A stretch of 64,000 nt of DNA from an uncultured Pseudomonadota bacterium (GTDB lineage Bacteria; Myxococcota_A; UBA796; JAFGLY01). Below the pieces are notes generated by a model, which was given only the letters and a program-made list of their open reading frames with translations, was not told where the DNA came from and made no database searches. Location: positions 1 to 64,000 of the forward strand of contig CALDOK010000003.1 in NCBI GenBank assembly GCA_937912125.1, read 5' to 3'. Positions within the stretch are counted from its first letter, which is position 1; the number at the start of each line of letters is the position of its first letter. Position numbers and translations under genes: made by a program. Below are positions 1 through 64,000 of the stretch, piece after piece.

Positions 1-767
1 ACCTTGAGCATCACGTTGGCGCCCGGGGTGGAGGTGATCGGGTAGGAGGTCTTGCCCACCAGGGGGATGGCCAGGTAGCCGTAGCTACGGCTGGGATCCT
101 GACGGTCGGCCACGGTGATGATGGCCACCTGGGGGTAGTTGACCTTGGGCGGTGTGAACAGCGCGGAGTACCGGCCGTTGCCCAGGTAGGTGAGGTTCGC
201 GATCTCGCCCGAGGTGGGGGCGAGCACCAGCGCCACGTCGGAGACGTCGCCCAGGTCGCCGCCGGTGAGCTGGATGTTGACCGTGGACGAGGTGTCCTGG
301 CCGAGCACGATCTGGGGCGGGTTGGCCGAGACGGTGAGCTGGTGGGACGCGGGGGCCAGCACGTTGAGCCCGTAGACCCTGGCGATGGGGGTCTTGTCGC
401 GCTTCTTGCCCTTGATGGCCAGCTCGACGGTGCGAGCGGCGTCGACCTCGGGAGGGGTGAAGCTGAACTCGTAGACGCCGCCGCCGAGCTCACGCAACAG
501 CGTGGCTGTGCCGCCGGTGGGCACGATCTTGGCGTTCAATCCCTCGAGGGGAGAGCCATCGGCCTCGAGCGCAATCAGCGAAAACTTCACGGGGGTTTTA
601 CCATCCCCGACGACCTGGTCGGCGGGGATGAGTTCCAGAAGACCACCCCCCTCGAAAACCGCCTGGCCGTAGGCGGGTGCGACAAGGGTGGCAGGCATGA
701 CTGCCCACGCGGCAAGCAGGGCGAGAGCGGTCAGCGAAAACCGCAGCCAACGTGCGAACAGGTACAT
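1..767 (-). CDS. Secreted Ig-like/invasin-like domain protein, C-terminus beyond window start (partial)
   Basis: Open frame from ATG at 767 (minus) to the window edge with no stop; N-terminus MYLFARWLRFSLTALALLAAWAVMPATLVAPAYGQA is a signal peptide; beta-rich 'LELIPADQVVGDGKTPVKFSLIALEADGSPLEG' and 'LTVSANPPQIVLGQDTSSTVNIQLTGGD' repeats; AGGAGG SD just upstream. Confidence 0.75.
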   Translation of the reverse strand, partial: MYLFARWLRFSLTALALLAAWAVMPATLVAPAYGQAVFEGGGLLELIPADQVVGDGKTPVKFSLIALEADGSPLEGLNAKIVPTGGTATLLRELGGGVYEFSFTPPEVDAARTVELAIKGKKRDKTPIARVYGLNVLAPASHQLTVSANPPQIVLGQDTSSTVNIQLTGGDLGDVSDVALVLAPTSGEIANLTYLGNGRYSALFTPPKVNYPQVAIITVADRQDPSRSYGYLAIPLVGKTSYPITSTPGANVMLK

Positions 768-819
768 CTTGGCGCCTCCTGGCATCTTCCCTCGAAGATC
801 GAACCCGGTACAGTCCGGG

Positions 820-833
820 GCCGTACGTACGGC
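820..833. promoter_or_regulatory. 14-bp perfect palindrome GCCGTACGTACGGC in divergent intergenic region
   Basis: Direct reading; lies between gene starts at 767 (-) and 931 (+). Confidence 0.4.
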
Positions 834-930
834 GGAGTCCAGCGCAGGGACCCGCAGGGGTTACAATACTAACCCACCCGCCACCCCCCGTTGCGGCTGT
901 GAGTCATCCCACGGAGCACAACTTCCACCG

Positions 931-1311
931 ATGCACCTGGCCGACGAGATCGCAGCAGTTGGGCTGACCCCTGCCATGCGCAGGGTCTTCAACCGCGGCT
1001 TGAGCGCGGTGGCCTGTGCGGACGGCTCCATGGACGAGCCGGAGCGCCTGGCCATCGAGACCCTGCTGGGGGGCAAGCTGGGCGGCAACGCCCCACGCGA
1101 ACCCCTCGAGTCCCTCTGGCCCCACGCCGAGCTCTTCGTGCGCGCCTGCATCCACGTCGCCCTCGTCGACGGCCACTACCGCGTCGAAGAAGCCCGCGCC
1201 GTCAGCCTCATCGCCCACCGCCTGGGCCTGAGCGCCCAGCGGCTGGCTGCCCTCGAGAAGCAGGTGTTCGACAAGCTCGAGGCCGCGTCCCAGCAGCGCA
1301 GGCGGGCTTGA
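931..1311 (+). CDS. TerB-like domain protein
   Basis: MHLADEIAAVGLTPAMRRVFNRGLSAVACADGSMDEPERLAIETLLGG...FVRACIHVALVDGHYRVEEARAVSLIAHRLGLS; ADG..DEPE / DGHYRVEE pattern typical of TerB-like helical domains. Confidence 0.65.
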   Translation: MHLADEIAAVGLTPAMRRVFNRGLSAVACADGSMDEPERLAIETLLGGKLGGNAPREPLESLWPHAELFVRACIHVALVDGHYRVEEARAVSLIAHRLGLSAQRLAALEKQVFDKLEAASQQRRRA

Positions 1312-1358
1312 GAGCCCGACCCACGCGACCATCACCTCCCCCCCCCTCCGGAACCCCC

Positions 1359-1730
1359 ATGTCCACACCCGACAAGCCCAGCCCGGACCTGATGATCGCG
1401 GCCCTGGTCGACCCGCGCCACAAGCACATCTTCGACAAGGCCCTCGAGAAGGCCTCTGAACGAAGCGATGTGGGCGTCTACAACTTCCTGCACACCTGCC
1501 CGGCCTCCCACGGCGACCGCCTGGTGCTCGAGCTGGCCTTCGCATGCTGGCGCGGCTACGGCCCGGCCATCCAGATCGACCAGCTATGGGGCATGGAGCC
1601 CAAGGTCGCCGAGCGCGTGCTCGCGGGGCTGGCCTTGGTCATGGGCGGAGCCGACGCCCCCGCGCTGCTCGCCAAGGCCGCCGAGGGCTGCCAGGCCCTG
1701 CTGCCTCGAGAGCCCGAAGCCAAAGACTAG
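1359..1730 (+). CDS. Hypothetical protein
   Basis: ORF MSTPDKPSPDLMIAALVDPRHKHIFDKALEKASERSDVGVYNFLHTCPASHGDRL..., same strand as and close to the TerB-like gene. Confidence 0.65.
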   Translation: MSTPDKPSPDLMIAALVDPRHKHIFDKALEKASERSDVGVYNFLHTCPASHGDRLVLELAFACWRGYGPAIQIDQLWGMEPKVAERVLAGLALVMGGADAPALLAKAAEGCQALLPREPEAKD

Positions 1731-1733
1731 CTT

Positions 1734-3131
1734 TCAGTTCTCGATCCTGTGCAGCGCGGCCCGCAGGGCGCCCACATCGGGGTGCTGCTGGAGCGCGATG
1801 ACGTAGAGCTCCCTCGCCGCCAGGGCTTCGTTGCGGCGCTCGTACAGGTCGCCAAGGGTGAGCGCCACCAGCGGATCGCCAGGCACCACCTGCCACGCCA
1901 TGCGGCCGTAGCCGATGGCCTGTTGAGCATCGCCGACGCTGGCGTACAGCTGCATCAGGAAGACCAGCGCGCCGGGGTGACGGGCATCCTTGCCGTAGGC
2001 GTAGTGGGCAGCGTGGGCGGCCGCCTTCTTGTCGCCCGCGTCCGCGTAGAGGCGCGCGACCTCGAGCCAGAGGTCGGGGGCGTCATTCCCCCCGATGAGC
2101 AGCGAAGCGCGCATCGCCGCCGCCGCCTGAGGCTTGTGCCCAGCCTGCTCGTGGGCCGACGCCAGCGCGTGGCAGAAGGAGGCCGCCGCTTCGTTCTCGA
2201 AGCCCATGGTGTGGACCGCGTTGTCCTCGTCGTAGCTGTTGGCCTGCTCCCAGGACACCCGGTAGACATCGGTCTGCAGCGCGCTCTCGAGGAACTGGAT
2301 GGCGCGGGCGAACTCGCCCCTGGCCAGGAACATCTGGCCCAGCAGGCCCTGGTTCTCCCCATCGTCGGGCCGCATGGCCACGGAGATGGTCATGGCCCGC
2401 AGCGCGCCCTCCTGGTCGCCCACCTGCTGGGCACGGCCCGCCTGCTCCGTCCACTGCTCGAGCACCTCGGCGCCGTGGCTCTGAAGCTCGCGCACGGTGT
2501 CCTTGCGCTGCGCTGCACGCTCTCCGAGCAAGAACACGGCCGCGACGTCACCCAACGCCGCCACGTCATCGGTCTGAGTGGCGAAGGCCCGCTCGGCCGC
2601 CTCGAGGGCGCGGGGCATCTCACCCGCGCGGGCGAACAGCCAGGCCAGGTAGGCGATGCGTGGTCCGGTGGGCTCGATCTCGACGACCTTCTTCATGGCC
2701 ACCACGGCCTGGCGCGGCTGGCCGCGGACCAGGAACTCCCGAGCCGACAGCTCGAGGAAGTCGGGGTTGGCCGGCTGGGCCTCGAGGGCCACCTTGATCA
2801 GGGCGCGAGCCTCATCGACCTGCCCGGTGCGCACCAGGGCCTCGATGAGCAGAGCGGCGGCACCATCTTCCTCTTCGGCGAGGGCCCTGCGCGCCGGGGC
2901 CACCGCATCGTCGGGGTGACCGTCAGCCAGCAGCGCGCGAGCATACCCAAGCTGGAACGAGGACTTGGTGGGTCGCTTCTCGCAAGCCTTGCGGTAGCAC
3001 CGCGCCGCGTGGGTCGTGCGGCCCTCAGTGAGAAAGGTCTCGCCCTGCTTGGCGAGCTTCTTGGCTCCACAGCCCCCGAGGACCAGCACCGCGACCAGTG
3101 CCAATGCCGCCCGCGAGACGTGGGCGCCCAC
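1734..3131 (-). CDS. TPR-repeat lipoprotein
   Basis: GTG start at 3131 overlapping the upstream stop; signal VSRAALALVAVLVLGGCG with lipobox; multiple TPR units (ALLIEALVRTGQVDEARALIKVALEAQPANPDFLELSAREFL...). Confidence 0.8.
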   Translation of the reverse strand: MGAHVSRAALALVAVLVLGGCGAKKLAKQGETFLTEGRTTHAARCYRKACEKRPTKSSFQLGYARALLADGHPDDAVAPARRALAEEEDGAAALLIEALVRTGQVDEARALIKVALEAQPANPDFLELSAREFLVRGQPRQAVVAMKKVVEIEPTGPRIAYLAWLFARAGEMPRALEAAERAFATQTDDVAALGDVAAVFLLGERAAQRKDTVRELQSHGAEVLEQWTEQAGRAQQVGDQEGALRAMTISVAMRPDDGENQGLLGQMFLARGEFARAIQFLESALQTDVYRVSWEQANSYDEDNAVHTMGFENEAAASFCHALASAHEQAGHKPQAAAAMRASLLIGGNDAPDLWLEVARLYADAGDKKAAAHAAHYAYGKDARHPGALVFLMQLYASVGDAQQAIGYGRMAWQVVPGDPLVALTLGDLYERRNEALAARELYVIALQQHPDVGALRAALHRIEN

Positions 3132-3132
3132 C

Positions 3133-3618
3133 CTACACCCCCGAGCCGAGGACCCAGTACGGGGATCCGGCCAGCTGCTGCTGCACCGCCGCGATCTGGT
3201 GCGGTGGGAGCTCGAAGGTGGCGGGCTGGCCCGAGTTGGGATCGACCTGGGTAGCGAACCAGCGCGAGCCATCCCGAGAGCGATGCAGCACCAGACCACG
3301 GGGATCGTCGTAGACCATCACCAGATCGTCCTGGGCTTCTGCCTCGGGTTCTGGTTCTGGTTCGGGGGGCGCGGCGGAGGGAGGGGGCTCGGGCGCGGAG
3401 ACCTCGAGGACCTCCTCGAGCTCCCAGCGCACCTCGAGCAGCTCGCTCCGAAGGGCGTGATCCACACGATCGCGCACCTTCCCTCCGGTCGGACCGGTGG
3501 CCAGCTCGATGAGCGCGGCCTTGGCCTGCTCGAGCTCGTCTTCACGAGAGGGATCGGGGGCACACTCGCGGATCGTTGCAACCAGTTCGTCGACGGCCTG
3601 CATGGCGCGGCACTCCAA
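3133..3618 (-). CDS. Hypothetical protein with Pro/Glu-rich linker
   Basis: ORF MECRAMQAVDELVATIRECAPDPSREDELEQAK...PEPEPEPEAEAQDDLVMVYDDPRGLVLHRSRDGSRWF; coupled to the TPR lipoprotein. Confidence 0.65.
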   Translation of the reverse strand: MECRAMQAVDELVATIRECAPDPSREDELEQAKAALIELATGPTGGKVRDRVDHALRSELLEVRWELEEVLEVSAPEPPPSAAPPEPEPEPEAEAQDDLVMVYDDPRGLVLHRSRDGSRWFATQVDPNSGQPATFELPPHQIAAVQQQLAGSPYWVLGSGV

Positions 3619-3743
3619 GGCGATGCGGGGCCCGCGAAGGACCCCTGGGCGAGGGGAAGCTTATCACCTCCCCCGCCGCGACAAGCGGGCCGGCCCACTG
3701 CTTCCCGGCGGGATAGGCAGCTGCTCGACCCACGGAAGTGACG

Positions 3744-5192
3744 ATGGCCTCGGATTTCCTCTCCCGCCTGAGCGACAGCGATCGCGCACGGCTCGAGCAC
3801 ATCGGCCGAACCATGGAGCTCGAACCGCGGCATCACCTGCTGGTGCGCGGCGAGAAGAGCGGTGATGTGTTTCGGGTCGAGCGCGGCCAGCTCGAGATCG
3901 TCGATCGACGCTCGCGGCCCGAGGTAGTCCTGGACCTCCTGGGTCCCGGCGAGCTCGTAGGCGAGATGGGCTTCATCGACGGCGCACCGCGCAGCGCCGA
4001 CGCCTTCGCCAGCCCCGGCTGCGTGGTCACCCGCTGGCCCGTGGGCGAACTCCAGGTGCTGCTCGCCTCGGACTCGGCCTTCGCGGCCCGCTTCTGGCGA
4101 GCCATGGCCGAAGAGGTGGCCGACCGTGTGCGGGAGGTGACCTCCAACGCCGTCACCGGAGGGCTGCGAGGCGCCGGCGCAGGGGCCGTGTCCGACGGCA
4201 GCGCCACGATGATGGCGCGCTCCCTGCTCAGCGCGAGCCTGGGCGGCCTGGCCCTGGTGGACCAGCAGCTTCGCCGCGACCCCAGCGATGCCCGGGCGGC
4301 CAAGAGGGTCTCGGAGCTGCTCGACCTGCTCGCCGCCGATCTGATGCGACGCCAGCGGGTCGGCACCGATCCCGCCACCCTCGCCCGGGCGCTCCGCAAG
4401 CTCTCCCAGCAGGTCCACCCCTACCTGCTCCGCTCCACCACGGCAGAGCTCACCCTGAGCGCGCCAGACGGCTTCGCAGGTGGCCCCACGGTGCTGGCCC
4501 ACGCCCTGGCGGGCGAGCCTCGGGGCGACGGCCCCCTGGGTCTGGAGGTCGACCGCTGGCTCCACGAGCAGCCACGCATCAAGGGCCTGCGAGCGCGCCA
4601 CCTGAGAGCCAGCCAGCGCCTCGAGGAGCACCTCACCACCCACCTGGGCGATCTCAGGATCGTGCTCATCAACTGCGCTCAAGGCCCCCTGCTGCATCGC
4701 CTCTGGCAGCAGGTCTCCCGGCACAAGGGGGAGCTCTGGATTGTAGAGCCCACCCGCGCGGCGCTCACCGAGCTGGACACCAGGCTGCCTCGCGCTGGCG
4801 CCGCCATGCGCCTGCGCATGATCCAGGAGCCCCTGGGGACCCCGACCAAGGGCAGCTCACTTCGCAACCTCACCGAGGTCGACTTCATCGTGGCCGACGC
4901 CCTGCTGGACTACCTACCGGCGCGCATGGCCACCGGCACCGTCCGCGAGCTCGCGCAGCGCCTGGGGCCCCGAGGCAGGCTGTTGATCACCGCCCTGGCT
5001 CCCTCCGACGACGACGCGCTCTGGACCCACCTGCTGGAGTGGCCCATCATCCCCCGCAGCCCCGCCAGCCTCGAGGCCATCCTGCGCGCCGCCGGCTGCC
5101 TGGAGGTCGCCGTCTCCGCCAGCGGCGGCCCGGGCTTGTTGGCCGAAGGCGGAGCCGTGGACGCCCCCACCCCCCCCGCGCCACAGGCCTAG
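3744..5192 (+). CDS. Cyclic-nucleotide-binding (CRP-like) domain fused to SAM-methyltransferase-like domain
   Basis: N-term MASDFLSRLSDSDRARLEHIGRTMELEPRHHLLVRGEKSGDVFRVERGQLEIVDRR...LLGPGELVGEMGFIDGAPRSADAFA is a cNMP-binding fold; C-term LRIVLINCAQGPLL...VDFIVADALLDYLP..ATGTVRELAQRLGPRGRLLITALAP resembles a Rossmann methyltransferase. Tracked ORF starts at 3738 (MTMAS). Confidence 0.75.
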   Translation: MASDFLSRLSDSDRARLEHIGRTMELEPRHHLLVRGEKSGDVFRVERGQLEIVDRRSRPEVVLDLLGPGELVGEMGFIDGAPRSADAFASPGCVVTRWPVGELQVLLASDSAFAARFWRAMAEEVADRVREVTSNAVTGGLRGAGAGAVSDGSATMMARSLLSASLGGLALVDQQLRRDPSDARAAKRVSELLDLLAADLMRRQRVGTDPATLARALRKLSQQVHPYLLRSTTAELTLSAPDGFAGGPTVLAHALAGEPRGDGPLGLEVDRWLHEQPRIKGLRARHLRASQRLEEHLTTHLGDLRIVLINCAQGPLLHRLWQQVSRHKGELWIVEPTRAALTELDTRLPRAGAAMRLRMIQEPLGTPTKGSSLRNLTEVDFIVADALLDYLPARMATGTVRELAQRLGPRGRLLITALAPSDDDALWTHLLEWPIIPRSPASLEAILRAAGCLEVAVSASGGPGLLAEGGAVDAPTPPAPQA

Positions 5193-5396
5193 CTCGCGCT
5201 CCAGGCCCCAGCTCTCGCCCAGCGTGCAGGGTCCCCATGGAAGCTCGCAGGTGCTGGGCGGGTTTCGTCCATCCTCGGGACCGTAGCCCGGCTTTGGCCC
5301 GCTGCGGAGCGAGGAATCCCCCGCCCATGGCTTGCTCCGCAGGCGTCGGCGGCGTAGTGTCCTTTGCTGGCTAATCTGGCACCGGAGGAATGGAAC

Positions 5397-6251
5397 ATGT
5401 TGCCGTCCTGGATCAGACCCGTCCTGTTCTCAGCCGTCCTCGTGGGCGCGAGCGCCTGCGGTGGTACGCCTGAGGCCCCTGCCCCGGCTCCTGGGCCCGC
5501 CCCAGAGCCCGCCCCGGCTCCGCAGGCGGCCCCCAGCCTCGACCTGGCCACGCTCCAGGCCCAGGCCCAGAACATCGCCCTGACGCCCTCGCCCGCCGAG
5601 ATGCAGGCGGCGCTGTCCAAGGCCCAGATCACCCAGTCCCTGGCCGAGCTCGTGCAGAAGCGCGAGGTCGACATGGACACCCCCAACAAGGACCGGGTGG
5701 CCGTGCGCACCGGCGTGCTGGTGGCCGACGTGGTGCTCACCATCAAGACCGCCCCCAAGGAAGATCTGGTGGCGCGCCTCCAGGGCATCCAGAAGGGCAT
5801 GCAGCAGCTGGGCGGTGGTGCCGACATCGACAACACCATCACCGACCTGGTCAACCGGATCCAGAACGACGCGGTGTCCCGCGACGAGCTGGTCAAGGAC
5901 ATCGACGAGCTGGCCGGGGTCATCATCCCCGAGATCGAGTACGAGGCCGGCGAGAAGGTCGTCCCCCTCATCCAGGCCGGTTCCTGGCTCGAGGGCGCCA
6001 ACCTGGTCTCCAGCGCCGTGATGGCCTCTGGCAAGTTCGACACCGCCGACGCGCTGCTCAAGCAGCCCGAGGTGGTCAAGTACTTCCGTCAGTACGTCAA
6101 GATCGAAGGCGAGAACGCCCCTGACGAGGTGGTCGCCAAGCTGGAGCAGACCCTGGGTCAGCTCGAGATGATCACCTCCGGCGAGACCCTCGGCGAAGAA
6201 GAAGTCAAGACCATCAACGAGCAGACCGACGCGGTCCTGGCGCTGCTGTAG
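5397..6251 (+). CDS. Lipoprotein, hypothetical
   Basis: MLPSWIRPVLFSAVLVGASACGGTPEAPAPAPGPAPEPAPAPQ: lipobox ASAC followed by AP-rich linker; GGAGGA SD upstream of 5397. Confidence 0.8.
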   Translation: MLPSWIRPVLFSAVLVGASACGGTPEAPAPAPGPAPEPAPAPQAAPSLDLATLQAQAQNIALTPSPAEMQAALSKAQITQSLAELVQKREVDMDTPNKDRVAVRTGVLVADVVLTIKTAPKEDLVARLQGIQKGMQQLGGGADIDNTITDLVNRIQNDAVSRDELVKDIDELAGVIIPEIEYEAGEKVVPLIQAGSWLEGANLVSSAVMASGKFDTADALLKQPEVVKYFRQYVKIEGENAPDEVVAKLEQTLGQLEMITSGETLGEEEVKTINEQTDAVLALL

Positions 6252-6262
6252 TGGAGGCCCCC

Positions 6263-6703
6263 ATGCGTACCCTCACCAGAGCCCTCACCGCTCTCCTGGC
6301 CCTGTCCATCGCCGGCGTCGCCATCGCCGACCAGGACGAAGCCGACACCTGCGTGCGCTCCAAGGTCTGGGAGGCCTACCCCGAAGGCTGGGCCGTCCGG
6401 ACCATCACCAAGGCCAACCTCGGTGAGACCGAGCACCGCATCTACCTGCTGACCCTGTATGCCGGGAACGAGTACAAGTTCCTGGGCTGCGGCGACACCA
6501 GCCTGGTCGACGTCGACCTGGTGCTGTACGACGCCGACGGGCGCATGCTGGTCCAGGATCAGACCGAGGACCGGCAGCCCGTGGTGGAGTTCCGCCCCTC
6601 GTCCACCGACACCTTCTACCTGGCGGTCCACGCTGCCAAGCTCGTCGACGCTTCCGAGACGGGCAAGAAGGCTTCGGTCGCGACGGCCGTCACCTACCGC
6701 TAG
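6263..6703 (+). CDS. Secreted hypothetical protein
   Basis: MRTLTRALTALLALSIAGVAIADQDEADTCVRSKVWEAYPEGWAVRT...; signal peptide; same strand as the preceding lipoprotein. Confidence 0.75.
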   Translation: MRTLTRALTALLALSIAGVAIADQDEADTCVRSKVWEAYPEGWAVRTITKANLGETEHRIYLLTLYAGNEYKFLGCGDTSLVDVDLVLYDADGRMLVQDQTEDRQPVVEFRPSSTDTFYLAVHAAKLVDASETGKKASVATAVTYR

Positions 6704-6727
6704 TCCAGCGCACTCTCCCGGCCCGCC

Positions 6728-9325
6728 ATGAGCTCCATCGGCACCGGGCAGAGTGGCAACGCGACGCCCCCACTCGCGGGGCGTCTGCGCGATCGGCTGC
6801 TCGGGATCCTCTCCAGCCGGGGGCTGTCCGCGTCGCCTGAGCTGGTGCGCCTGATCGTGGACTTCACCCACGCCCTGCTGCGCGCCGATCCACGCCTGGC
6901 TGGGCTGAGCGCCCAGCGCCTGGACAAGCTGGCCCAACGCCTGGGCGCTCGCACCAACCTGGCGCCCGCGGCCGTGGCCCAGATGGTGCGCATCGCCATG
7001 GCGCCCGAGTACCGCATGGCCCACGATCAGCGCGAGCTCGCGGCCTTCCGCGCCCGCTACGGCGACGAGGCCGCGGTCTCACTGGCCGAGCAGGACCAAG
7101 AAGCGGTGGACCTCCCTGGCTTCGCCCGGCGCCACGGCTCGGCGGACGCCCTGCTGCTGCTCGACGCCCTGGTGGAGCTGTACGCCGCAGACGGCGGCAT
7201 CGCACCACAGGATCTCACCCGCCTCGAGACCGCCGCCGATTCCCTGGGCGTCGACGGCGTGCTCTTCGGCAGCCTGCTGCGCAAGCACGATCCTCGCCAC
7301 GCCCAGGGCGAGCACCGCTTCGCCCTCGAGGGCGACGTGGTGACCATCGGGCGACGCTCCGACTGCTCGGTCCAGCTGATGGACCCCCAGGTGGCTCCCG
7401 TGCACGCTCGCCTGGTGCGCAGCACCGACGGCTGGCGGGTGGTCGACACCGGCAGCGGCCGCGCCACCGTGGTGGACGGCGAAGCGGTCGCGTCCGCGCC
7501 CCTGGCCCTGGGCCAGCGGCTGCGCATCGGCCCCTTCACCCTCTTCTTGGCCGAGCAGGGCGACACCCTGGTGGCCGAGTCCGACCGGGCGTTCTCCGCC
7601 CTGACCCTGCGCCACGTGCAGCGCACCATCGTGGCCAAGGGCAAGTCCAAGGATCTGCTGTCCGACGTGGGCTTCACGGCCTACTCCGGCGAGGTCATCG
7701 CGGTGGTCGGCCCCTCGGGCTCGGGCAAGACCACCCTGCTCAACGCCATCACCGGCATCGCGCCTCCCGACTCCGGCGACATCCTGCTGGACGGCGCGTC
7801 CTTCCACCGCCTGCTGGCCTACGACCGCAGCGCCGTGGGCATCGTGCCCCAGGACGATCTGGTCCACGCCGAGCTGACCGTCGAGGAGGCCCTGCGCTAC
7901 GCCGGCAAGCTGCGCTTCCCTGCCGACGTGACCGACGCCGAGCTGGACGGGGCCGTCGACCGGGTCATCCGCACCCTGGACATCGAGGACATCCGCACCA
8001 GCCGCATCGGCGATGTACAGCGCCGCGGCATCTCCGGCGGCCAGCGCAAGCGGGTCAACCTGGGCCAGGAGCTGCTCACTCGCTCCACCCGCGTGCTCTT
8101 CCTGGACGAGCCCACCTCGGGGCTCGACCCCCGCTCGGCGCAGGACATCGTGCGGCTGGCCCGCCGCCTGGCCGACGAGGGGCGCATCGTCTTCCTGGTC
8201 ACCCACGACCTCACCCCCGCGGTGATCCGCCAGATCGACCACCTGCTGGTGCTGCATCGCGGCGGGCACGTCATCTTCTTCGGCCCCCCCGACGAGGGCT
8301 GCGAGTTCTTCCAGGCGCCATCCCCGGACGCCCTGTTCCTGCGCCTGGACGACCACAGCCCCGAGCACTGGGCCCAGGCCTACCGGAAGTCCGCGGCCTG
8401 GCAGAAGTACGTCGCCACTCGCGAGTACTTGATCTCGAGCGGTGACATCACCCGCAGCGCCGACCAGGTCCAGCCGGTGCCGACCACCAAGCCCAGGCGC
8501 TCCCTGCTGGGCGATCTGTGGACCCAGACCAGCCGCTACGCCCGCACCAAGTGGCGCGACTCCCTGGGCGCCGCTGTGCTGATCCTGCAGCCGCCCATCC
8601 TGGCGCTGGTGATGCTGATCGTCTTCCCCCAGCCCACCGCGCCCTGCATCTTCATGCTGGCCCTGTCGTCCCTGTGGTTCGGCATGTCCTCGGCCGTGCG
8701 CGAGCTGATCAGCGATCGCGCCATCTGGCGCCGGGAGCGACGGGTTGGGGCCCGGCTGCTGCCCTACGTCGGCTCCAAGATCTGCATCCTGGGCGCGGTG
8801 GTCACGGTGCAGTGCACGGTGCTCACCACCATGCTCTTCTTCCCTCTTCACCTTGGCGAACACGGCTTCAGCCTGCCCCTGCTGGCCGCGGTCCAGGCTC
8901 TCACCGGCCTGTCCGGCATGGGCCTGGGCTTGTTGATCTCGGCCTCCTTCTCGTCCTCCGAAGCCGCCGTGGGCACCCTGCCCCTGATCATCGTCCCGCA
9001 GATCACCTTCTCCGCCATCATGGTGCCCATCCAGCGCATGGGCATGGTGGCCAAGGCCGCCACCTGGGTCACGCTGCAGCGCTATGCGCTGGACGCCTCC
9101 ATCAAGGCCGGCGAGGCCCTCGAGGTCGCCTACAAGTACGACAAGACCCGCTGGGAAAAGCAGGTCATCACCGGCACCCTGTACGATCTGGGCCTCAAGC
9201 CGATGAACCCCGACGACATGGGCCTGAGCATCGGTACACTCATGGCGGCCCTGGCCGGGTTCGGCCTGCTGTTCATGTTCCTCGCGGCCGTGATCACGAA
9301 GCTCCGGGACAGGCAGGGGGCGTAG
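6728..9325 (+). CDS. TerB-like/FHA/ABC ATPase/ABC-2 membrane fusion protein (ABCG-like)
   Basis: TerB-like 'LDALVELYAADGGIAPQDLTRLETAADSLGV'; FHA 'FALEGDVVTIGRRSDCSVQLMDPQVAPVHARLVRS'; Walker A GPSGSGKTT, signature ISGGQRKRVNLGQELL, Walker B VLFLDEPTSGLD; C-terminal TM segments. Confidence 0.93.
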   Translation: MSSIGTGQSGNATPPLAGRLRDRLLGILSSRGLSASPELVRLIVDFTHALLRADPRLAGLSAQRLDKLAQRLGARTNLAPAAVAQMVRIAMAPEYRMAHDQRELAAFRARYGDEAAVSLAEQDQEAVDLPGFARRHGSADALLLLDALVELYAADGGIAPQDLTRLETAADSLGVDGVLFGSLLRKHDPRHAQGEHRFALEGDVVTIGRRSDCSVQLMDPQVAPVHARLVRSTDGWRVVDTGSGRATVVDGEAVASAPLALGQRLRIGPFTLFLAEQGDTLVAESDRAFSALTLRHVQRTIVAKGKSKDLLSDVGFTAYSGEVIAVVGPSGSGKTTLLNAITGIAPPDSGDILLDGASFHRLLAYDRSAVGIVPQDDLVHAELTVEEALRYAGKLRFPADVTDAELDGAVDRVIRTLDIEDIRTSRIGDVQRRGISGGQRKRVNLGQELLTRSTRVLFLDEPTSGLDPRSAQDIVRLARRLADEGRIVFLVTHDLTPAVIRQIDHLLVLHRGGHVIFFGPPDEGCEFFQAPSPDALFLRLDDHSPEHWAQAYRKSAAWQKYVATREYLISSGDITRSADQVQPVPTTKPRRSLLGDLWTQTSRYARTKWRDSLGAAVLILQPPILALVMLIVFPQPTAPCIFMLALSSLWFGMSSAVRELISDRAIWRRERRVGARLLPYVGSKICILGAVVTVQCTVLTTMLFFPLHLGEHGFSLPLLAAVQALTGLSGMGLGLLISASFSSSEAAVGTLPLIIVPQITFSAIMVPIQRMGMVAKAATWVTLQRYALDASIKAGEALEVAYKYDKTRWEKQVITGTLYDLGLKPMNPDDMGLSIGTLMAALAGFGLLFMFLAAVITKLRDRQGA

Positions 9326-9348
9326 GGGACCGCCCGGCGCGGCGCCCG

Positions 9349-10776
9349 CTAATGCCGCACCTGCTCCAGGGCGGCCTCGAGGTCGAAGTCGCCATCTCGG
9401 AACTCGTTGTGGCAGCGGACGCAGACGCCCTCCACGAAGCAGGCGGGCTGCTGGGTGCGCAAGGACCACAGCGGGTGCGCCGCGGGTTCGGCGGCGTGGG
9501 CGGTGCTGGGGCCGTGGCACATCTCGCACCCCACGCTCTCGTCGGTCCGGAAGGACTCCACCCCGGTGGCCGGAGTGGCCGAGTCGCGGGGGGTGGCATG
9601 GCAGACCACGCAGCCCACATTCTCCGCGTCCTCGCCCTGCAGCTGGTCCATGGCGTGGGCGTGGGCGGTCTTGCGCCACTGACGAGCCTGGGGTTTGTGG
9701 CACCCGGCGCAGCCCTGGACCCCAGCGCTGGGCCCCGCCGCCATGGCGACCAGGGGACGCTCCACCTCGCCCATGGCGATGCCCGAGCGCCACGCCTGGG
9801 CCTGGGCATCCGAGGTGTAGGCCCCGGCGAAGTGATCGATGAGGGCCAGGCCCTGGGCGGCGTCGAAGGGCACGTGGTCGGCGGCGTGGCAGCCGACACA
9901 GCTGGCCGCGGGGTCGCCCCCGGCGCCGTCGTGGGGACCGCTGGCGCTGTGGCAGGCCTCGCAGCCCACCTCAGCCCAGGGCGAGCGGTGGTCGCCGGGC
10001 CGGAACCCCATCTGGACCGGATCCTGGCCGGCGGTGTAGGCCTGGACCGGGTGGGTCACGTGGCAGGCCAGGCAGGCGGGATCGTCCACTCCGCCCGCAT
10101 CGACCATGTGGAAGTAGGAGACCGCATGCAGGCTCAGGGCGTGGGAGCGGGCCTCCTCGACATGGCAGGCGCCGCAGGCCACGCCGCCCAGCCACGCGCC
10201 CCGGGCGAACACCGGCGCGGCGTCGCCCAGCAGGCGCATCTCGAGCACCGCGTCGGCGCCGTGCACGTAGGGCATGTAGGCGTCGGTGACCGCCACGCTG
10301 GAGTCGTCGGGCGCGTCGGTGGGCTGCACCACCAGCACCGAGGGGGTGGAGCTGAGCCCGGTGGCGGCGGCGAAGGCGCGGTCCTGATCGTAAATCCAGG
10401 GGAAGGGTAGCTGCTGCTCGGTGGCGAAGCTCTCCACATCGCCGCGCTTCGAGTGGCCCGAGAAGACCGCCAGGACGTCGGTGTGCTCGGCCACGCGCCG
10501 GGACAGGTCCGCCAGCTCGGGCACGACGGCCACGCAGTGGGGGCAGGAAGGCGAGATGTAGACCAGCAGCGTGGGACGCTGGACTCGCTCGACGATGGCC
10601 TCCGGCAGCTCGATGGGCTGCGGGGGGTTGGCCAGGAGCAGGGAGGCCCCGTCGACGGCCGCCTGCCGCAGGTGCCAGCCGCGGGCATCGCGGGCGTCAG
10701 GCGACAGCTCCGGCTGGTCGGCCCCGAGCAGCAGTGGGAGAAGGAAGAAGGCGGGCAACAGGGCTGTGGGTCTCAT
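9349..10776 (-). CDS. Thioredoxin-like (CPHC) domain fused to octaheme cytochrome c
   Basis: N-term signal peptide, then LLVYISPSCPHCVAVVPELADLSRRVAEHTDVLAVF; eight CXXCH motifs (CGACH, CLACH, CEACH, CVGCH, CAGCH, CVVCH, CEMCH, CVRCH). Confidence 0.9.
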   Translation of the reverse strand: MRPTALLPAFFLLPLLLGADQPELSPDARDARGWHLRQAAVDGASLLLANPPQPIELPEAIVERVQRPTLLVYISPSCPHCVAVVPELADLSRRVAEHTDVLAVFSGHSKRGDVESFATEQQLPFPWIYDQDRAFAAATGLSSTPSVLVVQPTDAPDDSSVAVTDAYMPYVHGADAVLEMRLLGDAAPVFARGAWLGGVACGACHVEEARSHALSLHAVSYFHMVDAGGVDDPACLACHVTHPVQAYTAGQDPVQMGFRPGDHRSPWAEVGCEACHSASGPHDGAGGDPAASCVGCHAADHVPFDAAQGLALIDHFAGAYTSDAQAQAWRSGIAMGEVERPLVAMAAGPSAGVQGCAGCHKPQARQWRKTAHAHAMDQLQGEDAENVGCVVCHATPRDSATPATGVESFRTDESVGCEMCHGPSTAHAAEPAAHPLWSLRTQQPACFVEGVCVRCHNEFRDGDFDLEAALEQVRH

Positions 10777-10842
10777 GCCTTGAGCCTATCCGAGGTGTTA
10801 CCCCCCGGCAGCCACCCCATGCAGCTCCGATCGGGAGAACCC

Positions 10843-11316
10843 ATGACCGATGACCTCTCGGCCTGGCACGCCCGGGCACGCTCGTGCCGCGATGGCCTGC
10901 TGCCCCTCCACTTCCTCGTAGGTCGCTTCGAGGGCCACGGCGCCGACAGTGGCCAGCCCGTGCGGGCCGAGGCCACCGGCACGCTCGTGCTGGACGGCTC
11001 ATGGCTCGAGCTGCGCGAGCGCCTGCTGGGCACCGAAGGGGAACTTCTGTACGAGGACTTCGTCCTGTACCGCTACGACCCGGCCGAGGAGGGTCTGCGG
11101 GTGCTGCACTTCATGGAGCGTGCCTGGCACAGCCAGTACCCGGTCCACCTGGCTCCAGACGGCGCGATCCACTGGACCACCGGTGTCGGCGGGCCCCGGG
11201 TCCACATCCAGGCATCCCCCACAGGCTGGGGCTCCCAGGTGACGCTGCCCGATGAGGACACCCCCACCGTGGTGCTGGAATACCAGCGGGTAGGCGCCGA
11301 TGAGCCCGGTGTCTAG
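10843..11316 (+). CDS. DUF1579-like / lipocalin-like conserved protein
   Basis: LHFLVGRFEGHGADSGQPVRAEATGTLVLDGSWLELRERLLGTEGELLYEDFVLYRYDPAEEGLRVLHF pattern. Confidence 0.65.
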   Translation: MTDDLSAWHARARSCRDGLLPLHFLVGRFEGHGADSGQPVRAEATGTLVLDGSWLELRERLLGTEGELLYEDFVLYRYDPAEEGLRVLHFMERAWHSQYPVHLAPDGAIHWTTGVGGPRVHIQASPTGWGSQVTLPDEDTPTVVLEYQRVGADEPGV

Positions 11317-11360
11317 ACTGTGCGCAGCCGTTCCCCCTGACCACGCCCCTGCGTGAGCCC

Positions 11361-12686
11361 ATGACCGACCAGGCCGCCATCGCGGTAGGGCTGGCCACCG
11401 CCGCCCTACCGACTCCTCCAGCCACGCCCCCTCCTCGCCTCGAGCGGGTGGCGCTACCCGGCCTGGTGCGCGGCGTCACCATCGAGCTGTGGCAGCAGAT
11501 CAACGCCGAGCCCCACGCGGCAGGCAGGATCCTCAGCCAGCGCCTGCGCCGGGATCGCAGCCTGGGCTCCAAGGGTCGGCGCACCGCCTCCGCCGTGATC
11601 TATGGCCTGATCCGCCACGGCGAAGTGCTGCGCCTGCTCGTGCGCTGCGCCGGCGGCGACCCGGCCGATCCGCTGCACCTGTACCTCACCTGGCTCGTGG
11701 TGGGCGACGGCCTCGACCCCGCGCTGGCGGCCGAGCAACTCCCGGGCGTGGACTTCGCCCTGCTCACCGACGCCCGGGCCATCGTGTCCGAGCAAGCTGT
11801 CGGCCTCGAGCCAGCTCAGGCCCTGGCCCTGGGTGGTTCCCTGCCCCTGTGGTTGGCCCAGACATGGTGGCAGGAGCTCGGCGCAGAGGCGGGCGAACTC
11901 ATCGCCGCGTTCGCACAGCGGCCGCCCATGGCCACCCGCGCCAACAGCTCCCGCATCGACCGCGCCAGCCTGGCCGCGCGCCTGGCCCAAGAAGGCGTGG
12001 TCAGCACCCCGGGCCGCCTGGCCCCCCACTCCCTGGTCTTCGAAGACCGACGCAACATCCACATCCTGCCCAGCTTCCGAGAGGGGTTGTTCGAGGTCCA
12101 GGACGAGGGGTCCCAGCTCCTGGCCGAGCTGGCCCGACCCAGCCCTGGAGCCCACATCGTGGACTTCTGCGCTGGAGCCGGTGGCAAGGCCCTGGCCCTG
12201 GCCGACGCCGGCGCCCGCGTCCTGGCCCTGGACGTGCGCGAGGGCGCCCTGCGCATCGCCGAGCGCCGCATGGCCAGGGCCGGCCAGTCCATCCGGTACC
12301 AGCTCATGGAGGAGCACGGCCCGCCCCCCGTGGAGGCAGGCTGGGCCGACACGGTGCTGGTGGATGCGCCCTGCTCCTCGAGCGGCGTGCTGCGTCGCCA
12401 TCCCGAGATGCGCTGGCGCCTCACCCCCGCCTGGGTCCAGGATCGCGCCGATCTCCAGCGCAGCATCCTGGCCCGCGCAGCCCCCCTGGTGCGCCCGGGG
12501 GCGCGCCTGGTCTACGGCACCTGCTCCCTGCTGCGCCAGGAAAACCAGGCCGTGCTCGCGGACTTCCTCGCGCAGCATCCCAGCTTCGAGGTGCAGGAAC
12601 GGCTGGGCGACGACGGCGTGCTCTGGCCCCAGCGCACCGGCACCGACGGCTTCTTCGGCGTGGCCATGGTCAGGCGAGGCGCATAG
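11361..12686 (+). CDS. RsmB/RsmF-like 16S rRNA (cytosine-C5) methyltransferase
   Basis: VQDEGSQLLAELARPSPGAHIVDFCAGAGGKALALAD; DTVLVDAPCSSSGVLRRHPEMRWR; YGTCSLLRQENQAVL: NOL1/NOP2/Sun catalytic motifs. Confidence 0.9.
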   Translation: MTDQAAIAVGLATAALPTPPATPPPRLERVALPGLVRGVTIELWQQINAEPHAAGRILSQRLRRDRSLGSKGRRTASAVIYGLIRHGEVLRLLVRCAGGDPADPLHLYLTWLVVGDGLDPALAAEQLPGVDFALLTDARAIVSEQAVGLEPAQALALGGSLPLWLAQTWWQELGAEAGELIAAFAQRPPMATRANSSRIDRASLAARLAQEGVVSTPGRLAPHSLVFEDRRNIHILPSFREGLFEVQDEGSQLLAELARPSPGAHIVDFCAGAGGKALALADAGARVLALDVREGALRIAERRMARAGQSIRYQLMEEHGPPPVEAGWADTVLVDAPCSSSGVLRRHPEMRWRLTPAWVQDRADLQRSILARAAPLVRPGARLVYGTCSLLRQENQAVLADFLAQHPSFEVQERLGDDGVLWPQRTGTDGFFGVAMVRRGA

Positions 12687-12726
12687 CCCCAGCGCGCCCC
12701 GTCCGTCTGTAGCGCAGAGCACCAGC

Positions 12727-12755
12727 TTGCCGATGAGCAGCCTCTGCACTATGTT
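12727..12755 (+). promoter_or_regulatory. Candidate sigma70-type promoter upstream of feoB (TTGCCG-N17-TATGTT)
   Basis: TTGCCG at 12727-12732, 17-nt spacer, TATGTT at 12750-12755, immediately before a palindrome. Confidence 0.5.
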
Positions 12756-12765
12756 GTAGACGAAC

Positions 12766-12783
12766 TGTTAGTCAAGCCTAACA
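12766..12783. promoter_or_regulatory. Candidate DtxR/IdeR-type operator (TGTTAG-N6-CTAACA)
   Basis: Perfect 6+6 inverted repeat TGTTAGTCAAGCCTAACA; resembles TTAG...CTAA half-sites of DtxR-family boxes; a DtxR-FeoA gene lies downstream of feoB. Confidence 0.6.
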
Positions 12784-12958
12784 AATGCCAACAGCGTCGA
12801 GCCCTCCTCCCCAAGCCAGCTCCTGCCCCCACGGCACGAAGCGGGGCGAGGACTCGGGTGGGAGGCGAGACGGTCGAGGGCCCCACGGCTCGGGCCTGCG
12901 CCACCGCCGAGCCGGCAACCCCGAAGGTGAGGGCCCCGATCTGGCCGCCCGCGAGGTG

Positions 12959-14935
12959 ATGCTGCTGGGCAACCTCCAGGCCGGCAAGACCACCCTGTTC
13001 CATCGCCTCTGTGGGGAGCGCGCCTGGCACGGCACGGTGTCCGAGAGCTCGAAGGACTTCCGACGCGGCCGCCTGGTCCCGGTCCTCTCCAGCGGGCATC
13101 GCCTGTGGCACCGCCTGCTGCGCATCCCCGACGACCACCAGCAGGCACCCATGGTGCTGGTGGACACGCCAGGGGTGGCCAGCCTGCTGCACCCCCAGGG
13201 AGAGGCGGAGCTCTCGGTGCACCGGGCTCTGCTCGCGGCCCCGCCGGAGCTACTGCTGGTGGTGGCCGACGCCCGCAACCTGCGGCGCTCCCTGGCCCTG
13301 GTGCTGCAGGCTGCCCTGTACGATCGCCCCATGGTCCTGGCCCTGACCATGCAGGACCTGACGGGACGGGCCGCGCCCCTTGTGGACACCGCGGCCCTCG
13401 AGACCCTGCTGGGGATTCCGGTGGTGGCCACCGCCGCCCGGAGCGATGCCGGCATCCAGCCTCTGGTGTCGGCGCTGCAGCAAGCCAGGCGTGTGAGCCG
13501 CACTGTACGCCTGCCCCGACGCATCCGCACCGTGGTGACCGAGCTCGAGCGCAGCCTGGCAGGCCTGAGCGTCCCCCCCCGCGCCGCCGCGCAGCTGCTG
13601 CTGGCAGGCGACGAGTGGATCCGAGACGAGATGCGCCAGGCCATGGGGCCGGAGCACGCCCAGGGCGTGCTCCAGGCGGTCGCCGATCTCCAGCAGGACG
13701 TCCACCTGCCCCTGGCCTCTCTGCTCACCGACATCATCTACCGCGAGGCAGAGCGCATCGCTCAAGCGGTGAGCAACCAGCCCGCCGACACGCCCGCCCT
13801 GGCTCGGCGCCTGGGAGACCTGGCCCAGCACCCGGTGTGGGGGGTCCCCATCGCCCTGCTGGTGGTCGCCGCCATGTACCTCTGGGTAGGCGAGATCGGC
13901 GCCACGCGGGTGGTCGACGCCCTGAACGGTCGCTTCTTCCAGGGCATCCTGGTGCCCTGGTGCGAGCGCGCCCTGGCGCCGCTGCCCTGGCCCATCGTGG
14001 GCGAGGTGCTGCTGGACCCGGACTTCGGGCTGCTCACCACCGGCCTGTTCTTGGCCTTCGGCATCGTGCTGCCGGTCCTGTTCTTCTTCTACCTGGCCTT
14101 CGCGGTGCTCAACCAGAGCGGCTACCTGGCCCGGCTCACCATCCTGCTGGACCGGCTGCTGCGCCGGATCGGGCTCAACGGGAAGGGCGTCCTGCCCCTG
14201 GCCATGGGTTTCTCCTGCGTGACCATGGCGCTGATCACCACGCGCATGCTCGAGACCCGGCGGGAGCGCCTGATCGCGTCGTTCCTGCTCATGCTGGGCA
14301 TCCCCTGCGCACCCCTGTTCGCGGTGATGATGGTGATCCTGGGGGAGATGCCGATCTCGGCGTCCATCTTCGTCTTCGGCACCCTGGGCCTGCAGTGGGT
14401 GGTCGCGGGCATCCTGGCCGACCGCATGATGGAAGGGCGCATCTCCGACTTCATCATGGAGATGCCTCCCCTGCGCATCCCCGACCCTTGGCGGGTGATC
14501 GTACACACCGTGCGGGAGACCTGGAGCTTCATGCGCGAGGCCGTGCCTTGGTTCCTGGCCGCCTCCATGGTGCTCTTCATCGCGGATCGGCTGGGAGGGC
14601 TGGTGCTGCTGGAGCAGCTCGCCCACCCCATGATTCACGGCCTGCTCGGGCTGCCGGACGAGGCGGTCCAGGTCTTCATCAAGACCATGATCCGCCGAGA
14701 GAACGGCGCCACCGAGCTGAGCCTGGTGCGCGCGGGCTTCACACCGCTGCAAGTCGTGATCACCATGCTCATCATGGTCGGCCTGACCCCCTGCGTGAAC
14801 GCGGTGCTGGTGCTCGCAAAGGAACAGGGCGCCCTCCGCGCCGCCGTCATCATCGGCCTGGTCACCACCTGGACCGTCACCCTCGGCGCGATCCTGGTCC
14901 ACACCTGCCTGTGGCTGGGCATCACCTTCACCTAG
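12959..14935 (+). CDS. feoB: Ferrous iron transport protein B (FeoB), tracked ORF from 12785
   Basis: G1 MLLGNLQAGKTTLF, G3 VDTPG, membrane domain with GFSCVTMALITTRMLETRRERLIASFLLMLGIPCAPLF and C-terminal gate repeat; the extension between 12785 and 12959 (MPTASSPPPQASS...) looks non-native, so the start is uncertain. Confidence 0.88.
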   Translation: MLLGNLQAGKTTLFHRLCGERAWHGTVSESSKDFRRGRLVPVLSSGHRLWHRLLRIPDDHQQAPMVLVDTPGVASLLHPQGEAELSVHRALLAAPPELLLVVADARNLRRSLALVLQAALYDRPMVLALTMQDLTGRAAPLVDTAALETLLGIPVVATAARSDAGIQPLVSALQQARRVSRTVRLPRRIRTVVTELERSLAGLSVPPRAAAQLLLAGDEWIRDEMRQAMGPEHAQGVLQAVADLQQDVHLPLASLLTDIIYREAERIAQAVSNQPADTPALARRLGDLAQHPVWGVPIALLVVAAMYLWVGEIGATRVVDALNGRFFQGILVPWCERALAPLPWPIVGEVLLDPDFGLLTTGLFLAFGIVLPVLFFFYLAFAVLNQSGYLARLTILLDRLLRRIGLNGKGVLPLAMGFSCVTMALITTRMLETRRERLIASFLLMLGIPCAPLFAVMMVILGEMPISASIFVFGTLGLQWVVAGILADRMMEGRISDFIMEMPPLRIPDPWRVIVHTVRETWSFMREAVPWFLAASMVLFIADRLGGLVLLEQLAHPMIHGLLGLPDEAVQVFIKTMIRRENGATELSLVRAGFTPLQVVITMLIMVGLTPCVNAVLVLAKEQGALRAAVIIGLVTTWTVTLGAILVHTCLWLGITFT

Positions 14936-14943
14936 GAGCGAGC

Positions 14944-15600
14944 ATGGACTCCGCCCACCGAGACCACCTGCTCAACGCCCTCTGGATCGCCGAGGAGCGT
15001 GGCGACGCCACCATCGAGGCCCTGCGCGCCTGCGCGCGCAAGCCCGTGGCGGACACCGACGTGCTGTACCTCGCCGACGAAGGGCTGGTGGAGGCCGAGG
15101 GCGCGAGCCTGCAGCTCACCGCCGCGGGCCTGGCCATGGCCCAGGCCCTGATCCGCCGCTACCGCCTGAGCGAGTCCCTGCTGCACATCGTCTACGGCAT
15201 GGACGCCGAGCGGGCCTCGGCCCTGGGCTGTGAGCTAGAGCACGATCTGCGCCCGGAGATGACCGACGCCCTGTGCACCTTCCTGGGCCACCCCAGCCGC
15301 TGCCCCCACGACCACCCCATCCCGTCGGGCCCGTGCTGCTCTCTGCACCTGACCACCGTGGCCAGCCCCGTCATCCCTCTCACCGAGCTCGATCCCGGCG
15401 AGCGGGGCCGCGTGGTCTACCTGCACCCCCGCAACCACGAGCGCCTGCACCGGCTGAGCTCCCTGGGCATCAACCCCAACGTGGTGCTCACGGTCCACCA
15501 GCGCCTGCCCGCGTGGGTGGTGCGCTTCGAAGGCACCGAGCTGGCCTTCGACCGCGACGTGGCCGCCGACATCTACGTGGCCAGGGTCAACGGAGGCTGA
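14944..15600 (+). CDS. DtxR-family metalloregulator with C-terminal FeoA/SH3-like domain
   Basis: ALWIAEERGDATIEALRACA...LYLADEGLVEAEGASLQLTAAGLAMAQALIRRYRLSESLLHIVYGM...CELEHDLRPEMTDALCTFLGHPSRCPHDHPIP (DtxR dimerisation/metal motif), then PLTELDPGERGRVVYLHPRNHERLHRLSSLGINPNVVLTVHQRLPAWVVRFEGTELAFDRDVAADIYV (FeoA). Confidence 0.9.
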   Translation: MDSAHRDHLLNALWIAEERGDATIEALRACARKPVADTDVLYLADEGLVEAEGASLQLTAAGLAMAQALIRRYRLSESLLHIVYGMDAERASALGCELEHDLRPEMTDALCTFLGHPSRCPHDHPIPSGPCCSLHLTTVASPVIPLTELDPGERGRVVYLHPRNHERLHRLSSLGINPNVVLTVHQRLPAWVVRFEGTELAFDRDVAADIYVARVNGG

Positions 15601-15689
15601 GAGGCCCCATGGCGCCAGGTCCACGCCCTCGCCAAGGGACCGCGGGTTACCGGAACCAGGAAGCCTCTCCACCAGGAGCGACCCGCCGC

Positions 15690-16586
15690 GTGTCCGATCT
15701 TCTGCTGCGCGCCCTGTTCCTGTGCGCCGTCCTCACCCCCGCGACGGCGACGGCCGGCTATTCCCCCTGCCCCAGCACCGACTGGGGAGTGTCCACCCTC
15801 GCCCTCGAGGTCGAGCAGGCCTACATCGCCCGCTCGGAGCGGGACCTCCGCGAGGCCCTCGATGAGGTCAGCGACGCGGTCCGCTGCCTGGAAGAGTCCA
15901 TCTCACCCGAGTCCGCCGCCGCGGTCCACCGGGCCTTCGCCCTGGCCGCGTTCTGGGATCTGGACGAAGCGGCTGCCGCCAGCGCGCTGCAGGCCGCCCT
16001 GATGGCGGAGCCCAGCTGGGAGCCTCCGGTCGAGCTGGCGCCCCCGGGCCGTGACCTGGCGATGGCCATCGAGCGGGCCCGGGCCGAGCGGCCGCCCAGC
16101 CGCACGAACTTGACGGCCCCGGTGGGCCTGGCGCTGCGGCTGGATGGCGCCCCGTCCTGGCGGAGGTGGAGTGGGCTCCCCGTCCTGGTGCAGATCATCG
16201 ACGCCGAGGGGCACCCCATCCAGAGCGAGTACCTCGGCCCTGACGCCCCCCTCCCCGTCGGGTTGGACCCGGCCCCTGGCCGCGACGGGTCGCGCGCCCC
16301 GACCATGCGCGTGTCCGCGCCGTCCCGCGGCGCCCGCGTCCTGCTCGTGAGCGGCGCCGGCGTGCTGGGCGCTGGCGCGGTGGGGCTGGGCCTGAGCTCC
16401 GCCAGCATCCGCTCGGACTGGGCAGCGTCCGTGGAGCAGTGCGACGCCCGGATCGAAGGCTGCTCCCCCGCCACCGACCGGCTGAACGCGCGCGATCACC
16501 GCCTGGCCACGCGCCTGGGCATCGGCGCCGGTGTGGCCGCCGCGGGTGCCGCCGCGCTGGGCATCGGCGTCGTGCTGCGCTGGTAG
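15690..16586 (+). CDS. Secreted/membrane hypothetical protein
   Basis: GTG start; VSDLLLRALFLCAVLTPATATAGYSPC signal peptide; C-terminal TM pair (LLVSGAGVLGAGAVGLGL, GIGAGVAAAGAAALGIGVVLRW). Confidence 0.7.
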   Translation: MSDLLLRALFLCAVLTPATATAGYSPCPSTDWGVSTLALEVEQAYIARSERDLREALDEVSDAVRCLEESISPESAAAVHRAFALAAFWDLDEAAAASALQAALMAEPSWEPPVELAPPGRDLAMAIERARAERPPSRTNLTAPVGLALRLDGAPSWRRWSGLPVLVQIIDAEGHPIQSEYLGPDAPLPVGLDPAPGRDGSRAPTMRVSAPSRGARVLLVSGAGVLGAGAVGLGLSSASIRSDWAASVEQCDARIEGCSPATDRLNARDHRLATRLGIGAGVAAAGAAALGIGVVLRW

Positions 16587-16594
16587 GAGCCACC

Positions 16595-19291
16595 TTGCGC
16601 ACCCCCTCCCTGCTGTCGTGCCTGCTGCTGACCGCCTGTCCTGGCCCCGTGGACACCGGCGTCGGGGGTGGGCCATTCCTGGGGGCCGATCCCTCGGTGC
16701 CCGCGGCCCCCGGCGAGGCCCGCGCGGGGGTGATCCGCGACGGCCCCGACGGCGAGGCGGCCCTGTTCGGCGGCATCAGCGCCGAGGGGCGCGCGGCCGA
16801 CATCAAGCTCTACAACAGCCAGGTCCAGTTCATCATCCAGGGCCCGTACATGAGCCACGGCTACGTGCCCACCGGCGGCGGCATCATCGACGCCGATCTG
16901 GTGCGCCCCGACGATCAGCTGGGCCGCGATCTTGTGGAAGACGTCTACCTGGCCTTCTCCATGGCCAGGCTGTTCCATGCCGACTCGGTGGTCGTCATCG
17001 CCGACGGCAGCGACGGCGGCGACGCCATCGTGCAGGCCACCGGCACCGACGTGGACTGGGGCTGGTTCCAGGGCATGTTCGAGCGGGACGATCCCGTGGT
17101 CGAGGCCATGGGCCTGGTGATCACCACCACCTACACCCTGCCCCCCGACACCGACACCCTGACCATCACCACCCAGATCGACAACCCCGGCGACGAGGCG
17201 GTGACCATCTCCCCCCAAGAGGGCGCCTGGATGTCGGGCGAGGACCTGCTGCCCTGGACCTACGGCGGTGGCTACGGGGAGCAGGGCGCCAACGAGCGGG
17301 ACTGGCTGGTGATGGCCGGACGCCAGGGCGAGCACACCCTGGCCCTGTGGCGGGACGAGGGCGCCTATGGCACCGGGGTCATCACCAGCCTGGCCGCCGA
17401 GTACGGCATGATCCTGGCGGAGCTGGGGACCGAAGACCTGGAGCCCTCGGGGAGCGCGACCTACGAGCGCCGGCTGACCCTCGACCCCGACCCCATGAGC
17501 GCACTGGCGGGCAAGCTCGAGCGGGCGGGAGCGAGCCAGGGCGAGGCCTGCGGCACCGTGACCGACCTGGACGGCCCCGTGGCGGGAGCGCGGGTGCACT
17601 TCGTCGGTGAAGACGGGGCCATGGGCTGGGCCCTCACCGATGGCGAAGGTGGCTTCTGCTCCACGCTGCCGGTCGGGCAGTCCACCGCCTACGTCGTAGG
17701 CCACGCCGAGCTGGAGCATGTGCAGCTGCCTGCTGGCCGGGGTCGCTTCGCCCCCTTCGCCGCCCCGAGCGTCAACGAGCCCGTGCTGGAGCTGTTCAGG
17801 GGCGAGCGCGACGCTCAGGCGGCCCCCTGGGCCATGGGCCGCCAGGCCGCCGACGGCCAGGACTTCGAGGTCTCCGAAGGCGCCACCACCACACTCGATC
17901 TCGCCATCGGCTTGCCGGGTCGCCTCGATCTCACCCTCGAGGACGACCAGGGAGCAGCGCTGCCCGGGGTCCTCGAGCTCCTCTGGAGCCAAGGCGCTCC
18001 GCCCGCGTCCGCCGTCCCCGAGCAGCTCCGTGACGCCCTGGGCATCCCCACCTCGTCCAGAGCCGGCTGGGCCTGGACCGCCGACGGCACCATCACGATG
18101 GACCTGCTCCCTGGCACCTATGACCTCGAAGCCACCCACGGCTGGCGCCACGAGCAGGCCGCCGTCGACGACGTCCAGGTCCTGCCAGGCGAGACCACCC
18201 AGCTCACCCTGGTCCTCGACAGGGTCCTCGAGCGCGAGGGCTGGCTGGCCATGGACGCGCACCTGCACGGCGCCCCCAGCTTCGACGGTGCCCTGCCCAT
18301 GGCCGACCGCCTGGTGGCCTGCACCGCCACGGGGGTGGACATCGCTGTGCTCACCGACCACGACGTACATGTGGACTACGCCCCCCTGGCCGAGGCCATG
18401 GGCCTGTCGGAGCGCTTGCTGACCATCACCGGGGTGGAGGTGACCACCATGATGCGGGGCCACTTCAACCTGTGGCCCATCACGCCCAGCGCGCGCGAGG
18501 TCCCCAACGCCGGCGCCCTGCCCTGGTGGGATCTGCGGGTGAGCACGGACGAGCTGTTCGTGCAGATGCGCGAGGCTGTGGGCTTCGACGCCTTGCTGCA
18601 GGTCAACCATCCCCGCACCCCCGGCATGCTCACCTTCGCCGACTACGATCCGGTCAGCGGCGAGCCCGACGACCCCGACAAGTTCTCCTGGGACTTCGAA
18701 GCCTTCGAGCTGATCAACGGCGGCGTGACCGACCTCGAGCAAGTGCGCGAGGACTTCTTCGGCTTCCTGAACCACGGCGATGTGCGCACACCCCTGGGCG
18801 TCAGCGACAGCCACTACCGCTTCATCCCCTGCGGCATGGCCCGCACCGACGTCTACCTGGACGCGGACCGGCCCGACGAGGTGGACGCCCAGGCGGTGCA
18901 GGACGCCGTCCTGGCCGGGCATGTGGTGGCCGCCACGGGCACCACCCTGCGGGCCAGCGTGGGCGACGCCCTGCCCGGTGACACCATCACGGGCAGCGCG
19001 GTCACCCTGGATGTGCTGGTGCTCGCTCCATCCTGGATCGTGCCGGGCACCCTGCGTCTGGTGCGCAACGGTGAGATCGTCTTCGAGCAGGCGCTGCCCT
19101 CCGACAGCGACGACGGCGTGTACTTCGACGACGCCCTGGAGATCGAGGCCGACGCCGACGCCTGGTTCGTGGTGGAGGTGGTGGGCGACGAGCCCATGGG
19201 CGCCGCCTGGCGCAACCAGACGCCGTACGCCATGACCAACGCCTTCTTTGTGGATGTAGACGGCGACGGCTGGACGGCTCCGGGGCCCTGA
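16595..19291 (+). CDS. CehA/McbA-like PHP-domain metallohydrolase lipoprotein
   Basis: TTG start; LRTPSLLSCLLLTACPGPVDTG lipobox; AMDAHLHGAPSFDG...TGVDIAVLTDHDVHVDYAPLAEAMG...ITGVEVTT...GHFNLWPI...LGVSDSHYRF: PHP metal ligands. Confidence 0.85.
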   Translation: MRTPSLLSCLLLTACPGPVDTGVGGGPFLGADPSVPAAPGEARAGVIRDGPDGEAALFGGISAEGRAADIKLYNSQVQFIIQGPYMSHGYVPTGGGIIDADLVRPDDQLGRDLVEDVYLAFSMARLFHADSVVVIADGSDGGDAIVQATGTDVDWGWFQGMFERDDPVVEAMGLVITTTYTLPPDTDTLTITTQIDNPGDEAVTISPQEGAWMSGEDLLPWTYGGGYGEQGANERDWLVMAGRQGEHTLALWRDEGAYGTGVITSLAAEYGMILAELGTEDLEPSGSATYERRLTLDPDPMSALAGKLERAGASQGEACGTVTDLDGPVAGARVHFVGEDGAMGWALTDGEGGFCSTLPVGQSTAYVVGHAELEHVQLPAGRGRFAPFAAPSVNEPVLELFRGERDAQAAPWAMGRQAADGQDFEVSEGATTTLDLAIGLPGRLDLTLEDDQGAALPGVLELLWSQGAPPASAVPEQLRDALGIPTSSRAGWAWTADGTITMDLLPGTYDLEATHGWRHEQAAVDDVQVLPGETTQLTLVLDRVLEREGWLAMDAHLHGAPSFDGALPMADRLVACTATGVDIAVLTDHDVHVDYAPLAEAMGLSERLLTITGVEVTTMMRGHFNLWPITPSAREVPNAGALPWWDLRVSTDELFVQMREAVGFDALLQVNHPRTPGMLTFADYDPVSGEPDDPDKFSWDFEAFELINGGVTDLEQVREDFFGFLNHGDVRTPLGVSDSHYRFIPCGMARTDVYLDADRPDEVDAQAVQDAVLAGHVVAATGTTLRASVGDALPGDTITGSAVTLDVLVLAPSWIVPGTLRLVRNGEIVFEQALPSDSDDGVYFDDALEIEADADAWFVVEVVGDEPMGAAWRNQTPYAMTNAFFVDVDGDGWTAPGP

Positions 19292-19342
19292 GACGAAAGC
19301 CCGCTCCACGCGGACCGATAGGCAGAGGGCCATGGAGCCCGC

Positions 19343-20452
19343 TTGCCCCTTCCAAGCCTGACCCTCGCCTTTGGCGACCCTGAGCTGGAGGCCCGCTACC
19401 GCGGGCATGCCGCAAAAGAGCACGCCGGCACCGTGCGCGCGGCCATCGGCCTGGCCCTGCTGCTGTACCTCTGCTTCGGCCTGCTGGACGTCCTGCTCTG
19501 CCCCGAGCAAGCGAGCGCGCTGTGTGTGCTGCGCTACGCCCTGATCAGCCCCTGGCTCGTCGCCGCCCTGGTGTTCGCCTACGCCGCGCCTGCGCAGTTC
19601 GAGCGCCACCAACAGGCCACCCTGTTCGCGGTCTCGCTGATCGGCGGGCTGGGCATCGTGGCCATGACCGGCATCTGCGCGCCGCCCGCCTCGCACACCT
19701 ACTACGCGGGTCTGATGCTGGTGCTCATCTTCATCCACACCCTGTCCCGCTTGCGCACCCTGGCCGCCGTCACCGTGGGCCTGCTGGTGGTGCTCGCCTA
19801 CGAGCTCGTGGCCGTCGTCATCGCGCCCGTGCCCCTCGAGCTGCTGGTGTCGAACAACTTCTACCTCCTCTCCACCGCCCTGATGGGGATGCTGGCCAGC
19901 TACACCCTCGAACGCATGGACCGCAAGGCCTTCCTGGACATGCAGACCATCCAGGAGCTCAGCGTCCGGGATCACCTCACTGGCCTGTACAACCGCCGCC
20001 ACCTTCATGAGCGCATCCAGGAGCTCATCGACCTGTTCCTGCGCTACCGGGTGCAGAGCTGCCTGGTGTTGCTGGATCTGGATGGCTTCAAGCTGGTCAA
20101 CGACCGCCTGGGCCACCCCACCGGCGACAGGGTGCTGCGCGAGGTGTCGCGCGCCCTCCTGGCCTGCGCCCGGGCCACCGACCTGGTGTTCCGCTTCGGC
20201 GGCGACGAGTTCTGCCTGCTGCTGCCGAACACGGACCAACCCGCCGCGCTGGCCATGATGGCCCGGGTGCGGTCCAGCCTGGACAGCCTAAGCTTCGGCG
20301 AGGGGGACCTGAGCCTGGGGGTCGACTTGAGCGGAGGCTGCGTGGGCATCGACGCCCGATGTACCGACCCCAGGGCGGTGATCACGGCCGCCGACGAGCT
20401 GCTCCTCGAGGCCAAGCGCCAGGGCAAGGGGCGCGTGCTCACCCGAGCCTGA
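19343..20452 (+). CDS. Membrane-anchored diguanylate cyclase (GGDEF) with I-site
   Basis: N-terminal TM helices; DHLTGLYNRRHLHERI, LDLDGFKLVNDRLGHPTGDRVL, RATDLVFRFGGDEF (RxxD five residues upstream of intact GGDEF). Confidence 0.95.
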   Translation: MPLPSLTLAFGDPELEARYRGHAAKEHAGTVRAAIGLALLLYLCFGLLDVLLCPEQASALCVLRYALISPWLVAALVFAYAAPAQFERHQQATLFAVSLIGGLGIVAMTGICAPPASHTYYAGLMLVLIFIHTLSRLRTLAAVTVGLLVVLAYELVAVVIAPVPLELLVSNNFYLLSTALMGMLASYTLERMDRKAFLDMQTIQELSVRDHLTGLYNRRHLHERIQELIDLFLRYRVQSCLVLLDLDGFKLVNDRLGHPTGDRVLREVSRALLACARATDLVFRFGGDEFCLLLPNTDQPAALAMMARVRSSLDSLSFGEGDLSLGVDLSGGCVGIDARCTDPRAVITAADELLLEAKRQGKGRVLTRA

Positions 20453-20608
20453 GCGAGCGGCACAGCTATGCAACTCCCCCGGGGATCCTGGGCGATTTTC
20501 TGTGTTCTGTCAGGCTCCCAGCCCCACCGCTGGACAGGGCCCCGCGTCGGACGCTAGGGGAGGCTTCACCACTGGCCGGGACGGCTCCTCGGCTCCAGGA
20601 ACTCCTCC

Positions 20609-20821
20609 ATGCCCCAGCCCCCGAGCTTCGTGCTCAACGACCAGCGCCGCGATCTGATCCCGGATCAGACCGTCCACGACCTCCTCGAGGAGCTGGATCC
20701 GGCCATGCCCATCGCGGTGGTCAAGATCGGCGGCGACCACGTGGCCAGGCGCACCTGGAAGCAGCGCACCATCCAGCCCGGCGACGAAGTCCGCATCGTC
20801 TACATCATCGCGGGCGGCTAG
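20609..20821 (+). CDS. ThiS/MoaD-like beta-grasp sulfur-carrier protein
   Basis: 70 aa, ...VKIGGDHVARRTWKQRTIQPGDEVRIVYIIAGG with C-terminal diglycine. Confidence 0.85.
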   Translation: MPQPPSFVLNDQRRDLIPDQTVHDLLEELDPAMPIAVVKIGGDHVARRTWKQRTIQPGDEVRIVYIIAGG

Positions 20822-20866
20822 CCCTTCTCCCCTTCCCATCGCAACCTCAGCACAAGAGAGATCCCC

Positions 20867-23056
20867 ATGCTCCTCGGCGAACACAGCTACACGCTCGGAG
20901 AGATCGAGCACGGCTACACCAACCGCACCCTGCACATCGACATCGGCGCCCGGGCTGTGACCGAGAAGCCGGTCACCCAGCCGATGAAGGACACCTTCAT
21001 CGGCGGCAAGGGCTTCGACCTGTGGCTGATGTGGAACAGCATCCCCGCCAAGTGCGCCTGGGACGACGCCCGCAACGAGGTGGTCATCGCCTCGGGCCCC
21101 ATGGGCGGCACCCCGATCTACCCGGGCTCCGGCAAGAGCATCGTCACCTCCATCTCCCCCACCACCGGCTCGGTGATCGACTCGAACGTCGGCGGCCACT
21201 TCGGCCCCTTCCTCAAGTTCTCCGGCTTCGACGCCCTCGAGCTCCAGGGCAAGTCCGACGTGCCCCTGCTCATCCTCATCGACGGCGACGAGGGCAAGAT
21301 CAGCTTCTTCGACGGCTCCGACCTGCCGGCCGACGCCTACACCATGGCCGAGCAGCTGCACCACCGCTTCGCCCCCGAGCGCCTGCAGAGCGTCTCGGTG
21401 GTCAACGCTGGCCCCGGCGCCAAGCACAGCCTGATGGGCTGCCTGAACTTCAGCTTCTGGGACCGCGGCCGCAAGGCCATGCGCTACAAGCAGGCCGGGC
21501 GCGGCGGCATCGGCACCGTCTTCGAGGACAAGAACATCCGCGCTGTGGTGGCCAAGTTCTCGAAGCCCCCCCGCCTCGAGCTGAACAACCCCGCCGACAT
21601 CGAGCAGGTCAAGAACGCGGGCAAGTCCCACTCCGGTGAGATCAAAGACCTCGACGGCAAGCAGAACGAGATGAACCGCCTGGGCACCACCCACCTGGTG
21701 CCCATCATGGTCGACTACGACCTGCTGCCCTGCAACAACTTCCGCTACGGCAACGATCCCCGCGCCGAGGGGCTGGGCCCCGAGGTCTACCGCAAGAAGT
21801 TCCACAAGGGCTTCGACGGCTGCTGGATCGGCTGCACCATGGCCTGCGCCCACTGCGTGCAGAACTTCGTGCTCAAGTCCGGCCCCATGAAGGGCCAGGC
21901 GGTGTGGGTCGACGGCCCCGAGTACGAGACCATCGCCGGCTGCGGCTCCAACAACGGCATCTACGACCCCGACCACGTGCTCGAGGCCAACTTCTACTGC
22001 GACGCCTACGGCGTGGACACCATCAGCTACGGCACCGGCATGGCCTTCGCCATGGAGTGCTTCGAGGCCGGCCAGATCACGGTGGAGCACACCGGCGGTC
22101 TCGAGCTGAACTTCGGCAACTCCGACGCCGCCCTCGAGGTGCTGCACCAGCTGGCCCGCGGCGAAGGCTTCGGCGCCATCTTCGGCCAGGGCATCCGCAA
22201 GATGAAGGCCCACTTCGCCGACAACTGGGGCGCGGACCGCGCGTTCCTGGACGACATCGGCATGGAGTCCAAGGGCCTCGAGTACAGCGAGTACATGACC
22301 AAGGAGTCCCTGGCCCAGCAGGGCGGCTACGGCCTGGCCCTCAAGGGCCCCCAGCACGACGAGGCTTGGCTCATCTTCCTGGACATGGTCCACAACTTCA
22401 TGCCCACCTTCGAGCAGAAGGCCGAGGCCCTGCACTGGTTCCCCATGTGGCGCACCTGGTTCGGGCTGAACGGCCTGTGCAAGCTGCCCTGGAACGACGT
22501 GGTGCCCCCCGACAACAAGACCAACTTCAACTACAACGACCTGCGCTGGATGGCCATCGAAGGCGAGCGCTACGCCAAGGCCGACCCCAACTGGAACGAC
22601 CCGGCCAAGGTCAACAAGCACCTGTCCTGGTACGCCGAGTACTTCAGCGGCACCACGGGCCGGCAGTCCAGCCCCAAGGATCTGATCGCCATGAGCGAGA
22701 AGGTCTACAACTTCCAGCGCATCTTCAACCTGCGCCAGGGCTACGGCCTCCGCGAGCACGACGCCATCCCCTACCGCTCGGTGGGCCCGGTCACGGCGTG
22801 GGAGTACGAGTCCCGCGCCGAGCGCTACGACGGCCAGCTGGTCGAGACCTGGGGGCTGGACCCCGCGGGCAAGACCACCGAGGAGAAGATGGCCATGCTG
22901 CGCATCGTGCGCGAGGACGCCTACGAAGGCCTCAAGGACGCTGTCTACGCCCGCCGCGGCTGGACGAATGATGGCGTGCCCACGGTGGCCAAGGTCCAGG
23001 AGCTGGGCATCGACTTCCCCGAGGTGCTAGAGCTGATCGGTCCCCACCAGGAGTAG
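20867..23056 (+). CDS. Aldehyde ferredoxin oxidoreductase (AOR) family tungstoenzyme
   Basis: FIGGKGFDLWLM, GPMGGTPIYPGSGKSIVTSISPTTGSVIDSNVGGHFGPFLKFSGFDALELQGKSDVPL, CWIGCTMACAHC cluster motif, YETIAGCGSNNGIYDPDHVLEANFYCDAYGVDTISYGTGMAFAMECFEAG. Confidence 0.93.
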   Translation: MLLGEHSYTLGEIEHGYTNRTLHIDIGARAVTEKPVTQPMKDTFIGGKGFDLWLMWNSIPAKCAWDDARNEVVIASGPMGGTPIYPGSGKSIVTSISPTTGSVIDSNVGGHFGPFLKFSGFDALELQGKSDVPLLILIDGDEGKISFFDGSDLPADAYTMAEQLHHRFAPERLQSVSVVNAGPGAKHSLMGCLNFSFWDRGRKAMRYKQAGRGGIGTVFEDKNIRAVVAKFSKPPRLELNNPADIEQVKNAGKSHSGEIKDLDGKQNEMNRLGTTHLVPIMVDYDLLPCNNFRYGNDPRAEGLGPEVYRKKFHKGFDGCWIGCTMACAHCVQNFVLKSGPMKGQAVWVDGPEYETIAGCGSNNGIYDPDHVLEANFYCDAYGVDTISYGTGMAFAMECFEAGQITVEHTGGLELNFGNSDAALEVLHQLARGEGFGAIFGQGIRKMKAHFADNWGADRAFLDDIGMESKGLEYSEYMTKESLAQQGGYGLALKGPQHDEAWLIFLDMVHNFMPTFEQKAEALHWFPMWRTWFGLNGLCKLPWNDVVPPDNKTNFNYNDLRWMAIEGERYAKADPNWNDPAKVNKHLSWYAEYFSGTTGRQSSPKDLIAMSEKVYNFQRIFNLRQGYGLREHDAIPYRSVGPVTAWEYESRAERYDGQLVETWGLDPAGKTTEEKMAMLRIVREDAYEGLKDAVYARRGWTNDGVPTVAKVQELGIDFPEVLELIGPHQE

Positions 23057-23065
23057 CTCTCCACC

Positions 23066-24607
23066 TTGGCAGCCCGTTTCGGCTGGAACCCAGGCAACGC
23101 CCGCCCGCCCAAGGCTCCCTTGGACTGGCGGGCGAAGCTGCTCGGGCTGCTGACCGGGGTGGCCGGCGGCGGGCTGTCGCTCTACGCGCTGACTTCGGCC
23201 TGGGTCTGCGACGACGCCTGGTTCAGCCTGCGCTCGGCCTGGAACCTGGCCCACGGCTACGGGCTGGTGTTCAACCCAGGCGAACGGGTCCAGGCCTTCA
23301 CCTCACCCCTGTGGACCCTGCTGGCGGCCCTGCCCATGGCCGCGGGGCTGCCCGGCTTCGTCGCGGCCCTGCTGCTGTCGGGGCTCTGCACCCTGGGGTT
23401 GGTGGCGCTGCTCACGCGACGTGGCGGCGCTGGCCCCGGTGCGGCCGCGCTGGCCCTGGTGATCCTGTTCTCCTCCAAGGCCTTCGTGGACTACTGCTCG
23501 TCGGGCCTCGAGAACCCTCTCATCCATCTGCTGTACCTGGGCTTCCTTGTGCGCTGGGCCCGGGATCCGCACCTGCACCCCCGCGCCCTGGGCCTGCTCA
23601 CCGCCCTGCTGCTGCTCACCCGGCTGGACCTGGCCCTGCTGGTGCTGCCTCACCTGGCGGCGCTCCTGATCGGGCGGCACGGCCTACGCCGGCTCCCCGG
23701 TCTGCTGCTCGGGCTGCTGCCGCTGCTGGGGTGGGAGCTGTTCTCCCTGGCCTACTATGGCTCCCTGGTGCCCTGCACGGCCATCGCCAAGCTCGGCGAT
23801 GCGGGGCTGTCGCGGGGCTTCCTGCTCGAGCGGGGCCTGGCCTACCTCCACGAAGGCCTGGCCTGGGATCCGGTGACCCTGCCCGTCATCGCCCTGGGCC
23901 TGGCGCTGGCCGCGCTGGGTCCCCGCCGCACCACCCTGCCCACCGCCGCCGGCGTGCTGCTCTACGTCGGCTACATCGTGTGGATCGGGGGCGACTTCAT
24001 GGCCGGACGCTTCCTGGCGGCGCCGCTGCTGGGGGCCGTGTTCGTGATCGCCCAGCAGCCCCGGCTCGAGCGCCTGGCGTGGCTGCTGCCTCCCTACGCC
24101 CTCGCCATCGCGGTCGCCTACCTGGCGCCGCGCTCTCCCATGAACGCGCTCACCTATGACGACTTCGACCCCTCCGCCCCGACCTACACGGCCCGCCAGG
24201 TGGCGGACGAGCGCTTGGTCTACCACGAGCGCGGCGGCATCATCCCGGGCCTCCGCCGCATCCTCCAGGAAGGAGAGGGCGTCGACGGTCCCCACGAGCT
24301 CATCGTCTTCGAGGAGGTCGCGGGCTGGAACGCCTACATCGCGGGGCCCGGCTGCCACGTGGTGAACCCCTACGGCCTGAGCGACGCCTTCATCGCGCGC
24401 CTGCCCGCCGAGCCCCCCGGCCAGGAGCGAGCGGGCCACGTCACACGCAGCATCCCTCCCGGCTACCTCGACAGCCTGCGCGACGGCGTCAACCAGCTCG
24501 ACGACCCCGGCCAGCGCGCCCTCCTCGACGATCTGTGGCAGGCCACCCGCGCCCCGCTCCTGGCGCCGGGACGCGCAGGCGCCATCCTGCGCCTCCACCG
24601 CCGCTGA
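23066..24607 (+). CDS. Polytopic membrane glycosyltransferase-like protein (GT-C type, AftB-like)
   Basis: Many TM helices; SAWVCDDAWFSLRSAWNLAHGYGLVFNPGERVQAFTSPLWTLLAALPM signature of GT-C enzymes; soluble C-term. Confidence 0.7.
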   Translation: MAARFGWNPGNARPPKAPLDWRAKLLGLLTGVAGGGLSLYALTSAWVCDDAWFSLRSAWNLAHGYGLVFNPGERVQAFTSPLWTLLAALPMAAGLPGFVAALLLSGLCTLGLVALLTRRGGAGPGAAALALVILFSSKAFVDYCSSGLENPLIHLLYLGFLVRWARDPHLHPRALGLLTALLLLTRLDLALLVLPHLAALLIGRHGLRRLPGLLLGLLPLLGWELFSLAYYGSLVPCTAIAKLGDAGLSRGFLLERGLAYLHEGLAWDPVTLPVIALGLALAALGPRRTTLPTAAGVLLYVGYIVWIGGDFMAGRFLAAPLLGAVFVIAQQPRLERLAWLLPPYALAIAVAYLAPRSPMNALTYDDFDPSAPTYTARQVADERLVYHERGGIIPGLRRILQEGEGVDGPHELIVFEEVAGWNAYIAGPGCHVVNPYGLSDAFIARLPAEPPGQERAGHVTRSIPPGYLDSLRDGVNQLDDPGQRALLDDLWQATRAPLLAPGRAGAILRLHRR

Positions 24608-24647
24608 ACGGGCGACCGCACGGCGCGGGCCGTGGTATCGTCGAGGC

Positions 24648-29111
<4,464 letters not shown>

Positions 29112-29143
29112 CCCGTCCCCCGACCCATGGTATCGTGCGGTCC

Positions 29144-32100
29144 ATGCGCTGGTGGCGACTCACATTCCTGCTGTCATCGTTCGCGCTGGCCCGGCCGGCG
29201 TGGGCGGCGCCCCGCGATGCCGTGGCGCGCCTGAGCGGCTGCGGCTCGCCGGCCATCGCCAGCTTCGTCACCTCCTGGAGCGACGCCAGCCTGCTGGCCG
29301 TCACCACCTACGAGGCCGTGACCGGACGCGATGGCGAGCCCTGCCCCAACCCCGTGCTGGTGCTGCCCGGCGGGCGCGGACGGCTGCTGGCCAAGGTGGG
29401 TACGCGGCGCCCTGCCGACGATCTGGCCGTGCTCGAGCTGCTGCCGGGCCAGCAGCCTCCCGCGGGCATCGAGACCCTGGTGGTAGCCGACCGCGGCAGC
29501 TTCGACGCCGCCCTGCAGGGGAACCGGGCCGTGATGGTCCACACGGACATCGACGACTCCGGCGCCGTGCATGCCCGCATCGCTCGCCTGGCCGGAGCCG
29601 ACGGCTCAGGCTTCTCCATCGACTGGCTGCACGCCCTGACCTGGCCCTGGCTGCCCGGGGCGCCCGTGGTGGGCGACGACGGCGTGCTGCTGGGAATCCT
29701 GGGCGCGCCCAGCGATCAGGACGCGCCGCCGCGGGGCACCGGCGGGTCGATCCACGCCTTCTTGAACCTGCACCACGATCTGCGCAGGCCGACTCCGTCG
29801 CGCCGCTACGGCATCTGGCTGGCCCGCCAGCGGGGGGACGACGACCTCGAGGAGTACTGGCGCCTGGCCAAGGCCGTACGCCGGGAGCTGAACCGGGCGG
29901 GCCTCGATCCCCGCCTGTGGGAGATCCGCGATCTGGGCCTGGCCCTGGACGCCCCCCAGGCCGAGGTGGAGCGACAGGCTCAGCTGCTGGGCGGCTCGGT
30001 CAACGCGAGCCTGGTGGTGGCCTCCACCTGGGACCAGGGCGCAGACAAGGTGCGCCGGCACCGGGCCATGCTGGTGCGGCTGGCCCGGGAGCCCGCCATC
30101 GGTGAGCGCCCCGACGACGCCGAGCCCACAGGGATCGGGCGGAGGCGGGAGCTGCTGGTCTTGCCCACGGAGGCCACGAGCAGCCCGCGCATGCTGGCCC
30201 AGGCGGTGGTGGCCATGGCGGCCGCCGACATCGTCCAGCTCCACCCACAGGTCCAGAACAAGCCCCAGCACAGCCTCGAGCGGGCCCGGGCCGACCTGCT
30301 ACGGCTGCGCAACGAACACGAGCGGTGGCGGGCGGGCATGAGCCGCTCGAGCGCCGTCGCCGGCCTCTGGGCTCGCGAGGGCAGCGCCACCATCGCCCGC
30401 CTGGACGCCGATCTGCTGCTGGCCCTGCAGGCCCGGGTGGGCAGCGAGTCCCTGGGGCCCGGCGACACCCCCTACGCCGCCGCCGACCGCGCCTACCTGC
30501 GGGCGCTCGAGGCCCTGCCCCGGGACGAACGCCCCTGTGCCTGGCTCGAGGTCCAGCGCCTCAGGCTGGATGCTTGGCTGGCCCTGCCCGAGGCCCAGCG
30601 TCCCCAGGCGCAGCTCGAGACTCTGCTGGATGACACGGGCCAGGCCCTCCTGGCCATCCCCCGAGATGCCTGCCCGGTGGACCGCGCCATGCTCCAGCGG
30701 CAGCGCGGACGCCTGCTCACCCTGCGGAGCTCGCCAGACCCCGAGGCCGATCTCCGCGAGGCCATCGCGGCCTACGAGGAGGCCCTGGGGATCTTCTCCC
30801 TGGTGGCCTACCCCCAGGCCTGGGCCCGCACCCAGCTGGACCTGGGGCTGGCGTGGCAGGGGCTGCCCAACCCGGATCAGGCCGGCGTGCTCGAGGCCGC
30901 CATCGGCGCCCACCGCAGCGCCCTGTCCATGCTCGAGCCCGAGCTGTTCCCCCAGGCATGGGCCCTGGGCCAGTCCCGCCTGGGGGACGCCCTGGCCGAC
31001 AATCCAGTGGGCGACGCCTTCGAAAATCGACGTCGAGCCCTGGAAGCCTACGAGCAGGCCCTCACCGTGTTCGATCCGCTGGGCGAGCCCGTGCTCTGGG
31101 CCCGCACCCGCAACGGCATGGGCGCCGCGCTGCAGGGGCTGCCCTGGCAGGAGCCCCCGGACCACATCCACCAAGCCCTCGCGGCCCACCAGGACGCGCT
31201 GTCGGTCTTCACGCGCCAGGACCACCCCGTCGACTGGGCGCTGACCCACGCCTGGCTGGGAAACGCGGTGCGGCAGCTGCCCGGCGACCAGGCCGAGGCA
31301 CGCTTCCAGGGCGCCCTGCTGGGCCTGCAGCGCTCCCTCGAGGTGCTAGAGGAGCAAGGGCGCCAGCGGGACTGGGCGGCCACATGGATCAAGCTCGGCG
31401 ACGCCTGGCGCGCCAGCCCCCTGGGGGACCGCGGCGCCAACCTCGACCAGGCCATCCAGGCCTACGAGCGAGCCCTGACCGTCTACACCCGCGACGGCGA
31501 CCCCGAGCACTGGGCCCAGACCTGGCAGCGCCTGGGTCAGGCCCTGCGCGAGCAGCGCTCCGGCGACCGTGCCGAGAACCTGGCACGCTCGGTGGAGGCA
31601 TTCCAGTTTGCGCTGCAGGTGCAGAGCGCCACCGGCAACCCCATCGCCTGGGAGCAATGCCAGGGGGATCTGTTCGTGGCCCAGGCCTGGCAGTACGCCC
31701 TCGAGGCCGACAACGCCGGGCCCGGGGGCGTCGAGGCTCTGCAAGCCCAAGGCGAGGCCGCGCTGCAGGAGGCCCTGGTGCGCCAGGCGCGACGCCTGCC
31801 TTGGTCGGGGGCGGACCTGTTCCTCGAGGCCTCGGAGCACTTCGCCCAAGCCCTCGCCCTCGAGCCCGATCGGATCGACCTCCTGGACGGACACGGCCTA
31901 GCCCTGTGGTACCAGGGCCGCTACGCAGAGGCGGCCAGCGCCCAGGCCCTCCTGGTGCAGCAGCGCCCTGACGACCACCAGGCCCAGCGCAGCCTCGAGC
32001 TCTTCCAGCTCCGGGCCCAGATCGCAGCAAACGAAGACGACGTCAGCGCCTGGTCTCGCCTGGGGGCCCACTACCAGGAAGACGGCGACAAGGCCGGGGC

Positions 32101-32713
32101 CATGGAAGCCTGGAGCCGGGTGCTCACACTGGCGCCAGGCCACGCCGAAGCCCTAGAGCAGGTGGTGACCACCGCCCTGACCACGGGCCAACAGGCCCAG
32201 GCCATGCGGGCCGTGGAGCTGGCCCTGGAGCACGCTCCCGACGACCCCCGCGTGCTGGGGATGGTGGTGCTGGTCGACACCCAGACCCGCAGAGATCTGG
32301 GCCGGGCCATGGAGCTGGCCCAGCGCCGTGTCGCCCTCGCGCCCGACAGCCCGGACGCGAAGCTGGACCTCGGCCTGCTGCTGCTGCTTCATGGCCAGGC
32401 CCAGCAGGCCGCGGTGCTGCTGGATGCCCTGTACGCCACCAAGGGGCTCGAGCCGGCTCGAGCCAGCGGGCTGCAGCTGCTGCGCCTGGCCGCGGGCGAG
32501 CCCGTCGCGTTCGTGGCTCCGGATCTCCTGGCCGCGTACGAGGCCCTGCCTGCCGGCGCCACGCTCACGGTACCCTGGAACCTGCTGACCGCCCACGTGG
32601 ACGCCAGCATGGACACCACCCAGGCCGACGCCGTGCTGGCCGTCTTCCACATCCTCACCCAGCCCCGAGACGAGGCCGGACTCCAGCGGCTGCAGCTGCT
32701 GCTCGCCCGCTGA
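29144..32713 (+). CDS. Secreted protein: degenerate trypsin-like domain followed by many TPRs
   Basis: MRWWRLTFLLSSFALARPAWA signal; trypsin-like layout (DDLAVLELL, PGAPVVGDDGVLLGILGA) lacking catalytic His/Ser; TPR motifs such as NLDQAIQAYERALTVYTRDGDPEHWAQTWQRLGQAL. Confidence 0.75.
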   Translation: MRWWRLTFLLSSFALARPAWAAPRDAVARLSGCGSPAIASFVTSWSDASLLAVTTYEAVTGRDGEPCPNPVLVLPGGRGRLLAKVGTRRPADDLAVLELLPGQQPPAGIETLVVADRGSFDAALQGNRAVMVHTDIDDSGAVHARIARLAGADGSGFSIDWLHALTWPWLPGAPVVGDDGVLLGILGAPSDQDAPPRGTGGSIHAFLNLHHDLRRPTPSRRYGIWLARQRGDDDLEEYWRLAKAVRRELNRAGLDPRLWEIRDLGLALDAPQAEVERQAQLLGGSVNASLVVASTWDQGADKVRRHRAMLVRLAREPAIGERPDDAEPTGIGRRRELLVLPTEATSSPRMLAQAVVAMAAADIVQLHPQVQNKPQHSLERARADLLRLRNEHERWRAGMSRSSAVAGLWAREGSATIARLDADLLLALQARVGSESLGPGDTPYAAADRAYLRALEALPRDERPCAWLEVQRLRLDAWLALPEAQRPQAQLETLLDDTGQALLAIPRDACPVDRAMLQRQRGRLLTLRSSPDPEADLREAIAAYEEALGIFSLVAYPQAWARTQLDLGLAWQGLPNPDQAGVLEAAIGAHRSALSMLEPELFPQAWALGQSRLGDALADNPVGDAFENRRRALEAYEQALTVFDPLGEPVLWARTRNGMGAALQGLPWQEPPDHIHQALAAHQDALSVFTRQDHPVDWALTHAWLGNAVRQLPGDQAEARFQGALLGLQRSLEVLEEQGRQRDWAATWIKLGDAWRASPLGDRGANLDQAIQAYERALTVYTRDGDPEHWAQTWQRLGQALREQRSGDRAENLARSVEAFQFALQVQSATGNPIAWEQCQGDLFVAQAWQYALEADNAGPGGVEALQAQGEAALQEALVRQARRLPWSGADLFLEASEHFAQALALEPDRIDLLDGHGLALWYQGRYAEAASAQALLVQQRPDDHQAQRSLELFQLRAQIAANEDDVSAWSRLGAHYQEDGDKAGAMEAWSRVLTLAPGHAEALEQVVTTALTTGQQAQAMRAVELALEHAPDDPRVLGMVVLVDTQTRRDLGRAMELAQRRVALAPDSPDAKLDLGLLLLLHGQAQQAAVLLDALYATKGLEPARASGLQLLRLAAGEPVAFVAPDLLAAYEALPAGATLTVPWNLLTAHVDASMDTTQADAVLAVFHILTQPRDEAGLQRLQLLLAR

Positions 32714-32738
32714 TCCACCAAGCACCCAAGGAGATCCC

Positions 32739-33116
32739 ATGTCCGACTCCATCAGACGCCACGACGCGCGCGCGGTCGCCAGCATGCGGGCTGCTCACCA
32801 GGGCATCAGCGACAACATCCAGTCCCTCGCCGAGGTGCGCCAGGAGCTGGAGATGCTGCGACGGGTGGTGCGCACCATGGTCTACGCACAGGTGAGCGGC
32901 GAGGCCTTGGCCCTGCATGAGGACCCCGTCAGCACCTGGCTGGGCCTGCCCGTCGGGGCCACCCCCGAGCAGGCCATGGAGCGCCTGCTGCGCACCCAGG
33001 CCAAGGTGGTGGGCACCTCGGCCTGCCCCAGCTGCGGCGCCCAGATCCAGGACCTCGAGGGCATCGCCAACGAGCAGTGCCAGTGGTGCGGAGCCCGCCT
33101 CGAGCAGGAAGGATAG
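32739..33116 (+). CDS. Hypothetical protein with C-terminal zinc ribbon
   Basis: ...TSACPSCGAQIQDLEGIANEQCQWCGARLEQEG (CxxC...CxxC). Confidence 0.75.
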   Translation: MSDSIRRHDARAVASMRAAHQGISDNIQSLAEVRQELEMLRRVVRTMVYAQVSGEALALHEDPVSTWLGLPVGATPEQAMERLLRTQAKVVGTSACPSCGAQIQDLEGIANEQCQWCGARLEQEG

Positions 33117-33185
33117 ACTCGTCTCGAATAGGTCCCCACACCCGACCGTCCCAGCGCCGACCTCGCACCCCCGCCTGGAGCCCCC

Positions 33186-33908
33186 ATGTTGACCAGGATC
33201 CTCGCCCTCGCCGCCCTGTTGCTCACCGTCACCCTCGCCCCCATCGACGCCCATGCCCAGCAGGCCGAGGTCCAGCACCTCCAGCAAGCCCTGGACGACC
33301 TCGAGGTGGCCGAGGCCCTGATCCAGGGCAAGGTCACCAACGCCACCCGGGACCAGGCCATGCAGCAGCTGCGTGACGCCCGGGTGCAGATCCAGGCCGT
33401 GCAGGCCGAGCTGATGAAGGCCCACCCGCCCATGCCACCCCAGGGCGGAGCCGCCGTCACCATCACCGAAGGTGCCGGCGGTGCCAGCGGATCGGTGCAG
33501 GTGGGCGGGCCCGGCAGCAGCCTCAGCATCAACCTCACCGTCTCCGACCCCGGCATGCAGGAGCCGCCACCCCCCGTGGTCATCGCCCCTCCCCCTCCCC
33601 CGCCTCCCCTTCAGCCCGCGCCGGTCACCATGCCGCCCGCGGCCTTCGCCACCCTGCGCGGCGCCATCCAGACCGAGTCCTTCAGCGACGGCAAGCTGCG
33701 GGTGCTGCGCAGCGCTCTGGACGCCCACCGGCTCAACGTCCAGCAAGCCGCCCAGCTGCTGCCCCTGTTCGACTTCTCCTCGGACCGGGTCGAGGCCGCC
33801 GTGGCCATCTACCCCCGGCTGGTGGACCCCGAGAACTTCTTCCAGCTCTACGGCGGCTTCGACTTCGAGTCCGACAAGGAAGCCGTGCGCAAGCAGCTGG
33901 GGCTGTAG
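33186..33908 (+). CDS. Secreted DUF4476-like protein
   Basis: Signal peptide MLTRILALAALLLTVTLAPIDAHAQQ; C-term FATLRGAIQTESFSDGKLRVLRSALDAHRLNVQQAAQLLPLFDFSSDRVEAAVAIYPRLVDPENFFQLYGGFDFESDKEAVRKQL. Confidence 0.75.
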   Translation: MLTRILALAALLLTVTLAPIDAHAQQAEVQHLQQALDDLEVAEALIQGKVTNATRDQAMQQLRDARVQIQAVQAELMKAHPPMPPQGGAAVTITEGAGGASGSVQVGGPGSSLSINLTVSDPGMQEPPPPVVIAPPPPPPPLQPAPVTMPPAAFATLRGAIQTESFSDGKLRVLRSALDAHRLNVQQAAQLLPLFDFSSDRVEAAVAIYPRLVDPENFFQLYGGFDFESDKEAVRKQLGL

Positions 33909-33995
33909 CCGCGGACGCTGATCGCGCGCAGCACGCTCCCGCGTTTCGGCGGGGGAGAGAGGGATAGGAGTTCGCCCCCTGTGGACGGAGCCCCC

Positions 33996-35318
33996 ATGTC
34001 TCTCTGGAACCAGACCCCCGAGGCCCTGCGCCTGGCCATGCTCGACACCGGCATCCGCCGCGCCTGGATCGTCACCCTACCGGGCACCCGCGAGGTCCGC
34101 GCCAGCCATCCCCTGTTCGAGCCCATCGCCGCGGCCGTGCAGGCCGACACCCGCGACTACCACGCCCACCAGGGGGTGTTCTTCGAGATCGGCGCTGCCA
34201 GCGGCCACCTGCTAAGCGCCGCGGTGCACAAGACCGTGCGCGGCCAGGCCGCCGGTGGCGTGCGGCTCTGGGTCTACGACGAGGTCCAGGCCTTCGTGCG
34301 GGACGGGCTGCGCCTGGCCCGGGGCATGGGCCACAAGAACGCCCTGGCCGGGCTGTGGTGGGGCGGCGGCAAGGGCGTGGTGGCCCGCCGCGCCGACGTG
34401 GACCACACCGATCCGGCGGTCCGCAGGGCCCTGTACCACGACTACGGCCGCTTCATGACCGGCATCCGCGGCTGCTACGTCACCGCCGAGGACGCCGGCA
34501 CCACCACCGAAGACATGGCGGACGTCTTCGCCACCACCCGCCACACCACCTGCATCCCCGAGCACCTGGGCGGCTCCGGCAACCCCAGCCGGCTCACCGC
34601 CACCGGCGTGGTGGTGGGCATGGAAGCGGCGCTGCACTTCCGGGGCATGGGCGACCTCCGGGGCAAGACCGTGGCCATGCAGGGCCTGGGCAACGTCGCC
34701 CGCTTCATGATCCGCGACCTGGTGGAGCGGGGCGCGGGCCGCATCGTGGGCACCGACGTCGACGCCCGCGCCATCGAGCTCACCCGGGCCATGAACCCCG
34801 ACGCACCCCTCGAGGCCCGGCTGGTGCCCATCGGCGACGCATCGGTGCTGGCCGAGCCCTCCGACATCGTGGCCCCCAACGCCGTGGGCGGCATCCTCAA
34901 CGCCCGCACCATCCCCACCATCCAGGCCCCCATCGTCTGTGGCGCGGCCAACAACCAGCTCGAGGACCACGAGGCCGACGGCCCCGCGCTGCGCGACCGC
35001 GGCGTGCTCTATGCCCCGGACTTCCTGGTCAACCGCATGGGCATCGTGAACTGCGCCAACGAGTGCTACGGCAGCTTCGAGGGCGATCCGGCCATCCTGT
35101 CCCACCTGGACCACGCGTCAGAGCACGGCATCTTCCAGCGCAGCCTGGCCGTGTACCGCCGCGCCCACCTCTCGGGCCGCACCCCGGCGGCCGAGGCCCA
35201 GACCATGGCCGACGAGCTGAGCGACGTGGCGCACCCCATCTGGGGCAACCGCGGCCAGCTCATCATCGACAGCCTGGTGAGCACGGGCTGGGCCGAGCAG
35301 CAGCCGCTCCAGCCCTGA
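33996..35318 (+). CDS. Glu/Leu/Phe/Val dehydrogenase family protein
   Basis: ALAGLWWGGGKGVV (Lys active-site region), TAEDAGTTTEDMADVFATTRHT, GKTVAMQGLGNVARFMIRDLVERGAGRIVGTDVD (Rossmann), GAANNQLE. Confidence 0.88.
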   Translation: MSLWNQTPEALRLAMLDTGIRRAWIVTLPGTREVRASHPLFEPIAAAVQADTRDYHAHQGVFFEIGAASGHLLSAAVHKTVRGQAAGGVRLWVYDEVQAFVRDGLRLARGMGHKNALAGLWWGGGKGVVARRADVDHTDPAVRRALYHDYGRFMTGIRGCYVTAEDAGTTTEDMADVFATTRHTTCIPEHLGGSGNPSRLTATGVVVGMEAALHFRGMGDLRGKTVAMQGLGNVARFMIRDLVERGAGRIVGTDVDARAIELTRAMNPDAPLEARLVPIGDASVLAEPSDIVAPNAVGGILNARTIPTIQAPIVCGAANNQLEDHEADGPALRDRGVLYAPDFLVNRMGIVNCANECYGSFEGDPAILSHLDHASEHGIFQRSLAVYRRAHLSGRTPAAEAQTMADELSDVAHPIWGNRGQLIIDSLVSTGWAEQQPLQP

Positions 35319-35352
35319 TCTGCAGGAGCGGACTCCACGTCCTCCCGCCAGC

Positions 35353-36489
35353 TCAGAACACCAGGCAGTCCCTGGAGAACTCGAGCTGGGTGGCCTGCTC
35401 GGCGGTCAGGGCGTAGGGCTCGCTGCCCTCGCTCAGATCGGCCATGGCCATCCACCCGGTGTTCAGGCCCCACAGCTGGAACATGGCGGCCGAGCCCAGC
35501 TCGGTGATGCCGGGCAGGTAGAACAGGGCCACGGCGTCACCCTGGTAGCAGGCCGAGCCCTCGATGGTGTCGGTGACGGTGAAGCCCCCGCTGCTGTCGC
35601 TGTCCAGGTAGGCCAGGGGCAGCTCCACCGAGGCCCAGAAGTCCGTGTCGATCTCCATGAGGTGGTCAGCATCGGGCTCACCCGAGACGTCCATGGACCA
35701 GCCCGCGCCATCGGCCGGGAACCAGTCGTCGATGTGGTGGGCCGCCACGGGCACGCCCCCAAGGTAGGCGTAGGAGACCAGCGCCGCGCGATGGGAATAC
35801 GAGATGGGGAAGTCCATGGTCCCGCCGATGGTGACCTCGTCCTGCGGCAACAAGGCGGTCTCGAGGGGGATGGCGTCCAGCTCGAAGACCACCGGCATGT
35901 CGCTGTGGCCCGTGCTGTCCATCTGGTAGGCATTCCAGCCAGCGTACAGCCCGATGTGCTCGAAGCCCGCCGGGACCACGCCGTCGAGGTAGATCAGCCA
36001 GGTGGGGCCTACGCCCACGTAGAACTCGTCGTCACCGTGACTCAGATCGCCGTCTTCGTCGAGGTAGAGGGCGGGCAGGTAGAAGGCGGCCATCAACCCC
36101 GGGAACTTGGCCTCGTCCATGGGCAGCAGGTCCACCTCGGGGGGCGCGGCCACGTCCATGGTGACGTCGCCGCCTTCCACCGCGGTGGTGGCCAGGGTCT
36201 CACCCACCAGCCAGGTCTCATCGATGGGGCGGAACCAGGTGAGGTCCAGGGCGGTGCCCTCCCACTCCCCCTCGATCTCGAAGCCCAGGGTGGTGAGATC
36301 GGCGTCGGCGTCACTGTCAGCGTCGCTGTCGGAGTCCGCGTCGGAGTCCGAGTCGGTGTCCGAGTCGGTGTCCGAGTCGGTGTCGGTGTCGGTGTCGCCC
36401 TCGGGCAGATCACCCGTGTCGTCAGGGTCCTTGGGGCAGGCGGTCAGGGCCAGGGCGGTCAGCAGGAGGGCAAGCCAGGTGGTGCGCAT
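35353..36489 (-). CDS. Lipoprotein with D(S/T/A) repeat linker, paralog 1
   Basis: MRTTWLALLLTALALTACPKDPDDTGDLPEGDTDTDTDSDTDSDTDSDSDADSDSDADSDADADLTTLGFEIEGEWEGTALDLTWF...; aligns with the neighbouring ORF. Confidence 0.85.
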   Translation of the reverse strand: MRTTWLALLLTALALTACPKDPDDTGDLPEGDTDTDTDSDTDSDTDSDSDADSDSDADSDADADLTTLGFEIEGEWEGTALDLTWFRPIDETWLVGETLATTAVEGGDVTMDVAAPPEVDLLPMDEAKFPGLMAAFYLPALYLDEDGDLSHGDDEFYVGVGPTWLIYLDGVVPAGFEHIGLYAGWNAYQMDSTGHSDMPVVFELDAIPLETALLPQDEVTIGGTMDFPISYSHRAALVSYAYLGGVPVAAHHIDDWFPADGAGWSMDVSGEPDADHLMEIDTDFWASVELPLAYLDSDSSGGFTVTDTIEGSACYQGDAVALFYLPGITELGSAAMFQLWGLNTGWMAMADLSEGSEPYALTAEQATQLEFSRDCLVF

Positions 36490-36516
36490 AGGGGGTTCCT
36501 CGCAGGGAAGTAAGGA

Positions 36517-37665
36517 TCAGAACGGGCTGCAGAGTGGGGAGATCTCGAGGCTCTGCAGCATGGTGTCGTCCAGGAAGAGGGGCTCGGGGGCGTCGATGCC
36601 GGCCATGGGGGTCCAGCCGGCGCCCACACCCTGCATGTCCATCATGATGGCGGTGCCCAGATCGGTGTGGCCGGGCAGGTAGAGCATCATCACGAACTCG
36701 CCGTCGTAGCAGGGGTAGCCGATCTGGCTGTCTCGCAGGTCGAAGCTGCCACCACCGTCGCGGTCCTGGTAGGCGATGCCCAGCTCGATGGCGATGGGCT
36801 CCTCGTACCAGTGCACCGGCAGGAAGTGGCTGGACTCCGGCGCGCCGGACACCGTGAGGCTCCAGCTGCCGTCCGTGGCCAGGGACAGGTCCTCGTCGTA
36901 GGTATGGCTCAGGCTCGAATCATGGAACCAGGCGTAGGACGCCAGGGCGAAGCGCACTGGATCGATGGGCATGGGGCCGAAGAGGCCACCACCCAGCTCG
37001 ATCTCGTCCCGGGGCCACAGTCCCGCCTGCACCGGGATGTCGTGGATGGAGCCCACCTCGGGGGGCGCACCGCTTCCGCCCAGGTCCACCAGGATGGAGT
37101 TCCAGCCGTCGGCGAAGCCGATGGACTGGTACTCGGGGGTGACCCCCTGCAGGTAGGCCACCCAGGTGGGGCCCGCGGCCACGTAGATCTCGTCCTCGTC
37201 GTGTTCGACGTCGCCGTCGTCGTCCACGTGCAGCGCCGGCATGTACAGCGCGCCGAGCATGCCCGGAGCGTCCTCGTCCAGCACGAACATGTCCTCGGCG
37301 TCAGGTGCGGGCACCCCCACGGTCACCGTGGCGGCGTCGACGCCGGTGGAGGCGATGGTGCTGCCCAGCTCGAAGATCTCGTCACCCATGGTGAACCAAG
37401 TGAGGGACAGCGCGGTGCCCTCGAAGTCCCCCTCGATGGTGAAGGTCAGATCCGTGAGGTCCACGTCGGTGTCGCTGTCCGCGTCGCTGTCCGCGTCGCT
37501 GTCTGCGTCAGTGTCACCGTCGGCATCCGTGTCGGTGTCCGTGTCCGTGTCCGTGTCGCTGTCCGTGTCGCCCTCGGGGGGCGCGGTGTCGTCCTTGTCC
37601 ACAGCGGGTGGGCAACCCAGCAGGGCGAGGGACAGGATGGTGGAAAGAATCACGGTGCTTCGCAT
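36517..37665 (-). CDS. Lipoprotein with D(S/T/A) repeat linker, paralog 2
   Basis: MRSTVILSTILSLALLGCPPAVDKDDTAPPEGDTDSDTDTDTDTDTDADGDTDADSDADSDADSDTDVDLTDLTFTIEGDFEGTALSLTWF...; GGAGGAG SD; start inside the longer tracked ORF 36517-38958. Confidence 0.85.
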   Translation of the reverse strand: MRSTVILSTILSLALLGCPPAVDKDDTAPPEGDTDSDTDTDTDTDTDADGDTDADSDADSDADSDTDVDLTDLTFTIEGDFEGTALSLTWFTMGDEIFELGSTIASTGVDAATVTVGVPAPDAEDMFVLDEDAPGMLGALYMPALHVDDDGDVEHDEDEIYVAAGPTWVAYLQGVTPEYQSIGFADGWNSILVDLGGSGAPPEVGSIHDIPVQAGLWPRDEIELGGGLFGPMPIDPVRFALASYAWFHDSSLSHTYDEDLSLATDGSWSLTVSGAPESSHFLPVHWYEEPIAIELGIAYQDRDGGGSFDLRDSQIGYPCYDGEFVMMLYLPGHTDLGTAIMMDMQGVGAGWTPMAGIDAPEPLFLDDTMLQSLEISPLCSPF

Positions 37666-37836
37666 AGTCTCCTCCAGGGGACGGCGCGGGGCGAGGGCCC
37701 GCTGCGGGCTCACGATAGTATGACCCACGAGCGGGGGGAATGGGAAAAGGGAGTTTTCCTGGGGCGTGCGGATTCCGTAGCGGCAGGCCCGCGCCACCAT
37801 GGGTATGCTGGAGCGCACATGGGACACCCACACACC

Positions 37837-39792
37837 ATGAGGGCTGCGATCCTCACCGCGCTGGTCCTGACTGCGACGCTGTCGCCAGCCTGCCTCGAGT
37901 ATGGCGCCAATCCCACCGACGATGAGCCCCCGGGCGGGGTGGACTCGATGGCTCCGGGGATGGACTCGGAGCCCTGGCTGGAGTTCGTGGAGCTCTGCGA
38001 CGGGCTGGACAACGACGGCGACGGGGTGGCGGACGAAGGCTTCGAAGACGCCGACGGCAACGGGGTGAAGGACTGCCTGGAGTGCAGCACGGAGCAGGCC
38101 GCGGGGGGCACCGTCGCCCTTCGCGACAGCTGCGGGCCGGACTTCGAGTCCGTGGACCCCTGGAACGTGGTGCTGGAGTGGGAGGTGGCGGATCTGGGAG
38201 GGGCCTTCGCCCCCCTGCTGGTGGCCGATCTCGACCAAGACGGTGTCTCCGAGGTCGTCTTCCAGGGCGGCTATGGGGACCTCTCCCACAATGTGCACGC
38301 GCTGGATGGACGCACGGGCAGGCGGGAGTGGAGCTGGCCATCGTCCTGGAGCTACTACGCCGGATTGGCGCTGGTGGACCTCGACCGCGACCGAATCCCC
38401 GAGGTGCTCGCCCACCAGGAAAACGGCCACTACCTCTTGAGCCGCCTCGAGAACGATGGCTCCCACAGCTGGACCGCGACCACCGACTGCGGGAGCGAGG
38501 TCTGCATCCCGACCCCCATCGACATGGACGGTGACGCCATCCCCGAGCTGCTGTCGGGCCGAATGATCTACGATGCCGGGACCGGCTCGGTGAGGGCTGA
38601 CCTGGGCGACCTCGGCGGCGGCGAAGAGGACCTGGCCACAGTGGGAGACATCGACCTGGACGGCTCCCAGGAGCTCGTGCTGGCCGGCTGTGTGTGGGGT
38701 GGTGACCTCACGCGTCGCTGGTGCCGAGCGCGTGAGGCCGCGCCCAATCGGTGCACCGCAGTGCTCCTGCAGGCCGATGACGACCCCGAGGCGGAGATCC
38801 TGTTCTTGGATGACCGCATCGAGATCTACGAACACGACGGCACCCTGCTCATGGACCACACCATCCTCAGCGACACCGTCTACACATCCAGCCCACCCAG
38901 CGTGGCCGACTTCGACGGTGACGGCCAGGTGGAGCTGGTGTTTGGGCTGCCCCTGCACCTGCAGATGAGGGAGCTCGACGGCACCCTGCGCTGGGACGTG
39001 CGCTTGGTGGACGAGACCATGGGCCTAACCACCCCGGTAGGCTTCGACTTCGACGCCGATGGCGCCAGCGAGGTGGTCGTGACCGACATGGACGCGGTGT
39101 ACATCCTCGATGGCCGCACGGGCGTCACCCGCTGGACCAGCACCGAGCACTACAGCCTCACGGTGCTCGACCACCCGGTCATCGCCGACATCGACGCGGA
39201 CGGCTCCGCCGAGATCGTCGTGGGTTCGGGGGTGCACAACGATCTGGTCGATCCCGAGAACACCGAGACCACCTCGATCCGCGTCTTCGGCCACGCCTCC
39301 AACGCCTGGCCCTCCGCTGGCAACCACTGGCCCAGCTACGACTTCCGGGTCACCAACATCGACGAACAAGGCACCCTGAACACCACCCCGCCCTACTCCT
39401 GGCAGGAGTGGAACATGGTGCGCGCACGCCCCGCGGCTGGGGGGCCCCGCCCCAACGCCTCCCTGGCCCTGGTGGACAGCTGCGCCGCGACCTGCGTGGA
39501 CGCCGGCCTGGTGGAGCTGAGCGTCCAGGTGAGCAACGACGGCTGGCACCCCATCGCCGCCGGGCTGGACATCACCCTGTACGCGGAGCGCGATGGCACC
39601 AGGGTCGCCATAGCCAGCACCGCGACCACCACGGACATCCCCCAGGGAACCAGTCACGCCTCCCTGATCCTGCGAGCCCCAGTGAGTGAAACCCGCGGCG
39701 CCACCTTGGTGCTGGCGGTCGATGGGGCCGAGGCCCTGGACGAGTGCGTCGAGTCCGACAACGAGCTGGTGGTGGCCAACCCCTGCCCCTGA
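37837..39792 (+). CDS. Lipoprotein with MopE-like motif, FG-GAP/VCBS-like repeats and C-terminal CARDB-like domain
   Basis: MRAAILTALVLTATLSPACLEYG (or ATG at 37819); ELCDGLDNDGDGVADEGFEDADGNGVKDC; VADLDQDGVSEVVFQGGYG, VADFDGDGQVELVFG, IADIDADGSAEIVVGSG; C-term LVELSVQVSNDGWHPIAAGLDITLYAERDG. Confidence 0.85.
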   Translation: MRAAILTALVLTATLSPACLEYGANPTDDEPPGGVDSMAPGMDSEPWLEFVELCDGLDNDGDGVADEGFEDADGNGVKDCLECSTEQAAGGTVALRDSCGPDFESVDPWNVVLEWEVADLGGAFAPLLVADLDQDGVSEVVFQGGYGDLSHNVHALDGRTGRREWSWPSSWSYYAGLALVDLDRDRIPEVLAHQENGHYLLSRLENDGSHSWTATTDCGSEVCIPTPIDMDGDAIPELLSGRMIYDAGTGSVRADLGDLGGGEEDLATVGDIDLDGSQELVLAGCVWGGDLTRRWCRAREAAPNRCTAVLLQADDDPEAEILFLDDRIEIYEHDGTLLMDHTILSDTVYTSSPPSVADFDGDGQVELVFGLPLHLQMRELDGTLRWDVRLVDETMGLTTPVGFDFDADGASEVVVTDMDAVYILDGRTGVTRWTSTEHYSLTVLDHPVIADIDADGSAEIVVGSGVHNDLVDPENTETTSIRVFGHASNAWPSAGNHWPSYDFRVTNIDEQGTLNTTPPYSWQEWNMVRARPAAGGPRPNASLALVDSCAATCVDAGLVELSVQVSNDGWHPIAAGLDITLYAERDGTRVAIASTATTTDIPQGTSHASLILRAPVSETRGATLVLAVDGAEALDECVESDNELVVANPCP

Positions 39793-39831
39793 TGGGAGTT
39801 CTCCTACGGGCCGGAGGCGTGTCCCCAACTC

Positions 39832-40815
39832 CTACAGAAAATCCGCGATCCGCGCCCGGTTCCGCAGCAGGTGCTCGAGCATGGCCCGCTCACCCCGCCG
39901 CCAGCCCACCGCGTCGGCGCGCCGCTTGGCGAGGGCCCACGGACCGTGGCCCACACCCCCAAGCATGCCCGCCACCGCCGCCAGCCCCGCCCCCGGCGGC
40001 AGCTGGCCGGCCCAGCCCTTGCCGGCCATGGAAGCCCCCGCCATCAGGCCCCAGCGCAGCGCGGTGAAGGCCGGGGCACCCACCAGGACGGTCACGGGCA
40101 GGCTGCGTAGGCCGGCCCGCACCCGGTTGCGCTCCACCCGGTAGACCTTGCGCAGGCTGGCGCGGCCGTAGCTGGCGCCCAGCTCGTGCTCGATGACCGC
40201 GCTGGGCACGTAGCGAAGCTCGCCCCCCGCCCGCACCCAGCGCAGGCTGAGATCCAGGTCTTCGCCGTAGGGCCCCAGGGTGGCGTCGAAGCCCCCCAAG
40301 GCCAGGAAGCGCCCCCGGGGCGCAAGGAAGGCCGCGCCGCTGACGGCTCCCACAGAGCCGGGTTGTTCGAAGGCCTCACCGTCGACACAGGCGCGACCGC
40401 GGGCCTGGTTGTGGCCGTCGGGGAACAAGCCGTGGCCGACATTCTCGATGTGGCCCGGCGAGCCCGCCAGCAGGATGCGCGGCTGGAGCAGGGCGTGGGG
40501 GTGCTGGCCGTGAGCGGCCTGCAGCGCCTGGACAAAGCCTGGACGCGCCACCGTGTCGTCGTTGAGCACCAGCAGCAGATCTCCCGCAGCCACCGCGGCC
40601 CCCAGGTTGACCGCGTGGCCGTAGTGCACCTGCCGACCGGGGCGGAGCACCTCGACCCCCACCAGATCCGGCAGGGGAACCTCACCTGGCTGGCTGACCA
40701 CAACCACGAGGCCCGCCAGCGCAGGCCGCTGGGCCTGGAGGGACCGGACACAGGCGGCCAGCCTCTCGCCCCCCGTGTGGGTGACCACCACCGCCGCGAC
40801 GCTGGGATCAGCCAT
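39832..40815 (-). CDS. Family 2 glycosyltransferase
   Basis: VAAVVVTHTGGERLAACVRSLQAQ...GDLLLVLNDDTVARPGFVQAL...LGGFDATLGPYGEDLDLSLRWVRAG. Confidence 0.88.
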   Translation of the reverse strand: MADPSVAAVVVTHTGGERLAACVRSLQAQRPALAGLVVVVSQPGEVPLPDLVGVEVLRPGRQVHYGHAVNLGAAVAAGDLLLVLNDDTVARPGFVQALQAAHGQHPHALLQPRILLAGSPGHIENVGHGLFPDGHNQARGRACVDGEAFEQPGSVGAVSGAAFLAPRGRFLALGGFDATLGPYGEDLDLSLRWVRAGGELRYVPSAVIEHELGASYGRASLRKVYRVERNRVRAGLRSLPVTVLVGAPAFTALRWGLMAGASMAGKGWAGQLPPGAGLAAVAGMLGGVGHGPWALAKRRADAVGWRRGERAMLEHLLRNRARIADFL

Positions 40816-43444
40816 GCACCCACACCAGCCCGCGGGCGCCGTCCACCACCACCTCCTGGCCGTCCTGGAGCTGCTGGGTGGCGCCGCGCACGTTGACCAC
40901 CATGGGCAGCTCGTACTCCCGAGCCACCACCGCGCCGTGGGACAGCTGGCTGCCCAGCTCGAGCACCAGCCCCGCGATGACCGGGAACAGCGGCGTCCAG
41001 CCCGGGTCCACTGCCCGCGCAACCAGGATCTCTCCCGGGCGCAGCCGCTGGGCCCCCTCCATGTCCGCCACCACCCGCACCGGGCCCCGCGCGACCCCCG
41101 GGGAGGTCCCCAGGCCCGTCAGGCGGCGGCCGCCTTGCTCGGCCAGCACGGGCTCATCCTCCACCAGGAAGTCGGGAGGCGAGCGCTGGAGCTGCCGGGC
41201 GAAGCGCGCCGAGCGCCGCTCGGCCTCGGCGCGACAGGGCTCGGCCTCGAGGCGCCCGGCCACCAGGGCCTCGACCTGATCGGCCTCGAGGAAGCGGATG
41301 TCCTCGGCGCGCGCCAGGGCCCCTCGCTCCACAGCCCAGCGGCCGATGACCAGGTAGTTGCGCTTGACCGCGTAGAGCAGGCGATCGAAGTGGTAGCGCT
41401 GGTTCTCACGCAGCAACAGGTAGCGGCGGGTGAGCTGCACCAGGTAGCGCACCGTGGCGCGCCGCAGGGGGTGGTCCACCCGGGCCAGCAGCCGCTCGAG
41501 GGCCCGTTCTCCTTGCTGGGACAGCTCGTGGGCCCGCACCCGGGGATCGGCCTCCCCGGCCTCGATGCTGTGGCGCAGCAGGGCCAGCACCCGCTCCGGG
41601 CGCTCGTCCCAGCGAGGGCTCATGATCTCCCAGCTGGCGTCGGAGCGGTGGCCGTGGCGCGCGAGGAACGGGGCCAGCGCGGCCGCGAAGGGGCTGCCGG
41701 GTGCGGGCATCGCGCTCAGGTCTGCGCCCAGCTCTCGAGCACGCTGGGCCAGCAGCCACAGGTCGTGGTGGGTCACGATGGTCAGGTTGTGCTCGGGACA
41801 GCGCAGCACCTCGCCCGCCAGCCGCTCGCTGCCCGGCCCCAGCCAGACCGCCAGCAGCCCCTCGACCACCTGGTACCAGAGGTTGGCGAAGAGCAGGCTG
41901 GTGACGTGGACCTTGACGTAGCCCCGGGCCAGCTCCATGCCCGCCCGAGCCCGCTCCAGGGCCTGGACCGGATCGCTGGCCGCAGGCGGCGGGCTGACCT
42001 GGCGTGGAACCTCGCGCTCGAGCAGACGCTCGAGGCGATCCCAGGCCTTGTGGTTGGTCAAGGGGTTCCAGCGGAAGCGCCTCCAGCGGCGCTCCTCGAA
42101 GGTCTCCTGCAGGATGGCCGCGTAGACCCGGACCCCGGGCGCCCCGGCGAAGCGGGTCAGCCACGCCCGCTCCTCGTCCGGCGGCAGCATGTCCATCACG
42201 AAGCGCGGCGGTGGCAGGCCGGGCAGCTTGAAGGCCAGGTGCCGGAACACGGTGGCGTTGATGTAGGGCGCGCCGTCCACCAGGCGCAGGGCAGGCTCGC
42301 CCCCCAGCCAAGCCCGAGTGGTGCGGGGATAGGCGATGAAGTGTTCGAGCAGGGGCCGCACCAGGGACCAGCCCAGGGGCGTGGCGGGCTCGCTCCAGCG
42401 CTCGCCGATGAAGCGGCGGGTCCACAGGGTGCAAGCGCTGCGGTTGGGCGTGGGGGAGGTGGTGATGGGGCGGGACTGCACCAGCCAGGGCTCGCCCAGG
42501 GCGTCCACGGCCCACTCCACGTCCTGAGGGCAGCCGCCCATGGCCTCGGCCCGCAGGGCCAGCCGGCACAGGCGCAGCAGCATGTCGTCGTCGAGCTTGG
42601 GGCTCTGCTGCAGAGACGCGGGCACCGCCCGCCACTCCACCCCGTCGGCCGCCAGGACCAGCTCGCGCTCTTGGGGCTGCACCGAGCGCTCGAGGGGCTC
42701 GAGCCGCAGCCGGGCGGCCAGACGCTGCAGGGGATCGGGCAGGCGCCGCGGGCGCTGCACCAGGTAGTGGTCGGGAACCACATGGCCCCCCACCAGGGCC
42801 TCGCCCAGGCCCCAGCAGGCCTCGACGGTCATCTGACGCCAGGAGCCGGTCATGGCGTTGACCGAGAAGGTGACCCCCGAGATCCGGGCGCGCACCAGGC
42901 GCTGCACCACCAGCGCCATGCCCGGCCCATCGGCGCGGCCCTCGCGCAGCTGGCGGCGCAGCCCCGGCCGGCCTTCGGCCTGACGTGTATAGGCGAGCAC
43001 GCGATCGTCGAAGGCGCTGGCCCAGCACGCCAGCACGGCCCGCTCCAGCCCGTCGCCCGGGCGCACGCCGATCTCGGTGCGGAACAGGCCGGCGAAGCTC
43101 TGATCCCCCGCGTCCTCGTCCACCCCCGAGGACCGCACCACCAGCTCGGGCCCCAGCCCCGGGGCCTGGGCGCGCAGGGCCGCGGCCAGCGCGGGGGGCA
43201 GCGGCGCGGCCAGGACCGCGGCCCGTAGGGCCCTGGCCCGCTGGGGGTCGGGCAGCCGGCCGAGCCGACGCGCGCTCTTCCACAGCCCGTTGTGCCTCAG
43301 GAAGTCCTGGAAGGCCTCGACAGGGATCACCACCCCCGCGGGCACGGGCAGCCCGCGCTCCGCCATGCGGGCCAGGCCCATGGCCTTGCCGCCGACACGC
43401 CGACGCCCTAGCCGGGCGGCCTGATCGAGGGGAACGAGGTGCAT
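40808..43444 (-). CDS. PEP-synthase / rifampin-phosphotransferase-like protein (ATP-grasp + swivelling His domain)
   Basis: N-term LGRRRVGGKAMGLARMAERGLPVPAGVVIPVEAF (PPDK_N); C-term GVARGPVRVVADMEGAQRLRPGEILVARAVDPGWTPLFPVIAGLVLELGSQLSHGAVVAREYELPMVVNV (phospho-His domain). Confidence 0.88.
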   Translation of the reverse strand: MHLVPLDQAARLGRRRVGGKAMGLARMAERGLPVPAGVVIPVEAFQDFLRHNGLWKSARRLGRLPDPQRARALRAAVLAAPLPPALAAALRAQAPGLGPELVVRSSGVDEDAGDQSFAGLFRTEIGVRPGDGLERAVLACWASAFDDRVLAYTRQAEGRPGLRRQLREGRADGPGMALVVQRLVRARISGVTFSVNAMTGSWRQMTVEACWGLGEALVGGHVVPDHYLVQRPRRLPDPLQRLAARLRLEPLERSVQPQERELVLAADGVEWRAVPASLQQSPKLDDDMLLRLCRLALRAEAMGGCPQDVEWAVDALGEPWLVQSRPITTSPTPNRSACTLWTRRFIGERWSEPATPLGWSLVRPLLEHFIAYPRTTRAWLGGEPALRLVDGAPYINATVFRHLAFKLPGLPPPRFVMDMLPPDEERAWLTRFAGAPGVRVYAAILQETFEERRWRRFRWNPLTNHKAWDRLERLLEREVPRQVSPPPAASDPVQALERARAGMELARGYVKVHVTSLLFANLWYQVVEGLLAVWLGPGSERLAGEVLRCPEHNLTIVTHHDLWLLAQRARELGADLSAMPAPGSPFAAALAPFLARHGHRSDASWEIMSPRWDERPERVLALLRHSIEAGEADPRVRAHELSQQGERALERLLARVDHPLRRATVRYLVQLTRRYLLLRENQRYHFDRLLYAVKRNYLVIGRWAVERGALARAEDIRFLEADQVEALVAGRLEAEPCRAEAERRSARFARQLQRSPPDFLVEDEPVLAEQGGRRLTGLGTSPGVARGPVRVVADMEGAQRLRPGEILVARAVDPGWTPLFPVIAGLVLELGSQLSHGAVVAREYELPMVVNVRGATQQLQDGQEVVVDGARGLVWVHG

Positions 43445-43519
43445 GGGGCCCACTATCACCGGAGGCGATATCAGAGATCCGTCTGCACAGAATCCCAGCC
43501 GCAGCTCAGGAGAATCACT

Positions 43520-44950
43520 CTGGCCTCCCTCACCCCACCCTTCGCGCTCTCGGTGCTGGTGCCGGTCTACAACGAGCGCTTCCTGGTGGAGAAGTCCATC
43601 CTGCGGGCCCTGGACTTCGAGGACCCCCGGGTGGCCCGCTTGGAGGTCATCGCGGTGGACGATGGCTCCACCGACGGCTCGGCGCAGATCCTCGAGCGCA
43701 TGGCCCGAGAACACCCGCGGCTGCAGGTGATCCTCCACCCCGCCAACCGAGGCAAGGGGGCCGCGGTGCGCTCGGCCATCGCCGCGGCCACCGGCGATCT
43801 GTGCGTGATCCACGACGCCGATCTCGAGTACCACCCCGCCGACTGGGCGCGCCTGCTCACCCCCTTCGTCGAGGCCCAGGCCGACGCAGTCTACGGCTCT
43901 CGCTTCCTGTCGTCCGACTACCGCAGGGTCCTGTACTACCGCCACACCATCGGCAACCGGCTGCTCACCCTGGGCTCCAACCTGGCCACCGACCTCAACC
44001 TGACCGACATGGAGACCTGCTACAAGATGGTCCGCACCAGCTTGCTGCAGTCCATCCCCATCCGCTCGGACGACTTCGGCTTCGAGCCCGAGATCACCGC
44101 CAAGCTGGCCAAGCGCGGGGCCGTGATCTTCGAGGTCCCCATCCGCTACTCGGGGCGCACCTACCTCGAGGGCAAGAAGATCACCTGGAAGCACGGGGTC
44201 AAGGCCGTGGCCGACATCCTGCGCTGGAAGCTGCGGGACGACCTGTACAACGACGACGAGTACGGCGCCGAGTTCCTGCGCAGCCTCACCCGCATCCGCA
44301 ACATCCACCGCTGGATGGCCGACCTGCTGCTGCCCTGGGTGGGGGACTCGGTGCTCGAGCTTGGCGCTGGCATGGGATCGGTCACCATCCACCTGCTACC
44401 CCGAGGCCGCTACGTCGCATCGGACGTCAACCCCCACTACCTGGACTACCTGCACAAGCTGGCCCTGGGCCGACCGTACATGCAGGTCCAGGAGCTGGAT
44501 CTACAGCGCACCGAGCACTTCGAGGCCGTGGCGGGCGAGTTCGACACCGTGATCTGCCTCAACGTGCTCGAGCACGTTCCCGACGAGCAGTTGGCCCTGG
44601 CCAACATCGGCCGCGCCATGGCCCCCGGCGGGCGGGCCATCATCCTGGTGCCCCAGGGCCCCTGGCTGTTCAGCTCCCTGGACCGGGTGCTGGGCCACCA
44701 CCGGCGCTACACCCGCGACCAGCTGCAGCGGGTGCTCGAGCGGGCGGGCTTCGAGCTCGAGGCCATGCGCGAGTTCAACAAGATCGGCGTGCTGGGCTGG
44801 CTGCTCAACGGCCGCATCCTGCAGCGCGAGCACCTCTCCCAGATCCAGCTCAAGGCCCTCAACACCGCCATCCCCGTCATCGGCGGGGCCGACCACCTGG
44901 CCCCCTGGCAGGGCCTGAGCCTGGTGGCGGTCGTGCGCCGGGCCCCCTGA
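43520..44950 (+). CDS. GT2 (DPM1-like) glycosyltransferase fused to class I SAM methyltransferase
   Basis: SVLVPVYNERFLVEKSILRAL...VIAVDDGSTDGS...DLCVIHDADLEYHP...GSRF; then VLELGAGMGSVTIHLLPRGRYVASDVNPHYLD...FDTVICLNVLEHVPDEQLALANIGRAMAPGGRAIILVPQ. Tracked ORF begins with GTG at 43439; a CTG at 43520 with SD CAGGAG is an alternative start. Confidence 0.85.
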   Translation: MASLTPPFALSVLVPVYNERFLVEKSILRALDFEDPRVARLEVIAVDDGSTDGSAQILERMAREHPRLQVILHPANRGKGAAVRSAIAAATGDLCVIHDADLEYHPADWARLLTPFVEAQADAVYGSRFLSSDYRRVLYYRHTIGNRLLTLGSNLATDLNLTDMETCYKMVRTSLLQSIPIRSDDFGFEPEITAKLAKRGAVIFEVPIRYSGRTYLEGKKITWKHGVKAVADILRWKLRDDLYNDDEYGAEFLRSLTRIRNIHRWMADLLLPWVGDSVLELGAGMGSVTIHLLPRGRYVASDVNPHYLDYLHKLALGRPYMQVQELDLQRTEHFEAVAGEFDTVICLNVLEHVPDEQLALANIGRAMAPGGRAIILVPQGPWLFSSLDRVLGHHRRYTRDQLQRVLERAGFELEAMREFNKIGVLGWLLNGRILQREHLSQIQLKALNTAIPVIGGADHLAPWQGLSLVAVVRRAP

Positions 44951-44966
44951 CACCCACGGAGTTTCC

Positions 44967-46103
44967 ATGGCCTGGTTCGGCAAGTCCAACGAGCAGCAGC
45001 CCGACCCGCCCCAGGCCGCGCCCGAGCTGTTCTGCAGCTTCTGCGGCAAGAGCCAGCGCCATGTGAGCAAGCTCATCGCCGGCCCAGAGGTCTGGATCTG
45101 CGACGGCTGCGTGATGCTGTGCAGGGACATCATCGAAGAGAACCTGCCCCCCGGCGGAGCCGAGATCCCCAGCCCGCCGCCGGCCATGGCCGAGCTGCGG
45201 GCCGGCCTCGACGAGCGCTGCGTCGGCCTCGACGCACCCAAGCGGGCCCTGCTCGGTGCGCTGGGCCTGCACCTGGCGCGGCTGCAGGAAGGCGCCCCCG
45301 ACCTGCGCCCCCCCGTGCTGCTGCTGGTGGGCCCCCACGGAAGCGGAAAGAGCAGCTTGCTCGATGCCCTCACCAAGCTCACCAGGCTCCCGGCACACCA
45401 CGCCGACGTCAACCGGCTCAGCGCCACCGGGTACGTCGGGCTCGACCTGGAGAACCTGCTCTGGGAGCTGGTGCGCCAGGCCGCCAAGGACTTCCGTTTG
45501 GCCGAGACCGGGGTGCTGGCCTTGGACGGCCTGCACCGCATCGCCACCGCCGCACCTCCCCGAGGCTCCGCCCGGGACATCGGCGGAGCGGAGGTCCAGC
45601 GTGAGCTGCTGCGCGTGCTCGAGGGCAGGCAGACCGAGGTGGCCGGTTCCACCATGCGGCACCCCCAGCAAGCCGCCGAGCCCTTCTGGTGTCACCGGCT
45701 GCTCATCGTCATGGCCGCAGCGTACGAGGGCCTGCCCGAGGGCGAGGCCGCCCAGCGGACCTTCCTGGCGGAGCGCGGTGTACAGCGGGAGCTGCTGGCC
45801 CGGGTCGACCGGATCGTCCAGGTGCCCGCACCCGACGCCGACCACCTGCGGGCGGTGCTGACCGACCCCACCGCGGGGCTGCTGCCGGGCCAGCTCGCGG
45901 CCCTCGAGGCCCTGGGCCACACCGTGCAGGTCCGAGAGGACGCCATCGACGCCATGGTCGAGCAGGCCGCCGACAGCCCCGACGGTGCCTGGACGCTTCG
46001 ACACGCCATGACGAGCCTGAGCGTCGCGGCGGCCCAAGCCGAAGGCCCGCTGGTGGTCACGGCCGCGGACGTGCGAGGATGGGCGGGCGAGCAGCCCACC
46101 TGA
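44967..46103 (+). CDS. Degenerate ClpX-like AAA+ protein with intact zinc-binding domain
   Basis: CSFCGKSQRHVSKLIAGPEVWICDGCVMLCRDII (ClpX ZBD), Walker A GPHGSGKSSL, pore loop GYVG, but Walker B GVLALDGLHRIA (E lost), no IGF loop, GAW in place of sensor-2 GAR. Confidence 0.9.
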   Translation: MAWFGKSNEQQPDPPQAAPELFCSFCGKSQRHVSKLIAGPEVWICDGCVMLCRDIIEENLPPGGAEIPSPPPAMAELRAGLDERCVGLDAPKRALLGALGLHLARLQEGAPDLRPPVLLLVGPHGSGKSSLLDALTKLTRLPAHHADVNRLSATGYVGLDLENLLWELVRQAAKDFRLAETGVLALDGLHRIATAAPPRGSARDIGGAEVQRELLRVLEGRQTEVAGSTMRHPQQAAEPFWCHRLLIVMAAAYEGLPEGEAAQRTFLAERGVQRELLARVDRIVQVPAPDADHLRAVLTDPTAGLLPGQLAALEALGHTVQVREDAIDAMVEQAADSPDGAWTLRHAMTSLSVAAAQAEGPLVVTAADVRGWAGEQPT

Positions 46104-46116
46104 CCAGGGAGCCCCC

Positions 46117-46962
46117 ATGCCCGTCCCCCCCGCCCTGGCCGGCTACCTGGCCTCCCGCATGCTGCGCGCCGAGACCTACGAGCACGTGCGGGGGCTGCGC
46201 TTCGCCGACGCGGGCCACGGCTACGATGCCTTCGGGCTGCATCCCGCGTTCGTGGCCATGGGCCTGGGGCTCACCCGCTTCTTCTACGAGAAGTACTTCC
46301 GGGTGATCTCCACCGGCGCCCACCACATCCCCGACAGCGGCGGGGCCATCCTGGCGGGCAACCACAGCGGCACCATCCCCATCGACGGCATGATGCTGTG
46401 GACCGACGTGGTGCGCCAGAGCGATCCGCCGCGCGTACCCCGGGCCGTGGCCGACTACTTCGTGCCCATGCTGCCGGTGGTGGGCACCCTGTTCGCCCGC
46501 GGCGGCGTGGTGGCCGGCAGCCGCGGCAACGTGCGCCAGCTGCTGGATGCCGGCAACCTGATGATGATCTTCCCCGAGGGCGTGCCCGGCATCGGCAAGA
46601 ACTTCCGCGACCGCTACAAGCTGCGCCCCTTCCGGGTGGGCCACGCAGAGCTGGCCATCCGCCACCGGGTGCCGGTGATCCCCGTGGGCATCATCGGCCC
46701 CGAGGAGCAGATGCCCCAGATCGCCCGCATCGAAGGCATCAGCCTGTTCGGCGTTCCCTACATCCCCATCACGCTGACCCCCCTGCCCATGCCGGTGCGC
46801 TACCACATCCACTACGGGGCCCCCATCCCCCTGCACAAGGACTACCGGCGCAACCAGGCCGACGACCCCGAGGTGGTGGCCGAGGCCGCGGCCCGGGTCC
46901 AGGCCGCGGTCCAGGAGCTGATCGACGCGGGCCTGAAGCAGCGCCAGGGGGTGTTCCGATGA
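46117..46962 (+). CDS. Lysophospholipid acyltransferase-like protein
   Basis: GGAILAGNHSGTIPIDGMML...VGTLFARGGVVAGSRGNVRQLLDAGNLMMIFPEGVPGIGKNFRDRYKLRPF. Confidence 0.88.
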   Translation: MPVPPALAGYLASRMLRAETYEHVRGLRFADAGHGYDAFGLHPAFVAMGLGLTRFFYEKYFRVISTGAHHIPDSGGAILAGNHSGTIPIDGMMLWTDVVRQSDPPRVPRAVADYFVPMLPVVGTLFARGGVVAGSRGNVRQLLDAGNLMMIFPEGVPGIGKNFRDRYKLRPFRVGHAELAIRHRVPVIPVGIIGPEEQMPQIARIEGISLFGVPYIPITLTPLPMPVRYHIHYGAPIPLHKDYRRNQADDPEVVAEAAARVQAAVQELIDAGLKQRQGVFR

Positions 46963-47942
46963 GCTCGGTGCTGGTCACCGGCGCCTCGAGCACCATCGGC
47001 GAGCGCCTGATCCGATCCCTGCTGGCCGACACCAGCATCGACCACGTGCTGGCGGTGGGCTTCGAGCCCCTCGAGTCGGCCCTGCCCTTCTCCCAGTCCA
47101 ACCGGCTCACCTACCTGCAGGTCGACATGGGCCGCAGCCGCAACATCCGCAGCCTGCTCTTCGGCCCGGCCCGCGACCTGGGGGTGGAGACCATCTTCCA
47201 CACGGCCCTGGTGGACAACGCGGCGGGCACCGGCAACCGGGTCCACAAGATCAATGTCGAGTCCACCCGCCAGATCCTCGAGCTGGCCGAGCGCCACCCC
47301 ACCATCCGCAAGCTGGTGTACCGCTCCTTCGCCGAGGTCTACCAGATCCAGGCCGACCTGCCGGCGCTGATCGAGGAAGCCCACCCCCTGAACCTGGCCA
47401 GCGGTGCCCCCCAGTGGATCCGCGACCGGGTCGAGGCCGATCTCACCGTCTGCGCGGCCATGGGCCTGTCCCGGCTGCGCATCGTGGTGCTGCGCTGCGC
47501 CGAGGTGCTGGCCCAGGGCTGCGGAAGCCAGCTGTTCGACTACCTCGAGTCGCCCATCTGCCTGCGCCCCGGCGGCTACAACCCCATGATCAACGTGCTG
47601 AGCGTCAGCGACCTGGTGCAGGCCATGGAGCAGGCTCACAACTCCTCGGTCCAGGGCGTGTTCAACATCCCGGGCAAGGACACCCTGCCCCTGTCCACCG
47701 CCATCCTCAAGTGGGGGCGGGTGGGCATCCCGGTGCCGGGCAACTGGCTCACCCCCATCTACGCCTGGAGGCGTCGCGTGCGGGGCCACGACTTCCGCTT
47801 CGGCATGAACCGTCGCCGCTTCACCTACAGCGGCATCCTGGACGGCGTACGAGCCAAGAAGGTGCTGGGCTACGCGCCCCAGACCGCCATCGACTGGCCC
47901 CTGCCCATCAGCGAGGCGTGGGGCCCGGGCTGGAAGGGATAG
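46959..47942 (+). CDS. NAD-dependent epimerase/dehydratase (SDR) family protein
   Basis: MSSVLVTGASSTIGERLIRSLL; translationally coupled (ATGA) to the acyltransferase. Confidence 0.88.
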   Translation: MSSVLVTGASSTIGERLIRSLLADTSIDHVLAVGFEPLESALPFSQSNRLTYLQVDMGRSRNIRSLLFGPARDLGVETIFHTALVDNAAGTGNRVHKINVESTRQILELAERHPTIRKLVYRSFAEVYQIQADLPALIEEAHPLNLASGAPQWIRDRVEADLTVCAAMGLSRLRIVVLRCAEVLAQGCGSQLFDYLESPICLRPGGYNPMINVLSVSDLVQAMEQAHNSSVQGVFNIPGKDTLPLSTAILKWGRVGIPVPGNWLTPIYAWRRRVRGHDFRFGMNRRRFTYSGILDGVRAKKVLGYAPQTAIDWPLPISEAWGPGWKG

Positions 47943-47962
47943 CCTGGAAGACCCCCCGAGAC

Positions 47963-47991
47963 TTGACACCCCCCGATCTCCGGGTGATAGT
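47963..47991 (+). promoter_or_regulatory. Strong sigma70-type promoter (TTGACA-N17-GATAGT)
   Basis: Exact -35 consensus at 47963-47968, 17-nt spacer, GATAGT at 47986-47991 in an intergenic region upstream of the XPB gene. Confidence 0.7.
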
Positions 47992-48236
47992 GGCGTCTGG
48001 TCAGGGGCGCTCTATTTCGTTCTCGACCGGAAGCGGGACGCGGGCTTGTCCGCAATGTCCCATCGGATGCCAAGGTTATGGCCAGTAGGCCGCGGTGCCC
48101 GTCGAGGCGCCGCTACCAGTGTGCAGAGCCAGTCCGAGCCAGCGGTGACGCACGCGGCCACGACCGACGCATCCCAGTCGATTGCTCTATCCCGACTCAC
48201 ATGTCCATCCCTCGTGCTGGAGGGTGACGCTGACCG

Positions 48237-49919
48237 ATGCAGGTCCAACCCGACAACCCGATCATCGTCCAGGGCGACGGTAAGGTCATCCTGGAGACCA
48301 AGCACCGGCGCTATGCGGGCGCCCGGGACTTCCTCGCTCGCTTCGCCGAGCTCGAGGCTTCCCCGGCTCATCTCCACACCTACAGGATCTCGCCGCTGTC
48401 CCTGTGGAACGCGGCCAGCGCGGGCATGGGCACCGCCGAGATCCTCGACGGGCTGCGCTCGTTCTCGAAGTTCGACATCCCCGGCGATGTGGTCCAGACC
48501 ATCGAAGAGACCATCGAGCGCTTCGGCCTGGTCAAGCTGCTTCCCCACCCCACCGCCCCCCGGCGCTACATCGTGGTCCACTGCGAGACCGCCTACGTAG
48601 CCAAGCTGATCTCGCATGAGCCCAGCGCGCAGGAGCTCATGAAGAGCGAGGGTCGCAAGGGCCCCTGGGTCATCGAGGCGGGCCACCGCGGCATCTTCAA
48701 GCAGCGCCTGCTCCAGGCCGGCTGGCCGGTCGAAGACCTGGCGGGTTTCCTGCCCGGGGCGGCCCTCGAGGTGAAGCTACGCAACGAGACCCGCACCACC
48801 GAAGACCCCTTCAAGGTGCGGCACTACCAGTGGCTGTCGGTACACCGCTGGTACCAGGGCGGCCAAGCCGCCGGTGGCCACGGCGTGGTGGTGCTGCCCT
48901 GCGGCGCCGGCAAGACCATCGTGGCCATGGCCGCCATGTCGGTCATCAACACCCACACCCTGATCCTGGCCACCAACCAGGCCGCGGTGAACCAGTGGGA
49001 GCGCGAGCTGCTCGAGCGCACCTGGCTGACCAAAGATCAGGTGGGCACCTACACGGGCGAGCGCAAAGAGATCAAGCCGGTCACCATCGCCACCTACCAG
49101 ATCCTCACCTGGCGCCGCTCCAAGGATGTGGACTTCGAGCACCTGCACATCTTCCGCGACCACGACTGGGGCCTGCTGATCTACGACGAGGTGCACCTGC
49201 TGCCCGCCCCGGTCTTCGGGGCCACGGCCGAGCTGCAGGGTCGCCGCCGCCTGGGCCTCACCGCCACCCTGGTCCGCGAGGACGGCCGCGAAGGGGACGT
49301 CTTCTCCCTGGTGGGCCCCAAGCGCTTCGACATGCCCTGGCAGGATCTCGAGCGCGAGGGCTTCATCGCGGAGGCCCGCTGCTGGGAAGTCCGCGTGCCC
49401 TTCCGCAACGGCGAAGAGCTCCGCTACGAGCGCGCCAGCGAGAACGAGAAGTTCCGTATGGCCGCCCTGAACCCGGCCAAGCTGCGGGTGGTGCGCGACC
49501 TGATCAAGCGCCACGCCGACGACAACGTCCTGGTCATCGGCACCTACCTCGAGCAGCTCCACATCATCGCCCGCGAGCTCCGCGCCCCCCTGATCACAGG
49601 GCAGACCCCCCAGGGCCGTCGCGAAGAGCTCTTCGGCAAGTTCCGCACCGGTGAGATCAAGCTGCTGGTGGTGTCCAAGGTGGCCAACTTCAGCATCGAT
49701 CTGCCCGACGCCAACGTGGCCATCCAGGTCTCCGGCAGCTTCGGCTCCCGCCAGGAAGAGGCCCAGCGCCTGGGCCGCATCCTGCGCCCGAAAGAAGCCG
49801 GCGCCGACTGGTACACCGTGATCACCGGCGACACCAAAGAACAAGACTTCGCCCACAAGCGCCAGCTCTTCCTCACGGAACAGGGCTATCGCTACTCCAT
49901 CGATGACCGGATGGCGTGA
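48237..49919 (+). CDS. XPB/ERCC3-type DNA helicase
   Basis: Walker A LPCGAGKT, Walker B LLIYDEVHLLPA, GLTATLVREDGREGDVFSLVGPKRF, VSGSFGSRQEEAQRLGRILRPK. Confidence 0.93.
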   Translation: MQVQPDNPIIVQGDGKVILETKHRRYAGARDFLARFAELEASPAHLHTYRISPLSLWNAASAGMGTAEILDGLRSFSKFDIPGDVVQTIEETIERFGLVKLLPHPTAPRRYIVVHCETAYVAKLISHEPSAQELMKSEGRKGPWVIEAGHRGIFKQRLLQAGWPVEDLAGFLPGAALEVKLRNETRTTEDPFKVRHYQWLSVHRWYQGGQAAGGHGVVVLPCGAGKTIVAMAAMSVINTHTLILATNQAAVNQWERELLERTWLTKDQVGTYTGERKEIKPVTIATYQILTWRRSKDVDFEHLHIFRDHDWGLLIYDEVHLLPAPVFGATAELQGRRRLGLTATLVREDGREGDVFSLVGPKRFDMPWQDLEREGFIAEARCWEVRVPFRNGEELRYERASENEKFRMAALNPAKLRVVRDLIKRHADDNVLVIGTYLEQLHIIARELRAPLITGQTPQGRREELFGKFRTGEIKLLVVSKVANFSIDLPDANVAIQVSGSFGSRQEEAQRLGRILRPKEAGADWYTVITGDTKEQDFAHKRQLFLTEQGYRYSIDDRMA

Positions 49920-49994
49920 TGACGACGCCGATCCGGATGCTACCAGCGTGCACTCCGCCCCACCGGGCCAGCACACCCAGCTAGAGGGTCGAAC

Positions 49995-52109
49995 ATGTCA
50001 TCGAGACGCCATCGCCGCGGCCGCCGCAACCAACAGAGTGAGCCCGCGGTCGCCCTGGCCAACACGGGGCGCAACCCCCAGCGCCACCGCAGCCGCAGAC
50101 GCCGCAACCGCCCATCGGGTGGGCTCGCCCGCCGCAGGCGCCTCAGCCGCAACGAGATGGAGGGCCTGGGCGAGTACTTCCTGCGCATGCCCGAGCCTTT
50201 GCTCTCGGCCTTCTACCGGGCCCTGGGCGGACAGCCCACACGGGTCACCAGCCGCGATCGTATGATCCAGCTGGCGGTCCGGGCCGTGGCCCAGGGATCG
50301 CGCCTGGGTTCCCTGCTCAAGGGGCTGCACGACCGGGATCGTCAGGCCCTGGCCATCCTGATCCAGTGCGGCGGGCTGGCCCACGCCAACGAGTTCCACC
50401 GCGAGCTCTTCTTGTCCCTGGGCGGCCACGACAACGAGTGGCGCCGGGTGATGCAGCGCCTGGGCGAGCGGGGCATGGTCTTCGCCACCGAGACCCGCGA
50501 CGACGAGTTCTTCTACACGGTGCCCCACCCCCTGGTGGACCACCTGGTGGAGATCCTCAAGTCCGACATGGTGCTGCCCATCTTCGCCAACGACGAGATC
50601 GCGGTTGTGGACGAGCGCCCCTTTTGTCCGCCCCTCGATTTCTCGATCACCACGCTGGCCACCTACATGGACCAGCGCCCGCCGCGGCTCACCCAGCGCC
50701 AGGAGATCTACAAGGTCCACAAGGAAGAGATGGACGGGTTCTTCGCGCAGCTGTGGGGCTCCGACTCCGAGCTGTTCAACCTGCACATCGACTTCCTGAT
50801 GCTCCACAGCATGGTGGAGCTGCGCGGCGACCGCGTCAGCGTCAACCGCGAGTCGGTCGAGCAGTGGCTCAACCTGGACTCCGAAGACCAGCGCGAGCTG
50901 ATCTTCCACGCCCTCGAGCAGCGCTTCCCCCACGCCGAGTGGATCCTGTGGGCTGTGGCCGACGGCGAGGGCGCCTGGATTCCCGAGAAGCCGCTGTCGG
51001 CCCTGTACCGCCGCTGGCGCCGGGGCGAAGACTGGCGCAAGCGCTTCCAGCAGGGCCTGTTCGCCAGCGGTCGCACCCACGAGCGCGAGAGCTTCGGCTT
51101 CGCGCCGCTGGTCAACACCGGCATGCTCGACCTGGGCACCTGGGGCCGCGAGACGTTCTACCGCCTCAGCTCCCGAGCCCAGCACCTGCTCTTCCCCCCC
51201 GAGGACGACGGGTTCTCCCAGTTCTACCTCACCCCCAGCTTCGAGATCATGGCCCCGGCCGGGCTGGCGCCCGTGCTGCTGGCGCGCATCGGTGAGCTGG
51301 CCGAGCTCACCGGCTGCGACCGCGCCAACACCTACAAGGTCAGCGAGGCCACCATCGAGCAGGCCCTGTCCCGCGGCTGGCGTCGGGACGACGTGCTCGA
51401 CTTCTTGCGGGACTACAGCCAGATCGGCTTGCCCGAGAACGTCGAGCAGACCCTGCGCGGCTGGATGGGCCACCACGGCGACGTGGAGTTCCACGACGTG
51501 GTGCTGCTCACGGTGCACCGCTCGGCCATCCGCAAGCTCGAGACCCACAAGAAGCTCAAGCCCCTGCTGCTGCACCGCTTCGCCCCGGGCATGTACGCCG
51601 TGGACCGCAACCGCCTGGACGAGGTACGCCAGACCCTGGCCGGCGCAGGCTTCCACCCCAACGACGAGCTGCGCGCCTACCCGGCCAGCCAGGGGTCTGT
51701 CCAAGCCCGCGAGCGCCTCGAGAAGGTGGTGGCCGAGATCCGCGAGGCCAGTGAGGATCCACTGGCCCGCGCCCAGGCGGAGGACACCCCGCCCGAAGAG
51801 CTCCACCCCGTGCCGGGCTCGGGCATCCGCGACCGCAAGACCCGCCGCGGCCGGTCCACCCTGCCCCCCAAGACCACCCCCGAGCAGGCCGACGCCGCCG
51901 TGCGTGAAGCGCTCACAGACGGCAAGAACCTCGAGATGGTCTACGTCACCCGCGACGACAAGCACACCCTCACCAAGGTGGCCCCCGAGCGCCTGGCCAT
52001 CAACCGCGAGGGCCTGCCCGTGCTGGTGGCCCGCAACCTCGACCGTGACGAGCGGCTCACCTACCGCATGTCCCAGATCGAGCGCATCCGCACCATCCCG
52101 GTGGCCTAA
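49995..52109 (+). CDS. Helicase-associated (Helicase_C_3-like) protein with WYL-like C-terminus
   Basis: Arg-rich N-tail; FYRALGGQPTRVTSRDRMIQLAVRAV...LFPPEDDGFSQFYLTPSFEIMAPAGLAPVLLARIGELAELTGCDRANTYKVSEATIEQALSRGWRRDDVLDFLRDYS; C-term LEMVYVTRDDKHTLTKVAPERLAINREGLPVLVARNLDRDERLTYRMSQIERIRTI. Confidence 0.8.
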   Translation: MSSRRHRRGRRNQQSEPAVALANTGRNPQRHRSRRRRNRPSGGLARRRRLSRNEMEGLGEYFLRMPEPLLSAFYRALGGQPTRVTSRDRMIQLAVRAVAQGSRLGSLLKGLHDRDRQALAILIQCGGLAHANEFHRELFLSLGGHDNEWRRVMQRLGERGMVFATETRDDEFFYTVPHPLVDHLVEILKSDMVLPIFANDEIAVVDERPFCPPLDFSITTLATYMDQRPPRLTQRQEIYKVHKEEMDGFFAQLWGSDSELFNLHIDFLMLHSMVELRGDRVSVNRESVEQWLNLDSEDQRELIFHALEQRFPHAEWILWAVADGEGAWIPEKPLSALYRRWRRGEDWRKRFQQGLFASGRTHERESFGFAPLVNTGMLDLGTWGRETFYRLSSRAQHLLFPPEDDGFSQFYLTPSFEIMAPAGLAPVLLARIGELAELTGCDRANTYKVSEATIEQALSRGWRRDDVLDFLRDYSQIGLPENVEQTLRGWMGHHGDVEFHDVVLLTVHRSAIRKLETHKKLKPLLLHRFAPGMYAVDRNRLDEVRQTLAGAGFHPNDELRAYPASQGSVQARERLEKVVAEIREASEDPLARAQAEDTPPEELHPVPGSGIRDRKTRRGRSTLPPKTTPEQADAAVREALTDGKNLEMVYVTRDDKHTLTKVAPERLAINREGLPVLVARNLDRDERLTYRMSQIERIRTIPVA

Positions 52110-53117
52110 GCGCCGTCGGGCTTGGCTCCCGCGACCCGTCGCAGGGCCTCGAGATCCCCAGGCTCCAGCGAGGTGATGGCGAGGTGGGCCCAGCCCGGAC
52201 CCACCGCCACGACCTTGGCGTAGACCGAGCGCGTCCAGCCGTGCCCGGCCAGATCCAGCTCGAGCACCACGGACTCCAGGTGTTCCAGCTCGACCTCGTG
52301 GGTGATCTCGAGCCGCCCCACACTCACCTTGGTGGTCAGGGCTGCGACGCGTTCCTCGGGCACGCGCTTGCCCCGGATCATGCCGCGATGCCGCACGATC
52401 ACCTCGGTCATAGCGCCCAGGTAGCGGTTGAGCAGCGCCACCATCGCCTCGGGGCCCAGCCGCTCGCTCAGGCCCGAGAAGCAGCGAAGCCTGTCGGCCC
52501 AGCTCTGCCAGGCTGGAGGGCGGCGCCAAGCCATGGGCCTCGAGCAGGTCTCGCCGGTAGAAGAGCAAGCTGCCCTTCAGGCTGACCGGCAGCCCGTACT
52601 GCTGGCCCAGGTAGGCACCACCCTCCAGAGCCACCGGCACGAAGCTCTCCCGGTCGCCGGCGTCGAGCCATGGGTCGATGGGGAGCAGCCAGCCCGGAGC
52701 CGCCAGTTCGGGGATCCAGGGCAGGTCCACGCGGTAGACGTCCACCGAGGGGTCCTGCAAGGCCAGCAGACGCACCAGGGTGTCGTGGAAGCCGTAGCCG
52801 GACCAGCGGAAGGGCAGCGCCTCCACTTCGACCTCGCGCTGGGAGGCGTTGAAGCGCTCCACTCCGTCGAGCAGCGCGCTGCGTTCGGCCTCGTCCATGG
52901 CCGCGAACACGGAGCGCAGGCGCACCGGAACGGCGCCTGACGCCCGCGCAAGGGGGACCGTGCCCACCAGCAAGAGCAGGCAGATCAGGCCGCGCAGGAG
53001 CGCATCGAAGGATCGTGAGGGGCAGCGTACGCACTGCAGGGTATCCGGCCAAGTCCCTGTCAACACCAAGGCCACTCCGGGGCACTGATCCCAAGAAACC
53101 GGGTGCGGTGTTATCAT
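52106..53117 (-). pseudogene. Decayed composite: solute-binding-protein N-terminus, class III cyclase fragment, PilZ-like C-terminus
   Basis: SBP frame (...ALQDPSVDVYRVDLPWIPELAAPGWLLPIDPWL...LYGLPVSL-type, FYRRDLLEAHGLAPPSSLAEL) ends abruptly near 52500; in another frame FSGLSERLGPEAMVALLNRYLGAMTEVIVRHRGMI (class III cyclase) truncates into a PilZ-like tail (VSVGRLEITHEVELEHLESVVLELD...). Confidence 0.65.
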
Positions 53118-53182
53118 GCCGCGGTGTCTGATCCGGGGTCCACGCGACCCCAGGTCTCAACAACATCCCCTGGACCGCAACA

Positions 53183-53437
53183 ATGTCCCAGCCACAGCAG
53201 CCCAGCACCGAGCAGCCCGAGCGCAGCTTCGAGCAGGCGTTGGTAGAGCTGGAGCAGCGCGTCAAGCAGCTGGACTCGGGCGAGCTACCCCTCGAACAGG
53301 CCCTCACCCTGTTCGAACAAGGTGTGGCCCTGGTCCAGGAATGCCACGACAAGCTGGACCTGGCCGAGCATCGCATCGCGGAGCTCACCGGGCCGGCCGA
53401 GGCTCCCCAGGAGCACCCCTTCGAGCCCCGGGCCTGA
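53183..53437 (+). CDS. xseB: Exodeoxyribonuclease VII small subunit
   Basis: ERSFEQALVELEQRVKQLDSGELPLEQALTLFEQGVALVQECHDKLDLAEHRI. Confidence 0.92.
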   Translation: MSQPQQPSTEQPERSFEQALVELEQRVKQLDSGELPLEQALTLFEQGVALVQECHDKLDLAEHRIAELTGPAEAPQEHPFEPRA

Positions 53438-53512
53438 CCCGCGGCCCCTCGAGCGGCGTAAGCTGTTCACCGCTCGCACGTTGATCGCCGGAAACGCAAG
53501 GAGGCTTGACCC

Positions 53513-54286
53513 ATGTTCGACGATATCGGTCGTTCGAGGAAAGTCCGCGCCCAACGCGAAGCCGGCTCGGTCCTTCTCTCCCTGGCCATCAACGGCAGCT
53601 TCGTGGCCGCCCTGGCCTTCGCCAGCTTCGAGGTCGCCGAAGAGGTGCTCGACGAAGACGGCCCCATCGAAGTGAGCTTCTTCGAAGAAGCCCCCCCCGA
53701 CGAACCGGAAGAAGAGGCCGCCCCGCCTCCCCCGCCTCCCCCGCCACCGCCTCCGCCCCCCTCCACCCCCGAGCCCGAGGAAGAGGAAGAGGACGACGCG
53801 GAAGAGGTCGACCCCATCGAGCTCGAAGAAGAGCAAGAGCTCGACGACGTCAAGGACCTGCGCCAGGACCTCGACGACGCCACCAAGTACAAACACCAGG
53901 ACGCTGGCGTCGAAGGCGGCGTCGAGGGTGGTGTGGCTGGCGGCGTGCTCGGCGGCACCCTGGGCGGCGTGCCCGGCGGTGAGCTCGGCGGCACCAGCCA
54001 GGTGCGCGCCGTGCACTGGTCCGAGGTCACGGTCAAGAAGCGGGTGGCCCCCAAGATGCCCGACGCCGCCAAGCAGCTGAACATGGCCGAAGAGCGCTGC
54101 CAGGTGCGCTTCTTCATCAACGAAAAGGGCGTCCCCTACGACGTCAAGCTCGAGAGCTGCCCCGCCATCTACCACGAGTCCGCCCTCGAGGCGGCCTGGA
54201 AGTGGCGCTTCTACCCTATGAAAGTCGACGGCGCGGCCATCAAGGCCCAGTTCGTGCTCGTCATCGTCTACCGACTCACTGGTTGA
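53513..54286 (+). CDS. TonB-family energy transducer (Pro/Glu-rich linker, TonB C-terminal domain)
   Basis: Single N-terminal TM; PPPPPPPPPPPPP and E-rich linker; C-term ERCQVRFFINEKGVPYDVKLESCPAIYHESALEAAWKWRFYPMKVDGAAIKAQFVLVIVYRL. Confidence 0.88.
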   Translation: MFDDIGRSRKVRAQREAGSVLLSLAINGSFVAALAFASFEVAEEVLDEDGPIEVSFFEEAPPDEPEEEAAPPPPPPPPPPPPPSTPEPEEEEEDDAEEVDPIELEEEQELDDVKDLRQDLDDATKYKHQDAGVEGGVEGGVAGGVLGGTLGGVPGGELGGTSQVRAVHWSEVTVKKRVAPKMPDAAKQLNMAEERCQVRFFINEKGVPYDVKLESCPAIYHESALEAAWKWRFYPMKVDGAAIKAQFVLVIVYRLTG

Positions 54287-54310
54287 TTCGCCCCGCAGAG
54301 GTTTCCCACC

Positions 54311-55012
54311 ATGTCGTTTTCGTTCGAAGAAATCTGGGCATCCATGGGTGTCGTGGCCCTCACGGTCATCATCACCCTGTTCATCATGTCCATCGCCTCG
54401 GTCTATGTCGCCATCGAGCGCGCCATCTCGTTTTTCAAGGCGCGGGCGCAGTCGCGCGCCCTGGCCGAGGCCATCATGGCCCCCCTGGGCAAGCAGGACC
54501 TCGCCGCGGCGCTCAAGCTCACCCAGCAGCCCGAGTACAGGTTCTCCTACCTGGGGCACATGCTCGAGGCCGGGCTCAAAGAGCTGGTCATCCGCTTCGA
54601 CGGCCACGGCCGTGACGCGGCCAACCGCGCCATGGAGCGCGCCGCCCTGCGCGAGCAGCTCGACCTCAAGAAGGGCACCGCCATCCTGGCCACCGTCGGC
54701 TCCACCGCGCCCTTCGTCGGGCTGGTCGGCACCGTCTTCGGCATCATCAACGCCTTCGCGGGCATGGCCGAGTCCGGCTCTGGCGGCCTGGGCGCCGTCT
54801 CCGGCGGTATCGCCGAGGCCCTGGTCACCACGGCCCTGGGCATCGCGGTGGCCATCATCGGCGTCTGGTTGTTCAACTTCTTCAACAACCGCGTCGAGCT
54901 CATCGTCAATGACATGAGCGTCTCCGTGCAGGAGTTCGCGGACTGGGTCGAGAAGGTGCTGGTCGAGAAGGCCGAGAGCTCCGAGCCCGGCACCCTCGCC
55001 CAGAAGGACTAG
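54311..55012 (+). CDS. ExbB/TolQ/MotA-family proton channel protein
   Basis: LATVGSTAPFVGLVGTVFGIINAFAGMAESGSGGLGAVSGGIAEALVTTALGIAVAIIGVWLFNFFNNRVE. Confidence 0.95.
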   Translation: MSFSFEEIWASMGVVALTVIITLFIMSIASVYVAIERAISFFKARAQSRALAEAIMAPLGKQDLAAALKLTQQPEYRFSYLGHMLEAGLKELVIRFDGHGRDAANRAMERAALREQLDLKKGTAILATVGSTAPFVGLVGTVFGIINAFAGMAESGSGGLGAVSGGIAEALVTTALGIAVAIIGVWLFNFFNNRVELIVNDMSVSVQEFADWVEKVLVEKAESSEPGTLAQKD

Positions 55013-55016
55013 CCCC

Positions 55017-55457
<441 letters not shown>

Positions 55458-55459
55458 CT

Positions 55460-56002
55460 ATGGGCATCAAGGTCGAAGGTGGCAGCGGTCCCGACTCCGA
55501 CATCAACGTCGCTCCCCTGATCGACGTCGTGCTGGTCATGCTCATCATCTTCATGGTGGCCGTACCCATCAAGATCGACGAGATCGCGGCGAACCTCCCC
55601 AAGAAGACCGAGGTCGTCGAGCAGCAGGACATGCCTGAAGACCAGCTGGTGATCATGGGCTGGACCGACGGCCAGTACGGACTCAACAAGCTCCCCATGG
55701 AGCTGGACGACGTGTACGAGGAGCTGCGGGTGCGGCTCAAGTTCAAGAAGTCCCGCGTGGTGTTCGTGGATGCCCACCCCGATGTCCCGGTCTCCCGCAT
55801 CGTCAAGATGATGGACGTGGCCCGCATGTCCGGCGCCGAGCGCGTGGCCATGGCTCGCCTCAAGCCCGAGGGTCCCCGTCAGTACACCCCCGAGGAGATC
55901 CAGCTGATGGAGATGTACTCGGCCGAAGAGCTCATGGAGCAGCGCAAGCAGAAGCGCGCCCAGGACGAAGCCGAGGCGGCCGGCGAAGGCGCCGCGGAGT
56001 AG
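55460..56002 (+). CDS. ExbD/TolR-family protein (2)
   Basis: DSDINVAPLIDVVLVMLIIFMVAVPIKIDEIAANLPKK. Confidence 0.95.
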   Translation: MGIKVEGGSGPDSDINVAPLIDVVLVMLIIFMVAVPIKIDEIAANLPKKTEVVEQQDMPEDQLVIMGWTDGQYGLNKLPMELDDVYEELRVRLKFKKSRVVFVDAHPDVPVSRIVKMMDVARMSGAERVAMARLKPEGPRQYTPEEIQLMEMYSAEELMEQRKQKRAQDEAEAAGEGAAE

Positions 56003-56242
56003 CCCGAAGCACAACGGCTCCTGTCCTCCGTCAGGCTTCCGCCCGACGCCCGAGCCCAGAGCGACGGCCGGCAACGGCGAGTTTGCCGCCTCGATCGCCT
56101 CACGCCACCTCGGTGGAGCGTGGCACGACGCCCACCTGGGCTCGCTCCCTGGTCACCGCCCATTGCTGCGGTCGAGACACGACGATAGCAGCCCGCCCGC
56201 TCGGACCCGCCGAGGAACATCCCCCTGACCCCCAGGATCACC

Positions 56243-57463
56243 ATGCTCCCCGACAACCTGCACAAGATCGACCCCGAAGAAGCCATCCAGCGCGTGCGCG
56301 CGCTGCTGTCCATCGACGACATGCTCGAGGAAGAGGAGCTCGCTGTTCGGGACGTCGTCCGCGCCTTCGTGGCCGACAACGTGCTGCCCGACATCGACAA
56401 GCACTTCGAAGACAAGACCTTCCCCCTGGATGTGGGCCGCCGCCTGGGCTCCGAGCTGGGCCTGTTCGGCTGCGCCCTGCCCGACGAGCACTGCGGCACC
56501 GGCGCCAGCTACACCGCCTATGGCGTGGCCAACCAGGAGCTGGAGTACGGCGGCTCGGGCTGGCGCAGCCTGCTGTCGGTCCAGAGCGGCCTGGTGATGT
56601 ACCCCATCCACGCCTACGGCTCCGAGGAGCAGCGCGCCACCTGGCTGCCCCGCTTGCACACCGGCGAAGCCATCGGCTGCTTCGGACTGACCGAGCCCGG
56701 CTCGGGCTCCGACCCTGGCTCCATGCGCACCACCCTGCGGCGAAACGGTGACCACTACCTGCTCAACGGCGCCAAGGCCTGGATCACCAACGGCACCGTG
56801 GCCGACGTGGCCGTGGTCTGGGCCAAGGACGACGAGGGCAAGGTCCGCGGCGTGCTGATCGAGAAGGGCACCCCCGGCTTCACCGCCACCGACGAGGCCC
56901 ACAAGTTCTCCCTGCGGGCCAGCATCACCTCCAACCTGGCCTTCGACGACGTGGTGGTGCACGAGGACCAGATCCTGCCCCGGCGCAGCGGCCTGGGCGC
57001 CCCTCTGGGCTGCCTCAACCAGGCCCGCTACGGCATCGCCTGGGGTGCAGTGGGCTCGGCCCGCTACACCTTCGAGGCCGCCCTGCGCTACACGCTCGAG
57101 CGCGTGCAGTTCGGCGCCCCCCTGGCCGCCTTCCAGATCCAGCAGGAGAAGCTGGCCTGGATGTTCTCCGAGATCACCAAGGCTCAGCTGCTGGCGCTGC
57201 GCCTGGGACGCCTCAAGGAGCAGGGGAAGATCCACCACGCCCACGTCTCCCTCGGCAAGCGCAACAACGTGTGGATGGCGCGCGAGTGCGCCCGCAAGGC
57301 CCGGGAGATGCTGGGCGCCTACGGCATCTCGGGCGAGTACCCGGTCTGGCGCCACATGGCCGACCTCGAGAGCGTCTACACCTACGAAGGCACCCACGAC
57401 GTGCACGCGCTGATCATGGGTCAAGCCATCACCGGCATCTCGGCCTTCCGCGCGAGCAGCTAG
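56243..57463 (+). CDS. gcdH: Glutaryl-CoA dehydrogenase-like acyl-CoA dehydrogenase
   Basis: GCFGLTEPGSGSDPGSMRT, YGIAWGAVGSARYTFEAALRYTLERVQFGAPLAAFQ, and YEGTHDVHALIMGQAITGISAF, characteristic of glutaryl-CoA dehydrogenase. Confidence 0.85.
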   Translation: MLPDNLHKIDPEEAIQRVRALLSIDDMLEEEELAVRDVVRAFVADNVLPDIDKHFEDKTFPLDVGRRLGSELGLFGCALPDEHCGTGASYTAYGVANQELEYGGSGWRSLLSVQSGLVMYPIHAYGSEEQRATWLPRLHTGEAIGCFGLTEPGSGSDPGSMRTTLRRNGDHYLLNGAKAWITNGTVADVAVVWAKDDEGKVRGVLIEKGTPGFTATDEAHKFSLRASITSNLAFDDVVVHEDQILPRRSGLGAPLGCLNQARYGIAWGAVGSARYTFEAALRYTLERVQFGAPLAAFQIQQEKLAWMFSEITKAQLLALRLGRLKEQGKIHHAHVSLGKRNNVWMARECARKAREMLGAYGISGEYPVWRHMADLESVYTYEGTHDVHALIMGQAITGISAFRASS

Positions 57464-57508
57464 TCCACAGGCCAAGCGTGCACTCCATCCTGCGCTAGAG
57501 CAAACCAC

Positions 57509-58675
57509 ATGCCTGACATCGCACTGGTCGACGGCTCCTGGCTGGTGGCCCATGGGGCCCTCCATGCCGGAGTCGACGTCTTCGTCGGCTACCCCATCAC
57601 TCCGGCCTCGGGCATCTTCACGGAGATGATCAAGGCCGGCGTGGGCTTGCCCACCACCGACGAGATCACCGCCCTGCAGTACCTGATCGGGGCCTCCCTG
57701 AACGGCCACAAGGCCATGACCGCCACGTCTGGGCCCGGCTTCTTGCTGATGGCCGAGGGCGTCGGTGCGGCCTTGGCCATGGAGGCACCTCTGGTGGTGG
57801 CCCTGGTGCAGCGGCTCGGGCCTGCCACCGGCTCGGCCACCGTCAGCGCCCAGGGCGACGTGGGCCTGGTGGGCAACATCATCTCGGGCGGCTTCCGCTG
57901 CCCGGTGCTGTGCCCCTCGTCCTTCGAGGAGTGCGCGGAGCTGACGGCACAGGCCGTGAACGTCGCCGAGATCCTGCGGGTGCCCGTGATCCTGCTGACC
58001 GAGAAGGACATGGTCATCGGCAAGCGGACGGTCGACCTGGCCACGCTCCGGCTCCCGCCCCCCGTGGACCGTCACACCTGGGAAGGACCGCCCGAGGAGT
58101 TCAAGACCTACGACAACTGGGACGAGTACGACGTGCCTCCGTTCCGCCCCCTGGGGGACCCCCAGGTCCAGCTCCGGATCACGGCCTCGACCCACGACGC
58201 GCTGGGCAACATCTCCACCTACTCCGAGCGCGTGCGCGCCAGCGCCGAGCGCTTGTTCATCACCCGCCGGCTGGACGTGCTCCCCCTGCCGGTGCTGGAC
58301 GCCGATCCCGACGCCGACGTGCTGGTGATCTCCTACGGCTTCACCACCTACGCCGCACGGCAGGCGATCCGGACGTTGCGCGCTCAGGGAGTGCCGGTCT
58401 CGCTCCTGGTGGTGCGCACCCTCTACCCGCTGCACGTGGCCGAGGTCCGCAGCGCGTGCGCGGGGGTTCGCAAGCTGGTGATCCCCGAAGAGAACGCGAC
58501 AGGCCAGTTCCGCAAGGTGCTGCTGGGGGAAGGGGTGCTCCGCAACCTGCCCCTCGAGGTCTTGATCTCCTTGAACGTGATGGGCCGCCCAATCTCCCCC
58601 GAGGAGATCGTCCGCGCCGTCCTCGGGAATGAGCCGGGTGACGAAGTCACGGACCTGGAGGGAGTGTCCCCATGA
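57509..58675 (+). CDS. 2-oxoacid:ferredoxin oxidoreductase, alpha subunit
   Basis: DVFVGYPITPASGIFTEM...ATSGPGFLLMAEGVGAALAMEAPLVVALVQRLGPATGSATVSAQGD. Confidence 0.9.
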   Translation: MPDIALVDGSWLVAHGALHAGVDVFVGYPITPASGIFTEMIKAGVGLPTTDEITALQYLIGASLNGHKAMTATSGPGFLLMAEGVGAALAMEAPLVVALVQRLGPATGSATVSAQGDVGLVGNIISGGFRCPVLCPSSFEECAELTAQAVNVAEILRVPVILLTEKDMVIGKRTVDLATLRLPPPVDRHTWEGPPEEFKTYDNWDEYDVPPFRPLGDPQVQLRITASTHDALGNISTYSERVRASAERLFITRRLDVLPLPVLDADPDADVLVISYGFTTYAARQAIRTLRAQGVPVSLLVVRTLYPLHVAEVRSACAGVRKLVIPEENATGQFRKVLLGEGVLRNLPLEVLISLNVMGRPISPEEIVRAVLGNEPGDEVTDLEGVSP

Positions 58676-60108
58676 CCACGACCCCCGCTCGCTCCTTCAC
58701 CTCGAGCGCCAGAGACCCCTGGTGCCCAGGCTGCGGCCACACCCTGGTGATCCGGGCGCTGCAGCGCGTCCTGAGCGCCCGCTTCGACACCCACGACGTG
58801 GTGCTGGTCACGGACATCGGCTGCATCGGCATGGCGGACGGCCTGTTCCACTGCCACACGGTGCACGGGCTGCACGGCCGCTCGCCTGCCCTGGCCGCCG
58901 GCATCGCCATGACCCTGCCGCGCCCCGACATGAAGGTGGTGGTGTTGCTGGGCGACGGAGGCGCGGCCATCGGCCTGCAGCACATCCTCGAGTGCGCGCG
59001 GCTGAACGTCGACCTCTGCATGGTGGTCTGCAACAACCAGAACTACGGCATGACCGGAGGCCAGCAGTCGGCCTACACCTTGCCGGGCGTGCGCACCACA
59101 ACCAGCCCTGGTGGAGCCGTGGGCACAGCCTACGATCTGTGCAAGCTGCTGGAGTCCTTCGGTGTGCCCCGCGCCCGCGTGCTGGCCAACCAGCGCGACA
59201 GCCTCACCGAGCAGCTGGACGCGGCGGTGGCGCACGAGGGCTTCGCCTTCGTCGAGGTGCTCGAGTGGTGCCCGTCCTACGCCGGGAAGCTCAACCCCGA
59301 GACCATCACCCCCGCCGAACTGGAGCGCGTCTTCACCGCCCAGGGCCAGAGCCCCGGCGTGTGGCCCGCGACATCCACCCGGCCCGTGTTCCACTTCGAG
59401 CCCAAGCCGCGGCCACGGCTCCCCCAGTCGATCCCGACCACGGGCGCGCACACCCTCGAGGGTGAGGTCCACCTGCTGCTGGCGGGCTCGGCGGGCAAGG
59501 GCGTGCAGAGCGCCGCCGAGATCTTCGCGCGGGCCGCCATCGCGGCCGGCCTGCATGTGGCCTTGCGCTCCGAGTACCCCGTCACCGTCGGTCGGGGGTT
59601 CTCGGCCAGCCACCTGGTGCTGGCGGATCACCCGATCGAGTCCCCGGTCAGCTCCTCCTGGGACCTGGCCCTGGTCTGCTCCTCCGAGGGCCTTGCCTAC
59701 GTGCGCGAACACCGCGGCGACATCCGCCGGCTGGTGGCGGACCGCGGGCTGGCCCATGGTCACTCCGAGCAGGATCTGTACCCGGTGGACCCCACCGGCG
59801 TGGGTGCCCTGCCCCACCGCATCAGCCGCATGTGGCTGGCCACACCGACGCAGCACGGCTGGGGATCCGTAGCCCCTGGCGCGCCCGAGCCCGATCCACC
59901 CCCGCCCACCCTGGTGGAGCTGGCGGACTTTGATCGTGCCGACCCCAAGGGAGCAGCGTTCGCGGCCCTGGTCTGGTCCTTGCGCCAGCACGGCTGGTTC
60001 GACCGGGAGCTGCTGGCCACCGAGGTGCAGCGCGTCGCCAACCCCAAGCAACGCGAGAGCCTCCAGCGGGCCCTGGATGCCTGGGCCCTGGATACCGAGA
60101 CAGCCTGA
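58672..60108 (+). CDS. 2-oxoacid:ferredoxin oxidoreductase, beta (TPP) domain fused to gamma domain
   Basis: CPGCGHTLVIRALQRVL...VVVLLGDGGAAIGLQHILECARLNVDLCMVVCNNQNYGMTGGQ; C-term VHLLLAGSAGKGVQSAAEIFARAAIAAGLHVALRSEYPVTVGRGFSASHLVLAD; ATGA overlap with alpha gene. Confidence 0.9.
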   Translation: MTTTPARSFTSSARDPWCPGCGHTLVIRALQRVLSARFDTHDVVLVTDIGCIGMADGLFHCHTVHGLHGRSPALAAGIAMTLPRPDMKVVVLLGDGGAAIGLQHILECARLNVDLCMVVCNNQNYGMTGGQQSAYTLPGVRTTTSPGGAVGTAYDLCKLLESFGVPRARVLANQRDSLTEQLDAAVAHEGFAFVEVLEWCPSYAGKLNPETITPAELERVFTAQGQSPGVWPATSTRPVFHFEPKPRPRLPQSIPTTGAHTLEGEVHLLLAGSAGKGVQSAAEIFARAAIAAGLHVALRSEYPVTVGRGFSASHLVLADHPIESPVSSSWDLALVCSSEGLAYVREHRGDIRRLVADRGLAHGHSEQDLYPVDPTGVGALPHRISRMWLATPTQHGWGSVAPGAPEPDPPPPTLVELADFDRADPKGAAFAALVWSLRQHGWFDRELLATEVQRVANPKQRESLQRALDAWALDTETA

Positions 60109-60208
60109 TCACGGTTCCCACCGTAGCCATCCCGCAGCGCACCGTGAAAGCTCCACTCTCGCGCAGGCACGCTCCTTGCTGTAGCCTGTGGCACCCAAGG
60201 AGAGATCC

Positions 60209-60808
60209 ATGCGCACCCTGCTCATCGCCTTCCCCGCCCTGTTCCTCACCACCGGCTGCCTCGGTCCAGACATGGACGACTACTGCGGCGATCCCGCCGA
60301 GGATGCCGCCAGCTGGGACGACGGCTCCGAGGCCACCGCCGCCGAGCTGCGGGACGGCCTGCTGGGCCTGTGGCAGGGCAACGCGACCTTCGACGGCGTG
60401 GATGAGCCCATGGCCCTGGTGATCAACGACCCCACCGACGACCCCACCCTGATCACCTACCCCGACGCCGGCGAGGGCTACGACAATGTCTCGGTCAGCG
60501 ACGCCTGCCTGGACACGCTGCAGGTGCTCCTGCCCACTCAGCTGTTGCTGGACGACAGCGCCATCGACCTCGATGTCGAGCTGGCGCTGCACGAGACTGG
60601 CTTCTCCGCAGGCTGGACGGTCAGCCAGGACATCGCCATCCCCGGCTGCGCCGCCGAGCCCTGCGCCCTGCGCCTGAGCTTCGAGCGCTACAACACCCAG
60701 AGCGACGCGATCACCGGCAAGCTGAGCTGGGTGGACACCACCGCGGAGGACGGCGAAGCCGCGGGCATGACGCCCAGCAACGTCAGCCTGACGAGGGTGA
60801 CCGAATAG
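60209..60808 (+). CDS. Lipoprotein, hypothetical
   Basis: MRTLLIAFPALFLTTGCLGPDMDDYCGDP lipobox; AAGGAGAG SD. Confidence 0.8.
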   Translation: MRTLLIAFPALFLTTGCLGPDMDDYCGDPAEDAASWDDGSEATAAELRDGLLGLWQGNATFDGVDEPMALVINDPTDDPTLITYPDAGEGYDNVSVSDACLDTLQVLLPTQLLLDDSAIDLDVELALHETGFSAGWTVSQDIAIPGCAAEPCALRLSFERYNTQSDAITGKLSWVDTTAEDGEAAGMTPSNVSLTRVTE

Positions 60809-61529
60809 GCCCCTCGGCCAGCCAGCGCTCGTAGTCGGCGTGCAGAGCGTCGGCCTGCTCCCGGAGGGTCTGGCGGGTCCACCCGCTGGTGTCGATGGCG
60901 GGATGGATGTCGATGTGCACGGTGCCCGGCGAGAGCTTCCAGTCGTCGGGCCGCAGCTTCTCGTACACCCCGTGGAACACCAAGGGCACGATGGGTGCGC
61001 CCGTGTCCAGCGCCGCGTGGAAGGCCCCCATCTTGAAAGGCTGCAGCTTGCCGTCGCGGGTGCGGGTGCCCTCGGGGGAGATGAAGGTGGACTGGTCGTA
61101 CCGGCGAAGGTCCGCGCCCAGCTTCTTGATGCTGGCCATGGCTCGCTTGCGGTTGCTGCGGTCGACCAGGCGACCACCCAGCAGCCACCAGGCCTGGCCC
61201 ATCACGGGGATGTAGGCGAAGGACTTCTTGCCCAGGAAGCTGAAGCGGGGGATTCCCAGGGCGGCGACGATCAAGACCTCGAGGAAGGAGGCGTGGTTGA
61301 AGGTGATGATGCGCGCAGCGGGCTGGGCCACGTGCTCCCAGCCCTGGACCCGGTAGCGGATACCCGCCACCCACAGGCAGGGCCGCCCGTAGATGGGACC
61401 GAACACCGCGGCGAGCCGGTGGCGCAGCAGGCCCAGGGTGAGGATGCTCGCGAGGCAGCCCGCCCCGAGGACCAGAACGGTCCACAGGGCGGTGAAGATC
61501 CAGAACACGAAGGTGCGAAGCACGGCCAT
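60783..61529 (-). CDS. PlsC-type 1-acylglycerol-3-phosphate acyltransferase-like protein
   Basis: RIITFNHASFLEVLIV, FLGKKSFAYIPVMGQAWWLLGGRLVDRSNRKRA, STFISPEGTRTRDGKLQPFKMGAF, APIVPLVFHG. Confidence 0.9.
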   Translation of the reverse strand: MAVLRTFVFWIFTALWTVLVLGAGCLASILTLGLLRHRLAAVFGPIYGRPCLWVAGIRYRVQGWEHVAQPAARIITFNHASFLEVLIVAALGIPRFSFLGKKSFAYIPVMGQAWWLLGGRLVDRSNRKRAMASIKKLGADLRRYDQSTFISPEGTRTRDGKLQPFKMGAFHAALDTGAPIVPLVFHGVYEKLRPDDWKLSPGTVHIDIHPAIDTSGWTRQTLREQADALHADYERWLAEGPIRSPSSG

Positions 61530-61550
61530 GGCGATGACCCCTGAGGGCTG

Positions 61551-62873
61551 CTAGGCCCCGCTGATCTGCACTCCCTCGAAGACCAGGGTGGGCACCAGGG
61601 TGGAGCTGTACTTCCACGGGTCGTTGCCCACGGCGCTCAGGTGCATGAACAGATCCACCAGGTTGCCCGTGGCGTTCATCTCGCCCACACAGGCGCCGAT
61701 CTTCCCACCCTCGATGAGGTGACCCTCGAGGCCGAAGGAGAAGTCGCCGGTGGTGCCGTCGGAGTTCCCACCCAGCCAGCTGGTGACGTAGATGCCGGCG
61801 CCCACCTGGGCCAGCAGGGCCTCGAGGTCCTTGTCGCCCAGGGTGATGACCCGGTTGGATGGCGATCCGGTGGTGGGCTGAAGCTCGGCCTTCTTGCCGT
61901 AGTAGGTGTCGACGTAGACGTTCTTGGCCACGCCGGCCTCGAGGATGGGCAGCTGCCGCGCCGCGATGCCCTCGCCGTCGAACAGGCGCGAGGCGAAGCC
62001 GCGCACCAGCAGCGGATCGTCGATGATGGTGAGCTTGTCGGAGGCCAGGGGCTGGCCGATCTTGCCGGCCCAGAACGAGCGGCCCTGCTGGATGGAGCGG
62101 GCGCTGGCAGGGCCCAGCAGCGATCCCAACAGGCGGCCAGCGGCGCGCCGGTCCACCACGATGGTCTCGGCACCGGTGGGACCCTTGACCGAGCCCAGCC
62201 GGGCCAGGGCCCGTTCCAGGGCGCCCTGCCCCACCACGGTGGGATCCGGCAGCTCGCTGACGAAGTGGCCGCCCAGGTAGTCGTAGTTCGAGGGCCGCTT
62301 GTCGCCTTCGTCCTGCAGGGAGACCGAGGAGACGAACCAGATGCCGGTCTCGGCCTTGGTGCCGGTGAAGCCGTTGGAGCTGGCCGCGGCGCTCATGTAG
62401 GAGTCGTCCTGCACCGTGCTCTCGGTGGAGATGACCTTGTCGTGGGCGCCCGCCGCGGCGTCCATAGCCTCGCACCACTGCTGGCGCTGGGCCTGGGTGA
62501 CCTGGCCCAGGGCCGGATCCACCAGATCCAGATCCACCGCGGGCCGGCCCTCGAACAGCGCGGGGTCGGGGATGAAGCGGAAGGGGTCGGGCTGCAGGGC
62601 CTTGGTCAGGGCCACCGCCTCGGCGATGAAGGCCTGCAGGTTCTCAGGCCGAAGATCCGTGGTGCTGTGGGACGAGTAGCGACCCTCGGCGTAGATCTCG
62701 ACACTCAAGCCCCGGGAGGTGGACTCCTGGACCTTCTCGAGCTTGCCATCGCGGGTGGTGAACTCCACCGAGCGGTTGCGGCTCGCGTTGGCCCAGGCGT
62801 TGTCGGCGCCGGCGGTCTTGCAGAGCTCGACGGCCTGCTGTGCGCGTTCGAGGAGCATATCGATGTCAGGCAT
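61551..62873 (-). CDS. pmbA: PmbA/TldE-like metallopeptidase partner
   Basis: MPDIDMLLERAQQAVELCKTAGADNAWANASRNRSVEFTTRDGKLEKVQESTSRGLSVEIYAEGRYSSHSTTDLRPENL...; C-term NSDGTTGDFSFGLEGHLIEGGKIGACVGEMNATGNLVDLF. Confidence 0.88.
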   Translation of the reverse strand: MPDIDMLLERAQQAVELCKTAGADNAWANASRNRSVEFTTRDGKLEKVQESTSRGLSVEIYAEGRYSSHSTTDLRPENLQAFIAEAVALTKALQPDPFRFIPDPALFEGRPAVDLDLVDPALGQVTQAQRQQWCEAMDAAAGAHDKVISTESTVQDDSYMSAAASSNGFTGTKAETGIWFVSSVSLQDEGDKRPSNYDYLGGHFVSELPDPTVVGQGALERALARLGSVKGPTGAETIVVDRRAAGRLLGSLLGPASARSIQQGRSFWAGKIGQPLASDKLTIIDDPLLVRGFASRLFDGEGIAARQLPILEAGVAKNVYVDTYYGKKAELQPTTGSPSNRVITLGDKDLEALLAQVGAGIYVTSWLGGNSDGTTGDFSFGLEGHLIEGGKIGACVGEMNATGNLVDLFMHLSAVGNDPWKYSSTLVPTLVFEGVQISGA

Positions 62874-64000
62874 CTTCGCCTCCGACGGTGATGGAGGAGA
62901 CCAAGGTGGTGGGCAGTCCCTGGGAAACGGGCACGCCCTGGCCGTCCTTGCCGCAGGTCCAGCCGCCAGTGTCCAGGCGGAAGTCGTTCGCGACCATGGT
63001 GATCTTGGAGAGCACGTCCGGGCCGTTGCCGATGATGTTGGTGTCCTTGATGGGGGCGGTCTTCTTGCCGTCCTCGATGAGCCAGCCGTTCTTGACGTAG
63101 AAGGTGAAGTCCCCGGCGCCGATCTTGACCTGGCCGTTGGTGAAGGTCTCGGCCACGATGCCGTTCTTGACCGTGGCGATGATCTCTTCGGCGGTGTGGG
63201 GGCCGTTCTCCATGAAGGTGCAGCGCATCCGCGGCACCGGGGCGAAGCGGAAGGACTCGCGGCGGCCATTGCCCGTGGGCTCCACGCCGTAGTGTCGGGC
63301 GCTGATGCCGTCGTGCAGGTAGCCCTTCATGATGCCATTCTCGACGAGCTTGGTGTACTGGGTGGGCACGCCCTCGTCGTCGACGTTCAGGGCACCGCGC
63401 TCGCTGGGCTCGACGCCCGAGTCCACGATGGTGACGTGCTCGGAGCTGACCTTCTTGCCGACCATGTCGGCGAAGATGCTGATGCCCTTGCGGTTGAAGT
63501 CGGCCTCCATGCCGTGACCGATGGCCTCGTGCAGCAGGATGCCCGACGCGCCGGCGGCCAGCACCACGGGCTGCTCACCCGCGGGGGGCCGGCGGGCCTC
63601 GAAGAGGATCATGGTGCGGTCGACCGCCTGCTTGACCAGCAGGTCGATCTGTTCCTGATCGTAGAAGTCGAAGCCGCGACGGCCCGCCAGGTTGGAGCTG
63701 TTGGACTGGGTCTCCTCGCCCTTGCGCGCGGTGACAGTACACCAGACGCGGGTCATGGGGCGCACGTCCATGTGCATGGCTCCCGTCATGTCAGCGATCA
63801 GCACATGCTCCTCGTAGTCGGACCACAGCACCCGCACCTTCTCGACGGCCGGGTCGGCGGCCTGGGCCTGGGCCGCGATCTTCTCGATCAGCGGCAGCTT
63901 GGCGGCCACGCCCACGTCGGACAGCGGCTGCACCAAGGTGTACAGGCCCTTGTGCTCCTTGTACCGGAAGGCCTCGATGGCCGGGCCCCCGCCCGCCTGG
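62866..64000 (-). CDS. tldD: TldD-like metalloprotease, N-terminus beyond window end (partial)
   Basis: ILLHEAIGHGMEADFNRKGISIF (HExxxH); ...DVLSKITMVANDFRLDTGGWTCGKDGQGVPVSQGLPTTLVSSITVGGEDA; open to the window edge (…GGGPAIEAFRYKEHKGLYTLVQPLSDVGV). Confidence 0.9.
   Translation of the reverse strand, partial: QAGGGPAIEAFRYKEHKGLYTLVQPLSDVGVAAKLPLIEKIAAQAQAADPAVEKVRVLWSDYEEHVLIADMTGAMHMDVRPMTRVWCTVTARKGEETQSNSSNLAGRRGFDFYDQEQIDLLVKQAVDRTMILFEARRPPAGEQPVVLAAGASGILLHEAIGHGMEADFNRKGISIFADMVGKKVSSEHVTIVDSGVEPSERGALNVDDEGVPTQYTKLVENGIMKGYLHDGISARHYGVEPTGNGRRESFRFAPVPRMRCTFMENGPHTAEEIIATVKNGIVAETFTNGQVKIGAGDFTFYVKNGWLIEDGKKTAPIKDTNIIGNGPDVLSKITMVANDFRLDTGGWTCGKDGQGVPVSQGLPTTLVSSITVGGEDA

Follow-up and report, generated by a model that had tools for sequence, protein, structure and literature searches.

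The window, by which we mean the whole stretch of 64,000 nucleotides of DNA analysed here, contains a gene, termed pseudo-clpX in the following, whose product is, as judged from its sequence, a conserved paralog of ClpX (Table 1). The reading frame starts with ATG, and it is taken to be coding since its GC contents at the three codon positions (0.78/0.50/0.92) resemble those of the adjoining genes. The DNA comes from an uncultured bacterium that apparently belongs to the Myxococcota. The contig is 115.8 kb long, and the gene therefore does not sit on a stray fragment; the assembly comprises 9.27 Mb in 527 contigs, and is 98.9% complete with 5.2% contamination.

As the original prediction had it, pseudo-clpX lies between a GT2-methyltransferase and an acyltransferase/epimerase pair, and not beside clpP: the clpP-clpX1-lon cluster of this genome is found on a different contig (C334). 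The four genes form a tight run. The neighbourhood is not that of clpX or clpP, and the window gene and its two orthologs (described below) have no neighbourhood in common. A conserved operon partner can be ruled out, as the three gene contexts differ and the upstream GT2-methyltransferase is not kept in the orthologs. In one of these (G275:C315, L177:203-4146) the pseudo-clpX stop codon overlaps the start (ATGA) of a gene for a HEAT-repeat-like protein of 939 aa, and a second HEAT protein is encoded next; neither the window genome (G000) nor that of the other ortholog (G024) has a match to the 939-aa partner. Further downstream in the window, a bacterial repair helicase of the XPB type is encoded at 48237-49919 (797 bits to NF045503). 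The gene that comes 75 nt after it, at 49995-52109, is that of a WYL-domain protein whose Helicase_C_3 domain is XPB N-terminal-like, and the two may form a helicase-regulator pair.

Table 1. Pseudo-clpX, the motifs of its product and its neighbouring genes (positions in the window; residue numbers of E. coli ClpX, except where marked aa)
Feature	Position	Strand	Basis
GT2 glycosyltransferase-methyltransferase fusion, upstream operon neighbour	43439..44950	+	16-nt gap to pseudo-clpX; context only
GGAG, likely ribosome-binding site, 5 nt before ATG	44958..44961	+	sequence
pseudo-clpX gene, 378 aa	44967..46103	+	ORF, family matches, codon-position GC, AlphaFold2 pLDDT 88.6
ClpX C4 zinc-binding domain, aa 22-58	45030..45140	+	PF06689; 18/20 canonical-invariant positions kept in 3/3 orthologs
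Walker A GPHGSGKS (K125 kept; next residue L127 -> S)	45330..45353	+	alignment
Pore-1 loop GYVG	45429..45440	+	invariant in trio and canonical ClpX
Degenerate Walker B VLALDG (D184 kept, E185->G)	45513..45530	+	alignment; same in both orthologs
RKH-loop remnant MRHPQQ, K229 deleted	45654..45671	+	alignment; same deletion in both orthologs
Site of missing ClpP-docking IGF loop region	45735..45752	+	alignment; absent in 3/3 orthologs
E...R helix: sensor-I* Glu E303 and arginine finger R307, kept	45789..45803	+	alignment; roles per PMC7112951
Degenerate sensor-2 GAWTLR (R370->W)	45984..46001	+	alignment; GAW in 3/3 orthologs
PlsC-type acyltransferase, downstream operon neighbour	46117..46962	+	13-nt gap after pseudo-clpX; context only
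NAD-dependent epimerase, downstream neighbour	46959..47942	+	start overlaps acyltransferase (ATGA); context only

Family assignment and motif content

The N-terminus of pseudo-ClpX matches the zf-C4_ClpX family (PF06689, E=1.8e-16), as expected from the zinc-binding domain read there originally, and is followed by a ClpX-type AAA+ module, which places the protein in the ClpX family by homology. The NCBIfam ClpX models NF003745 and TIGR00382 match at E values of 3e-50 and 2e-42, with scores (171 and 146 bits) far below their cut-offs for functional equivalogs (359 and 371 bits). Identity to canonical ClpX is about 27-32%. The closest PDB sequence matches are ClpX; the AlphaFold2 model is confident (pLDDT 88.6, pTM 0.78) and its PDB fold matches, among those listed, are all ClpX. 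HslU is a related AAA+ unfoldase, but gives a weaker match and lacks the zinc domain; the HslU-like gene of the window genome is on contig C410. With catalytic residues lost consistently across orthologs and the fold retained, pseudo-ClpX can be classed as an AAA+ pseudo-ATPase.

The trio of pseudo-ClpX and its two orthologs was aligned with 77 canonical ClpX sequences (74 from loci of this phylum, that of E. coli, which served as reference and for numbering, and the two of the window genome). With canonical ClpX, such as E. coli ClpX and Myxococcus xanthus ClpX1, pseudo-ClpX shares the C4 zinc domain, AAA+ large and small domains, Walker A, GYVG, pore-2, arginine finger and fold. It differs in having E185G, R370W and L127S/A, in deletion of the IGF loop and of K229, in a short C-terminus and in the absence of an adjoining clpP. 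All three proteins carry the same losses, namely E185G, R370W, L127 replaced by S/A/A, and deletion of K229 and of the IGF loop with its flank, and all three retain K125, Y153 (GYVG, to G155), D184, E303, R307 and the zinc cysteines. The canonical sequences are invariant (77/77) at K125, Y153, D184, E185, E303, R307 and R370, and in their IGF loops G269 is present in 77/77 and F270 in 76/77.

The motifs that had been read from the window alone are all present, and most of the changes described in them are borne out by this alignment: Walker A and the GYVG pore loop are kept, the catalytic Glu of Walker B has become Gly, and the sensor-2 Arg of GAR has become Trp. Two readings need amendment. 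The IGF loop is indeed missing, but the deficit is wider than the loop, the whole region of residues ~257-295 being shortened; and the RKH-like segment MRHPQQ is present, but is not a conserved RKH owing to the one-residue deletion of K229. The loss of L127 after Walker A was not part of the original prediction. Among 133 ClpX sequences scanned for motifs, phage ClpX included, three had D-G in Walker B, and these, the trio, were also the only ones with GAW. Walker B D187 is lost as well (H/Q/Q), so that no acid directly after the Walker B Asp is available to replace E185.

The roles of these residues are known from E. coli ClpX (PMC7112951). The E185Q variant does not hydrolyse ATP but retains nucleotide, ClpP and substrate binding, and its substrate binding is stable; L127A and D184A severely inhibit hydrolysis; and in R370K hydrolysis is abolished or nucleotide binding weakened. 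The arginine finger is R307, and its helix also bears E303, a sensor-I-like residue; together they could activate hydrolysis in the neighbouring subunit. The IGF loops provide most ClpP contacts. Mapped from E. coli in this way, the lost elements of pseudo-ClpX serve hydrolysis in its own subunit and ClpP docking, and the kept ones serve ATP binding, substrate grip and the active site of the neighbour.

Conservation is uneven along the protein. Counted over positions that hardly vary in canonical ClpX, the trio retains 18/20 in the zinc domain, against 31/102 for the large and 4/21 for the small AAA+ domain, and identity is 64-72% in the zinc domain versus 28-40% in the large AAA+ domain. Within the large domain, Walker A, pore-1 G152-G155, D157, E159, D184, E303 and R307 are among the positions retained, as are R200, D201, G204, V207 and Q208 of the pore-2 segment.

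Orthologs, distribution and canonical Clp genes

The two orthologs, at 39-44% identity, are encoded in other metagenome-assembled genomes (MAGs) of the phylum. One (G024:C653, 336 aa, 41-44% identity) comes from another family of the same order as the window genome, and scored 612 bits versus at most 201 for any other match in 65 genomes of the order; a class-wide search (73 genomes) added no member, pseudo-ClpX being present in 2/73. The other (G275:C315, 374 aa) belongs to another class and, scored with a two-sequence profile in a phylum sample of 379 genomes, reached 278 bits, with the next match at 220 bits or below. Another class (318 genomes) yielded no member at E <= 1e-78. When 85,488 species genomes were scanned by pattern, an approach that may miss divergent members, the same two orthologs came up (CAKZKQ010000315.1 and CALGIB010000653.1, both from MAGs), and otherwise distant relatives; of these, the two that were read, L180 and L181, which rank above the weaker L182 and L183, were rejected as ordinary DE-type relatives without a zinc domain. 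The family is rare and patchy, with three known genomes, all of them drafts or MAGs.

An intact Walker B or sensor-2 in an ortholog would have pointed to a sequencing error in the window, but both orthologs carry the identical losses. A tree places the trio on one side of a branch with an SH-aLRT value of 99, but its end branches are very long (8-10 changes per column), and the shared substitutions and deletions, and not the tree, are therefore the ground for a single origin of the trio. A phage or plasmid origin was ruled out, as listed phage and plasmid matches are 25-32% identical and none reaches 60%; a second scan of viral contigs found no relative. A defence origin was rejected too: PADLOC gave weak hits, at 22 bits at best, most of them P-loop matches.

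An intact clpX was to be looked for elsewhere in the genome, and there are two: one in the canonical clpP-clpX-lon cluster on C334 and a second canonical ClpX on C326. All three pseudo-ClpX genomes carry canonical ClpX and ClpP, the ClpX of G024 being a fragment at a contig edge. The second canonical ClpX of the window genome (C326, L007:1471-2727, minus strand) has KRL instead of RKH, as do 9/77 canonical ClpX; this brings to mind the change of R to K reported in ClpX2 of M. xanthus.

Putative role in mixed ClpX rings

ClpX has been studied as a homohexamer, and the needs of the ring for active subunits and IGF loops have been probed with engineered E185Q, R370K and IGF variants. We consider, with chances a shade below even, that pseudo-ClpX is a conserved ATPase-dead ClpX paralog, or pseudo-unfoldase, which binds ATP without hydrolysing it and works with ClpX in mixed rings. 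A protein that does not hydrolyse ATP or dock ClpP and yet keeps its substrate loops had been proposed from the window alone, as a trap, an adaptor or a hetero-oligomer partner of ClpX; the motifs, and two orthologs with the same losses, lend support to that general description. Since the ATP-burning and ClpP-docking parts are lost, and the gripping and neighbour-contact parts kept, pseudo-ClpX probably regulates or re-targets normal ClpX. Among the three options the kept arginine finger and E303 lean towards the ring partner; a partner subunit of the canonical ClpX that each genome carries would also be the simplest mechanism, and the motif pattern suggests that it is probably a regulatory subunit of mixed rings that weakens ClpP docking.

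Such a subunit would bind ATP through its P-loop and Mg-binding Asp, but would not hydrolyse it, and would assemble with the canonical ClpX of the same genome via zinc-domain and/or AAA+ ring contacts. It would lend its arginine finger and E303 to the adjoining active subunit, and its pore loop would grip substrate. As it would offer ClpP no docking loop, mixed rings may bind ClpP more weakly and work as an unfoldase or chaperone instead of a protease, or their choice of substrate may differ because the RKH loop is altered. In its strongest form, which is possible but rather doubtful, the proposal is of a switch: with ATP permanently bound, pseudo-ClpX would mix into ClpX rings, lend its arginine finger and E303 and remove docking loops, thereby turning a fraction of ClpX from a protease into a non-degrading unfoldase with different substrate choice.

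Several other explanations have to be weighed. A decaying gene, or an artefact of sequencing or assembly, might be read into the fast divergence and the rare, patchy distribution, but is scarcely credible, as the reading frame is intact in each of the three genomes and the specific losses and retentions are the same in all of them, the codon-position GC is host-like and the ClpX-like structure model is confident; for practical purposes the orthologs with identical losses rule out a sequencing error or pseudogene. Very improbable too is that pseudo-ClpX still hydrolyses ATP via a non-canonical catalytic base. A fully dead site would not usually keep Walker A, the Mg-binding Asp, E303 and the arginine finger, as this one does, yet no acidic residue directly after the Walker B Asp is conserved in 3/3 (D187 being H/Q/Q), and L127 and R370, each of which is needed in E. 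coli ClpX (PMC7112951), are lost too.

The remaining two explanations accept a dead ATPase, and differ from the mixed ring in where it would act. As an adaptor or anti-adaptor, pseudo-ClpX would dimerise through its zinc domain with those of ClpX, or capture ClpX adaptors or substrates, the dead AAA+ module serving as an ATP-switched scaffold outside the ring. That the zinc domain is by far the best conserved part speaks for this, as do the IGF loss and the divergence of AAA+ interfaces, which suit a non-ring role; we nonetheless hold it to be less than likely, because pore-1 GYVG, pore-2 RD-G-VQ and the E303/R307 helix would be needless outside a ring and yet are invariant in 3/3. An independent homo-oligomeric trap or chaperone, holding substrates via GYVG loops in an ATP-bound ring of its own without ClpX or ClpP, would account for the kept Walker A, D184 and pore loops, and recalls the stable substrate binding of the E. 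coli E185Q state (PMC7112951). This we consider unlikely: a static ring gains little from E303 and the arginine finger, although both contact the interface ATP, and the loss of sensor-2 may weaken ATP binding. The mixed-ring reading also has its difficulties, as the low numbers of invariants kept in the large and small domains (31/102 and 4/21) mean that ring interfaces may have diverged as well. At the background rate of 31/102, both E303 and R307 would be kept by chance in ~9% of cases (about 1 in 11), and their joint retention is no more than suggestive.

Known systems offer partial parallels to the mixed ring. M. xanthus has three ClpX, and its extra copies can be deleted, with phenotypes of their own (PMC11423568). 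ClpX2 and ClpX3 resemble pseudo-ClpX as extra clpX copies of a myxobacterium located away from clpP, and neither is described there as Walker-B-dead; ClpX2, however, is 64.8% identical to E. coli ClpX, and the divergent ClpX3 was ruled out as the same protein because it lacks the zinc domain that pseudo-ClpX keeps (PMC11423568). In single-chain hexamers with engineered E185Q/R370K subunits, the same two residues are inactivated as in pseudo-ClpX, and rings that include inactivated subunits keep working provided that some of the others are active (PMC7112951; PMC3711915), hexamers with only two active subunits running at ~30% (PMC7112951). These subunits are laboratory mutants with IGF loops, whereas pseudo-ClpX is a natural, separate and conserved gene. 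The TorsinA activators LAP1 and LULL1 are a functional precedent, in that an active AAA+ protein receives an arginine finger from an ATPase-dead AAA+-like one; they belong to another family, lack Walker A/B and pore loops, and act in the eukaryotic ER (PMC4999309).

We found no description of a natural Walker-B-dead ClpX paralog in our searches of an open-access library. Nature has apparently fixed the equivalents of the engineered ClpX mutations together in one conserved gene, kept beside normal ClpX. If pseudo-ClpX assembles with ClpX, it would constitute a natural test of mixed-ring function, and of the way in which bacteria could uncouple unfolding from degradation; if the switch proved true, a bacterial homomeric unfoldase would become a regulated heteromer.

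ClpX-like zinc fingers also occur in another setting in these genomes. Close to the C-terminus of a TPR-type protein of the window genome (G000:C277:36199-36438; L004, ORF 1-1776, plus strand) are two C4 zinc fingers that resemble that of ClpX and are arranged in tandem, CTACGRTSSDAHHLMAGGKAVICDQCV and CSVCHRGAFEARGLYQYSGVEICNHCL; the protein has at least 590 aa, and no AAA+ domain is seen in its sequence. In G024:C1015, a frame of 780 aa (L218) has a zinc-finger match of a similar kind, and the two proteins are possible mimics of the ClpX zinc domain.
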